Of a stretch of DNA of 39,751 nucleotides, positions 1 to 39,751 are shown in pieces. The stretch's first letter is position 1. Each line of letters starts with the position of its first letter. The translations under genes were made by a program, and so were the position numbers. The DNA comes from Chloroflexota bacterium (GTDB lineage: Bacteria > Chloroflexota > Chloroflexia > Chloroflexales > Roseiflexaceae). The stretch covers positions 1 to 39,751 of the forward strand of contig JACAEQ010000084.1 of the NCBI GenBank assembly GCA_013388755.1, written 5' to 3'. Below the pieces are notes generated by a model. The model did no database searches. It was not told where the DNA came from and was given only the letters and a program-made list of their open reading frames with translations.

Positions 1-15
1 TCTCCCCTCTCTCGG

Positions 16-352
16 GTCATTGCGAGCGACAGCGACGCAATCTCCTCATCAAACGCCGAGATTGCTTCGTCGCTAACGCTCCTCGCAATGACAGAGGGTG
101 GGCATGTCGCTAGCGCTCCTCGCAATGACACGCGACCCGGGTCAGTGCGCGCGGTAGCGAAGCAATCTCCCCTCTCTCGGGTCATTGCGAGCGATAGCGA
201 AGCAATCTCCTCATCAAACGCCGAGATTGCTTCGTCGCTAGCGCTCCGCGCAATGACAGGCGGTCGCTAACGCTCCGCGCAATGACAGGCGGTCGCAATC
301 GCTCCGCGCAATGACAGAGGGTGGGCATGTCGCTGACGCTCCGCGCAATGAC
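16..352. repeat. Cluster of dispersed palindromic repeat units
   Basis: Two full palindromic units lie at 16-92 and 181-257. Each has a left arm beginning GTCATTGCGAGCG, a shared spacer (ctcatcaaacgcc) and a right arm ending in CGCAATGAC. Extra single arms lie at about 108-129, 141-169, 263-286, 292-315 and 330-352, so the region looks like nested insertions or tandem growth. A lone right arm recurs at 26662-26685. Short open frames here are translations of the repeat and are not genes. Similar palindromes occur between genes in many bacteria; mobility by a trans-acting transposase is plausible but not visible here. Nothing else is seen in 1-371. Confidence 0.85.
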
Positions 353-371
353 GCATCGATCGGGAACATCC

Positions 372-809
372 ATGGAACTTTCGAGAAAGCGCATACTCCG
401 CATTGCCGTATTCGTCGCAGCGGTCTGTGCCGTCGGGTGTACCGCCACGTTCTGGGCCTTCACCGCACTGCGCCCCCCCACCATTCGCACCTATGGCGAT
501 CAGGTCGCCTATGCCTTGCGCGCCGAAGGCATCAGGTATCAACGGATCACATTCGGCGAGATGTGGCCCGACAATGTGAATCGCCAGTACGGCGAACAGG
601 CCGGGCCGATCTCCATTGCTGTCTATGTTACACTGGAGAATGGCAGGAATGTTAACGGCTGGATGGAATGTCGCTGGATAGACGAAGATTGCACGCTCTC
701 GATCGCCGATCTCGGGCTGCGACGCACGCCGCTGCCCGCGTTGAGCAAGCCACAGGTATGGCCCTGGCTGGAATGGGCTGAGCGTGCGCTGGCCACTGTA
801 TGGAACTGA
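372..809 (+). CDS. Small membrane-anchored protein of unknown function
   Basis: This encodes 145 residues. A basic start (MELSRKR) is followed by one hydrophobic segment at about residues 9-32, then a soluble, probably extracytoplasmic, domain of about 110 residues with several Trp residues and two Cys (in MECRW and DCTLS) that could form a disulfide. I do not recognise the family. The start at 372 is chosen because GGGA lies just upstream and because longer in-frame starts run into the palindromic repeats. The last 10 bases overlap the start of the next gene (ATG at 800), which suggests translational coupling with the nucleotidyltransferase fusion, although no functional link is evident. Confidence 0.7.
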   Translation: MELSRKRILRIAVFVAAVCAVGCTATFWAFTALRPPTIRTYGDQVAYALRAEGIRYQRITFGEMWPDNVNRQYGEQAGPISIAVYVTLENGRNVNGWMECRWIDEDCTLSIADLGLRRTPLPALSKPQVWPWLEWAERALATVWN

Positions 810-3484
810 TCCTCACGCATAGTAACACCGACTTCGACGCACTCGCCGCGCAACTGGCGGCGGCACGCCTCTACCCTGGTGCGCTCGCACCGCTTAACCA
901 GCAACTCAATGAGAACGTGCGCGAGTTTGCTGCCCTGTATCGCGAGGAACTGCCCTTCGTGCGCATCGCCGACCTGCCGCGCGAACCGGTGACGCGCCTC
1001 ATCCTGGTTGATACGTCTACCGTCCCACGCCTGCCGCTGCTGGGCGACGAACCAGTGCCGATAACCATCATTGACCACCACCCACCGGAACGGGCGCTGG
1101 CGCCGAATGAAGAACTGATCTATGCCGACACCGGTGCAACGACGACTATTCTTGTGCGGCGCATCATGGAGCATCAGCTGCCGCTGACGGTCGTTGAGGC
1201 TACACTGCTCTTGCTCGGCATCTATGAAGACACCGGTAGCCTGGCGCTGCCAGGGACGCGCGCTGCTGACGCGGCATGCGCTGCATGGTTACTCGAACAT
1301 GGCGCGCGGATCGAGGCCGTCGGCGAGTTTCTGCGCCATCCGCTGTCAACCGTGCAGGAGCAGGTGCTGCACCAGCTCGAACAGACGATGCGCCTCGAAG
1401 AAGTCAGCGGCTGGACGGCATTGTTCGCCTGGGGGCGCGTTGACGGGCCGGTGCCCGAATTGTCGTCACTGGCCCATCGCCTGCGCGACCTGTATGCGCC
1501 GGCGATCACAGCAATTACGATCGCAACCGGCGACAACGGTGCACAACTCATTCTGCGCGCCAGCGCCGATACGCTGGATGCCGGCGCGCTGGCGGCGCGC
1601 TTTGGCGGCGGCGGTCATCGCTATGCCGCCGCCGCGTATGTGCGCGGCGCTGATGCCGCGACCCTGCTGGATGAGGTGGCGACGGCCATCCGCGATATGG
1701 TGCAACCGGCGCTCACTGCGGCCGATATTATGACCCGCCCGGTGCATACGGCACCGTTTGATGCCACGGTGGCGCAGGCCGAAGACTTATTGCTGCGCTA
1801 TGGCCACGGTGCATTGCCCGTTGTAGACGCCGAAGGTGTCGTACAGGGATTGATCTCGCGGCGCGACCTCGACCGTGCGCTGCGCCACGGGTTGCGCGAT
1901 GCGTCGCTGGCGCGGTATCTCTGGCACGGTCCAACACTGCTGCCGCCTGATGCATCGCTCGCTGCCATACGCGGCGCGCTCGCCGCCGATAATGGCGATC
2001 GCACCGGGCGCCTGCTGGTTGTGGATCAGCAGCACCGCCTGCTTGGCATCATTACCCGCAGCGACCTGCTGCGCGCCTGGGCCGGCGGGTCGTCTGCCAG
2101 CAGCAGTGAACACGAGGCGCTCGGTACGGCCCTCGAGCGTTTCCTCAACCCGGCGGTCCTCGGCGTCTTGCGGCGCGCGGGCGAAGTTGCCGAGCAGCGA
2201 GGCGCAGCACTCTACGTCGTTGGCGGCACGGTGCGCGACATGCTTCTCGGGCGCATGCAGGATGATCTTGACCTGGTGGTCGAGGGGGATGCGATCGGCC
2301 TGGCCGGGGCGCTGGCTGCTGAACTCGGAGGGGTGGTGCGCAGCCATGCGGCATTCGGTACAGCGACGCTCGTGCTGGAGAAAGGTGATAGATCGGGTGG
2401 ACGTTTCGGTGAAGGCACCGAAGCGGAACAATCGGTACGGTCATTCACCCCTGGCCCCTATCCCTTAACACTCGACTTCGTTATGGCGCGCACCGAATTC
2501 TACGAGCGCCCGTCGGCACTGCCCGACGTCGAGGCCGCATCACTGCGCCACGATCTGCACCGGCGCGATTTCACGATCAACACACTCGCGATCTGTCTGA
2601 ACCCGATGCGTTACGGCCGGCTCTATGATTTCTACGGCGGCCGGCGCGACATTGCGCGCCGCCTGATACGCGTACTGCATAACCTGAGTTTCATTGACGA
2701 CCCGACACGTATCCTGCGCGCGGCGCGCCTCGCCGCACGGCTCGGCTTCGTGATTGAACCCCGTACACGCGCCCTGATCGGCGATGCGCTTGAGCAGGGC
2801 ATTTTCGGGCGCACCACACCGCAACGAATCATGAACGAGTTCCGGCTCATCCTCGCCGAAGAGCATCCCGAGCCGGCGCTGGAGGTCCTCGATGACCTGG
2901 GGGCGCTTCAGGCGATGTATCCTGCCTTGCACTGGACGACGACCATTGCCGGATGGTTTGACGCGGCGCGCCGGGCAACCTTCCCCAACACCGCGCTGCC
3001 AGAGCTCTACCTGGCGCTGGTGCTCTATCCTCTGGGCGACGAGGATCGCGCGGGCTTCACGGCTCGCTACCGTCTCCCGGTCAACGAAACACGCCTGCTT
3101 ACCGACATCACCCTGGTGCGTTCGCGCGTTGCGGGTCTGCGCAACGCCACGGTCGCCGACAGCGCCATTGACCGGGCGTTGCACGGGATCGGCATAACGG
3201 CGTTACGCGCAGCACAGGTTGCCGAACCGGACCCGCTGCCGCGGTACATCCAGCGCTACATCGAGTGCCTGCGCGGAATGAAACTGGCGATTGACGGGCG
3301 GTTCCTCGAGTCGCTCGGGTTGCGGCCCGGCCCGCGCTTTGGCGAACTCCTGGCTGGATTACGCGCTGCGTATCTTGATGGCTGCGCAACAACACGCGAA
3401 GAACAGGAGGCATGGATCCGGCGCGCAATTGCTGCAGGTGAGCACACCCCGGCCAGTGCGCGTGAGTGTCACGACACGTTGTAA
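800..3484 (+). CDS. DHH/DHHA1-CBS-poly(A) polymerase family fusion (CCA- or A-adding tRNA nucleotidyltransferase)
   Basis: This 894-residue protein joins three modules. Residues 1-300 are a DHH phosphoesterase: DFDAL at 11-15, DTS at 71-73, DHH at 92-94 and the DHHA1 glycine motif GGGGHRYAAA at 269-278. Residues 307-430 are a CBS pair (ADIMTRPVHT; IITRSDLL). From about 445 comes a class II nucleotidyltransferase head with GG-T-VRD at 475-480, the catalytic acidic motif DDLDL at 488-492, RRDFTIN at 588-594 and the RNA-binding neck DPTRILRAARLAARLGF at 634-650. This architecture is known in several bacterial lineages as CCA-, CC- or A-adding enzymes acting on the tRNA 3' end. Sequence alone does not tell me which activity it has. 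The DHH part may act as a nuclease or phosphoesterase on RNA ends or nucleotides, and the CBS pair may sense adenine nucleotides. The start overlaps the preceding gene and the SIS gene follows by 24 bp, so the three may form an operon. Confidence 0.93.
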   Translation: MELILTHSNTDFDALAAQLAAARLYPGALAPLNQQLNENVREFAALYREELPFVRIADLPREPVTRLILVDTSTVPRLPLLGDEPVPITIIDHHPPERALAPNEELIYADTGATTTILVRRIMEHQLPLTVVEATLLLLGIYEDTGSLALPGTRAADAACAAWLLEHGARIEAVGEFLRHPLSTVQEQVLHQLEQTMRLEEVSGWTALFAWGRVDGPVPELSSLAHRLRDLYAPAITAITIATGDNGAQLILRASADTLDAGALAARFGGGGHRYAAAAYVRGADAATLLDEVATAIRDMVQPALTAADIMTRPVHTAPFDATVAQAEDLLLRYGHGALPVVDAEGVVQGLISRRDLDRALRHGLRDASLARYLWHGPTLLPPDASLAAIRGALAADNGDRTGRLLVVDQQHRLLGIITRSDLLRAWAGGSSASSSEHEALGTALERFLNPAVLGVLRRAGEVAEQRGAALYVVGGTVRDMLLGRMQDDLDLVVEGDAIGLAGALAAELGGVVRSHAAFGTATLVLEKGDRSGGRFGEGTEAEQSVRSFTPGPYPLTLDFVMARTEFYERPSALPDVEAASLRHDLHRRDFTINTLAICLNPMRYGRLYDFYGGRRDIARRLIRVLHNLSFIDDPTRILRAARLAARLGFVIEPRTRALIGDALEQGIFGRTTPQRIMNEFRLILAEEHPEPALEVLDDLGALQAMYPALHWTTTIAGWFDAARRATFPNTALPELYLALVLYPLGDEDRAGFTARYRLPVNETRLLTDITLVRSRVAGLRNATVADSAIDRALHGIGITALRAAQVAEPDPLPRYIQRYIECLRGMKLAIDGRFLESLGLRPGPRFGELLAGLRAAYLDGCATTREEQEAWIRRAIAAGEHTPASARECHDTL

Positions 3485-3508
3485 CCAGTCTGAGCAGCGG
3501 AGGAACGG

Positions 3509-4552
3509 ATGCTGACCTCAGTTCTGCATGCAGAGATCTATGAGCAACCCGAGGCCATTCGGCGGATGCTTGACGCGGAGACCGACCGCGTAGCAGAACT
3601 GGCGCGCGCGCTGGCAGCGCGCGACTGCCGCTATGCCATCATCGCCGCCCGAGGAACCTCCGACAACGCCGCGCGCTATGCCCAATATCTGATGGGGGCG
3701 TCGCTCGGTCTGCCGGTCGCCCTTGCAACTCCGTCGCTCCATACCCGCTACGGCGCGCGGCTGCGCTTCGACGGCGCGCTGGCAATCGGTATTTCGCAGT
3801 CGGGGACATCCCCCGACATCTGCGCCGTGATCGAGGACGCCCGGCGCAGCGGCGCGCCAACCGTCGCGATCACCAACAACCTCGACTCCAACCTGGCGCG
3901 CGCCGCTGAGTTCGTCATTCCGTTGCATGCTGGCCCGGAGCGCAGCGTTGCGGCAACCAAGACATACACAACACAGCTTGCGGCGCTGGCATTGCTCACT
4001 CTCAGCATCGCTGGCGATACAACCGGCCTTGCCGGGCTCGCTGCCGTTCCCGAGGCCATGGCAGCAACACTAGCGCTGGATGCGCGGATGCAGGAGATAG
4101 CCGGCGCGATGGCCGACGCCGTTGCAGCCGTGACCATCGGGCGCGGCTATCACTATGCCACGGCATGGGAGATCGCACTGAAACTGAAAGAACTCACCTA
4201 CGTCCCGACCGAACCCTACTCGGCGGCAGACTTCCAGCACGGCCCAATCGCCCTGGTGCGCGACGACTTTCCCATCACCCTCGTGGCGACACAGGGGGCC
4301 GTTGCTGATGATCTGACCACGCTCGCTACCCGGCTACATGAGCTTGGCGCACATCTCACGGCGATCAGCGATGTGCCTGCGATCCTCGATGTTGCTGATC
4401 GGCCGGCGGCATTGCCGGTGAGCGTCGAAGAGCGGTTCGCACCAATGACGGCGATCGTTGCGGGCCAGTTGCTGGCGTTTCACCTGGCGCGCGCGCGCGG
4501 CTTCGACCCCGATAACCCGCGCAGTATCCGGAAAGTGACGGAGACTCGCTGA
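3509..4552 (+). CDS. SIS-domain sugar isomerase/aminotransferase-like protein (GlmS C-terminal type)
   Basis: This 347-residue protein consists of two tandem sugar-isomerase (SIS) folds like the isomerase half of glucosamine-6-phosphate synthase, without the N-terminal glutaminase. Motifs include ARGTSDNAARYAQYLMG, the phosphosugar-binding loop GISQSGTSPD, the ERSVAATKTYT segment and ALKLKELTYVPTEPYSAADFQHGP, which in GlmS contains sugar-binding and catalytic residues. It probably acts in the cytoplasm on an aminosugar phosphate, for example deamination or isomerisation of glucosamine-6-phosphate. GlmS itself would need the missing glutaminase domain, so it is better called a GlmS/AgaS-like isomerase. 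GGAGGAACGG lies directly before the ATG and supports this start. It sits 24 bp after the nucleotidyltransferase gene and is probably co-transcribed. Confidence 0.9.
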   Translation: MLTSVLHAEIYEQPEAIRRMLDAETDRVAELARALAARDCRYAIIAARGTSDNAARYAQYLMGASLGLPVALATPSLHTRYGARLRFDGALAIGISQSGTSPDICAVIEDARRSGAPTVAITNNLDSNLARAAEFVIPLHAGPERSVAATKTYTTQLAALALLTLSIAGDTTGLAGLAAVPEAMAATLALDARMQEIAGAMADAVAAVTIGRGYHYATAWEIALKLKELTYVPTEPYSAADFQHGPIALVRDDFPITLVATQGAVADDLTTLATRLHELGAHLTAISDVPAILDVADRPAALPVSVEERFAPMTAIVAGQLLAFHLARARGFDPDNPRSIRKVTETR

Positions 4553-4898
4553 GGTGAAAAAACCAATGGCCGATAGCGCACGACCCCTGTGCTGTTTTCA
4601 TCACGGCAGTGAGTCGCTCAGCCGCATGGGGGTCCACAGCCAATACCCTGCACCCCGACTCCCCGCCGGGCGGCGAAACGGGCTCCCTCTCCCGGCGGGT
4701 GAGGGCCGGGGTGGGGGCGAAGAGCTTATTTGAGAAGTGTTGGGTCTACAGCGAAGTTCAGACTAGTTGATCGCCGGGTACGCGGGCGTCCCGCCCGCTT
4801 GCGCGCACGATGCGCGCGCTCCCAGCACGCATGCGGTTCAATCATTCTGCACTTTGCTGTAACTGTGCGATTGGCGATGACACCAGGACGCCGGCAGC
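4553..4898. repeat. Non-coding gap with degenerate intergenic repeats and GC hairpins
   Basis: No credible gene is seen between the convergent SIS and alaX genes. About 4656-4722 resembles the degenerate intergenic element with the pattern CCCTCTCCCGG...GTGAGGGCCGGGGTG. At 4782-4798 there is a perfect 7-bp hairpin (GCGGGCG / CGCCCGC, loop TCC), followed at 4801-4817 by another (GCGCGC / GCGCGC, loop acgat). These may act as a transcription end point for both flanking genes. The identification as dispersed elements comes from general resemblance, not a database match. Confidence 0.55.
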
Positions 4899-6101
4899 TC
4901 ATTGCCGTCCAGGCCACCGCTCCAGTTCAGCCAGCGCCGCATCAATTGCCTGCGCCAGCGATGCGGCACTGTCAACGCCACCCTGCGCCAAGGTCGCCGT
5001 ACCACCGCCGCGCCCGCCGGACACCGCCAGCGCCGCGCGCAACAACGCCGCACAGTCAACACCGAGCGTCGCAGTGGCAGCGAGAACCAGTTGCGTCTTC
5101 GCACCCGTCACCCCGATGATCGCCAGACACCCGGCATCGGCCAGTGCCGTGGCCAGCGCGCGCCCATCCGCCACCGTCCCCTCGATGACCTGCCGCACCA
5201 CCGGTATGCCGCCCACGCGCGCCGCCCCGGCGGCAAGCTCGCGCGCCGCGTAACCACGTAGCCGTTCATGCGCAACCTCCAGCCCCTTGCGCGCCGCCTC
5301 TTCCGCAGCGCGCAGTCGCGCCAGAGCCACGTCCAGTTCGCCCGTGCCGCAGCTCAGTGTGGCAGCCAGGCGCCCCAGCGCAGCATTCTTCCAGCGCAGG
5401 TCGCGTAAGGCGCGCCCACCACACACGAACTCGACACGTATTGTCGCGCCACGCCGTTCCCAGCGGCGGATATGGACGATCCCCACGCCACCGGTGGAAC
5501 GCGGATGCGTCCCGCCGCATGCCGAATGGTCAAAATCCGGCACCGATACAACGCGCACCGCTCCGTTGACCACCGGTGGCTTGCGCAGCGCCAGGGACGA
5601 TAACTCCTCGGCGGTGACGAACCGCGCCAGCACCGGGCGGTCTTCCCAGACAACCGCGTTCACCACATCCTCGACCGTCGCCGCCTGCCGATCGTCCAGT
5701 GTCGCTGTCGCCAGATCAATGGTTGACGCCGTGCCGCCAAGGTGAAATGATACGGTTGGTATGCCATAGCAGTGCTCGAAGCTGGCCGAGAGCAGGTGCT
5801 GGCCAAGGTGCTGTTGCATATGGTCGAAGCGCCGATCCCAGTCAATAGTGCCTTCAATAGTGTCATCGGGTAACTCGGCGGCAAGCATATGCCAGACCAG
5901 GTCGCCATCGGCCTGCACATCAACCACGCCGATACCGTTGAGAGTTCCGCCATCAGCCGGCTGGCCGCCACCCTCGGGGTAGAATGCGCTCTGATCGAGC
6001 GCAACGGCAGGATGGCCGTGGCGCACGTCGCGCGCCACGACCCGCGCACTAAAGCTACGCAGGTAAGGATCGGCGAAGTACAGACGTTCAGTAAACAGCA
6101 T
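4899..6101 (-). CDS. Alanyl-tRNA editing protein AlaX (long form)
   Basis: This 400-residue protein is homologous to the editing and C-terminal parts of alanyl-tRNA synthetase. It is expected to hydrolyse Ser- or Gly-tRNA(Ala) in trans in the cytoplasm. The zinc and catalytic motif is present: H98 and H102 (HLGQH), with C195 and H199 in SACGGTH. An N-terminal beta-barrel segment contains SAFYPEGGGQPADGG (38-52). From about residue 240 a coiled region leads into a DHHA1-type C-terminus with a GGGRGG-like motif, as in the AlaX-L class. The start is placed at 6101 because a longer in-frame start at 6134 falls inside the terminator hairpin of the upstream gene. Only a weak ribosome site precedes the ATG. 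It lies downstream of the blue copper gene but is separated from it by that terminator. Confidence 0.9.
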   Translation of the reverse strand: MLFTERLYFADPYLRSFSARVVARDVRHGHPAVALDQSAFYPEGGGQPADGGTLNGIGVVDVQADGDLVWHMLAAELPDDTIEGTIDWDRRFDHMQQHLGQHLLSASFEHCYGIPTVSFHLGGTASTIDLATATLDDRQAATVEDVVNAVVWEDRPVLARFVTAEELSSLALRKPPVVNGAVRVVSVPDFDHSACGGTHPRSTGGVGIVHIRRWERRGATIRVEFVCGGRALRDLRWKNAALGRLAATLSCGTGELDVALARLRAAEEAARKGLEVAHERLRGYAARELAAGAARVGGIPVVRQVIEGTVADGRALATALADAGCLAIIGVTGAKTQLVLAATATLGVDCAALLRAALAVSGGRGGGTATLAQGGVDSAASLAQAIDAALAELERWPGRQ

Positions 6102-6117
6102 GGCGCATCCTGAACAA

Positions 6118-6149
6118 GAAAGAGCACGAGGCAATCCTCGTGCTCTTTC
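6118..6149 (-). terminator. Rho-independent terminator after the blue copper gene
   Basis: A perfect 14-bp inverted repeat (GAAAGAGCACGAGG and its complement) surrounds a 4-nt loop. On the minus strand it is followed by a T-rich stretch (TTGTT). It lies 22 bp beyond the stop of the blue copper gene and just ahead of alaX. Confidence 0.85.
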
Positions 6150-6170
6150 GAGAAACGACCCGTGTAGCGC

Positions 6171-6647
6171 TTACTGGACGGTCATCACACCCTTCATGCC
6201 ACCGGCATAGTGCGCCGGGTAGGTGCAGAGGAACGTGTAGGTGCCGGCTGCCGGCGCAGTAAACGTAATCGTCTCGCTGGCGCCCGGCGCAAGCATCTTG
6301 GTTGCTGCAATGATATTGGCCTTGTCGGCAGGAAGGAAATCGGGTGGGCCAGCATTGGCGGCCTCTTCATCAACTGCCGCCGCAACATCCTCGCCGCCCT
6401 TGACGATCACAATGTTGTGCTGCTGCGCCGTCGAGTTGTTCTTAAACGTCAGGGTGATCGTCTGCCCGGCGGGAACCGTGAAAGCCGGCTTATCGTACGC
6501 CAGGTTCTCCCCTGCCGAGCCAAGCTCCACGGAGGTGCTCGCGCCACCACCGCCACCGCCGCCGCCACCGCCACCACCACATGCCGCCAGCGCAAAAGCG
6601 GCAACCAGCGCCACCGCCAGCATCCAGAAACGTCTCTGGAACTTCAT
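6171..6647 (-). CDS. Auracyanin-like blue (type 1) copper lipoprotein
   Basis: This encodes 158 residues. A signal peptide ends in the lipobox LAAC (20-23), so Cys23 should be lipidated and anchor the protein outside the membrane. It is followed by a linker of exactly 12 glycines (24-35) and a cupredoxin domain. Likely copper ligands are His77 in QQHNIV and the C-terminal loop C141-x4-H146-x4-M151 (CTYPAHYAGGM), the classic type 1 site. The fold and anchoring fit auracyanins, the membrane-attached electron carriers of filamentous anoxygenic phototrophs, which are thought to shuttle electrons from alternative complex III to the reaction centre or an oxidase. The role here is inferred; another plastocyanin-like carrier is possible. 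The start at 6647 has AAGAGGAG 6 nt upstream. A dedicated promoter and a terminator flank it, so it is probably a single-gene transcript. Confidence 0.9.
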   Translation of the reverse strand: MKFQRRFWMLAVALVAAFALAACGGGGGGGGGGGGASTSVELGSAGENLAYDKPAFTVPAGQTITLTFKNNSTAQQHNIVIVKGGEDVAAAVDEEAANAGPPDFLPADKANIIAATKMLAPGASETITFTAPAAGTYTFLCTYPAHYAGGMKGVMTVQ

Positions 6648-6672
6648 GAGTGCTCCTCTTTGTGTGCGTATC

Positions 6673-6696
6673 TGATAGAACGCGTGTATTCTATCA
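6673..6696. promoter_or_regulatory. Operator-like dyad overlapping the blue copper promoter
   Basis: Perfect 8-bp arms TGATAGAA (6673-6680) and TTCTATCA (6689-6696) are separated by 8 bp. The right arm covers the -10 box of the minus-strand promoter and the rest lies over the start site. This position is typical of a repressor site. The regulator is unknown. Confidence 0.5.
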
Positions 6697-6715
6697 CAAA
6701 CAAAAGAGTTGTCAA
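6688..6715 (-). promoter_or_regulatory. Sigma-70-type promoter of the blue copper gene
   Basis: On the minus strand TTGACA (6715-6710) and TAGAAT (6693-6688) are separated by 16 bp. The predicted start is near 6681, giving a leader of about 33 nt before the ATG at 6647. The -35 box overlaps the stop codon of the upstream PH-like gene. Confidence 0.75.
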
Positions 6716-7299
6716 TCGCCGGGCAACGTCTGTTCTTGCGGTTGCTCCTGCGGCTGGCGCTGCAGCAGCGCTTCACGCAGCGCCTCAACAAACTCGCGCG
6801 GGCGCGCCGGGCTGATAATCAGTGGTGGTGCATCATACCGCGCCACCGCCACCAGTCGCTCGCGGTGGGTGGCAGCGAAAAAGACCGTGCCGTACGGCGC
6901 AAGCCGGAACGGCCCGTGGTAACCGAAGACACCGGCGTTGAATGAGCGCCGCAGACCGAATCGCGGCACATCCGCCAGCGCCCCGGCAGAGGACACGCCG
7001 GCGATCTGCTTCAAGGGTATCCGCATTGCGCGCGACCAGCGCCGCCGGATCACCAGATCTTTGTTCCCGATGAGATACGCCGATGGTTGGACCGCATAGT
7101 TGAGCACCAGCCAGGCTGCCAGCGCCAGCGCGACCGCCACCGTTACGACGGCGCCGGTCAGCGCCACGCCGGTGAACAGCAGGCCGCTAAGGTACAGAAA
7201 CAGGGTCGGCAACATCAGTACCCCACCAAGCGTTGCAATCCCATTGGTGATCCGTTCAGCATACGGGTCGAGCGCTGCGGGATTGAATGAGGTTTCCAT
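6712..7299 (-). CDS. Membrane protein with PH-like domain
   Basis: This encodes 195 residues. A short cytoplasmic N-terminus is followed by two membrane segments at about 20-40 and 45-68, then a domain with the pattern (YLIGNKDLVIRRRWSRAMRIPLKQIAGV) seen in bacterial PH-domain proteins, where a membrane hairpin precedes a small beta-rich PH fold. The C-terminus is Gln-rich and repetitive (QRQPQEQPQEQ). Function is unknown; these proteins are usually structural or stress-related. The ATG at 7299 is the best start, although its ribosome site is weak. It is transcribed divergently from the histidine kinase and precedes the blue copper gene, which has its own promoter. Confidence 0.75.
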   Translation of the reverse strand: METSFNPAALDPYAERITNGIATLGGVLMLPTLFLYLSGLLFTGVALTGAVVTVAVALALAAWLVLNYAVQPSAYLIGNKDLVIRRRWSRAMRIPLKQIAGVSSAGALADVPRFGLRRSFNAGVFGYHGPFRLAPYGTVFFAATHRERLVAVARYDAPPLIISPARPREFVEALREALLQRQPQEQPQEQTLPGD

Positions 7300-7324
7300 A
7301 GCATGAACCCTGACTTTGGTACTC

Positions 7325-7353
7325 TTGTTCGTTGCCGATTGCCATGTTATATA
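7325..7353 (+). promoter_or_regulatory. Probable promoter of the histidine kinase
   Basis: TTGTTC (7325-7330) and TATATA (7348-7353) are separated by 17 bp, about 90 nt before the kinase start. The spacing is ideal and both boxes are imperfect. Confidence 0.5.
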
Positions 7354-7448
7354 CGAAGTAGACGCAAGAAGCAACGAGCGTAGCGTAACCCTGGTCCGGA
7401 TGCCTTGATGCAATCGGTACGCATCATGCGCCGCCGGCTGGCCAGTCC

Positions 7449-9392
7449 ATGTATCCTGAACGCGCCATGAGCCAGCCCAAACGCCCGAGGATCTCGCCAC
7501 AGATGATCGGGCACCTGCTTCGCCAGCCGACCACAGCGGCAATCGGCGTTGTGCTGATCAGCGGGCTGTTTGCGGCGCTGGCAACACCATTGCGTGCTCC
7601 GCCAGTTGAGCAACTGGTTGTGATGGGAGGCACCGCGGCGCTGCTGGCATTGAGCGATCGCTTCGCCGTCCACGAGGGCGGCGGTGTGGCGCTCACACCA
7701 TCGCCGGTCATCCTGGCCGGCACCCTGCTTATCTTCGGCTGGTCATCTTCGCTGGTCATCGTGATGGTTGCTGCAGGCCCGCTGCTCCTCCGGCGCCAGT
7801 GGCGGCAGGCGACGCGCATAGTGGCGATGCGCGCGCTGACAATCACGTTCGGTGCCGCACTCTATGCCGCCGCCCTGGTCGAGCCCGTGTTTCTCGTGCC
7901 CCTGTCACTGGCGACCATCATTGTGCTGGGGTATGCAGCCGGTGTGGCCGTGGCCGCCTTGCCGGGCGAAGCATGGAACTTCTCGTGGCCGGGCGAAACA
8001 ACGCTCTTGCGCTGGTACGTACCCGTTATGACAACCAGCGGTGCTCTGGCCGGTGCGCTCTGGCCGGTAGCGCCACAGGCATTACCGGTCGTGCTGGGGC
8101 TTCTGGGCGCGCTGCAATACATCGCGCACAGCCGGGCCGAACTGCGCGCGACGCGCACCGGGCTGAAGCAACTCCGGGAGCAACTGCATGCCCGCAGCGA
8201 GCGCCTTGAACGGCTACAGTCGCTGGCAACCACCATGCTTGCGACGCTCGATGGCCGCCGGCAGCTCCAGATTCTCTGTGAACGGCTTGCGGCACTGCTT
8301 GATGCGGAAGCCGGCTGGGTCGTGTTGCGCGACAACGATGGTACACTGAGCGTCCTGGCCGCCTATCGCCTGCCGCTGACCGAAACCGGCGCTCCTTCGA
8401 TTGACCAGGAGTTGTACAGCGGCCTGCTCCAGCGTGGCCAGATCCTGCTCGTCGCCGACGAACGCGGGCGCAAACTGGCGCCGTCGGTCGATTCTGACGA
8501 CCCGGTCCGCTGGTCAACGGTGCTGGCAATCCCGCTTGCCACCGATCACGGCGCACTGGGCGCGATCTGCCTGGCGTTCGAGCGGCTACGCGGCCTCGAT
8601 GCCGCCGATCAGCGCATTCTGACCTCGTTTGCGCGCCAGGCGGCGGTTGCCGTTGAGAACGCGCGTCTCTTTACCGAACTTCGCCACAAGCAGGCTGAAC
8701 TCATTCAATCGTCCAAACTTGCAGCCGTTGGAACCTTTGCCGCCGGCATTGGCCACGAGTTCAACAATCTGCTTGGCGGCATGCTGGGATATGCCGAGCT
8801 CGGGCGCAGCGTCGATGATGTTGCGGAGAAAGACAACGCGCTCGATGTCATCCGGCAGGCATGTCAGCGTGGCCGCTCGGTCACACGCGGATTGCTGACC
8901 TTCGCGCGCCGCAATGAGCACCGCCGCGAGTTGTGCCAGCTCGCCGACGCTATTGACGAGACACTGACCCTGGTCGAAATCGATCTGCGTAAGCTGAGCA
9001 TTACTCTGGTACGCGCGATCGAGCCGACTCCGGCCATTGTCTGCGATAGCGGCCAGATCGCCCAGGTTATTCTGAACCTTGTGACCAACGCGCGTGACGC
9101 TATCGGCAAGGGCGGCGGAACAATCACCATCGCCCTGCGCCAGGAAGGCCGATTTGTCGAACTCAGCGTGAGCGACACCGGTCACGGCATTCCCGAGAGC
9201 ATCCGCGATCGGATTTTCGAGCCGTTTGTGACCACCAAAGGCGCTCTCGGTAGTAGTTCAACCCCCGGCACTGGCCTGGGGCTCTCCGTCTCCTACGGCA
9301 TCATCAAGGATCACGGTGGTGATATTCAGATCGCAACCGCCGTGGGCGTTGGCACAACCATGACCGTGCGCCTGCCGATCGACGGCCCATAA
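7449..9392 (+). CDS. Membrane histidine kinase with GAF domain
   Basis: This 647-residue sensor kinase has about six hydrophobic segments between residues 28 and 224. A short coiled stretch (about 228-262) leads into a GAF domain (about 262-405). The kinase core follows. The phospho-acceptor is His436 in AAGIGHEFNNLLGGMLGYAEL. The N box NLVTNARD is at 543-550, G1 DTGHGIP at 576-582, the F box region FEPFVTTKG at 590-598 and G2 GTGLGLS at 607-613. There is no receiver domain, so it should phosphorylate a separate regulator. The nearest is the ANTAR regulator at 12632, but pairing is a guess. The H-box type (HEFNN) is that of NtrB-like or ZraS-like kinases. An alternative start is the ATG at 7467; neither start has a clear ribosome site. 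Confidence 0.9.
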   Translation: MYPERAMSQPKRPRISPQMIGHLLRQPTTAAIGVVLISGLFAALATPLRAPPVEQLVVMGGTAALLALSDRFAVHEGGGVALTPSPVILAGTLLIFGWSSSLVIVMVAAGPLLLRRQWRQATRIVAMRALTITFGAALYAAALVEPVFLVPLSLATIIVLGYAAGVAVAALPGEAWNFSWPGETTLLRWYVPVMTTSGALAGALWPVAPQALPVVLGLLGALQYIAHSRAELRATRTGLKQLREQLHARSERLERLQSLATTMLATLDGRRQLQILCERLAALLDAEAGWVVLRDNDGTLSVLAAYRLPLTETGAPSIDQELYSGLLQRGQILLVADERGRKLAPSVDSDDPVRWSTVLAIPLATDHGALGAICLAFERLRGLDAADQRILTSFARQAAVAVENARLFTELRHKQAELIQSSKLAAVGTFAAGIGHEFNNLLGGMLGYAELGRSVDDVAEKDNALDVIRQACQRGRSVTRGLLTFARRNEHRRELCQLADAIDETLTLVEIDLRKLSITLVRAIEPTPAIVCDSGQIAQVILNLVTNARDAIGKGGGTITIALRQEGRFVELSVSDTGHGIPESIRDRIFEPFVTTKGALGSSSTPGTGLGLSVSYGIIKDHGGDIQIATAVGVGTTMTVRLPIDGP

Positions 9393-9393
9393 C

Positions 9394-9423
9394 AACCGTG
9401 CCGAATAGCCGGTGGGCACGGTT
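9394..9423. terminator. Hairpin between convergent genes
   Basis: A 9-bp inverted repeat (AACCGTGCC / GGCACGGTT) with a 12-nt loop lies directly after the kinase stop and touches the stop codon of the opposing small gene. It could serve both strands. There is no long T run. Confidence 0.5.
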
Positions 9424-9635
9424 CAGCCGAGCTCCGGCAATGCGACCGGGTCCTCACGTGGCTCGCAGACACCGCAGTAGAGCGCGCGCACCGTGACAAT
9501 CGCCCGGTGATCGCCGCGCCCATCACGGTACAGCGCCACAATATGTGGCATCTCGCGAACGTGATCCTTGCAGAGTGCCCGACCGCAAAAGATGCATGTG
9601 CCATACGCTGTTCGTTCACAGTGCCAGCAATTCAC
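9423..9635 (-). CDS. Small zinc-finger-like protein
   Basis: This encodes 70 residues with a cysteine-rich N-terminal half: C3-x2-C6, C14-x2-C17, then C22 and H25 (CKDH), and a later pair C54-x2-C57. The pattern resembles B-box or treble-clef zinc modules and the small DUF2180-type proteins. The start is taken as GTG at 9635 because GGGAG precedes it by 7 nt, and upstream sequence in the same frame looks non-coding. The function is not known. A protein-interaction or nucleic-acid-binding role is possible. It is convergent with the histidine kinase and divergent from the beta-helix gene. Confidence 0.6.
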   Translation of the reverse strand: MNCWHCERTAYGTCIFCGRALCKDHVREMPHIVALYRDGRGDHRAIVTVRALYCGVCEPREDPVALPELG

Positions 9636-9767
9636 GATGAAGCTCCCATGCTGTTCTATGCATTCAAAACTCCCCGCTGCCGCAGGTCCGGCGGGCGCAG
9701 CACGCAGCCTGCCGCGCCACCAGAATATAACGATTGTACCGCTAATCTTATAGACCTGTGGCCTGTA

Positions 9768-9796
9768 TTGCACCGCATCCGGCGCTGTGGTAAGAT
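9768..9796 (+). promoter_or_regulatory. Promoter of the beta-helix gene
   Basis: TTGCAC (9768-9773) and TAAGAT (9791-9796) are separated by 17 bp, and TGG before the -10 box adds an extended -10 motif. The predicted start is near 9803, so the 83-nt repeat element at 9816-9898 would lie in the mRNA leader. Confidence 0.65.
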
Positions 9797-9815
9797 GCCG
9801 CCGTCTTCCGGCAAA

Positions 9816-9898
9816 GTGCAACAACCTTGCGCCCCGGTAGGGCGTGCGGCAAGCAGACACAGTGGCGCTTCCACGGATCAACGTTTCTGCTCGCCGCT
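9816..9898 (+). repeat. 83-nt two-hairpin element, copy A
   Basis: It aligns without gaps to 15136-15218, with 63 of 83 positions identical by eye. Hairpin 1 lies at columns 13-31 and hairpin 2 pairs columns 33-41 with 72-80. Several differences between the copies keep the pairing (for example U-A to U.G and G-C to G.U). It sits in the predicted 5' leader of the gene starting at 9903. Confidence 0.7.
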
Positions 9899-9902
9899 GT
9901 AG

Positions 9903-11438
9903 ATGGTGCAATTGCAGATTGAGGAAACCGTGGAGCCGATCGATCGCCCGCCGGATACCCCGCCTTCACGCGGCCTGCCCTTCCACCTGACGCGGGATAC
10001 AGCGATTCTGATCGCTGCGCTGCTCTTTCTGGCATTTGCAATCATCCTCGCCGTGCTCTTTCCGCCGTCGAGTAACGAACTGGCGCGCGCGTTGACACCC
10101 GTTCCCACCATCGTCCAGGCGACCCCCCAGGTTATTGCGCCTGCTCAGGTGGAGACGCCTACCCTGCCGCCAACTGCGGCGCTGCCGGCGCCAACCGAAT
10201 CACCGGCGTACCCACCACCGCAGGTCATTCCAGCGCCAACATTTGCTGCGGCTCCTTCACCAACGTTGGCATTGCCGCTGCCGACGCCGGCGCTCGATCA
10301 GTCGATCATTTCGCCAACCATGCCGCTCACGGCCCTGCCGACGCCTGAGCCGCCAACGCCTGAGCCGCCGACGCCTGAGCCGCCACAGGCCACCGTGCCG
10401 GTGGCGCCAACTCAGCCGCCTGCACCGCGCCCAACCCGCCCGCCTCCGTCACCAACAGCCATTCCGGTTGACGTCATCCGTGGTACGGCATACTGGACGG
10501 CAGCGCAGAACCCGATTGCCCTCCGGCGCGATACCCTGATCGCGGCAGGTGCCACGCTGATTATCGAACCTGGCGTCGAAGTGCGCATCCCGCCCGGCGT
10601 CTCGCTCTATGTCGATGGCCGGTTGTACGCCCTGGGTCGACCCGATCTGCCGGTGCGCTTTGTCGGCGCCGACCTGCCGCGCTGGGAAGGGATCGCCGGC
10701 CGTGTCGGCAGTGACATTGTCCTGGAACATACCGAACTACGCGGCGGTGGTGCCGGTGGTACGGTGCTGGCTTCTACCGGCGGCAACCTGATTGTCCGTT
10801 CCAGCCGGATCATTGACAACGGCGGTCACCTGCGCGCCGATGCCAGCCGTGTCGAACTGCGCGACAGCGAGATTGCCGGCAATGACATGCCCTATGGCGC
10901 AGCGGTCGAAATTGTGCTCGACGGCGGCGGCACAGTGACATTGACGGGCAATCGGGTCGGTGTCAACCGCATGGCGGCTGGCGTACCGAATGTGCAGGTG
11001 AGCAGCCGCAGCCCGAATGATACGGTGACACTCGACATCCAGCGCAACCTGTTTATCGGCCAGGACGGCCCGAACCTGACTCTGGCGACCAATGGCCCGC
11101 TCCAGGGGAACATTGCCTGTAACGGGTTTGTGCGTGGATCGAATGGTGTGAGCGTTATCAGCACCCTGCCACAAACGCCTGGCCTGCCGCTGTTGACGGT
11201 GCGCGACAACGCCATCGAACAGCATACGCCGCCGATTATTCCGATTTATCTCGAACGCGGCATCGGGCGTGGAGCCACCAGCGATGTCGCGCTTGATATG
11301 CGCAATAACTGGTGGGGCGCCGCCGAAGGTCCGTACGAACCCGACCGCCACGCCGATGGGCGCGGCGATGCACCCGGCGATACGGTTCGTTTCGATCCCT
11401 GGCTCACGGCGCGCCCCGCGTGTGCTCCCGCTCCCTGA
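9903..11438 (+). CDS. Membrane-anchored beta-helix surface protein with Pro/Thr-rich stalk
   Basis: This encodes 511 residues. A cytoplasmic N-terminus of about 32 residues is followed by one membrane segment (33-53), a Pro/Thr/Ala-rich stalk (about 60-195), and a right-handed parallel beta-helix domain (about 200-505) with repeated short strands such as GNLIVRSSRIIDNGGHLRADAS. It ends in the NNWWG...GPY...FDPWL pattern common at the end of these helices. The stalk contains three tandem 15-bp copies encoding a PTPEP-type pentapeptide at 10341-10385. The protein should be displayed outside the cell, perhaps binding or cutting polysaccharide, but no catalytic residues can be assigned. The ATG at 9903 follows the 83-nt element directly and has only a weak ribosome site. 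The serine hydrolase gene follows by 5 bp, suggesting an operon. Confidence 0.82.
   Translation: MVQLQIEETVEPIDRPPDTPPSRGLPFHLTRDTAILIAALLFLAFAIILAVLFPPSSNELARALTPVPTIVQATPQVIAPAQVETPTLPPTAALPAPTESPAYPPPQVIPAPTFAAAPSPTLALPLPTPALDQSIISPTMPLTALPTPEPPTPEPPTPEPPQATVPVAPTQPPAPRPTRPPPSPTAIPVDVIRGTAYWTAAQNPIALRRDTLIAAGATLIIEPGVEVRIPPGVSLYVDGRLYALGRPDLPVRFVGADLPRWEGIAGRVGSDIVLEHTELRGGGAGGTVLASTGGNLIVRSSRIIDNGGHLRADASRVELRDSEIAGNDMPYGAAVEIVLDGGGTVTLTGNRVGVNRMAAGVPNVQVSSRSPNDTVTLDIQRNLFIGQDGPNLTLATNGPLQGNIACNGFVRGSNGVSVISTLPQTPGLPLLTVRDNAIEQHTPPIIPIYLERGIGRGATSDVALDMRNNWWGAAEGPYEPDRHADGRGDAPGDTVRFDPWLTARPACAPAP
10341..10385 (+). repeat. Three tandem 15-bp repeats in the stalk coding region
   Basis: Three copies of ACGCCTGAGCCGCC plus one variable base encode Thr-Pro-Glu-Pro-Pro units. 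Length variation between strains by slippage would be expected. Confidence 0.85.
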
Positions 11439-11443
11439 GAAGC

Positions 11444-12487
11444 ATGGCAATTCCCTCAATCGACACGATCATTCGTGACGCGATCGCACAGCGCGTCTTT
11501 CCTGGCGCCGTGGTGGTTGTGGCCCGCGGCGACGAGACGCTCCATTGCGCCGCTTATGGCGCCACAGCCTACGAAGCCCCTGAGAGCGTTCCGGTCACAC
11601 CCGCCACCATCTACGATATCGCATCACTGACCAAGGTCTTCACGGCGACCGGCGCGTTGCGCCTGTACGATACCGGCACCCTCGACCTCGACGCTCCCGT
11701 CGGCACCTACCTGGCACGCTTCCACACGCGTGACATCACCGTGCGCCATCTGTTGACACACACCTCCGGTCTTGACGTACGTCTCTCGGTGCTGCGCCAC
11801 GCCGGGCGCGAAGGGTTGCTGAATGCCGTGTATGCCGCGGTGCCACGGCACCGCCCCGGGAGTAAGGTCGCCTATACCAACATCAACTCATTGCTCCTCG
11901 GGGAGATCGTGGCAACATTGCACGGCGCGCCGCTCGATGTCGCGCTTGACGACCTGGTGATCCAGCCGCTTGGCCTGCGCGAGACGAGGTTCCGCCCCGA
12001 CGCAGCACTGGTTACGCGGATCGCCCCGACCGAGTTCGACCATGAGTGGCGTGGACGGCTGGTGCACGGCAGCGTCCACGACGAAAGCGCTCACGTGCTG
12101 GGCGGGGTCGCCGGGCACGCCGGCCTCTTCAGCACCGCCGCTGAACTCGTCTCATTCTGCCGCTCCTGGATGGCCACACCAGAGGATCACAACCACCCCC
12201 ATGTGCTGCGCCGCGCGACGATGACGCTGGCGACCACCAATCATACGCCGGGGATGGCGCTGGCATGCGGCCTCGGATGGATGCTGGATCGTGCCGGCTT
12301 CATGGGGGCGGCGCCGGCAGGAAGCTTCGGTCATACCGGCTTCACCGGGCCGGCGCTGGTGATCATACCGCATCACCGCTTGATCGTTGTCGTGTTGAGT
12401 AACCGCACCTATCCACGCCGCGATACACCCCGCCACCACCCGGTCACGGCGGCGATCGTCAATGCTGCGCTCGCCAGCATCGCGTGA
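11444..12487 (+). CDS. Serine hydrolase of the beta-lactamase (class C/esterase) family
   Basis: This 347-residue penicillin-binding-protein-like hydrolase has the active-site motif S61-L-T-K64 in IASLTKVFT, the second motif Y144-T-N146 in VAYTNINS, and a third HTG (in FGHTGFTG) in place of KTG. No signal peptide is seen, so it is probably cytoplasmic. Members act as esterases, D-amino-acid peptidases or beta-lactamases; the substrate cannot be read from the sequence. The ATG at 11444 lies 5 bp after the stop of the beta-helix gene. Longer in-frame starts would overlap that gene's C-terminus in another frame and are rejected. A hairpin at 12516-12535 follows. Confidence 0.88.
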   Translation: MAIPSIDTIIRDAIAQRVFPGAVVVVARGDETLHCAAYGATAYEAPESVPVTPATIYDIASLTKVFTATGALRLYDTGTLDLDAPVGTYLARFHTRDITVRHLLTHTSGLDVRLSVLRHAGREGLLNAVYAAVPRHRPGSKVAYTNINSLLLGEIVATLHGAPLDVALDDLVIQPLGLRETRFRPDAALVTRIAPTEFDHEWRGRLVHGSVHDESAHVLGGVAGHAGLFSTAAELVSFCRSWMATPEDHNHPHVLRRATMTLATTNHTPGMALACGLGWMLDRAGFMGAAPAGSFGHTGFTGPALVIIPHHRLIVVVLSNRTYPRRDTPRHHPVTAAIVNAALASIA

Positions 12488-12515
12488 AACGGCAGACATG
12501 ACATCAACGCCGACA

Positions 12516-12535
12516 AACCCGTCTCACGACGGGTT
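12516..12535 (+). terminator. Hairpin after the serine hydrolase gene
   Basis: AACCCGTC and GACGGGTT form an 8-bp stem with a TCAC loop, 28 bp past the stop and before the next promoter. The tail is TCATCACCCC, so the T run is poor. Confidence 0.5.
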
Positions 12536-12544
12536 CATCACCCC

Positions 12545-12573
12545 TTCACATATGGTATCATCTACGCTATAGT
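12545..12573 (+). promoter_or_regulatory. Promoter of the ANTAR regulator gene
   Basis: TTCACA (12545-12550) and TATAGT (12568-12573) are spaced by 17 bp. The start site is predicted near 12580. Confidence 0.6.
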
Positions 12574-12631
12574 TAACAATTAGCAATGTACTCCACATAT
12601 AAGCTCGGTGATGAGCAGAAAGAGTAGCGTT

Positions 12632-13222
12632 ATGGCCATCACCCGCATTCTCGTGGCTGAAGATAACGATCTGGTTGCCCTCACGCTGGAGGAACAACTG
12701 AAAGGGCTGGGATATGATGTGATCGGCATCGCCCGCACCGGTACCGAGGCGATCGACCTGGCGACGCGACTCGGCCCGGATCTGATCATCATGGACATTC
12801 GGATGCCAGAAATGGAAGGCACCGAAGCAGCGGCGCGGATCAACCAGCAACGCCCGACACCAATTCTGATGCTGACGGCCTACACCGATCGCGAGACGAT
12901 CCGCAAGGCGGAAGCCGCCGGCGCGCTCGGCTACCTGGTCAAACCAGTCAACGAGGCGGATCTCTCGCCCGCGATCAATATCGCACTGGCGCGCTTCCGT
13001 GAACTTCAGGCATTGCGCGCCCAGGTGCATGAGCTTGAAGAGTCGCTGGAGGCGCGCAAATTGATCGAACGCGCCAAAGGCATTCTGATGCAACGCCTTG
13101 GCCTGAGCGAACGTGATGCATACGAACGGTTGCGTCAGCGCGCCCGTGACAAACGCGCCAAAATGAAGGATATCGCCCAGGCAATTATCGAAGCGGAAGA
13201 GTTGCTGGGCTCAGGATCGTGA
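12632..13222 (+). CDS. Response regulator with ANTAR RNA-binding output domain
   Basis: This encodes 196 residues. Residues 1-118 are a receiver domain with acidic pair E10/D11, phospho-acceptor Asp55 (DLIIMDIRMP), T82 and Lys104 (YLVKPV). A coiled helix (about 120-142) leads to an ANTAR domain (about 132-190; KLIERAKGILMQRLGLSERDAYERLRQRARDKRAKMKDIAQAII). ANTAR regulators act by binding paired hairpins in nascent RNA and preventing termination, so this is probably an antiterminator rather than a DNA-binding factor. The ATG at 12632 has AAAGAG upstream at good spacing; a GTG at 12608 is an alternative. No kinase is adjacent. The next transcription unit begins 4 bp after its stop with the aromatic attenuator leader. 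Confidence 0.92.
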   Translation: MAITRILVAEDNDLVALTLEEQLKGLGYDVIGIARTGTEAIDLATRLGPDLIIMDIRMPEMEGTEAAARINQQRPTPILMLTAYTDRETIRKAEAAGALGYLVKPVNEADLSPAINIALARFRELQALRAQVHELEESLEARKLIERAKGILMQRLGLSERDAYERLRQRARDKRAKMKDIAQAIIEAEELLGSGS

Positions 13223-13225
13223 TTA

Positions 13226-13254
13226 TTGACACCTTCCCATGCGTGTGGTATAGT
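13226..13254 (+). promoter_or_regulatory. Near-consensus promoter of the aromatic biosynthesis operon
   Basis: TTGACA (13226-13231) and TATAGT (13249-13254) are separated by exactly 17 bp. The start is predicted near 13261, giving a leader of about 185 nt before aroH. Confidence 0.85.
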
Positions 13255-13291
13255 CGCAGCACATTCGCCTGAACGTATCGTGAACGTATTC

Positions 13292-13372
13292 ATGCAGCCG
13301 CGCAGCAGCACCGCCTGGTTCTGGTACTACTTTACCAGCTCACAACGAGCCTGGTTGCTTCGCGTTGGCTGA
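13292..13372 (+). CDS. Aromatic leader peptide of the aroH-DAHP synthase attenuator
   Basis: A 26-codon open frame ends with TGA at 13370-13372. It encodes the run W9-F10-W11-Y12-Y13-F14 plus W21, so 7 of 26 residues are aromatic and all three aromatic amino acids are present. It lies between a strong promoter and a terminator hairpin ahead of chorismate mutase, the place expected for an attenuation leader peptide. Ribosome stalling at codons 9-14 (13316-13333) when charged Trp, Phe or Tyr tRNA is scarce would let the antiterminator form. The ribosome site is weak. An in-frame GTG at 13280 would add four residues, including one more Phe. Confidence 0.8.
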   Translation: MQPRSSTAWFWYYFTSSQRAWLLRVG

Positions 13373-13424
13373 ATGTACGGTGCGGGAACTCTGAAAGGCG
13401 TGGAGCAACAGGCTCCACGCCTTT
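13299..13424 (+). promoter_or_regulatory. Transcription attenuator responding to aromatic amino acids
   Basis: Alternative pairings can be drawn by eye. Region 1 (13299-13312) pairs with region 2 (13353-13364) through CGCG/CGCG, AGCA/TGCT and ACC/GGT. Region 2 (GUUGCUUCGCGUU, 13354-13366) can instead pair with region 3 (GGCGUGGAGCAAC, 13397-13409) in 13 consecutive pairs, four of them G.U. Region 3 is also the 5' arm of the terminator. A ribosome stalled on the aromatic codons would cover region 1 and favour 2:3, giving read-through. A ribosome reaching the stop codon covers region 2 and allows termination. This is the classic leader-peptide attenuation logic. Confidence 0.78.
13394..13424 (+). 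terminator. Attenuator terminator hairpin
   Basis: A perfect 13-bp stem (AAAGGCGTGGAGC and its complement) with an AACAG loop is followed by CTTGTTGT. It lies 22 bp before the chorismate mutase start, so it would stop transcription before the operon. Confidence 0.85.
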
Positions 13425-13445
13425 CTTGTTGTGCAGGAGTGCACC

Positions 13446-13829
13446 ATGACCATCTACTGCCGCGGTATTCGCGGCGCGACCACGTGCGACGAGAACACGC
13501 GCGAGTCGATCCTCGAGGCAACCCGGGAGTTGTTGCAGCGCATGATCACCGCCAATGGGATCCACACCGAGGATATCGCCAGCGCCATCTTCAGCACGAC
13601 ATCCGACCTGACGGCTGAATTCCCGGCGGTCGCCGCACGCGAGCTTGGCTGGCTCGATACCGCGTTGCTCTGCACCCACGAAATGGCCGTGCCCGGCAGC
13701 CTGCAACGCTGCATCCGCGTCTTGATTCACTGGAACACGCCACGCCGGGCCGATGAGATCATGCACGTGTACATCCGCGGCGCCCGCACCCTGCGCCCGG
13801 ACAGAACCGCGCTTCATGGGGCGGATTGA
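13446..13829 (+). CDS. aroH: Chorismate mutase, AroH type
   Basis: This 127-residue monofunctional chorismate mutase converts chorismate to prephenate, the first step towards Phe and Tyr. It matches the trimeric Bacillus AroH class: RGIRGATT at 6-13, the [12 protein letters not shown] segment, the catalytic Glu in HEMAVPGSL, the Arg in [10 protein letters not shown] and the Tyr in HVYIRGAR. The ATG at 13446 follows CAGGAG by 6 nt. The gene is the first structural gene behind the aromatic attenuator. The DAHP synthase gene follows after 151 bp (or 268 bp with the shorter start), so early and late steps of the pathway appear to be co-regulated. Confidence 0.95.
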
Positions 13830-14097
13830 TCAGGCGGCGGCGATGCTCCCCGCCGATCCTGGAAACCCGGAACGGCGCCGGGTGCCGGGAACACGCTCCT
13901 GGATCGCAGGGTGCCATCATTGCGTAGAGATTGTCGGCAGCTATGATCGCTTCGGAACAGTGCTCGAAAAGGAGCCTGCAATGACCACCCTGAACCTCGA
14001 ACCTGGCATACGACTGCGCCTGCGCCCGGCCATGCCGCGGCCCAGCGCTGGAGGGTACATTGAGCAACTCTTGCCGCTTGCAAAGGAGAACATTCCC

Positions 14098-15120
14098 ATG
14101 ATCGTCGTGATGCGCAGCAGCGCAACAGAGCAGGACCTGGCCGCAGTGATGGCGCGCCTCCGTGAGCACGGTCTCACCGGGCGAGTTACGTACGGCGAGG
14201 AGCGCAACATTATCGGCGTGATCGGCGCGACCATTCCGCCAACCCTGCGCGAGGAAATCGAACTGTTTCCTGGCGTCCAGGAGGCGGTGCGCATTACCCG
14301 CCCCTACAAACTCGCGGCGCGCGAGTTCCACCCCCAGGATACGATCGTGCACGTCGGCGATCTTGCGATTGGCGGCGGCTCGTGCGTGGTGATCGCCGGC
14401 CCATGTGCCGTTGAGAGCGAGGCGCAGATCATGGCGACGGCGATCGCCGTGCGTGAGGCTGGTGCGCATATGTTGCGCGGGGGCGCCTTCAAACCGCGCT
14501 CATCTCCCTATACCTTCCGCGGCCTTGGTGAAGCAGGCCTGCGCCTGCTGGCACAGGCCCGCGCCGAAACCGGCCTGCCGATCGTGACCGAGGTGATGAC
14601 GCCGACCGATGTTGAGCTGGTGGCGCGCTACGCGGACGTCTTGCAGATTGGCGCGCGGAACATGCAGAACTTTCAGTTGCTGGAAGAAGTCGGTCGCAGC
14701 GGCAAGCCGGTGCTTCTGAAACGCGGCATGTCGGCCACAGTCGAGGAATGGCTCCTTTCCGCCGAATATGTTATCGCTCAGGGCAACCCCGATGTCATTC
14801 TCTGCGAGCGTGGCATTCGCACCTTCGAGACCGCCACGCGCAACACGATGGATCTGAACGCGGTGGCGCTCGCCAAGCGCCGCAGCCACCTGCCGGTCAT
14901 CGCCGACCCGTCGCATGGCACCGGCAAATGGTACCTGGTGCCGCCACTGACGCTGGCATCGATCGCCGCCGGTGCCGACGGTGTGATTATTGAAGTACAT
15001 CCCGATCCTGACCGGGCGACATCCGACGGCGGGCAGTCGCTCACCTGTGAGAACTTCGCCGCGCTCATGCCACAGATGACGGCGCTGGCGCGCGCGCTGG
15101 GACGGCCGGGCGTGCGGTAA
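14098..15120 (+). CDS. aroF: 3-deoxy-7-phosphoheptulonate (DAHP) synthase, type I-beta with regulatory N-domain
   Basis: This 340-residue enzyme condenses phosphoenolpyruvate and erythrose 4-phosphate, the first step of the shikimate pathway. An N-terminal ferredoxin-like (ACT-like) domain (1-70, starting [14 protein letters not shown]) is typical of feedback-regulated I-beta enzymes such as that of Thermotoga. The barrel contains GPCAVES (101-107, metal ligand Cys103), [14 protein letters not shown] (127-140), [17 protein letters not shown], the metal-binding DPSHGTG and [13 protein letters not shown]. The start at 14098 fits the family length and has AAGGAG 9 nt upstream. A second in-frame ATG at 13981, with AAAAGGAG 6 nt upstream, would add 39 residues. 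The gap after aroH holds a possible intercistronic stem (13855-13859 with 13901-13905, inner CCCGG/CCGGG). Confidence 0.93.
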
Positions 15121-15135
15121 CCCCGTTCTAGCAAC

Positions 15136-15218
15136 GTGCAACAACCGTGCGCCTCAATCGGGCGCACGGCGAGCAGGAACGGAGGCGCGTTCGCGGATCA
15201 CGGGTGCTGCTCGCTGCT
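15136..15218 (+). repeat. 83-nt two-hairpin element, copy B
   Basis: This is a gap-free match to 9816-9898. Hairpin 1 (GTGCGCCT / GGGCGCAC around a CAATC loop) is fully paired here, and hairpin 2 pairs GGCGAGCAG with CTGCTCGCT. It starts 15 bp after the DAHP synthase stop, so it may also end that transcript. The next gene starts 155 bp beyond it. Confidence 0.7.
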
Positions 15219-15326
15219 TCTGGCGCATACACGCCTGATCGACTGCGTCGTTGCGGCCTGGCGCGAGCCGTATCCGGATGTGTGTGCGAGGTCACAATGG
15301 CGCAAATCGCTCGCGCGCCCCTCCTG

Positions 15327-15335
15327 TGCTATAAT
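15327..15335 (+). promoter_or_regulatory. Extended -10 promoter of the PPC-domain protein gene
   Basis: TGC followed by TATAAT (15330-15335) is a perfect extended -10 element. No good -35 box is seen. The start site near 15342 gives a leader of about 32 nt to the GTG at 15374. Confidence 0.6.
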
Positions 15336-15373
15336 GCACCCGCGTGCTGCCACCCTGGTTGGAGAACGTCTCA

Positions 15374-17782
15374 GTGAGCCATCGTCACGCGATTCTGCAA
15401 AGACTCACGATCACATTCGTGTTGCTGGGTGCGATCCTGGCGATCGCCACCGGGGTCCCATTCACTATCGTTCGCGCTCAGCAGGTCGTCGTGATCACTC
15501 AGACGGCAGGCGAACTGGCCAACCCACCGCGCGGCGATCCGGGATCGATCATCACCCTTACCTTTGAACTGACGAATAATATCAACGACGCCAATGCCAC
15601 CACGAGCCCGACGACCTCGTTCAATATCACGGTCACGAACCTGCCCACCGGCGTGACCGTCAGTTCGCCCGGAACGATCCAGCTCGCCAATAACGCGCCC
15701 GGCGGCGCAACGACGACGTTCACGCTTCAGCTCAGTATCGGCAGCAATACCACACCCGGTGTGTACAATAACCTGCTGGTGAATGCCGCCGGTTCCTATA
15801 CCACACAGGCCGGGACGATCCGGAGCGTCTCCGCCAGCACCTTCGGGCGCTTCATCGTCACGGTCGGCGGCGCGGTTCCGACTGCTACGGTCCCCCCCAC
15901 CGTAACACCTACTGTGACGCGGACGACCGCGCCAACGGCGACACCCGGCCCGACCTGCCCGGAAGGCGACCGTGACCCGGGTGGTGATTCTGGTAGCGCC
16001 CGCCTGGTGCTGGTCGACTCGCCCGAGGCGCACGGTATCTGCGAGCGCGGTGATGAAGACTGGTTCCGTTTCGGCGCCGTGGGCGGTAAGGTCTATACGA
16101 TTGACATTGAGAAAATGGACGTGGGGATTGATCTCTCACTCGAATTATTCGACGAGAATCGCCAGCGCCTGACATTCAACGACGACTTCTTCAATCGCGA
16201 TCCGGCACGCCCCGATCCCAGGGATATCAAACCGCGGATCCAGTCATGGCGCGCACCGCGCGATGGGTTCTACTATGTTCGCGTGCGCGATACGCTCAAT
16301 ATCGGCGGCGGCGACCGTACCTATGTCTTTGTGGTGCGCTCCGATAGTTATGGGCCAACCCCACAGACCGTCACGGAAGTGTGCCGCGACCTGTTCGAGG
16401 ATGACGGCTTGCCTGAGCAGGCGAAACTTATCACCTCCAATGAGATCCAGCCTGCACGCCGCCTCTGCCCTGCAGGCGATGCCGACTGGGCAAAGTTCTT
16501 CGGCAAGGCTGGCAAGGTGTACTATCTCTACACCGACACCCGCCCCTATAAGAATAACCCGGATTTCAACAACCAGACGCAGGCCGGCGCAGATACGGTT
16601 ATGTACCTGGCAGATCGCGATGGCATCCGGATCATTGACTTCAGCGACGATATTGCCGGTTCGCTTGACTCGCAGATCCGCTTCGTCCCTCAGGTTGATG
16701 GCTTCTATTACGTGCAGATCAAGAATACCGGTGATATCGGCAACCAGTTTATCCGTTACGACCTGATTCTCCAGCAGTGTGTGCCTGACGAGGAATGTGG
16801 GCGCGCGCCGCAACCTGCAACCGTTCCTACCTCCGTACCACCCCTGGCATCCACAGCGACGCCAACCGTGGCGGCGTTTGTCGATGCCACCGCAACACCA
16901 ACGGCACCACCCGGTGGGGCGATTGACGATGCGCTGGCCAGGCAGGAAGAGCGCGAGGCGCGTGCGCTGTTCAATGGCCCGCTGATCGGTTTTGCCGATA
17001 CCTCATTTGACCGGGTGTGGCAACGTACCGACCGGGTAGTGGCGAGCGGCAGAGTGCAGCGTAGCTGGCTGTGGGGGCCACGCGGCCTGATGGCGCGCGC
17101 CGAGAGCTATCAACAGGCTGCCGGTGGCCTGCGCCAGGTACAGTATTTCGATAAAGGGCGCATGGAACTGAACAATCCGTTCGGCGATCGGTCGAACCCC
17201 TGGTTTGTCACGTCGGGCTTGCTGGTCATGGAACTGGTGACCGGGCGCATGCAGATCGGCGATAATGAATATGTCCAGCGCGAAGCGGCTGCCATTCCGG
17301 TCGCTGGCGACGCAGGCGACGCCAGCGCTCCCATGTACGCCAGCTTCGGCATTGTGGCCATGCGCGCTGAACCTGATCGTACCGGCGAACTGCCACGCGC
17401 AACGATCGACCGCAATGGCCAGGTCGGCATGTATACAGGGCCTGCTCGCCAGGAAACGGCACTGGTGTACTATGCGCCAGAGTCAGGGCACAATGTCCCG
17501 CGCGTCTTCTGGGACTATCTCAATGCACGCGGGCCGGTCTATGAGAATAATGCCATACGCAACGATCGTCTCTTCGACTGGCTGTTCGTGCTTGGCTACC
17601 CGGTGAGCGAACCGTTCTGGGCGCGCGTTCAGATCGGCGGAGCCGAACGTGATGTGTTGATCCAGTTGTTTCAACGACGAACGTTGACCTATGTGCCGGA
17701 TAATCCGCCAGGGTGGCGCGTGGAAATGGGCAATGTCGGTCGCCACTACTATCACTGGCGGTACGGTGAAGAATTACCCTGA
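15374..17782 (+). CDS. Large secreted protein with PPC-type domains and Chloroflexi-type C-terminal module
   Basis: This encodes 802 residues. An N-terminal signal segment (about 1-38, ending near VRAQQ) is followed by an Ig-like/NEW3-type domain rich in Thr/Asn (about 45-160), a Thr/Pro linker, and two pre-peptidase C-terminal (PPC)-like domains (about 191-320 and 335-470; DEDWFRF...GKVYTIDIEK...DGFYYVRVRD and DADWAKFF...DGFYYVQIKN). A second Thr/Pro linker follows, then a C-terminal region (about 516-802). That region holds repeats of a pattern QYF.KGRMELNNP...GLLV.EL..G and QLFQRRTLTYVPDNPPGWRVEMGNVGRHY, which I associate with Chloroflexi surface proteins. No catalytic domain is recognised; a structural or binding role at the cell surface is likely. 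The start is taken as GTG 15374 with GGAG 9 nt upstream; a GTG at 15344 would be nearly leaderless. A hairpin follows the stop. Confidence 0.82.
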   Translation: MSHRHAILQRLTITFVLLGAILAIATGVPFTIVRAQQVVVITQTAGELANPPRGDPGSIITLTFELTNNINDANATTSPTTSFNITVTNLPTGVTVSSPGTIQLANNAPGGATTTFTLQLSIGSNTTPGVYNNLLVNAAGSYTTQAGTIRSVSASTFGRFIVTVGGAVPTATVPPTVTPTVTRTTAPTATPGPTCPEGDRDPGGDSGSARLVLVDSPEAHGICERGDEDWFRFGAVGGKVYTIDIEKMDVGIDLSLELFDENRQRLTFNDDFFNRDPARPDPRDIKPRIQSWRAPRDGFYYVRVRDTLNIGGGDRTYVFVVRSDSYGPTPQTVTEVCRDLFEDDGLPEQAKLITSNEIQPARRLCPAGDADWAKFFGKAGKVYYLYTDTRPYKNNPDFNNQTQAGADTVMYLADRDGIRIIDFSDDIAGSLDSQIRFVPQVDGFYYVQIKNTGDIGNQFIRYDLILQQCVPDEECGRAPQPATVPTSVPPLASTATPTVAAFVDATATPTAPPGGAIDDALARQEEREARALFNGPLIGFADTSFDRVWQRTDRVVASGRVQRSWLWGPRGLMARAESYQQAAGGLRQVQYFDKGRMELNNPFGDRSNPWFVTSGLLVMELVTGRMQIGDNEYVQREAAAIPVAGDAGDASAPMYASFGIVAMRAEPDRTGELPRATIDRNGQVGMYTGPARQETALVYYAPESGHNVPRVFWDYLNARGPVYENNAIRNDRLFDWLFVLGYPVSEPFWARVQIGGAERDVLIQLFQRRTLTYVPDNPPGWRVEMGNVGRHYYHWRYGEELP

Positions 17783-17818
17783 GCGGCAGGTCCCGAGCAG
17801 AAACCGCCGGACACACTG

Positions 17819-17843
17819 GCGCCCCATCGTCATGATGGGGCGC
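17819..17843 (+). terminator. Hairpin after the PPC-domain protein gene
   Basis: A perfect 10-bp stem (GCGCCCCATC / GATGGGGCGC) with a GTCAT loop lies 36 bp past the stop. The T tract is poor. Confidence 0.55.
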
Positions 17844-18055
17844 TGCGGTTCCCTGTCCGGTGGCATGTCGAATGGCAGGCACTCAGTCTTTGAAGAAGAA
17901 ACAGCGCAACATCAGGTGTACCTCCCGGTGATGTGGATCGTTCGCAACGTCGAAGAGGTTCACGTGTTCCGATGGGATCATCCCACGAAATGCAGCGCAA
18001 GGCGATGGGTTATTGGTCCCGGCGACGCATAGTCATCAGTACCACGCACGAGGCG

Positions 18056-19276
18056 ATGATGGGGCGACACGGTACGCGATCGCAGCAGTCCGACACAGTA
18101 GATGCCGACACTCGACGTCACGGGCGCCGGCATGAAGCGCCAATCGACATCGCCACTCTGATCGCCGAAGAGATCGGGCCGCGCCCGCCAATGTCGCTCG
18201 GCGAGGCAAAAACTGCGGCCCTGCTCGATGCGCGCCTCCGGCGCGTCGGCATGCGGCTCTCTGCCGAGTCGTACCACGCATCGCGCCTGCCGGGCTACGA
18301 TAGCATAACCGTCGGCATCCTCGCCCTGATTGGTGTTGCCAGTTTCTTCTGGATGCCACTGCCTGCGATCGCACTGTTCGCCGCATGTTTTGGAACGGCA
18401 TTGCTCATGCTGGTATACGGTGACGGCCCGCTGCTTGCGCGGCGCGCGCCAAGCCAGAATGTGGTCGCGACACGCGCTGCGGGAGAGTTGCAGCGCTGGC
18501 GGCTGGTCCTGCTTGCGCCGTTATGTTCACCGCCGGCAGCCGGGCGCCTGATGGCGGCGTTTGGCCATAGCCTGTCCGGTCGCATCCTACGTGTCGCAGC
18601 AGCGGCGATCCTCCTGGCACTCGGGATCGCAGCGGCGCTCCTGCCGGGATCGGAGGCGCGTGTGTGGCTGTGGTACCTCCAGGCGCTCCCGACAACGGCG
18701 CTACTACTGCTCGGGGTTGCCGCACTCGCCGTTCAGTTCGCACCGGCGACACCTGGAGCGATCAATTACGCCGGCGCGCTTGCAACCCTGATCGGTAGCG
18801 CCGCCGCATTGCAGGACCTGGCGAATACGGAGTTGTGGATCGTGGGAGTCGGCGCGGCCGACAGCCGAGCCGGGATCAATGATCTGCTCCGCCGCTATCC
18901 GTTTGATCCCGTTCAGACGCTGTTCGTGGGGCTCGACGGTATTGGCGCAGGAACGTTATGCTACCTTGCGGCGGAAGGAACGTGGCGACTGCGCCTTGCC
19001 GACGCGCTCCTGTTGCGCCTGGCGGCCCGCGTTGTTGATGGTGGCCAGGCCACCGCAGCACCACGCGCCTATCGCGGTGGGCCGACCCTGGCAGGAGCAT
19101 TGCGACACCGTGGGCTCCGCGCGATGACCATCGCCAGCCTCGACGCCGGCCAGCACGTGCCACGGCAGTATGATCGGGACGATACGATCGCCGCCATTGA
19201 CCCGGTACACCTCGATACAGCAGTGCGTCTGGTGGTCGCACTGGCGCGGGCGCTCGACGCCGAACCGCGCACCTGA
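18056..19276 (+). CDS. Membrane protein related to M28 peptidases, catalytic residues lost
   Basis: This encodes 406 residues. It starts with a polar N-terminus, then two membrane helices (about 78-120), a short loop containing SQNVVATR, two further helices near the middle (about 180-230) and a C-terminal soluble part. The layout and phrases such as TELWIVGVGAADSRAGINDLLRRYPFDPVQTLFVGLDGIGAG match membrane-associated M28 aminopeptidase-like proteins. There the corresponding positions normally read like GAEEAG and LDMVG and bind zinc. The Glu-Glu pair and the His ligands are missing, so it is probably not an active peptidase. The start is uncertain: ATG 18056 is chosen because the upstream in-frame sequence looks non-coding. 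The 3' end is 1 bp from the convergent GCS2 ligase gene. Confidence 0.65.
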   Translation: MMGRHGTRSQQSDTVDADTRRHGRRHEAPIDIATLIAEEIGPRPPMSLGEAKTAALLDARLRRVGMRLSAESYHASRLPGYDSITVGILALIGVASFFWMPLPAIALFAACFGTALLMLVYGDGPLLARRAPSQNVVATRAAGELQRWRLVLLAPLCSPPAAGRLMAAFGHSLSGRILRVAAAAILLALGIAAALLPGSEARVWLWYLQALPTTALLLLGVAALAVQFAPATPGAINYAGALATLIGSAAALQDLANTELWIVGVGAADSRAGINDLLRRYPFDPVQTLFVGLDGIGAGTLCYLAAEGTWRLRLADALLLRLAARVVDGGQATAAPRAYRGGPTLAGALRHRGLRAMTIASLDAGQHVPRQYDRDDTIAAIDPVHLDTAVRLVVALARALDAEPRT

Positions 19277-19277
19277 T

Positions 19278-20417
19278 CTAATGCTCCAGAATGGGCACAC
19301 CCTCCAGCGTCTCGACGATCAGATTATCCACAACCGCTTTGAGATCGTTCGTCTCGCGAAACACGGCAATCTGGCGATCGGCGCTGGCACCACCTTCGAC
19401 GACCTTGAGCAAGTATTCGACGTCCTGGCGGCTACCCAGTTCATCAACCACCTCGTCAACGAATGCCACCAGTTCGTGCATCAGCGCCTTCGCATCCACT
19501 TCCTCGCGTTTGCCGAAGTCGATCAGTTTCCCTTCGAGGCCCCAGCGTTGCGCACGCCATTTGTTCTCCATGATAACGGCGCGGCGATACACACGAAAGG
19601 TTGTGTTTTCGGCAAACATACGGTGGAGCTTGACGATCAGCGCCTGCATGAGCGCCGCCAGCGCAATACACTCGTCAACCCTCGTCGCAACGTCGCAGAC
19701 GCGGAACTCGAGCGTGCCGAAATATGGGTGCGGGCGTAGATCCCAGTAGATCTTCTTGCCATCGTCAATGCAGTTGGTACGGATCAACAGGTTGACATAC
19801 CCCTGAAACTCGGCGGCGGAGTGGAAACTCGGCGGGATGCCGGTGCGCGGGAAATTCGAAAAGATCGCCGAGCGGTATGATTTGAAGCCGGTATTGCGCC
19901 CCATCCAGAACGGCGACGAGGTCGAGAGCGCCAGAATATGCGGTAAGAAGTAGCGTGCCACGTTCATCAACTCGATCGCTGTCTCATCGTTGGGCATGCC
20001 AACATGGACGTGCATCCCGAAGATCAGGAGCTGTAACGCCAGTTGCTGCATCTCTTCAACAACGCCTTTGTATCGCTCGAACGGTGTGATTTCCTGGCTC
20101 ATCCAGGACGAGATCGGATGGGTTCCGGCGGCAATAATCGTCAGGCCATGCTGGCGCGCCAGGCCAGCAATCGTGCCGCGTAAACGCGTGACTTCGGCAC
20201 GCGCTTCCTGCACCGTCCGGCATGGTTGCGTGCCGACCTCGACCATGCTCTGGTGCAACTCCGGCTTGATCTGCTCACGCAGAATCATCCGGCCACGATC
20301 CAGGATCTGGGTGATGTACGAGCGCAACTCGCGCGTATGCGGGTCAACGACCTGATATTCCTCTTCAATGCCGATGGTAAACGGGAAATCCGGCGCCGCA
20401 GGATTGTAGGAGGTCAT
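19278..20417 (-). CDS. Carboxylate-amine ligase of the GCS2 (YbdK-type) family
   Basis: This 379-residue glutamate-cysteine-ligase-like enzyme carries the family signature FTIGIEEEYQVVDP (metal-binding acidic cluster), HQSMVEVGTQPCRT, GTHPISSW, GMHVHVGMPNDE (metal and glutamate region) and TLEFRVCDVATRVDE. Such enzymes use ATP to join a carboxylate to an amine; the YbdK branch has weak Glu-Cys ligase activity and its true substrates are often unknown. The start at 20417 has AAGGAG 7 nt upstream and overlaps the stop of the upstream ligase gene as ATGA, so translation is coupled. It is the last gene of a minus-strand set with two ATP-grasp ligases and an esterase, pointing to synthesis of a small amide-linked compound. 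Confidence 0.92.
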   Translation of the reverse strand: MTSYNPAAPDFPFTIGIEEEYQVVDPHTRELRSYITQILDRGRMILREQIKPELHQSMVEVGTQPCRTVQEARAEVTRLRGTIAGLARQHGLTIIAAGTHPISSWMSQEITPFERYKGVVEEMQQLALQLLIFGMHVHVGMPNDETAIELMNVARYFLPHILALSTSSPFWMGRNTGFKSYRSAIFSNFPRTGIPPSFHSAAEFQGYVNLLIRTNCIDDGKKIYWDLRPHPYFGTLEFRVCDVATRVDECIALAALMQALIVKLHRMFAENTTFRVYRRAVIMENKWRAQRWGLEGKLIDFGKREEVDAKALMHELVAFVDEVVDELGSRQDVEYLLKVVEGGASADRQIAVFRETNDLKAVVDNLIVETLEGVPILEH

Positions 20418-21811
20418 GCGGTTGCTCCTTGCGCAACGATGAATACCGGCGTCGTTGAACCACCACCGGCGGTCACATTGAGCAGTGTGACCGTCGAGAG
20501 GCGGCACAGGCATCCCTGCACGTCGGTGCCAAAAACGAATGGATCGCTATCTACCAGGCGCCGGCCAAATTGCAACGTACCATCAATCATGGCCGGGTAT
20601 GCTTCATACGCGATGGTGACGCGCTCCTGCAGGATTGAAGGCGCCTGCAACGCTTCTGCCAGAGCGCGATCCCAGTCGGCTGGCGTCGTCTCCCAGCCAA
20701 TCACCACACCTTTGCCGCCATACTCATCATTCGGCTTGAGGACCAGGCGCTCGCGCTCACGACGCGCAAATGCCAGCAGATCCACGATCGCGCCCTGGTA
20801 CGTCGTTCGCCCGGCCCGTACCAGGCGCGTCCAGGGAACGTGGGCCGCGATCGCTGCGCGTTCGGCGGGGGTAAACAGATCCTGCAGCGCATCATCGGTC
20901 AGCAGGGCAAAGATCGCTTTCTTGTGCAGCAGTTTGGCGCGAAATGAGTTGACCATGCACACCGCGCCGGCAGAATAAGCGCGCATCAACGGATGATCGA
21001 GCGCCTCGGTGCCATAGCGCGTCAACAACTCGCTGGTCAACACACGCTTATACACCAGGTCAATCGGGAACTCCGTCGCACCGGTCGGTTCGGCGGCATC
21101 GAAATGCGTCGCGACAAGACGCCCGTCGCGCAGGGCCAGGTCATCGGGCGAGCAGATCGCCGCCTCGATACCGTGCTCGTGAAAGTACCGCTGAAACAGA
21201 AGAAACTCTGAGCGTGTCGGGAGGCCATGCCAGTCAAGAATGGCGATGCGCGGCAGTCCGGAGCCGCCGGAACTGTGCCAGGCATCCAGCAGAGTATCGA
21301 GCAGACGCTGGCGCGCCGGCAGGGGCGTCCATGTGTAGCGTTCGGCAAACACCTGCATTGCGGGCAGCGTGGCGAAGAGCTCCGAGAGAACATCTTCGTA
21401 GGCGATTGCCGCCGGGCTCTCGCCGTTGTATTCAACGAATTGCAATGATGAGCCGTCGAGGGTCAGAAAGGTATCCATGCGCGAGTGGGCGCTGTGATGC
21501 GGATACCCGGGATCGCGCGTGATCAACGCTTCTTCCTGGGCCGTCAGCGCGATACCGGCGCGCAACGACGGGTCGGCCAGCAGTGCGTCACCCAGGCGCT
21601 GCAACGCAGCAGCGACCGCGCCGACGCCACTGCGCAGCAGATCATACTGGGCGCCGGTCAGGAAGCGCGGGCGCAGCACGCTGACAAGCGGTCGCTCGCC
21701 AAAGTACAGGTTCTGCTCGCGCTGCCCGGTGGTGAGCGCCTCGTGTGTGGCGCGCGCCAGCGCCTCATCGCTCAGGATGGCATGATAGTGATTGATCGCC
21801 TCTTGCAGCAT
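20414..21811 (-). CDS. Circularly permuted ATP-grasp ligase
   Basis: This 465-residue protein is of the circularly permuted ATP-grasp type, related to the ligase domain of glutathionylspermidine synthase. The substrate-binding half comes first (HSRMDTFLTLDGSSLQFVEYNGESPAAIAYED at about 108-140). It is followed by the nucleotide-binding half with SFRAKLLHKKAIFALLTDD, the ATP-binding lysine region RLVLKPNDEYGGKGVVIGWE and a C-terminal acidic stretch. It should form an amide bond between an acyl phosphate and an amine in the cytoplasm; the substrate is unknown. AGGAAC precedes the ATG at 21811. It overlaps the GCS2 gene by 4 bp and lies 116 bp downstream of the other ATP-grasp gene. Confidence 0.88.
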   Translation of the reverse strand: MLQEAINHYHAILSDEALARATHEALTTGQREQNLYFGERPLVSVLRPRFLTGAQYDLLRSGVGAVAAALQRLGDALLADPSLRAGIALTAQEEALITRDPGYPHHSAHSRMDTFLTLDGSSLQFVEYNGESPAAIAYEDVLSELFATLPAMQVFAERYTWTPLPARQRLLDTLLDAWHSSGGSGLPRIAILDWHGLPTRSEFLLFQRYFHEHGIEAAICSPDDLALRDGRLVATHFDAAEPTGATEFPIDLVYKRVLTSELLTRYGTEALDHPLMRAYSAGAVCMVNSFRAKLLHKKAIFALLTDDALQDLFTPAERAAIAAHVPWTRLVRAGRTTYQGAIVDLLAFARRERERLVLKPNDEYGGKGVVIGWETTPADWDRALAEALQAPSILQERVTIAYEAYPAMIDGTLQFGRRLVDSDPFVFGTDVQGCLCRLSTVTLLNVTAGGGSTTPVFIVAQGATA

Positions 21812-21927
21812 GTGCGTTCCTGCGCATCATTCAGGGTGTCACCGACATTCTGCGGAATGAACAGTATCGGGGAAGCGTGCGACACGGCACCAGCAGGCTC
21901 ACTGACACGCAAGGCGCGCAAGCCGCT

Positions 21928-22917
21928 TCAGTCCTTCTTTTTCCGGCCGGCACGCTTCTTCGGCGTGGGGGTAGTACCGGGCGGGTTCAGCAAACTGCTC
22001 CAGTGGATCTCAGCGAGTGTTGCAGGGCCGGATTGCGCCCGGGCAATGCACATATCAGCCATACGATTGACCGCCCAGTTGAAGAACTTCTCCTTCAGCG
22101 ACCAGTAATCCATATCCGGGGCAGGATTGGTGAAATCAATCGCATACGGCACACCGTCCTTCAGCGCGAACTCGACCGTATTCATATCGTAGCCGAGCGC
22201 GCGGCACAGCGTCAATGCGTCACGTACCACCCGTTCATGCTCCTCAGGCGTCAGATACTCCGGCTCATCGAAATAGCGGTGCGGATACGGAGCGCTGACA
22301 TCGAACTTCATGACCAGCACATGCTCCCGGCCAATCACCAGACACCGGACGTACTTATCCCAATGGATGAACTCCTGCAACATCATGCACTCGGCGCCGG
22401 TCTCGTTATACGCTGCCCAGAGGCCTTCCATGTCGTGCAGCTTGTACACCTGTTTGAAGCCCCCACCGGCATGCGGTTTGAGAATCAGCGGAAAGCCACC
22501 GACATAGTCTACCAGTTGCTCCCACGGAATGCGGGGTTCCAGGTTCCGCAACGACTCGACCGGGTGAATATCCGGGATGTACGAATGCGACGGGAGGGCG
22601 ACCGTGCGCGGATGCGCCACACCAAGGCGCGTCGCCAGCGTCGCGCCGGTGAACTTCTCGTCGGCGCTCCACCAGAACGGGTTGTTGATCACGTGCGTCC
22701 CGCCGATTGCCGCAGTCTTCAGAAAGGTCCGATAGTACGGCACCTCGTGGGAGATACGATCGACGATCACAGCATAGCGTGGCGGCTCCGCCATTCTGGT
22801 ACCGCCCAGTTTGACGAACTCAGCCGTCACACCGGCATCACGGCGGTTAACTTCGTTGATGAACGCTTGCGGCCAGGTGTTCTCACGACCAACCAGGATA
22901 CCGATCTTGAGGGTCAC
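21928..22917 (-). CDS. RimK-like ATP-grasp ligase
   Basis: This 329-residue ATP-grasp protein contains the glycine-loop lysine motif GGFPLILKPHAGGGFKQVYKL, the segment MMLQEFIHWDKYVRCLVIGREHVLVMKFD and a metal-binding C-terminal motif (TVEFALKDGVPYAIDFTNPAPDMD). This is the usual order of D-Ala-D-Ala ligase/RimK-type enzymes. The Lys-rich tail (PTPKKRAGRKKKD) is unusual and could bind a polyanion. The start is GTG at 22917, because AAGGAG lies 6 nt upstream; a TTG two codons earlier would have poorer spacing. It probably activates a carboxylate for coupling with an amine in the same pathway as the two following ligases. The substrate is not predictable. Confidence 0.87.
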   Translation of the reverse strand: MTLKIGILVGRENTWPQAFINEVNRRDAGVTAEFVKLGGTRMAEPPRYAVIVDRISHEVPYYRTFLKTAAIGGTHVINNPFWWSADEKFTGATLATRLGVAHPRTVALPSHSYIPDIHPVESLRNLEPRIPWEQLVDYVGGFPLILKPHAGGGFKQVYKLHDMEGLWAAYNETGAECMMLQEFIHWDKYVRCLVIGREHVLVMKFDVSAPYPHRYFDEPEYLTPEEHERVVRDALTLCRALGYDMNTVEFALKDGVPYAIDFTNPAPDMDYWSLKEKFFNWAVNRMADMCIARAQSGPATLAEIHWSSLLNPPGTTPTPKKRAGRKKKD

Positions 22918-22974
22918 TGACAACTCCTTATACGCTGCGGGAACGAGGCGGCAGGTGTTACAACTTTGATTATG

Positions 22975-23694
22975 TCAATCCGCACCATGAATGTACAACT
23001 GGATCATCTGCTGCCAGTAGGGCCAGTCGTGTGACCAGCCATCCCACCAGCGCATGGCATGCCAGATTCCCTTATCCCAGAGCGCCTGCGACAGCGCGGC
23101 ATTGCTCGGCGCCAGTTCATCGTCACGGCCGATGGCCATGATGATCTCCAGGCGTCGCAATTCATCACGCAACTGGCCGGGCTGCAACCCGGCGATAAAC
23201 TCCACTGGATTGTGGAAATAGACGTGCTCATCGTGATACCCACTCATGAACGAGCGGATGTCCATCAAACCCGAAAACGCCAGCACGCGATTGAAGCGCG
23301 TCGGGTGACGCAGGCCAAAGAGCATGGCATGCGTGGCGCCGAATGAGCAACCGTGCGCCATCATAAACGGGTTATCATTCTGGTTGCGAATGAAAGGGAA
23401 CACCTCGTCGAGAATATAGCGTTCATACTGATCATGGCGTTGCAGGCGATCACGCGGATGCGCCCGATCGCAATACCAGCTTTCCTCATCAACACTATCA
23501 ACGCAATAGAGCTGGAGCCACCCCTGCTCGATCTGATGGCCCAGCACGGCAACCATGCCACGATCCTCATACTCAAAGAAGCGCCCGCGCGAGGTAGGAA
23601 ACACAATCACCGGTGCGCCGGCATGGCCGAACACCAGCAACTCCATGGGACGGCCAAGGGCCGGGCTATCCCAGCGATGGTAAGCGCGATTCAT
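22975..23694 (-). CDS. Esterase-type alpha/beta hydrolase
   Basis: This 239-residue putative esterase has the nucleophile elbow GCSFG (Ser117), a likely acid in GRDDEL (about 191-193) and the catalytic His in DGWSHDW (His222), in the usual order. An N-terminal beta-strand region (ELLVFGHAGAPVIVFPTSRG) carries the oxyanion side. The family resembles the esterase D-like small hydrolases. The start at 23694 has GGAG 6 nt upstream. It is the promoter-proximal gene of the ligase set, so it may hydrolyse or transfer the acyl group of the product, or act as an editing thioesterase. That role is inferred from context. Confidence 0.85.
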   Translation of the reverse strand: MNRAYHRWDSPALGRPMELLVFGHAGAPVIVFPTSRGRFFEYEDRGMVAVLGHQIEQGWLQLYCVDSVDEESWYCDRAHPRDRLQRHDQYERYILDEVFPFIRNQNDNPFMMAHGCSFGATHAMLFGLRHPTRFNRVLAFSGLMDIRSFMSGYHDEHVYFHNPVEFIAGLQPGQLRDELRRLEIIMAIGRDDELAPSNAALSQALWDKGIWHAMRWWDGWSHDWPYWQQMIQLYIHGAD

Positions 23695-23744
23695 GCAAGC
23701 TCCGATGGTGCAGTACGTGCTGTGTCTCACGTGTGGGATGCGCA

Positions 23745-23774
23745 ATCTTACCCCGACGTGGCCGAACTTGTCAA
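23745..23774 (-). promoter_or_regulatory. Promoter of the esterase-ligase gene set
   Basis: On the minus strand TTGACA (23774-23769) and TAAGAT (23750-23745) are separated by 18 bp. The start near 23738 gives a leader of about 44 nt. Confidence 0.7.
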
Positions 23775-23794
23775 CGCTGCGCCACGGCGAGGTA

Positions 23795-23803
23795 TGGTAC
23801 AAT
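23795..23803 (+). promoter_or_regulatory. Extended -10 promoter of the O-methyltransferase gene
   Basis: TGG directly before TACAAT (23798-23803) forms an extended -10 box on the plus strand. Its upstream part overlaps the -35 region of the divergent esterase promoter, so the two may interfere. Confidence 0.5.
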
Positions 23804-23922
23804 TCTGACGACAACTGATGATGCGTTACCACGGCGGATGATAAGGTGCGTCGTTCGCGCCTGTTGCCGCCGCGTTCATGACGGCGCAACGTAGTTACCG
23901 TCCAGAACAAGGAGGGCGCGGT

Positions 23923-24576
23923 ATGCGCGACGATATCACCAACATTGCCATTGAAGATTACCTGGCCGACCTGATGCCGCCACGGCCACACACGCTTGCC
24001 GAACTCGAGCGGAGCGCGCGCGAACATGGCTGGCCGCTGATCGGGCCGGTTGAAGGTCAGTTTCTCTATCTGCTGGCCAGAAGCAGCGGCGCACGCGAGG
24101 CACTGGAGATCGGCACCGCCACGGGGTATGCCGCCACCTGGCTCCTGCGAGCCATTGCCCCGGCAGGCGGGCGCCTGGTTGCGATCGAGCGCAATCCAGA
24201 ACGAATTGCCCTCGCGCGTAGCTACGTGACCCACGCCGGTTATGGCGACCATTTCACCATCATCGAAGGCGAGTGGTTCAGCACGCTGGAACAGATGGAA
24301 GGTCCATACGATCTCATCTTTCTCGACATCCTGCGCCACCTGCAGGGTGAGCGCGAGGCGCTTCACGCGCTCGAACTCTGCGTGCCGAAGCTACGACCGG
24401 GCGGCATCCTGATTGCCGACAATGTGCTGTGCAATGCGCTTGTTCTTGAAGACGACGCAGCGCCGACCGTGCGCGGCATCCAGGAGTTCAACCGCGCGAT
24501 CATGACCCATCCGCAACTCGAGTCGGTTATCGTTCCGCTACGCGACGGGATCGGTATTTGCCGCAAACGTGACTGA
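23923..24576 (+). CDS. SAM-dependent O-methyltransferase (class I, COMT-like)
   Basis: This 217-residue methyltransferase of the caffeoyl-CoA/catechol O-methyltransferase family (Methyltransf_3) has the SAM-binding motif I ALEIGTATGYAATWLL, motif II acid in LVAIERNPERIALAR, the metal-binding Asp in YDLIFLDILRH and the second metal site GGILIADNVL with N. It probably methylates a hydroxyl group on a small molecule in the cytoplasm. The start at 23923 has a strong AAGGAGG ribosome site. It is divergent from the esterase-ligase set and shares its promoter region, so it could act on that pathway's product, but many such enzymes stand alone. Confidence 0.9.
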   Translation: MRDDITNIAIEDYLADLMPPRPHTLAELERSAREHGWPLIGPVEGQFLYLLARSSGAREALEIGTATGYAATWLLRAIAPAGGRLVAIERNPERIALARSYVTHAGYGDHFTIIEGEWFSTLEQMEGPYDLIFLDILRHLQGEREALHALELCVPKLRPGGILIADNVLCNALVLEDDAAPTVRGIQEFNRAIMTHPQLESVIVPLRDGIGICRKRD

Positions 24577-24602
24577 CCACGGAGCCACCGGCAAGCTATA
24601 AT
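24573..24602 (+). promoter_or_regulatory. Probable promoter of the PP2C phosphatase gene
   Basis: A consensus TATAAT lies at 24597-24602. The best -35 candidate is CTGACC at 24573-24578 with an 18-bp spacer, overlapping the methyltransferase stop codon. Confidence 0.45.
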
Positions 24603-24740
24603 GCCGGGAAGCGGCGCGCCCACCAGGGGGCGGGTCATGCTGGCCCGCTGCCTGTGGTTTGATGGATCCTGTCTATCGCACTCCTGGCAGCGCCCCGCTC
24701 CACGGCCGAGCGACAGGCCACCAGGAAACGAGAGGTCGCT

Positions 24741-26630
24741 ATGCCAGCGCTGACCGATGCTCAGCGGCGCATCGCCGAACTCACGACACTGAACCAGCTG
24801 GCGCAAACCCTCAATCGCGCGCTGGATCTGCGTGACGCGCTCGACACCGCCCTGCCGCTGATTGTCGAACTGATGGGGTTGCAGACAGGCTGGATCTTCC
24901 TGCGCGACGAAAGCGATAGCTTCCGGCTCGTGGCGCGCCATGATCTGCCACCCGCCATCAGTTACCCGGGTGCGGCATGGTCGGGTGATTGCAGTTGCCA
25001 GGATCTCTGCCTGCGCGGCAGGCTGCAGCAGGCGGTCAATGTCGTGCGTTGCAGTCGTTTGCGCCACGCGGTGGGCGATAAGCGTTCACTGGCGCAGCAT
25101 GCGTCGGTGGCAATCCACAGCGGCGACGACGTGCTCGGCATCCTCAATGTGGCAACGACCAAGTTCGGTCGCTTCACGCCGGCACAACTCCAACTCCTTT
25201 CGGCCATTGGTTTCCAGCTTGGTACGGCCATCGCACGCGCACGCCTCTACGATCAGGTGAAGATCCGGCGTGTCCAGGAGCAGGCCACCCTGCTGAAACT
25301 ATCGCAGGAGCTACTCGGTGCCGAGGGGATTGAGTCGGCGTTGCAACGCCTGGTGCGCGTCGGCGCGCGACTGCTCGAAGCCGACGCCTGCGCCTATATC
25401 GAAGCGGACGAAACCAACGGTTGCGCCGTGCTTGCCGCCGTGCACGGCTGGCAACTGCCGCCAGGTGTGATGCCGCCGATCTGTCTTGACCCGGCGAACC
25501 CGCACCTGTGGTATCTCCCTGATATCAGCGCTGATCTGGTGGGTGATGCGCTTGATGAGTTACCGCCATTGCTACGATCGCAGCGCTTCCGTGGTCACCT
25601 GGGGATCGGCGTGGAGATTGGCGGCGTGCCGGTCGGCCTGCTGGTGGTGAACAGCTACGCGCCGCGCCATTTTCTCCCCGACGAGGCGCAACTCCTGGCG
25701 CTCCTCGGTAGCCAGCTTGCGCAAACCCTTGAGCGTGAACGGCTGCACCAGGAAGCGCTGGCACGCCAGCGCCTCGAGCAGGAGCTCGATATTGCGCGCA
25801 CTATTCAGGGAAGTTTCTTACCCGACCATTGCCTACAGGTCCCGGGCTACCAGCTTGGCGCATTCTACCGCGCGGCGCGCCAGGTCGGCGGCGACTTCTA
25901 CGATTTCATCTCGCTGCCACCGGAAGGTGAAGCGACACCGGTTGTCTCGGGCGTTGGCAGCAGCCGGCGTGATCAGGAACTGGAGTTCTGGCGTACCGGC
26001 CGGCTGGCGGCACGTGGCTCGTCGCGCCGCCCGCAGCCGGCAGCCGAACCCGGCCGCTTCGGCATCGTCATCGCTGACGTAACGGACAAAGGCGTACCGG
26101 CAGCACTCTTCATGGTGCTGTCGCGTACCGTCATTCGTGCCAGCGCCAGCGACGGGCGCGCCCCCGCGGCAGTGCTTGACCAGGCCAATCGCCTGATCCT
26201 GGACGATGCCCGCTCTGGCCTGTTTGTCACAAGTTTCTACGGCGTGCTCGACACCAGGAACCACACGTTCGCCTATGCCAACGGCGGGCACAACTATCCG
26301 CTGCACTATCGCGCCGCCACTGGCCGGGTCGAACAACTTGCGGCTCAGGGCATTGTCCTCGGCATTGTACCGGCGCCACGCTTTGAGCAACTGGTCACCA
26401 CCCTCGAACCTGGCGATGTCATCTGCCTGTATACCGACGGTGTGACCGAAGCCATGAACGCCCGCCGCCAGCTCTTCGATGAGGAACGCCTGATCGAGGT
26501 GTTGCGCCGCACAGGTCACCTCTCTCCTGACGAGATCATTGGTCGCATTCTAGATGCCGTCACCAGCTTTTGCGCCGGCGCGCCGCAAAACGACGATATT
26601 ACGCTGGTCGTCGTCAAGCGCGCAGCGTGA
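24741..26630 (+). CDS. GAF-GAF-PP2C (SpoIIE/RsbU-type) serine phosphatase
   Basis: This 629-residue protein has a first GAF domain (about 15-170) carrying a cysteine set C84-x-C86-x3-C90-x13-C104, a second GAF domain (about 190-325), a helical linker and a PP2C phosphatase domain. The phosphatase motifs are ELDIARTIQGSFLPD near 347, QVGGDFYDF near 379 (metal Asp), VIADVTDKGVPAALFM near 442, YANGGHNYPL, LYTDGVTEAMN and QNDDITLVVV near 616. RsbU-type phosphatases dephosphorylate anti-sigma antagonists in partner-switching cascades; no partner gene is in the window. An insertion of about 50 residues (near 392-440, rich in Arg, Gly and Pro) splits the first two phosphatase motifs. GAGAGG upstream supports the ATG at 24741. 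Confidence 0.9.
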   Translation: MPALTDAQRRIAELTTLNQLAQTLNRALDLRDALDTALPLIVELMGLQTGWIFLRDESDSFRLVARHDLPPAISYPGAAWSGDCSCQDLCLRGRLQQAVNVVRCSRLRHAVGDKRSLAQHASVAIHSGDDVLGILNVATTKFGRFTPAQLQLLSAIGFQLGTAIARARLYDQVKIRRVQEQATLLKLSQELLGAEGIESALQRLVRVGARLLEADACAYIEADETNGCAVLAAVHGWQLPPGVMPPICLDPANPHLWYLPDISADLVGDALDELPPLLRSQRFRGHLGIGVEIGGVPVGLLVVNSYAPRHFLPDEAQLLALLGSQLAQTLERERLHQEALARQRLEQELDIARTIQGSFLPDHCLQVPGYQLGAFYRAARQVGGDFYDFISLPPEGEATPVVSGVGSSRRDQELEFWRTGRLAARGSSRRPQPAAEPGRFGIVIADVTDKGVPAALFMVLSRTVIRASASDGRAPAAVLDQANRLILDDARSGLFVTSFYGVLDTRNHTFAYANGGHNYPLHYRAATGRVEQLAAQGIVLGIVPAPRFEQLVTTLEPGDVICLYTDGVTEAMNARRQLFDEERLIEVLRRTGHLSPDEIIGRILDAVTSFCAGAPQNDDITLVVVKRAA

Positions 26631-26661
26631 ACCACACCGCCACGCGTCGCTCGCTGCATGC

Positions 26662-26685
26662 GTCGCTCACGTTCCGTGCAATGAC
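26662..26685. repeat. Solo arm of the dispersed palindromic element
   Basis: GTCGCTCACGTTCCGTGCAA plus TGAC matches the right arms in 263-352 (for example GTCGCTAACGCTCCGCGCAA). It lies between the PP2C gene and the opposing membrane protein gene. Confidence 0.6.
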
Positions 26686-26714
26686 ACGAGGCGCATCGTT
26701 CTTCGGATAGACAC

Positions 26715-27437
26715 TCAGGCCGGGGCCCGGCCGGCGTAGGCCTGGCGCGCCAGTTCGCTGGCAATGATGTGCGCCCCCCAGAGAAGCAACCCCAGTGTGC
26801 CAAGCATCCCAAGCCCACCCGCCCACGACTGCGCACGTAGCAGTAGCACGGTATAGAGTGGCGCGCCAAGCAATCCATGAACCAGGATGCTCATCAGGAG
26901 AGGCGCTGGAAGCAATACTGCGGTGAGCATAGGCAAGGCATAGTGGCGCGTGATCAGCAACGCTGCCAGGCCGCCGAGCGATACCAGGCCATTCATCAAA
27001 CCGGCGAGCAGCGTCGCACTCACGTCAAACGGCAACGACCCGCCACCTGCATACTGCCACCAGCCGGCGCGGACGCCAACGGTCTCGACCAGAACATGGT
27101 ACAGCGTGAAGAGCACAAATGTCAGTACCGCCGTCAGATAGCCGGAGAACCACCAGCGGTGCTGGTAGAGATAGAAAATCGCCAGCGGCGGCAGCATGAG
27201 CGTCCACCCGGACAGGAAGACCGGCACCGGCAATGGGCGATCCAGCATGACCACGAGATCTCCGAAGGACGGATCGTAGCCAAAGCCATACAACCGCTGC
27301 CACGCCGGTGAGAGTGTGGTCGCCGCCTGACCGGCGGCAAGCGCAATCAGATACTGTGGCTGGCGATCGCGCCAGACAAGAAAACCAGCCAGACCGTACG
27401 CGCCAAGCGTGAACAGCACAATGCCCGCTTCCATCAT
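26715..27437 (-). CDS. Multi-pass membrane protein of unknown function
   Basis: This encodes 240 residues and is almost entirely hydrophobic, with about seven predicted membrane segments. Conserved-looking polar positions include WRDRQPQ after the first helix, HVLVETVGVRAGWWQYAGGG in the middle and HGLLGAPLY near the end. The family is not recognised; the GWWQY motif is reminiscent of carotenoid-biosynthesis or DUF-type membrane proteins, which is a weak guess. The start codon overlaps the stop of the upstream DUF1444-type gene (ATGA), so the two are translationally coupled. Confidence 0.7.
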   Translation of the reverse strand: MMEAGIVLFTLGAYGLAGFLVWRDRQPQYLIALAAGQAATTLSPAWQRLYGFGYDPSFGDLVVMLDRPLPVPVFLSGWTLMLPPLAIFYLYQHRWWFSGYLTAVLTFVLFTLYHVLVETVGVRAGWWQYAGGGSLPFDVSATLLAGLMNGLVSLGGLAALLITRHYALPMLTAVLLPAPLLMSILVHGLLGAPLYTVLLLRAQSWAGGLGMLGTLGLLLWGAHIIASELARQAYAGRAPA

Positions 27438-28237
27438 TCCATCTCGTACTCGCGAATCTGGCCGCCAACCAGCGTAAACAACCGGTCGGTCAACGCGTGT
27501 TCGCGTTGTGTGGCGTCTGCCTGGATTTGCGCCGCAACGCTGCGGAGAATATCGGGATTAGCGTCACCCAGGGCAATCAGGAAATCACGATTGGGGATGC
27601 CGATGACCAGCCGGCCACGAACCATGCGCGCCCAATCCACAAGGATGTCGGTGAGCAACAGGCGTGTTGCGTCATAGCCGTCACCACTGTTGAAGATGAG
27701 CAGCCGCTGCTCACCACTGCCGACACTGGTATACCGGACCCGTTCGTCAGTGCGATGGCGCAGGTTGCGTATGGCCAGGTCGTGAACGTCCTGTTCAGTA
27801 ATGCCCCAGTGCTCGACATGATCCTCGTTGAGATAGGCAACGCTACGCTCCTCATCAATCACATAGGTAACGATCAGTCCGGCGAGAAACTCGCGATAGA
27901 CCAGCATCGGCAGGTGGCGGTCCCGCACATTCATCAGCAACTCGATCGGCTTGAGCATGGGAAAGATGCGCCGGCTCAATGCTGCGAAATCGTGCTCATC
28001 GCGTTGCGGCAATTCGTGAAGCACGAGACTGACCAGCGTCTGCGCCACAGCATCGAGCCGGTCAGGGTTAGCCACATACGCGGTATAGAATCGCCCCAGG
28101 CTCACCACTACATCACGGTCGCGCACACGGAGGGTGAGGGTGTCACCGTGGCGTTCTCGCACCTCGATCACGTCGTCATTGATGCTCAACCGCCGCTCCA
28201 TATACGCAGCAAACTGCTCGGCATTCATCGTGGCCAT
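27434..28237 (-). CDS. DUF1444 (YtpQ-like) family protein
   Basis: This 267-residue soluble protein has features of the DUF1444/YtpQ family: an N-terminal segment with charged heptads, RRIFPMLKPIELL, a central domain (LVYREFLAGLIVTYVIDEERSVAYLNEDHVEHWGITEQDVHDLAIRNL) and a C-terminal part with IPNRDFLIALGD. The function of this family is not established. The ATG at 28237 is preceded by GAGAAG at short spacing; a start three codons later (28228) is possible. It is coupled by overlap to the downstream membrane protein and lies 105 bp after purL. Confidence 0.8.
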   Translation of the reverse strand: MATMNAEQFAAYMERRLSINDDVIEVRERHGDTLTLRVRDRDVVVSLGRFYTAYVANPDRLDAVAQTLVSLVLHELPQRDEHDFAALSRRIFPMLKPIELLMNVRDRHLPMLVYREFLAGLIVTYVIDEERSVAYLNEDHVEHWGITEQDVHDLAIRNLRHRTDERVRYTSVGSGEQRLLIFNSGDGYDATRLLLTDILVDWARMVRGRLVIGIPNRDFLIALGDANPDILRSVAAQIQADATQREHALTDRLFTLVGGQIREYEME

Positions 28238-28342
28238 ATGCTTCTCATCAGCGCGAAACCGGATGCCAGGCAAGGGAGGCGCAACGGGCAGGATACGGCT
28301 CACCCGTATACACAGCGCGGATGCACAATACGCTGTCACGCA

Positions 28343-31312
28343 TCAGACAACCGTGGTACTCTGCCATGCGGTCTTCAATTCAGCCACCGGCAAGCGAATA
28401 ATCACATCGCCCGCCAGACCCGTCACCACAACATCAGTGCCGATCACCAGGCCCAACCGCGCATACGCAAACGATCGCAGCGCCGCCTCAAACGCCGCCA
28501 CATCGGCCGGGCGCACCTCTGCCAGGAAGCGCGTGGGCGATTCACTGAACAGCAGGAGCACATCGTCGTGTGCTCGTGGCTCGTGGGGAACCGCCTGCAG
28601 ATCGAGCGCCAGACCCAGGCCACCGGCAATCGCCATTTCAGCCGCCGCCACCGCCAGGCCACCCTCGCTGAGATCGTGGCATGCGCGCACCAGGCCGGCG
28701 GCGATAGCCTCATGCAACGCCAGCAGCAGCCGTGGTGCAATAGCAAGATCCACCTGCGGCAGATTCATCGCGGCAGCAGCGATGACCGGCTGAACCTCCA
28801 GCGGCACGGCAACATCCAGCAGGTGACTTCCACCAAGCTCATCTTTCGTCAGGCCAACCAGGTAGAGATAATTACCGGGCTCTTTGAGATCCGAAGTGAT
28901 GCTACGACGCACATCGGGAACCATCGCCAATGCAGAAATCAGCAAGGTCGGCGGAATAGGCGTGCGCCGGCCATCAGCATCGCGATACTCATTATTCAGC
29001 GAGTCCTTCCCGGAAATAAACGGCGCGCCGAAGGCAAGCGCCGCATCATAACAGCCGGCGGCGGCGCGCACCAGGCCCGCCATCCGATCCGGGCGGCGCG
29101 GATCGCCCCAGCAGAAATTGTCGAGAATGGCAACCTGCGCCGGGTCGGCACCTACTGCCACCACATTGCGTAACGCCTCATCAATACACGCCAGCGCCAT
29201 CCAGTAGGGATCGATCACCCCATAGCGCGGATTGAGACCACAGCCAATCGCAATCCCGCGCGACACGCCCGGCAGGGGTTGCAGAACGGCAGCATCGCCA
29301 GGACCGTCGCAGGCCACGCCGACCAGTGGTTTCACCACGGTTCGCCCACCCACTTCGTGGTCATAGGTGCGGATAATCGGCGCTTTCGAGGCGATATTCG
29401 GGTGCGCCAGCAACGCCAGCAACAGATCCCCGACATTCGCGCCGGGCGCTCCCGACCCGCCGCCATCACGCGCCTCCCGGACCCCGGCGCCCGTCCAGTG
29501 CGCCTCAAGCACACGTTGCGGTCGATCATCGTGGAGAAAGCCCATCGCCAGATCGACGAGCAGCACACCGTTATAGCGTACAACGAGGCGTCCCGTATCA
29601 GTAAAGCGGCCAATGACGGTCGCCTCGACATCCTCATCACGGCAGAGCGCGAGCAGCGCATCGAGACAGTGCGGCGGCACGGCGAGCACCATACGCTCCT
29701 GGGCCTCTGAAAGCCAGATCTCCCAGGGTTGCAGCCCGGCATATTTCAGCGGCGCCTGCGCCAGTTCCACCTCGGCGCCGCACGCTGCCCCCATCTCGCC
29801 CACCGCCGACGAGAACCCTCCCGCACCGCAGTCGGTAATCGCACTGTACAGGGCGCGATCCCGCGCCTGCAGGATGACGTCGATCAGTTTCTTTTCAGTA
29901 ACCGGATCACCAATCTGGACGGCACTCCCGACATCCTCGGCCGTGGTATGGGTCAACTCCACCGACGAGAACGTCGCCCCGTGGATGCCGTCACGGCCGG
30001 TGCGCCCGCCAAGCGCCACAATCGCATCGCCGGGATGCACCATCCGCGGATGCCTGCTGCGTGGCGCAAGCCCGACCGTGCCGCAATAGACGAGGGGATT
30101 CGCAATATAGCCGTGGTCATAGAAGACAGCGCCATTGACGGTTGGAATGCCCAGTTTGTTGCCGTAATCACGCACGCCGGCGACGACGCCGGCCGCCACC
30201 CGGTGCGGATGCAGGACTCCGGGGCTGAGCGCAGCACCGGGAAGGTCAAGCGGACCAAAGCAGAACACGTCCGTATTCGCGATCGGCCGGGCCGACACAC
30301 CGAGCACATCGCGCACCACGCCGCCGACACCGGTGTTGGCGCCGCCGAAGGGTTCGAGCGCCGAAGGATGATTGTGGGTCTCAACCTTGAACGAGATCTC
30401 GTAGTTGTCATCGAACGCAACGATCCCGGCATTATCAACGAACGCCGAAATCACATCGAACTGCGTATGGCGCGTGCGCGATCGCCGCCGCTCAAGAATA
30501 GCAGCCGTCGCCGCCATCAGAAACGTCTTGATCAGGCTGTCAACCTGATGATCCGTATCGAGGGTATGAAGCGCCGGGTAGAGATCGTGAGGCAACGAGG
30601 CAGCATTCCCGCGTTCCGCTGACCGATTACGGTAACTGACGCGCCCCTTGAACGTTTTGTGGCTGCAATGCTCGCTCCAGGTCTGTGCAATTGTCTCCAG
30701 TTCACCATCGGTCGGCTCGCGCCCCTCGGCACGATAGTAGGCCTGAATCGCGCGCATTTCCTCAAGATCGAGTGCCAGCACGCCAGCCTGGCTGATACGC
30801 AGCAACTCATCATCGGAAGCGTGGCGCAGCGCAACATGCGCGACAACCGGTTCATGCGCAGATGGCGGGCGCAGCAGATGATGGTACCAGGCGCGCCGCT
30901 CGCCGGCGCCGGTTCCGGCAGGATACGACAGTGCCGTCTGGATCAGATCATTGTAGCGCTCGGTCGCTTCGGCGGCGTGCGCGAGGCGATGGCGACGCAG
31001 CGTCTTGACGGCGCGCAGGCCGCTGATGCCAAGGCGCCAGGCACCGAGACGCACACTCTCAGCCTCATTATCGGTCACACCGGGGCGATAGGCTATCTCG
31101 ACCAGCAACGGCCGGTCATCATCCGCAGAAGGCGGCTCATTGGCGAGTTCATCAACCGAAGCCCAGACTGCCACCTGGACGACCGGGTCGTGCAACAATT
31201 CGGTGACGAGACGAGCGACGTCAGAAGCCGCAAGATCACCATCGAGCAAAAAGAGGTGGTCAGGCGCAGACCGGTCGTGGAGCGAGCATACAGTAACGAG
31301 GTACTCTGGCAT
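28343..31312 (-). CDS. purL: Phosphoribosylformylglycinamidine synthase, PurS-PurL fusion without glutaminase domain
   Basis: This 989-residue enzyme of de novo purine synthesis converts FGAR to FGAM using ATP and ammonia supplied by glutamine. Residues 1-100 form an N-terminal region with a PurS-like motif (PGVTDNEAESVRLGAWRLGISGLRAVKTLRRHRL). The linker domain contains ETIAQTWSEHCSHKTFKG. The synthetase core has SFKVETHNHPSALEPFGGANTGVGGVVRD, DCGAGGFSSAVGEMG, ISGKDSLNNEY and DLSEGGLAVAAAEMA. The protein ends without the C-terminal glutaminase seen in the 1300-residue enterobacterial PurL, so a separate PurQ must exist elsewhere. It is longer than the small PurL of Bacillus (about 740). The start lies 4 bp after the SDR stop, which suggests coupled translation, and no separate ribosome site is seen. 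Confidence 0.93.
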   Translation of the reverse strand: MPEYLVTVCSLHDRSAPDHLFLLDGDLAASDVARLVTELLHDPVVQVAVWASVDELANEPPSADDDRPLLVEIAYRPGVTDNEAESVRLGAWRLGISGLRAVKTLRRHRLAHAAEATERYNDLIQTALSYPAGTGAGERRAWYHHLLRPPSAHEPVVAHVALRHASDDELLRISQAGVLALDLEEMRAIQAYYRAEGREPTDGELETIAQTWSEHCSHKTFKGRVSYRNRSAERGNAASLPHDLYPALHTLDTDHQVDSLIKTFLMAATAAILERRRSRTRHTQFDVISAFVDNAGIVAFDDNYEISFKVETHNHPSALEPFGGANTGVGGVVRDVLGVSARPIANTDVFCFGPLDLPGAALSPGVLHPHRVAAGVVAGVRDYGNKLGIPTVNGAVFYDHGYIANPLVYCGTVGLAPRSRHPRMVHPGDAIVALGGRTGRDGIHGATFSSVELTHTTAEDVGSAVQIGDPVTEKKLIDVILQARDRALYSAITDCGAGGFSSAVGEMGAACGAEVELAQAPLKYAGLQPWEIWLSEAQERMVLAVPPHCLDALLALCRDEDVEATVIGRFTDTGRLVVRYNGVLLVDLAMGFLHDDRPQRVLEAHWTGAGVREARDGGGSGAPGANVGDLLLALLAHPNIASKAPIIRTYDHEVGGRTVVKPLVGVACDGPGDAAVLQPLPGVSRGIAIGCGLNPRYGVIDPYWMALACIDEALRNVVAVGADPAQVAILDNFCWGDPRRPDRMAGLVRAAAGCYDAALAFGAPFISGKDSLNNEYRDADGRRTPIPPTLLISALAMVPDVRRSITSDLKEPGNYLYLVGLTKDELGGSHLLDVAVPLEVQPVIAAAAMNLPQVDLAIAPRLLLALHEAIAAGLVRACHDLSEGGLAVAAAEMAIAGGLGLALDLQAVPHEPRAHDDVLLLFSESPTRFLAEVRPADVAAFEAALRSFAYARLGLVIGTDVVVTGLAGDVIIRLPVAELKTAWQSTTVV

Positions 31313-31316
31313 AGCA

Positions 31317-32078
31317 TTATTGAAGCATAATCGCTTCACCACTGATTGTTGCGCCATCCGGACCGGCGAGGCGCAGCGCTGCCACCGCAACTTCCTCAGG
31401 AGAAATGGACCGCTGCTGGCCACCACGCGCGAGCAATGCCGCGCGGGCCTCATCACGCGAGCGGCCCGTTTTCTCGACCAGGGCATCAATCGCGCCGGCC
31501 ATCATATCCGTCTCGACCCAGGCAGGACAGATCGCATTAGCGGTGATATGGTAGCGCTGCAATTCAAGCGCCAGCGAGCGCGTCAAGCCGAGCAAGCCAT
31601 GCTTGGCGGCGCTGTAAGCGACAGAGAACGGCATCCCGACGACCGCAGCCATCGAGGCAATATTGATGATCCGGCCACCACCATGATCGATCATGGTCGG
31701 AACCACCGCCTTGCAGCAATAGTATGCGCCATGCAGGTTCACACGCACGACCTGATCCCAGAGCGCATCGTCAGTATCAGCGAACCTGGCACTATACGTG
31801 ACGCCGGCATTGTTCACCAGGATGTCACACGGCCCGAGCGCCGCACGTGCAGTGTCGAAGGCCGCATAGACCTGCGCCGCATCGGCAACATCACAGACAA
31901 CGGCCACGGCACGCCCGCCACGCGCGGCGATTGTTGCACACACAGCATCAAGTGCCGCCCGATTGCGCCCGGCAACAGCAACTGCCGCGCCAGCGCCGGC
32001 AAAGGTCAGCGCGATTGCCTTACCGATACCGCGCCCACCACCGGTGACAACTGCCATTTTCCCGTTGAGTGTGCTCAT
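31317..32078 (-). CDS. Short-chain dehydrogenase/reductase (FabG-like)
   Basis: This 253-residue classical SDR has the nucleotide-binding TGGGRGIG at 12-19, NNAG at 89-92 and the catalytic Ser142, Tyr155 and Lys159 (YSAAK). It closes with the C-terminal pattern ISGEAIMLQ, similar to FabG or 3-hydroxybutyrate/gluconate dehydrogenases. The substrate is unclear. The start is placed at 32078, where AAAGGA lies 7 nt upstream; ATG at 32081 and GTG at 32084 are close alternatives. It is the first gene of a minus-strand pair with purL, from a clear promoter at 32104-32132. The pairing with a purine gene has no obvious metabolic reason. Confidence 0.9.
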   Translation of the reverse strand: MSTLNGKMAVVTGGGRGIGKAIALTFAGAGAAVAVAGRNRAALDAVCATIAARGGRAVAVVCDVADAAQVYAAFDTARAALGPCDILVNNAGVTYSARFADTDDALWDQVVRVNLHGAYYCCKAVVPTMIDHGGGRIINIASMAAVVGMPFSVAYSAAKHGLLGLTRSLALELQRYHITANAICPAWVETDMMAGAIDALVEKTGRSRDEARAALLARGGQQRSISPEEVAVAALRLAGPDGATISGEAIMLQ

Positions 32079-32103
32079 CATCACATCCTTTCATCGCGCC
32101 CGT

Positions 32104-32132
32104 AGTCTACCGCAGCGGCACGGCGCGGTCAA
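32104..32132 (-). promoter_or_regulatory. Promoter of the SDR-purL unit, inside a 36-bp dyad
   Basis: On the minus strand TTGACC (32132-32127) and TAGACT (32109-32104) have a 17-bp spacer; the start is near 32097. A dyad at 32114-32149 (AGCGGCA-c-GGCGCG ... CGCGCC-a-TGCCGCT) covers the spacer and -35 box. Confidence 0.7.
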
Positions 32133-32191
32133 GCGCGCGCCATGCCGCTAAATGCACAGCAAACTGGAAGGAAACGCACCAGATTAAGGGC

Positions 32192-32220
32192 TTGTAAAGA
32201 AGCAGCAGGAGGAGTATACT
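32192..32220 (+). promoter_or_regulatory. Promoter of the structured RNA candidate
   Basis: TTGTAA (32192-32197) and TATACT (32215-32220) are separated by 17 bp. Transcription would begin near 32227, more than 550 bp before the next coding sequence. Confidence 0.65.
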
Positions 32221-32226
32221 ATTCCT

Positions 32227-32590
32227 ACCGCCCTGGAAGAGTAACTCAGCAAAGGGCACGTACCTGAATAGCATGACACACCCGCACCAGGCAAGCGATA
32301 GTTTACCCAAAGCTATCGTAAGCTGAGGGAAACGAGAGGTTTTGGATCTGCTCGGGGAGACCAGCAAGTACGCGCGGTTGAGAGGTCAGGAGACCACCGT
32401 TGCGGTAGGAGCAAGGTGCGGCGCTTCGAGATAATCACAGTATACGCAAGTATACTCCGTTATCTCAGAGGCCAGTGATGCCGGAACACTCAATGGCAAC
32501 ATTGAAAGTAACGGAGCAACTGGCTGAAGCAGTCAAGCTGAACAGATGCGCAGCAGGCTGAGTGAAAGAAAACCAGGGCGTCCCCTTTTT
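32227..32590 (+). ncRNA. Candidate structured non-coding RNA, class unknown
   Basis: No protein is plausible in 32098-32785. The predicted transcript contains many nested helices. These include CGATAG/CTATCG (32296-32318); CGGT plus GGTC paired with GACC plus ACCG (32375-32399, AGGA loop); GAGATAA-x4-AGTATAC closed by a GCAA tetraloop (32428-32466); and GCCAGT...TGCCG...CAATG closed by another GCAA tetraloop and paired back to ACTGGC (32471-32524). An outer helix pairs GCCCTGG near 32231 with CCAGGC near 32287. A short GGG/CCC hairpin followed by TTTTT at 32586-32590 may end it. It is not recognisable as tmRNA, RNase P RNA, SRP RNA or 6S RNA. An IscB-type omega (HEARO-like) RNA, an intron remnant or a new class are all open. 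Confidence 0.5.
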
Positions 32591-32596
32591 CTGTCA

Positions 32597-32632
32597 CGAG
32601 ACCTCGTGGATCAGGCGATCCGCGAGGTCTCG
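32597..32632. other. Perfect 16-bp hairpin
   Basis: A 16-bp stem with one T.G pair (CGAGACCTCGTGGATC paired with GATCCGCGAGGTCTCG) closes an AGGC loop. It follows the T run at the end of the RNA candidate. It may be a second transcription barrier or a protein-binding dyad; no T run follows on either strand. The remaining stretch 32633-32769 shows nothing recognisable. Confidence 0.6.
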
Positions 32633-32769
32633 CGCATGTCGCCGGAGACCTGTGCTCTTTCAGAACGCCAGCGCGCGCATCACCCCCACGTCCGGTGTCA
32701 GCGCTGCGTATGCTAGCGTCTACATCCGATTCAAGGTAGCAGACCGCCTCACGCCAGTCTGGCCCACCA

Positions 32770-32778
32770 TGCTAGAAT
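32770..32778 (+). promoter_or_regulatory. Extended -10 promoter giving a leaderless mRNA
   Basis: TGC followed by TAGAAT (32773-32778) is an extended -10 box whose expected start site (32785/32786) coincides with the ATG of the next gene. No good -35 box is seen. Confidence 0.45.
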
Positions 32779-32785
32779 TGAAGCG

Positions 32786-35700
32786 ATGACCACACGCGCC
32801 AGCAATACAACATCGGTCACCGATGCCACGCGCGTTGCGGCGCCGCCACTCCCCGGCGGCGTCTGGGCCGCGCTCCAGCGGCGTGCTGCCGATCCCACCA
32901 CAGGTGCGGCGCATGTGTACACGGCCCTGGCAGCACATAGCGCCGGGGTATCACGCGCGACAGACATCCTCGCAGCACTGCAGATGCGTGTGGACCCCGC
33001 GCAGTACCGGCCGCATGCCATCCCTGATGTCGCTGAGGAACCTATCCGCGAAGGCGACCAGACGATCTACATCGTACGTAGCCCGCAGGGCAACTATCTG
33101 CGCCTGACCGAAGCGCAACGTGATATCTGGCGCGCCATGGATGGCAACCGCACCGTCGCCGACCTCGGCATCGCCGCGTTCCACAGCCGCGGCTTGATCC
33201 TGCCCATCGGCGAACTCGTAGCCGGTCTCAAAACCGAAGGGTTGCTGCGCGACCGGCCAGTCGGCGTCTACCGCGCGATTGGCGAGGCGTTGCACAGGGG
33301 GACCGCCGGGACCTGGGGGAGGCGCTTGCGGCGCGCACTCACCGGCGCAACGCTGGCCATTCCGAATATTGATGCACTCTATGGTGCAATCTACCGGGGC
33401 GGCGGGCGGCTCTTTTTCACCCTGCCGTTTGCCGTCATCGCGATTGCGATCGTAATCGCCGGCATCATCGCATTCGGGTTCGCCCTCGCAAGCGGCACCG
33501 ACACGTACCAGATTATCAGGCTCGATGGGTCGGTTACACGCGGATTGGCAGCACTCTGGGCAGTGACATTGCTGTCGTTTGTATTGCACGAGAGCGCGCA
33601 CGCACTGGCCGTGAAGCATGCCGGTCGTACCCTCGCTGGCGGCGGTGTCATGCTATACTATGGCCTTCCTGCCGCATTCGTGGACACCAGCGATATCTGG
33701 CGCTCGCCACGCCGGGCGCGGATCGCGGTTTCGGTGGCCGGGCCAGCGGCGGATCTCCTGGTTGGCAGCCTCGCCGCCATTGTTGCCTTTGCTCTACCTG
33801 ATACCGTCGCCGGTTCGATTGCCTACAAACTCGCCTTTACCAGCTTTGTGTCCAGCGTCTTCAATCTCAACCCGCTACTCGAACTCGACGGGTACTATAT
33901 TCTGGTCGATCTGCTGCGCATGCCCGATCTGCGCCGCACAGCACTGGCATATGTGCGCGGGCCACTCTGGGAGAAACTGGGTGCGCGCCTGCTCGCGCCA
34001 GGCACAAAACGATCGCACCGGAAAGGCGCGCAGGCGAACGCCACAACTGGCCCACTCCATGAGCGCAGCCTGCCCTTTTCGCGAGAAGAACGCATCTACG
34101 CAGTGTATGGCCTGGCAACCGTCACCTACACCGCGCTGGCGATCGTCGCGGCGGCATGGTTCTGGCAACGCCAGATCCTTGCCCCCGCGCTTGAACTCTT
34201 ACCTGGCGCCTGGTGGCAGCGGCTCATAGGTGCCCTGCTCATTCTGGTGGTTGTTCTGCCGGCGCTGGCGGCGGTCATTGTCACCTGCTGGGAAATTGCG
34301 CAGGTCACGGCCGGCTGGCTGGTCAACCGCGGGTATGGCCGGCGACCCGGTCTGCTGGCGTCTGTCGGAGTGCTGCTGGCACTGGTGGCAGCGCTGGCGG
34401 CGGCGGCGATCGAGGCGAGCGCCTGGAGCCGGGCAGCGCTGCTGTTCGGGCCGTTCCTGTGGGGGGGCGCGTTGGGCGCCCTGCTTGCGATCCGGCCCTA
34501 CTACCGCGGTGCAGCAATCTACCCGGCGGTGACGGCACTGATCGCAACGACAGTGCTGGCCGGGATCGCTGGAATCGCGCGCGCCCTGCCGGCGCCCGCC
34601 ATGGTGTGGATTGTTCTTGATGGCCTGGCATTCGCTGGCCTGCTGCTGGCCGGCTTCACCGCGTTGCTCGATGTCGATCTGCGCGCCGCGCCGGCACGCG
34701 AATTGCTCGCAACGGCCGCGCTCCTGATGGCAGCCTTCGTCACCGGCGGCACGGCACTCTTCAGCGCCTCTTCGGTTCACCCGGCGGCAAGCTCGATCGC
34801 ACTGCTGGCCATGGCTGCGCCCGCCTATTTCGGCGCACTGGCCCTGGCGCTCCTGCTACAACATCTGTTCGGGCTGGCAGACTCGCGGCTTATGTGGTCC
34901 TGGGCGCTGCTCTGGCTCGGCGCGCTGGTGCAGACCATCGGTTACATCGTGGATCTGCGCGGCCAGGGACTCGCGTTCGATGTCCTGGGTTCAGGCCTCT
35001 GGGCGGCAGCATGGCTGGTACACCTGGCAACGCTCCGGCACCTGGCGGTAAGCGAACTCCACTGGGATCATGAAACGAGCCTGAACGAGAGCGCACGCCT
35101 GGCGCGCGCGTTCCAGCTCACCTATCGCGGATGTTATCAACTGCTGCATTCCGCCTATGGCGAGCGCCGCGCGCGTGCCCTCGATGATCGGATGGATGTT
35201 CTGGCAGCCACCGCCGACTGGGACGTGACACTGGATCATGAGCGCGCGCGGATCGGGCAACTGGTCCAGACGCTGCCGGTAGATCAGCAGGGTGCGCGCT
35301 TCGCTGAAGTGCTGCGCTACACTGTGGCGGAAATTGAGCAGATTGCGGGTGAAGCATTCGCGCGGCGCTGCATTCAGGCCGCCTACGATGCGCTACCCTG
35401 GCCGGAACGCGAGGCGGCCGGCCGGCTCTGCTTCCCCGACACGCCATGGGCGCGCGAATTGTCGAGTTCGTTCGGCGATGTGCGCGCGGCGCGACTACGG
35501 TTGCTCCGGCAGGTTGATGTGTTCCTGGGTTGCGATGATGACGAACTGGAAGCACTGTCGCACAGTATCAGCGAACGTGTCTACGCTGCCGGCGAGACCG
35601 TGATGGCGGCCGGCGCTGCCGCACCAGGGATCTGGATCATCGAAGCGGGTGAGGTGGCCGCGCGGCGTGGTGGGCGCATGATCGCCGAGCTTCACCGCGG

Positions 35701-36295
35701 CGACGCGCTCGGCGCGGAGGAACTGCTGCGCGGTGAACCTCTCGCCCATACCTATCGGGCGACCATGACATCCAACCTGCTCTACCTGCCGGCAGAGGAG
35801 TTCTTCCGCCTGGTAGCGGACCGCGCGCCACATGCAGCGGCAGGCCTCGAATCCGCCGAGGTGCTGCGTCTGCTCGAACGTGTGTCGCTTTTCAGTGATC
35901 TGCCGCGCAACACGTTGCGCGGCCTGGCAGCGATAACCGAACAGCGCAGCTACAGCGCGCGCCGGCTGATTGTGCGCCAGGGCGAGCCGAGCGGAACGTT
36001 CTTTATCATTCGCACTGGCACGGCTGCTGTGGTCGTGCGCGAACCGGCTGAGTGTGGCCAGCCGGCCCGTGTGCGTCCCGTGGCCCGCCTCGGGCCACAG
36101 GAGTTCTTCGGCGAACTCGAACTCCTGCGGAACACGCCGCCGGTGGCAAGCGTCGTGGCGATCACGCCGCTCACCACACTGGCACTGCCGCACGCCGCGA
36201 TCCACGCACTGGTGCTGGGCGACGGGCACGTTTCACGCAGCCTGGAGCAAGTTGGCACCGGGCGGCTGAAAGCGCTGGTAGGAACCGGCAACTGA
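32786..36295 (+). CDS. PqqD-like / M50 site-2-protease-like / double cyclic-nucleotide-binding fusion membrane protein
   Basis: This 1169-residue protein has four parts. Residues about 90-160 resemble PqqD-type peptide-binding winged-helix domains (YLRLTEAQRDIWRAMDGNRTVADLG). Residues about 205-380 form an M50-like intramembrane metalloprotease with zinc motif H268-E269-S-A-H272 (LLSFVLHESAHALAVKHAG) and the second motif NLNPLLELDGYY (Asp368). About 430-780 hold some eight to ten further membrane helices. About 905-1150 are two cyclic-nucleotide-binding domains (LHRGDALGAEELLRGEPLAHTYRA and RLGPQEFFGELELLRNTPPVASVVA). The second has the better phosphate-binding cassette (FGELELL...PVASV). The protein may cut a membrane peptide under control of cAMP or another ligand. 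The PqqD plus M50 pairing recalls peptide-export proteases of bacteriocin systems, but no peptide gene or exporter is visible. Confidence 0.85.
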   Translation: MTTRASNTTSVTDATRVAAPPLPGGVWAALQRRAADPTTGAAHVYTALAAHSAGVSRATDILAALQMRVDPAQYRPHAIPDVAEEPIREGDQTIYIVRSPQGNYLRLTEAQRDIWRAMDGNRTVADLGIAAFHSRGLILPIGELVAGLKTEGLLRDRPVGVYRAIGEALHRGTAGTWGRRLRRALTGATLAIPNIDALYGAIYRGGGRLFFTLPFAVIAIAIVIAGIIAFGFALASGTDTYQIIRLDGSVTRGLAALWAVTLLSFVLHESAHALAVKHAGRTLAGGGVMLYYGLPAAFVDTSDIWRSPRRARIAVSVAGPAADLLVGSLAAIVAFALPDTVAGSIAYKLAFTSFVSSVFNLNPLLELDGYYILVDLLRMPDLRRTALAYVRGPLWEKLGARLLAPGTKRSHRKGAQANATTGPLHERSLPFSREERIYAVYGLATVTYTALAIVAAAWFWQRQILAPALELLPGAWWQRLIGALLILVVVLPALAAVIVTCWEIAQVTAGWLVNRGYGRRPGLLASVGVLLALVAALAAAAIEASAWSRAALLFGPFLWGGALGALLAIRPYYRGAAIYPAVTALIATTVLAGIAGIARALPAPAMVWIVLDGLAFAGLLLAGFTALLDVDLRAAPARELLATAALLMAAFVTGGTALFSASSVHPAASSIALLAMAAPAYFGALALALLLQHLFGLADSRLMWSWALLWLGALVQTIGYIVDLRGQGLAFDVLGSGLWAAAWLVHLATLRHLAVSELHWDHETSLNESARLARAFQLTYRGCYQLLHSAYGERRARALDDRMDVLAATADWDVTLDHERARIGQLVQTLPVDQQGARFAEVLRYTVAEIEQIAGEAFARRCIQAAYDALPWPEREAAGRLCFPDTPWARELSSSFGDVRAARLRLLRQVDVFLGCDDDELEALSHSISERVYAAGETVMAAGAAAPGIWIIEAGEVAARRGGRMIAELHRGDALGAEELLRGEPLAHTYRATMTSNLLYLPAEEFFRLVADRAPHAAAGLESAEVLRLLERVSLFSDLPRNTLRGLAAITEQRSYSARRLIVRQGEPSGTFFIIRTGTAAVVVREPAECGQPARVRPVARLGPQEFFGELELLRNTPPVASVVAITPLTTLALPHAAIHALVLGDGHVSRSLEQVGTGRLKALVGTGN

Positions 36296-36336
36296 ACACG
36301 ACACGCACCGCGCACCCGCGCAGAGCACGGTGCGCA

Positions 36337-38748
36337 TCAGCGCCTCCCGGTGGCTTCGCGCCCGAGCAGGCCGAGCAACACCACATAGGGCGTCCCCAGA
36401 TTCTCCGGGTGGTATTCCAAGCGCGCACGTTCAAAATGCTGTGTCAGGTAACTCTTGCCGTCGGCCGGGTTGACTTCCATACCCGCTGGCGAGAGCGGCA
36501 GGCCGAAGAGCGCCAGGCTTTCCTCCGGGCTGAAGCCGGGACGGCCGTCGAGGTCGAGACCCCGGCTCGCCCAGTACTGGCGGAACTCCGGCGCAATTGC
36601 CTGGCCCGTCTGTGGGAAGTAGTATTGCGCGCCAGGGTCAGATTTCGGAAAATCGGGCCAGTTACGCCCGCTGGCAGCCAGACGTTCGGCCCCCAGCCGG
36701 CCTAGCAACACATCATACGGCGCCGGTTGCTCAGGATGCAGTTCGAGCCGGTTACGCTCGAACCACTGCGCACGCACCGTTTTCCCTTCGATAATCAGGT
36801 CCTCTTCCGGGCCGATCGGAAAGCCAAACACTGCCAGGCCGCCATTCCGCTCCCAGTACTCGAGCAACCGGCCACAGACGGCGAAACCGGTTTCGCTAAA
36901 CTGGCGGCAGGGCCCGGCCGCCGGCTGCGGAGGTGGAGGAGCCGGTTGCGGCTCAGGCGCGACGCCTGCCGCGCGATGCGTCACAAAGATCGGCGCCGGG
37001 CCGAGGTTCAGCGGATACACGCCATTTGCCGCGTCAACACGCGAGATACCGCCCGATCGATCGGCCAGTGTTCCTTGCGGCAGCGTGGTCGGCAGGTTGA
37101 CGAACGCCCCGCCCGGTGCCCAGAGCACATCAATCGTGTCATTACCACGGGCGAAGCGCACACCATACACCTCCGGGCCGCTCAACGCCGTCAGATCGTC
37201 GAGCCAGATTGCGCCGGAGCCGCTGCGGCTATCCGGTTCATCATCAAGCACGATGGCGGTCAGGGTGGCGGGGAAGTCGAGGCGCAGGTTACCACCGCCG
37301 CTGATCCGGTTGTATGCCTCAACCTGGCTGTTAATCGGCGCCGACAGGAACGACCATCCCGAACTACCGACGAAGCCCAGGCGGAATTGCAGCGTCTCAC
37401 CTTCAGCATCACGCATCCAGACCTTCAGCGCGTGGCCGCTGCCATCACCATGCACCCACACGCCGAGTTGCCCCGGCGCGCCAGGGATCGGCAGGGCCGG
37501 GCGCGGCGTGAAGACCACATAATCATTGCTGCTGCCAGGGAAGCGATAGTCGAGACGACCGGCAATACCACCGCTGCGCCGTTGCGCTCCATCGGCGGTG
37601 AACGTACCGTTGGGCTGATCGCCACGCCGCCATGACCCGAAGCTCTCGAAGTCGGTGACGACCTGGCGCGCGCCAAGATCAAGCAGACCGACCGGCATGG
37701 CATTCGCGAGTTGCTGGTTCAGAACGCGGAAGGCAGCAAGCGCAGGTTTGGGCTGGCTGAGATCAGCCGGGCCACCGGCGGTCCGGAGCAGGCCATAGGT
37801 ATTGAACGGCTGCCCATTTCGCTGCTCGGTATCCTTCAGCTTGTACCAGATGACCTTCTCGATACCGGCTGCACGCAGTAGTACCGCGGCACGCACCAGA
37901 TAACTGGCCTGCGTCTCTTCATCAACCCCGCGCGGATCGCGATCGGCCGGACCCGTGGCCCAGCCAAACTCCGTGGCCCAGATCGGTTTCCGGCCAAGGC
38001 TCTCGACAAGCGTCCTCACCGCACTGACATCGCCGGCACCGATCTGGCCATTCTCCGGTCCGAACGGGTCAACGTAGGGATGCACTGCAAGCACATCGAA
38101 CGAATCCCAGGCGCCATTCTCGGCGATGGCGCGGATGTAACCGATACTGGTCGGCACGATGCCGGCGCTCAGTACCGTCGCATTCGGATCGGCGGCCTTG
38201 ATTGCCGGGTAAACAGCGCGTAACAGTGCGGCATACGCCGCCGGATCAGGTTGTGGCTGCCAGTAGCGCGCATTTTCCGGCTCGTTCCACACCTGCCAGT
38301 AACGCACCCGGTCGCGGTAGCGGGTGACCACAGCGCCTGCAAAACGCGCAAACGCCGCCGGGTCGGGGGCATAATACGACGGGCGGCCCGCTGCATCGCC
38401 GTCGAAGGGTGTAGCCCAGGCGGGTGCAGTATTCAGCACACCGATGATATTGACACCACTACTCGCCAGGCGCGAGATTGCGCGGTCATAGATTGCCCAG
38501 TCGAAGCGGCCGGATTGCGGTTCGAGCCAGTACCAGTGAAAATCCTCACGCGCCCAGCCAGCGGAAGTTCCGGCCAGCAGGTTGACCGGCGCATCGAAAC
38601 CGGCCTGGACAGGATAGCGCGAGGCGATATGGCTGTTGACGCCGAAATCGGAGCGGCCGGGGCCCGCCTGTGCCATTGCCGGCGCAGGGATGGACCACGC
38701 GGCAAGGATGGCTCCGAGCAGGAGCGTAGAACGTAATCGAAACCACAT
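36337..38748 (-). CDS. Secreted clan GH-A glycoside hydrolase with C-terminal repeats
   Basis: This encodes 803 residues. The signal peptide is 1-27 (cleavage after AMA). A TIM-barrel glycosidase domain follows (about 30-390), with the acid/base Glu156 in VWNEPEN and the nucleophile Glu260 in IWATEFGW, the arrangement of GH39/GH5-like clan A enzymes. A jelly-roll carbohydrate-binding-like domain comes next (about 405-570). After a Pro-rich linker (PEPQPAPPPPQPAAG) there are two copies of a repeat (about 645-725 and 730-800) with the pattern FGFPI...QWFERNRLELHPE..PYDVLLGRLG. It should act outside the cell on a plant or microbial polysaccharide, perhaps a xyloside or glucoside. The start at 38748 has GGAGGG about 10 nt upstream; an ATG six codons earlier is possible. 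The 3' end is 41 bp from the convergent protease fusion gene. Confidence 0.88.
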   Translation of the reverse strand: MWFRLRSTLLLGAILAAWSIPAPAMAQAGPGRSDFGVNSHIASRYPVQAGFDAPVNLLAGTSAGWAREDFHWYWLEPQSGRFDWAIYDRAISRLASSGVNIIGVLNTAPAWATPFDGDAAGRPSYYAPDPAAFARFAGAVVTRYRDRVRYWQVWNEPENARYWQPQPDPAAYAALLRAVYPAIKAADPNATVLSAGIVPTSIGYIRAIAENGAWDSFDVLAVHPYVDPFGPENGQIGAGDVSAVRTLVESLGRKPIWATEFGWATGPADRDPRGVDEETQASYLVRAAVLLRAAGIEKVIWYKLKDTEQRNGQPFNTYGLLRTAGGPADLSQPKPALAAFRVLNQQLANAMPVGLLDLGARQVVTDFESFGSWRRGDQPNGTFTADGAQRRSGGIAGRLDYRFPGSSNDYVVFTPRPALPIPGAPGQLGVWVHGDGSGHALKVWMRDAEGETLQFRLGFVGSSGWSFLSAPINSQVEAYNRISGGGNLRLDFPATLTAIVLDDEPDSRSGSGAIWLDDLTALSGPEVYGVRFARGNDTIDVLWAPGGAFVNLPTTLPQGTLADRSGGISRVDAANGVYPLNLGPAPIFVTHRAAGVAPEPQPAPPPPQPAAGPCRQFSETGFAVCGRLLEYWERNGGLAVFGFPIGPEEDLIIEGKTVRAQWFERNRLELHPEQPAPYDVLLGRLGAERLAASGRNWPDFPKSDPGAQYYFPQTGQAIAPEFRQYWASRGLDLDGRPGFSPEESLALFGLPLSPAGMEVNPADGKSYLTQHFERARLEYHPENLGTPYVVLLGLLGREATGRR

Positions 38749-38970
38749 GCAACCAGTTCCCTCCATACTATGGAGCACCGGAACGTAACGCCGGCGCATG
38801 GTGCGACGAGAGTCTAGCAGCGCCGGCAAGGATGCGCAACCTGGCGGGAGGAGTGATTCGATGACAGAATGATCGCAATGTATGCAGCCACCCGTGGAGG
38901 AACATCCCGGCGGGAATATCTTTGCCAAAGGTTTCTGCACACTGCGGTGCCGAATGACCGATGGAATCAT

Positions 38971-39751
38971 CTATGCCGGAGCGTGAACGGTGGCAGAGCT
39001 TCCGGCGGCGTAGCGTTCCCGGCGCACGACCTCGTACAACAGAATCCCCGCCGCCACGCCAACATTGAGCGAGTCCTGGCCGGGAGCCATCGGAATGCGC
39101 GCCAGCGCCGAACACGCCGCCAGCGTCGCTTCACTCAGGCCATCAGTTTCGTTGCCAACGACGACTGCGAGGGGAAGCGACAGATCAGCGTTGTACAATG
39201 TGTGCTCGACATTGCCCGTCGCCCCGATGACAGCGACCCCTGCAACGCGCAGGTGCGCGATCCATTGCGGCAGATCGGCGCAGGCATAGATCGGGATGCG
39301 CCCTACCGCACCGCGCGCGGCGCGCACACACTCGCGGTGGAGCGGGTCGGCGCCACTGCCGGCGATCACCACCGCCTCGACACCGGCGGCATCAGCGGTA
39401 CGGAGTGTCATTCCGAGATTTTCCGGGTTGTTGAGATTCTCGGTGACCAGGATCAGTGCGCGAGGGCCTGGGCGATACTCGGCAACGTCGCGCACCCGCC
39501 CCCAGATCGCCGTCATCACCGGCGGGATCGGGCGGGTAGGCGTAATCAACCCCATCAAGCCATCGGAGATGCGATAGGCGGGAACACCCAGATCGGCGGC
39601 ACGCCGCAGTACTGCAACACCGGCGGGGTCGCGCTGCAACTCCGCCGTGTAGAAGAGATCCTGAACCGGCAGATCGTCGAGGGCGCGCACAGCAAGCAGC
39701 AACCCTTCGGCAATAAACTGGCCGCGCGCGCGCCGGCCCGCCGCCCCGCCA
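38971..39751 (-). CDS. TrmH/SpoU family RNA 2'-O-methyltransferase, 5' end outside the window
   Basis: At least 259 residues are visible, and the frame stays open to the window edge. Upstream of residue LLLAVRAL the frame reads GQFIAEG, the usual N-terminal substrate-binding motif (FxxEG) of SpoU proteins, so the true start lies beyond 39751. The SPOUT catalytic domain shows LILVTENLNNPENLGMTLRTADAAGVEAVVI (motif 1, with NNPENLGM), LAVVVGNETDGLS (motif 2) and RIPMAPGQDSLNVGVAAGILLYEVVR (motif 3), forming the SAM-binding knot. It methylates a ribose 2'-OH on rRNA or tRNA. The exact target is not predictable from the fragment. Confidence 0.92.
   Translation of the reverse strand, partial: GGAAGRRARGQFIAEGLLLAVRALDDLPVQDLFYTAELQRDPAGVAVLRRAADLGVPAYRISDGLMGLITPTRPIPPVMTAIWGRVRDVAEYRPGPRALILVTENLNNPENLGMTLRTADAAGVEAVVIAGSGADPLHRECVRAARGAVGRIPIYACADLPQWIAHLRVAGVAVIGATGNVEHTLYNADLSLPLAVVVGNETDGLSEATLAACSALARIPMAPGQDSLNVGVAAGILLYEVVRRERYAAGSSATVHAPA

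Follow-up and report, generated by a model that had tools for sequence, protein, structure and literature searches.

What controls transcription into the aromatic-synthesis genes at this locus, and which aromatic amino acids would that control report? The original prediction, made on the window (the whole stretch of 39,751 nucleotides analysed here), described a leader-peptide transcription attenuator upstream of aroH, encoding a chorismate mutase, and of a DAHP synthase gene. We examined the locus and its counterparts in related genomes, together with the folding of the leader RNA and the amino acids encoded in the leader.

Layout of the locus and its conservation in relatives

The locus reads in the order response regulator gene, promoter, leader ORF, terminator, aroH and DAHP synthase, and all features from the promoter onwards lie on the forward strand. 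The response regulator (12608-13222) carries an RNA-binding ANTAR domain (E 1.5e-20) and ends directly upstream of the leader promoter. The predicted consensus promoter is present at 13226..13254, as a sigma-70-type TTGACA-17-TATAGT with an extended -10 TG. It matches the consensus at 11 of 12 positions and is the sole promoter-like match across 12800-13700, where 0.2 would be expected. The predicted 26-codon leader was likewise recovered: the ORF MQPRSSTAWFWYYFTSSQRAWLLRVG* occupies 13292..13372 (ATG at 13292, TGA ending at 13372), with the aromatic run W F W Y Y F (W9-F10-W11-Y12-Y13-F14) as putative control codons at 13316..13333 and a further Trp codon, W21, outside the run. By inspection, a Shine-Dalgarno-like motif was not found upstream of this ATG. 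The intrinsic terminator hairpin stands at 13393..13425, its stem being 14 bp long rather than the 13 bp first counted, with a CAACA loop followed by the weak and imperfect U tract TTGTTGT. Both downstream genes were correctly named: Pfam matches identify an aroH-type chorismate mutase (CM_1, PF07736, E 7.7e-48; 13446..13829) and a DAHP synthase composed of a ferredoxin-like domain (FXD, PF18152, E 2.5e-16) and DAHP_synth_1 (PF00793, E 7.7e-81; 13982..15120, start ATG 13982 or 14099). About 150 bases (13830-13981), to which no feature is assigned, separate the aroH stop from the likely DAHP synthase start ATG 13982. The two genes are codirectional in all 68 relatives in which both were seen.

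The terminator sits downstream of the response regulator stop, and we therefore asked whether an ordinary terminator of that gene had merely been joined by a chance ORF. Among the 826 short ORFs of the window (7-60 aa, both strands), the leader alone reaches 5 aromatic residues within 8 codons. CM_1 was detected in 126 of the 158 genomes of the class, and the DNA upstream of aroH was extracted for most of the genomes bearing it. A short ORF with an aromatic run precedes aroH in 72/74 loci at the level of the order, spanning four families and 31 genera; relatives bearing names include Roseiflexus, Chloroflexus, Kouleothrix and a Herpetosiphonaceae MAG. Thus the claim withstood a comparison that could have found the frame or its run missing from orthologous loci. 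A terminator hairpin follows the leader in nearly all of these loci (the exception is G024), and a promoter with a match of at least 9/12 lies upstream of every one of the 72 leaders, compared with 6/72 shuffled controls. Such conservation of frame, run and promoter, along with the single occurrence in the window, makes a chance ORF extremely improbable, and we rejected it. Among the families examined in the rest of the class, no ORF with at least 5 aromatics in 8 codons was seen. The two leaderless loci of the order belong to a single genus (g3; G058 and G059), in which aroH lies within a longer open frame. Upstream of this frame we observed a degenerate leader (MRGGSLSPLFVQFTYRAGR; L033, L197) and a terminator. 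In G059 the degenerate leader reads LFVQFTY and the terminator persists farther upstream, an apparent case of attenuator decay.

Regulatory proteins and structured RNAs offer other ways to govern such an operon. The response regulator could act on the transcript by ANTAR-mediated antitermination, leaving the leader ORF incidental, as the domain in the upstream gene and the adjacency of a gene of this type in 30/74 relatives might suggest. However, no such gene was found upstream in the remaining 44/74 loci, which reach only about 700 bases upstream and most of which still bear the leader. RNA targets of ANTAR proteins consist of tandem hairpins with hexaloops carrying A1 and G4, the second overlapping the terminator (PMC3369931). 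This hairpin pair is absent ahead of the terminator, where a single weak 4-bp candidate was the only one found, and control by ANTAR would leave the aromatic run unexplained. With no target motif and a neighbour that is not universal, we discarded this explanation as improbable. A T-box, a riboswitch or another described cis-acting RNA would also look like a regulatory leader before an amino-acid operon. Nevertheless, an Rfam search of the window returned no match at the gathering score and none that was meaningful at E up to 1; the best of the weak matches lies antisense to the hairpin. Likewise, the Rfam leader families and the T-box covariance models did not match the leader. The information conserved here consists of codons and of the terminator and antiterminator, and a described cis-RNA is even less probable than ANTAR control.

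RNA helices and the proposed switch

Classical attenuation relies on RNA segments that compete for pairing, and the predicted set of 1:2, 2:3 and 3:4 helices was located in full. Segment 1 (ACCAGCTC, 13334..13341) is the 5' arm of the 1:2 anti-antiterminator and pairs with GAG-C-CTGGT at 13347-13355. Segment 2 (GAGCCTGGTTGCTTCGCGTT, 13347..13366), which contains Trp21, provides the 3' arm of 1:2 as well as the 5' arm of the antiterminator 2:3. The latter forms 13 pairs between 13354-13366 and 13397-13409, where segment 3 (GGCGTGGAGCAAC, 13397..13409) overlaps the 5' arm of the terminator, and 3:4 is the terminator itself. Compared with dinucleotide shuffles, the leader RNA has a folding energy 4.1 sd lower.

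We measured covariation on an alignment of 47 leaders. For the terminator, 96.4% of cells are paired, and 8/14 pairs changed on both sides (73 cells); for the 1:2 helix, 80.9% of cells are paired and 5/8 pairs changed on both sides, in 24 cells compared with 12.5 in shuffles. Both helices exceed all 500 shuffles in changed cells and in covariation score. The antiterminator is paired in 87.4% of cells, mostly through invariance and G-U tolerance of a constant GCUUCGC, and compensatory change within the two main families is small (3 cells). Its duplex energy beats composition-matched shuffles (p<0.05) in 60/67 genomes, families with different sequences included; this set omits four g9 loci as well as G024, where no terminator hairpin was found. 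At this locus, then, are found a predicted short ORF with clustered codons for end products, an intrinsic terminator between it and the first gene, an antiterminator that competes with this terminator and is conserved rather than covarying, and a pause (anti-antiterminator) helix beside the control codons. Together, the leader, promoter, terminator and helices across relatives strongly support the view that the locus is a ribosome-mediated transcription attenuator of the trp/phe/his type acting on the aroH-DAHP synthase operon, a reading to which we assign a probability of roughly 0.87 on this comparative evidence.

Ribosome stalling, readthrough and the identity of the amino acids that matter we infer from this arrangement. 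Transcription would start at about 13261 and a ribosome would translate the leader. When charged tRNA-Phe, tRNA-Tyr or, in the source lineage, tRNA-Trp is scarce, the ribosome would stall in W-F-W-Y-Y-F beside segment 1, leaving segment 2 to pair with the emerging segment 3, and the polymerase would enter aroH. When all aromatics are plentiful, the ribosome would reach the stop codon and cover segment 2, so that 3:4 forms and transcription ends near 13430. Folding models agree with this scheme, on the assumption that the ribosome footprint extends 11 bases downstream of the first nucleotide in the A-site codon. When the ribosome is placed at Y12-F14, the transcript made as far as segment 3 adopts 2:3 at about -23 to -25 kcal/mol; with the ribosome at W21 or at the stop, 2:3 cannot form and only the terminator can. 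The completed terminator surpasses the antiterminator in stability, so kinetics would have to decide between the two, as they do in known attenuators. For a ribosome at W9-W11, folding allows 1:2 to form alongside most of 2:3, which means that the two states of the switch do not fully exclude each other.

The prediction also listed another Trp codon, W21, which we rejected as a sensor. In five genomes segment 2 is read in another frame, and in a sixth it follows the stop codon. Segment 2 is thus kept as RNA and its reading frame is not, so the conserved A-W-L-L-R that includes W21 is best explained by RNA pairing. Moreover, a ribosome at W21 covers segment 2. The run would therefore be the sensor, and Trp21 merely part of segment 2. 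Early leader sequence at 13295-13310 and its counterparts in relatives (CGCGAAGC in Roseiflexus) is also complementary to segment 2. Such a segment could keep segment 2 closed when the leader is not translated; the complementarity reaches p<0.05 in just 14/71 loci, making this a minor lead.

Amino acids read by the leader

Sensing of Trp, Phe and Tyr together had been proposed, and the codons in the leaders of the order support this only in part. Both Phe and Tyr occur in the run of all 72 leaders, whereas Trp occurs in 15/72, distributed over 9/31 genera and 3 families, among them the source genus and g7, a genus to which named Roseiflexus MAGs belong. In frame, aromatic residues make up 76% of the run window, and the two alternative frames give 13% and 22%. 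Synonymous codons (TTT/TTC, TAT/TAC) are mixed freely as well, a pattern indicating selection for the codons in their reading frame. The reading conserved throughout the order is accordingly bivalent for Phe and Tyr; some lineages, the source genus among them, have Trp as well.

Whether the Trp codons take part in sensing is a closer question. It is possible, although we lean away from it, that the attenuator answers in practice to Phe alone, perhaps also to Tyr, and that the Trp codons of the run are passive, as reported for the Tyr codon of Corynebacterium aroR. The rarity of Trp beside the universal Phe and Tyr fits this explanation, as does the role of aroH, which leads to Phe and Tyr and not to Trp. 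In addition, C. glutamicum aroR encodes F-Y-F, yet availability of Tyr was reported to be without effect (PMC11802643). On the other hand, the change from a Phe or Tyr codon to a Trp codon takes two substitutions, and still the runs hold Trp 22 times, compared with one Cys and one Leu. This excess is suggestive only, the windows having been picked for aromatic content. Trp codons also recur across genera of separate families, and DAHP synthase feeds Trp as well. We consider the chances about even that a single leader does respond to a lack of Phe, Tyr or Trp alike, where the pathway begins and where it branches, as part of a family of Phe/Tyr attenuators that extends across Chloroflexota and has gained Trp codons several times. 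If the trivalent reading is true, sensor specificity could be followed as it evolves, one codon at a time, over an unchanging RNA switch. In several leaders whose run holds Trp, here at 13321-13338, CTGG at the Trp codon is complementary to the CCAG in segment 1, and Trp codons in the run may be doubly constrained through this pairing.

Spread of the leader and comparison with known attenuators

Within the source genome, no leader exceeding 3 aromatics per 8 codons was found upstream of two chorismate-binding enzymes, the prephenate dehydratase or a second DAHP synthase. This DAHP synthase paralogue (L178, G000:C59:1047-1931) has no aromatic leader in the 1 kb upstream. Of 400 Chloroflexota genomes, 53 contain matches to a covariance model of the leader, and 14 of these 53 lie outside the class. 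Several of the latter matches carry aromatic leaders (e.g. FYFYFYFGW, FFYAYFYG and FFYFWFSYF) with terminators, and precede a chorismate mutase and DAHP synthase, a chorismate mutase-prephenate dehydratase fusion or two tandem DAHP synthases; Pfam assignments of the downstream genes were made for three of these loci. Aromatic leaders also occur in named MAGs labelled Anaerolineae, Ardenticatenia and Aggregatilineales, and the Planctomycetes and Actinobacteria loci of the same scan showed none. One weak match of the model (L169) lies before an aspartate kinase-like ORF, where the leader-like ORF (HHYQYHDYDCAHATAVAS) is not clearly aromatic.

The enterobacterial pheA and trp leaders (pheL and trpL) each respond to one amino acid. 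Like them, the Chloroflexota leader joins control codons to competing 1:2, 2:3 and 3:4 helices; unlike them, it reads several aromatics, precedes different genes and has no match to an Rfam leader family. Multivalent attenuation, in which one leader reads several end products, operates in ilvGMEDA and thrABC; the multivalence is shared, but the codons there are branched-chain or Thr/Ile, not aromatic.

The original prediction had called the arrangement unusual, knowing of no description of it, and this needs qualifying. The closest described case is aroR-aroF of C. glutamicum, where a Phe-Tyr-Phe leader stands before a DAHP synthase gene and ribosome-mediated attenuation has been reported (Neshat et al. 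2014, via PMC11802643; PMC4046766), the reported response being to Phe and not to Tyr. In both systems the gene for DAHP synthase follows a leader with codons for Phe and Tyr. The actinobacterial leader lacks Trp, whereas the Chloroflexota locus has aroH first, a longer run and, in the source lineage, all three aromatics. Alongside it stands the uORFC-13-1 motif upstream of aroF in Acholeplasma, for which a Phe-coding uORF was predicted (PMC8632094). It shares the short ORF with Phe codon(s) and the terminator before DAHP synthase, and differs, by its description rather than by motif sequence, in being predicted for Phe only and in unrelated bacteria. Our literature search, which did not extend to the most relevant survey (Lopatovskaya et al. 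2010, PMID 20198868), found no aromatic attenuator described in Chloroflexota. What appears to be new here is a bivalent Phe/Tyr attenuator as the rule in these Chloroflexota, joined by Trp in certain lineages, built on a working principle that was already known.

A statement from 2010 held that leader-peptide attenuation was known only from Proteobacteria and Actinobacteria, to which Firmicutes were then added (PMC2965389). A deeply conserved attenuator in Chloroflexota suggests that the mechanism is much older or was repeatedly invented, and it implies working transcription-translation coupling in this phylum. The natural series of runs on one RNA scaffold (Phe and Tyr only, Phe, Tyr and Trp, mostly Tyr, mostly Phe) lends itself to direct tests of codon composition against sensing. 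In green non-sulphur bacteria and their relatives, the attenuator very probably switches on genes of aromatic synthesis when aromatic amino acids run short.

What the first reader, a model, noticed from the sequence alone, without database searches (positions are those of the whole stretch)
32192..32590. Promoter-driven structured RNA candidate in a 0.7 kb gap
A 17-bp-spaced promoter with no gene behind it is followed by about 360 nt with several nested helices, two closed by GCAA tetraloops, and a T run at the end. The density of self-complementarity is far above the surrounding DNA. It does not fit the common housekeeping RNAs, so it may be an undescribed class, an orphan omega RNA or an intron relic.
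Basis: partly seen in the sequence, partly recalled or inferred. Interest (0 to 1): 0.78.

Follow-up and report, generated by a model that had tools for sequence, protein, structure and literature searches.

The report
Undescribed standalone folded RNA in Roseiflexaceae
Between two ordinary genes of a Roseiflexus-like bacterium lies a gene for a roughly 360-letter folded RNA with its own promoter, kept by natural selection in seven related species, matching no catalogued RNA family and of unknown function.

Summary
Window 32227-32590 (+) is the most self-structured of 218 equal-length segments sampled along the window (z about -7). Orthologues sit at the same place in all six Roseiflexus genomes held, and one covariance model matches all seven species full length. 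Of 111 consensus pairs, 25 carry double-sided compensatory changes and 97.9% of cells pair. The -35 and -10 boxes are invariant at 17-nt spacing while the spacer drifts. G-U versus A-C counts (68:3) put the RNA on the + strand.

It is not a known family: no Rfam hit passes even a loose E-value. RNase P RNA, tmRNA and SRP RNA lie elsewhere in this genome, and 6S lies elsewhere in a Roseiflexus relative. It is not a leader of the downstream M50 peptidase gene, which has its own conserved extended -10 next to its ATG, after an unconserved gap. No mobile element or RNA-guided nuclease was found beside it.

Best reading: a new, narrowly distributed class of large standalone ncRNA, probably a trans-acting ribonucleoprotein scaffold with a conserved 5' hairpin that competes with the closing helix. 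Existence and structure are shown by comparison. Transcription and function are inferred.

The parts
32152..32191 (+). conserved block upstream of the RNA promoter (TGCACAGCAAACTG...GATTAAGGGC), candidate UP element or regulator site
   Evidence: 75% identical own vs others and 90% among the others, 26 of 40 columns invariant; an 18-nt piece matches exactly (0 mismatches) only at this locus in 5 Roseiflexus genomes; every match elsewhere in the 7 genomes has 2 mismatches
32192..32220 (+). sigma70-type promoter TTGTAA - 17 nt - TATACT
   Evidence: both boxes and the spacing invariant in 7 of 7 genomes, spacer sequence not
32227..32590 (+). structured noncoding RNA, about 355-365 nt (predicted 5' end about 32227, 3' end at the T run)
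   Evidence: model R1 matches 32221-32589
32229..32236 (+). closing helix P1, 5' strand (pairs with 32573-32580)
   Evidence: one double-sided change, 6 invariant pairs
32573..32580 (+). closing helix P1, 3' strand, followed by the T run 32586-32590
32230..32257 (+). alternative 5' hairpin GCCCU/AGGGC, mutually exclusive with P1
   Evidence: predicted in the 45-nt prefix of all 7 sequences (-7.7 to -12.8 kcal/mol) and replaced by P1 in the full RNA
32282..32421 (+). central domain closed by an 11-bp helix, with three hairpins (32295-32319, 32322-32365, 32371-32404); holds the long invariant, purine-rich stretch
   Evidence: submodel R2 finds it alone
32423..32530 (+). 3' domain: GNRA-capped hairpin 32428-32466 and long arm 32470-32525, the helices richest in compensatory changes
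   Evidence: helices 12-17
32104..32132 (-). divergent promoter of the SDR gene, TTGACC - 17 nt - TAGACT
   Evidence: 22 of 31 columns invariant and spacing 17 in 7 of 7 genomes
31317..32084 (-). SDR (short-chain dehydrogenase) gene, conserved left neighbour
32597..32632 (+). 16-bp perfect hairpin after the RNA (-33 kcal/mol), candidate 3' boundary or terminator in this genome only
   Evidence: not aligned in relatives
32770..32786 (+). extended -10 TGCTAGAAT, 7 nt before the ATG of the M50 gene (predicted leaderless promoter)
   Evidence: TGCTAGAAT with a 7-8 nt gap to ATG in 6 of 6 genomes where the gene start is present
32786..36295 (+). M50-like peptidase with cyclic-nucleotide-binding domains, conserved right neighbour, separately promoted

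Best explanation
This is an independently transcribed, multi-domain structured noncoding RNA of about 360 nt, found so far only in Roseiflexus and the genus of the window. Shown by comparison: a conserved promoter lies just before it, its 5' and 3' ends close the molecule through P1, and selection preserves its helices. Inferred: transcription starts at about 32227; while the RNA is being made, a 5' hairpin (GCCCU/AGGGC) holds the 5' strand of P1 until the 3' end is made; P1 then closes and the two large domains pack, possibly through the GNRA-capped arm of the 3' domain. The nearly invariant purine-rich core of the central domain then acts in trans, most likely as the binding platform of a ribonucleoprotein, in the manner of 6S- or OLE-type RNAs, rather than as a leader, guide or intron.
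For: Orthologues at the same place (SDR gene on one side; M50 gene on the other in 6 of 6 genomes where it can be seen) in all 6 Roseiflexus genomes held. 25 of 111 pairs with double-sided changes against 10.8 +/- 2.0 in shuffles and at most 5 in slid structures; 97.9% of cells paired against 30-38% in slid structures. 68 G-U against 3 A-C cells fix the + strand. Invariant promoter boxes with a drifting spacer of fixed length. Sequence conservation falls away right after P1: 70% own vs others inside the RNA, 40% just after it, 12% in the rest of the downstream gap. One copy per genome. No small ORF shared by all seven. The downstream gene has its own conserved extended -10. No Rfam match. Housekeeping RNAs located elsewhere.
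Against: No transcript data were available. The 3' end is not a canonical terminator. Only 7 sequences were compared, with limited phylogenetic spread (69-95% identical), and most pairs in the central domain are invariant and so neither for nor against its fold. The trans-acting RNP role rests on analogy, and no protein partner is known. The 5' hairpin alternative is thermodynamic prediction only.
Confidence: 0.72

Rival explanations
1. It is a cis-acting leader (riboswitch or attenuator) of the M50/cNMP-domain gene on the same strand, with closing helix P1 plus T run as terminator and the 5' hairpin as antiterminator.
For: Same strand and same downstream gene in all 6 genomes that can be checked; mutually exclusive 5' pairings in all 7; a T run after P1.
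Against: The M50 gene has its own invariant extended -10 (TGCTAGAAT) 7-8 nt before its ATG. The distance between the RNA -10 and the M50 -10 varies from 411 to 779 nt with no conserved sequence after P1. The T run is poor in relatives. In three other genera the M50 gene exists without the RNA, preceded closely or overlapped by another ORF.
Confidence: 0.1
2. It is a trans-acting base-pairing regulatory sRNA or sponge that works through exposed loops rather than as an RNP scaffold.
For: Own regulated-looking promoter with a conserved upstream block; several invariant exposed stretches.
Against: Far larger and more elaborately folded than typical base-pairing sRNAs; most of the length is held in helices under compensatory selection.
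Confidence: 0.15
3. It is a relic of a mobile element: an orphan omega/HEARO RNA, a retron ncRNA or an intron.
For: Size similar to HEARO and introns; GNRA loops.
Against: No family match at E up to 10. No nuclease, RT or transposase found among the neighbours examined. Fixed orthologous position and invariant promoter; no match in phage, plasmid or viral collections; compensatory changes show an intact, selected molecule rather than a relic.
Confidence: 0.02
4. It is a diverged housekeeping RNA (RNase P, tmRNA, 6S, SRP).
For: Length close to tmRNA or RNase P RNA.
Against: tmRNA (168.7 bits), SRP (50.9 bits) and RNase P RNA (63.8 bits over the specificity region) all lie on other contigs of this genome. 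6S lies elsewhere in the Roseiflexus genome G008 (57.1 bits), which also has this RNA.
Confidence: 0.01

Closest known systems
OLE, ROOL, GOLLD (large ornate bacterial RNAs; cryo-EM in PMC12286853)
   Same: Large, elaborately folded, standalone-type bacterial ncRNA with strong covariation and no obvious mechanism
   Different: About half their size (own knowledge; OLE about 600 nt in PMC12054373); none matched by Rfam models even at E 10; other phyla; no associated protein gene found
6S RNA (RF00013)
   Same: Standalone promoter-driven RNA with joined ends
   Different: 6S is about 185 nt with a central bubble; a separate 6S gene exists in Roseiflexus G008
HEARO/omega RNA of IscB, IsrB and TnpB
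   Same: Similar size to HEARO; dense helices (own knowledge)
   Different: No nuclease beside it, no Rfam match, fixed orthologous locus, own conserved promoter
Chloroflexi-1 RNA motif (RF01698, PMC2864571)
   Same: Structured RNA candidate from the same phylum
   Different: Listed there only from Chloroflexus aggregans; no match to this RNA in the Rfam scan

Membership tests
Bacterial structured noncoding RNA (general kind) | Helices supported by compensatory changes across homologues | tested here: met
   25 of 111 pairs, 97.9% of cells paired
Bacterial structured noncoding RNA (general kind) | Own promoter conserved at fixed spacing | tested here: met
Bacterial structured noncoding RNA (general kind) | Stable transcript of the predicted size | not testable with these tools
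   no RNA-seq available
HEARO/omega RNA | Match to the family covariance model | tested here: not met
   nothing at E up to 10, nothing relevant in the orthologues at E up to 1
HEARO/omega RNA | Adjacent IscB/IsrB/TnpB gene | tested here: not met
   neighbours are SDR, purL-like and M50 genes; ORF lists of three orthologous loci and Pfam of window genes
cis-regulatory leader or riboswitch | Lies within the 5' UTR of the regulated gene | tested here: not met
   M50 gene has its own extended -10 next to the ATG in 6 of 6; unconserved variable gap. Inference from sequence, not a TSS map
RNase P RNA | Is the genome's RNase P RNA | tested here: not met
   another locus on C37 matches RF00010
tmRNA | Is the genome's tmRNA | tested here: not met
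   C102:71371-71739 matches RF00023 over cut-off
SRP RNA | Is the genome's SRP RNA | tested here: not met
   C7:101356-101450 matches RF00169 over cut-off
6S RNA | Match to the 6S model | tested here: not met
   6S elsewhere in G008, none called in the window's own genome
Group I/II intron | Intron model match and flanking exons | tested here: not met
   no intron family at E up to 10; intergenic, promoter directly at the 5' end
OLE/ROOL/GOLLD | Match to the family covariance model | tested here: not met
   one search covered all 4227 Rfam families

The most novel reading that the evidence does not exclude
A new functional class of large bacterial RNA: a lineage-specific ribonucleoprotein core or ribozyme with a co-transcriptional 5' strand exchange, doing a job not covered by any known bacterial RNA.
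Probability: 0.25. Interest if true: 0.85.

Novelty: new variant of a known kind. Interest (0 to 1): 0.58.

Why it matters
Bacterial RNAs of this size and intricacy are few, and several of them remain without a known function. This one adds a compact, well-defined family with a promoter, ends, a consensus fold and a calibrated covariance model, in thermophilic phototrophs whose RNA biology is almost unexplored. It can be probed directly in cultured Roseiflexus or made in vitro. It also shows that raw-sequence reading can find an RNA family absent from Rfam.

Tried and rejected
Known-family identification: Rfam at gathering and loose thresholds on the window and on six orthologues gave only chance-level hits. 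Housekeeping RNAs: located elsewhere. Distant homologues: model R1 over 158 class genomes and 400 phylum genomes, with laxer filters over the family, and the central-domain model R2 over 60 relatives, found only the same 7 loci. The broader genomes were scored with stricter filters, so a diverged relative could be missed. A genome contigs pattern scan hit Roseiflexus or Chloroflexota MAGs plus one Coriobacteriia contig, which is a chance match without the fold. Phage, plasmid and viral collections: nothing. Unfiltered search upstream of M50 genes in three genera without the RNA: noise only, best 11.6 bits. A regulon search with the upstream block found no convincing second site. Coding potential: no small ORF common to all seven, and the antisense ORF 32107-32367 is not evidently conserved. 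Literature: no paper found that describes it; Weinberg 2017 was not held.

Full report
What is there. The 0.7-kb gap between an SDR gene (31317-32084, minus strand) and an M50-like peptidase with cyclic-nucleotide-binding domains (32786-36295, plus strand) holds a promoter, TTGTAA-17-TATACT at 32192-32220, and then about 360 nt that fold to -145.3 kcal/mol (z -5.7). Sampled every 360 nt along both strands, no other segment of the window reaches the z of -7.1 of this one (218 segments). Chance is not an adequate explanation.

Orthologues. A BLAST search over the 26 family genomes held found strong matches only in the window's own genome and six genomes of one other genus. Four of the matching records found independently in genome contigs are titled Roseiflexus (a fifth is titled Chloroflexota bacterium). 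A covariance model of the full RNA (R1, 355 positions, 111 pairs) matches all seven full length (334-417 bits), once each. It matches nothing else convincing in 158 class or 400 phylum genomes, or in the family with laxer filters. The locus is orthologous: the SDR gene lies on the left wherever examined, and the M50 gene lies on the right, same strand, in all six genomes where the contig reaches it.

Selection on structure. On alignment A4, 97.9% of cells form standard pairs (30-38% in slid controls), and 25 pairs in 12 of the 17 helices carry changes on both sides (10.8 +/- 2.0 in shuffles, at most 5 slid). The 3' domain is richest in such changes (helices 13-17). The central domain (32282-32421) is nearly invariant, so its fold is supported mainly by energy and by the closing context. 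In the plus-strand reading there are 68 G-U and 3 A-C cells; on the other strand these would swap, so the plus strand is the RNA. No small open frame is shared by all seven.

Transcription unit (inferred from conservation). Promoter boxes: 13 of 13 columns invariant. Spacer: always 17 nt but 30% identical own vs others. The 40 bp upstream of -35 are 75-90% identical, and an 18-nt piece of that block matches exactly only here. Identity drops to 40% just after the closing helix and to 12-20% beyond. The SDR gene has its own conserved divergent promoter (TTGACC-17-TAGACT). The M50 gene has its own extended -10, TGCTAGAAT, 7-8 nt before its ATG in six of six, which suggests a leaderless mRNA. Three promoters therefore flank or drive three units, and the RNA is a unit of its own. 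The distance between the RNA and M50 -10 boxes varies from 411 to 779 nt. In three other genera of the family the M50 gene is closely preceded or overlapped by a different ORF, without the RNA (model search there gave only noise).

A conserved alternative pairing. The 5' strand of the closing helix (GCCCU) can pair with an invariant AGGGC about 20 nt downstream. Predicted folds of the 45-nt prefix use this hairpin in all seven sequences, and the full RNA uses the closing helix instead in all seven. This is consistent with a co-transcriptional hold-and-release of the 5' end, or with a switch. It is prediction only, and the short hairpin alone is not exceptional against shuffles (z -1.2).

What it is not. 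No Rfam family matches, even loosely, in the window or the orthologues. RNase P RNA, tmRNA and SRP RNA are on other contigs of the same genome, and 6S is elsewhere in Roseiflexus G008. Viral contigs (a pattern scan) and phage and plasmid collections (blastn) gave no match. Nothing supports an omega RNA, retron or intron: neighbours examined are chromosomal metabolic and regulatory genes, and the RNA is neither repeated nor mobile.

Interpretation. The evidence settles, short of a transcript, that this is a real, selected, independently promoted structured RNA family absent from Rfam. What it does is open. Size, closure, an invariant core and a GNRA-capped arm favour a trans-acting scaffold for a protein complex. 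A base-pairing regulator is the next option, and a leader of the M50 gene the third. As a kind it belongs with the large standalone bacterial RNAs, as a new family of narrow distribution. The broad homology searches used stricter filters and could miss diverged relatives, and no expression data were available.

Noticed in passing
window 32770-32786 and orthologues: The M50/cNMP gene appears to be leaderless: an invariant extended -10 (TGCTAGAAT) sits 7-8 nt before the ATG in 6 of 6 genomes.
   Followed up: partly
window 32597-32632: A 16-bp perfect hairpin with a 4-nt loop (-33 kcal/mol) directly after the RNA's T run, not found in the aligned relatives; possibly a terminator or an inserted repeat.
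   Followed up: partly
L031 1501-1601 (G000 contig C37): RNase P RNA of this genome is recognised by Rfam only over the specificity region, below the gathering score; Bcheck (PMC2996960) reports the same partial detection for Roseiflexus.
   Followed up: partly
G000 vs G008: A 6S RNA is called in the Roseiflexus genome G008 but not in the window's own genome.
   Followed up: no
window 5788-6147: Second most structured segment of the window (z about -5 on + and -4 on -); it includes a terminator-like hairpin at about 6117-6150 between converging genes and looks ordinary.
   Followed up: partly
window 32152-32191: Conserved block upstream of the RNA promoter with three TGCA-like motifs in relatives (TGCACA, CTGCAT, TTGCAT), suggestive of a regulator site.
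   Followed up: partly
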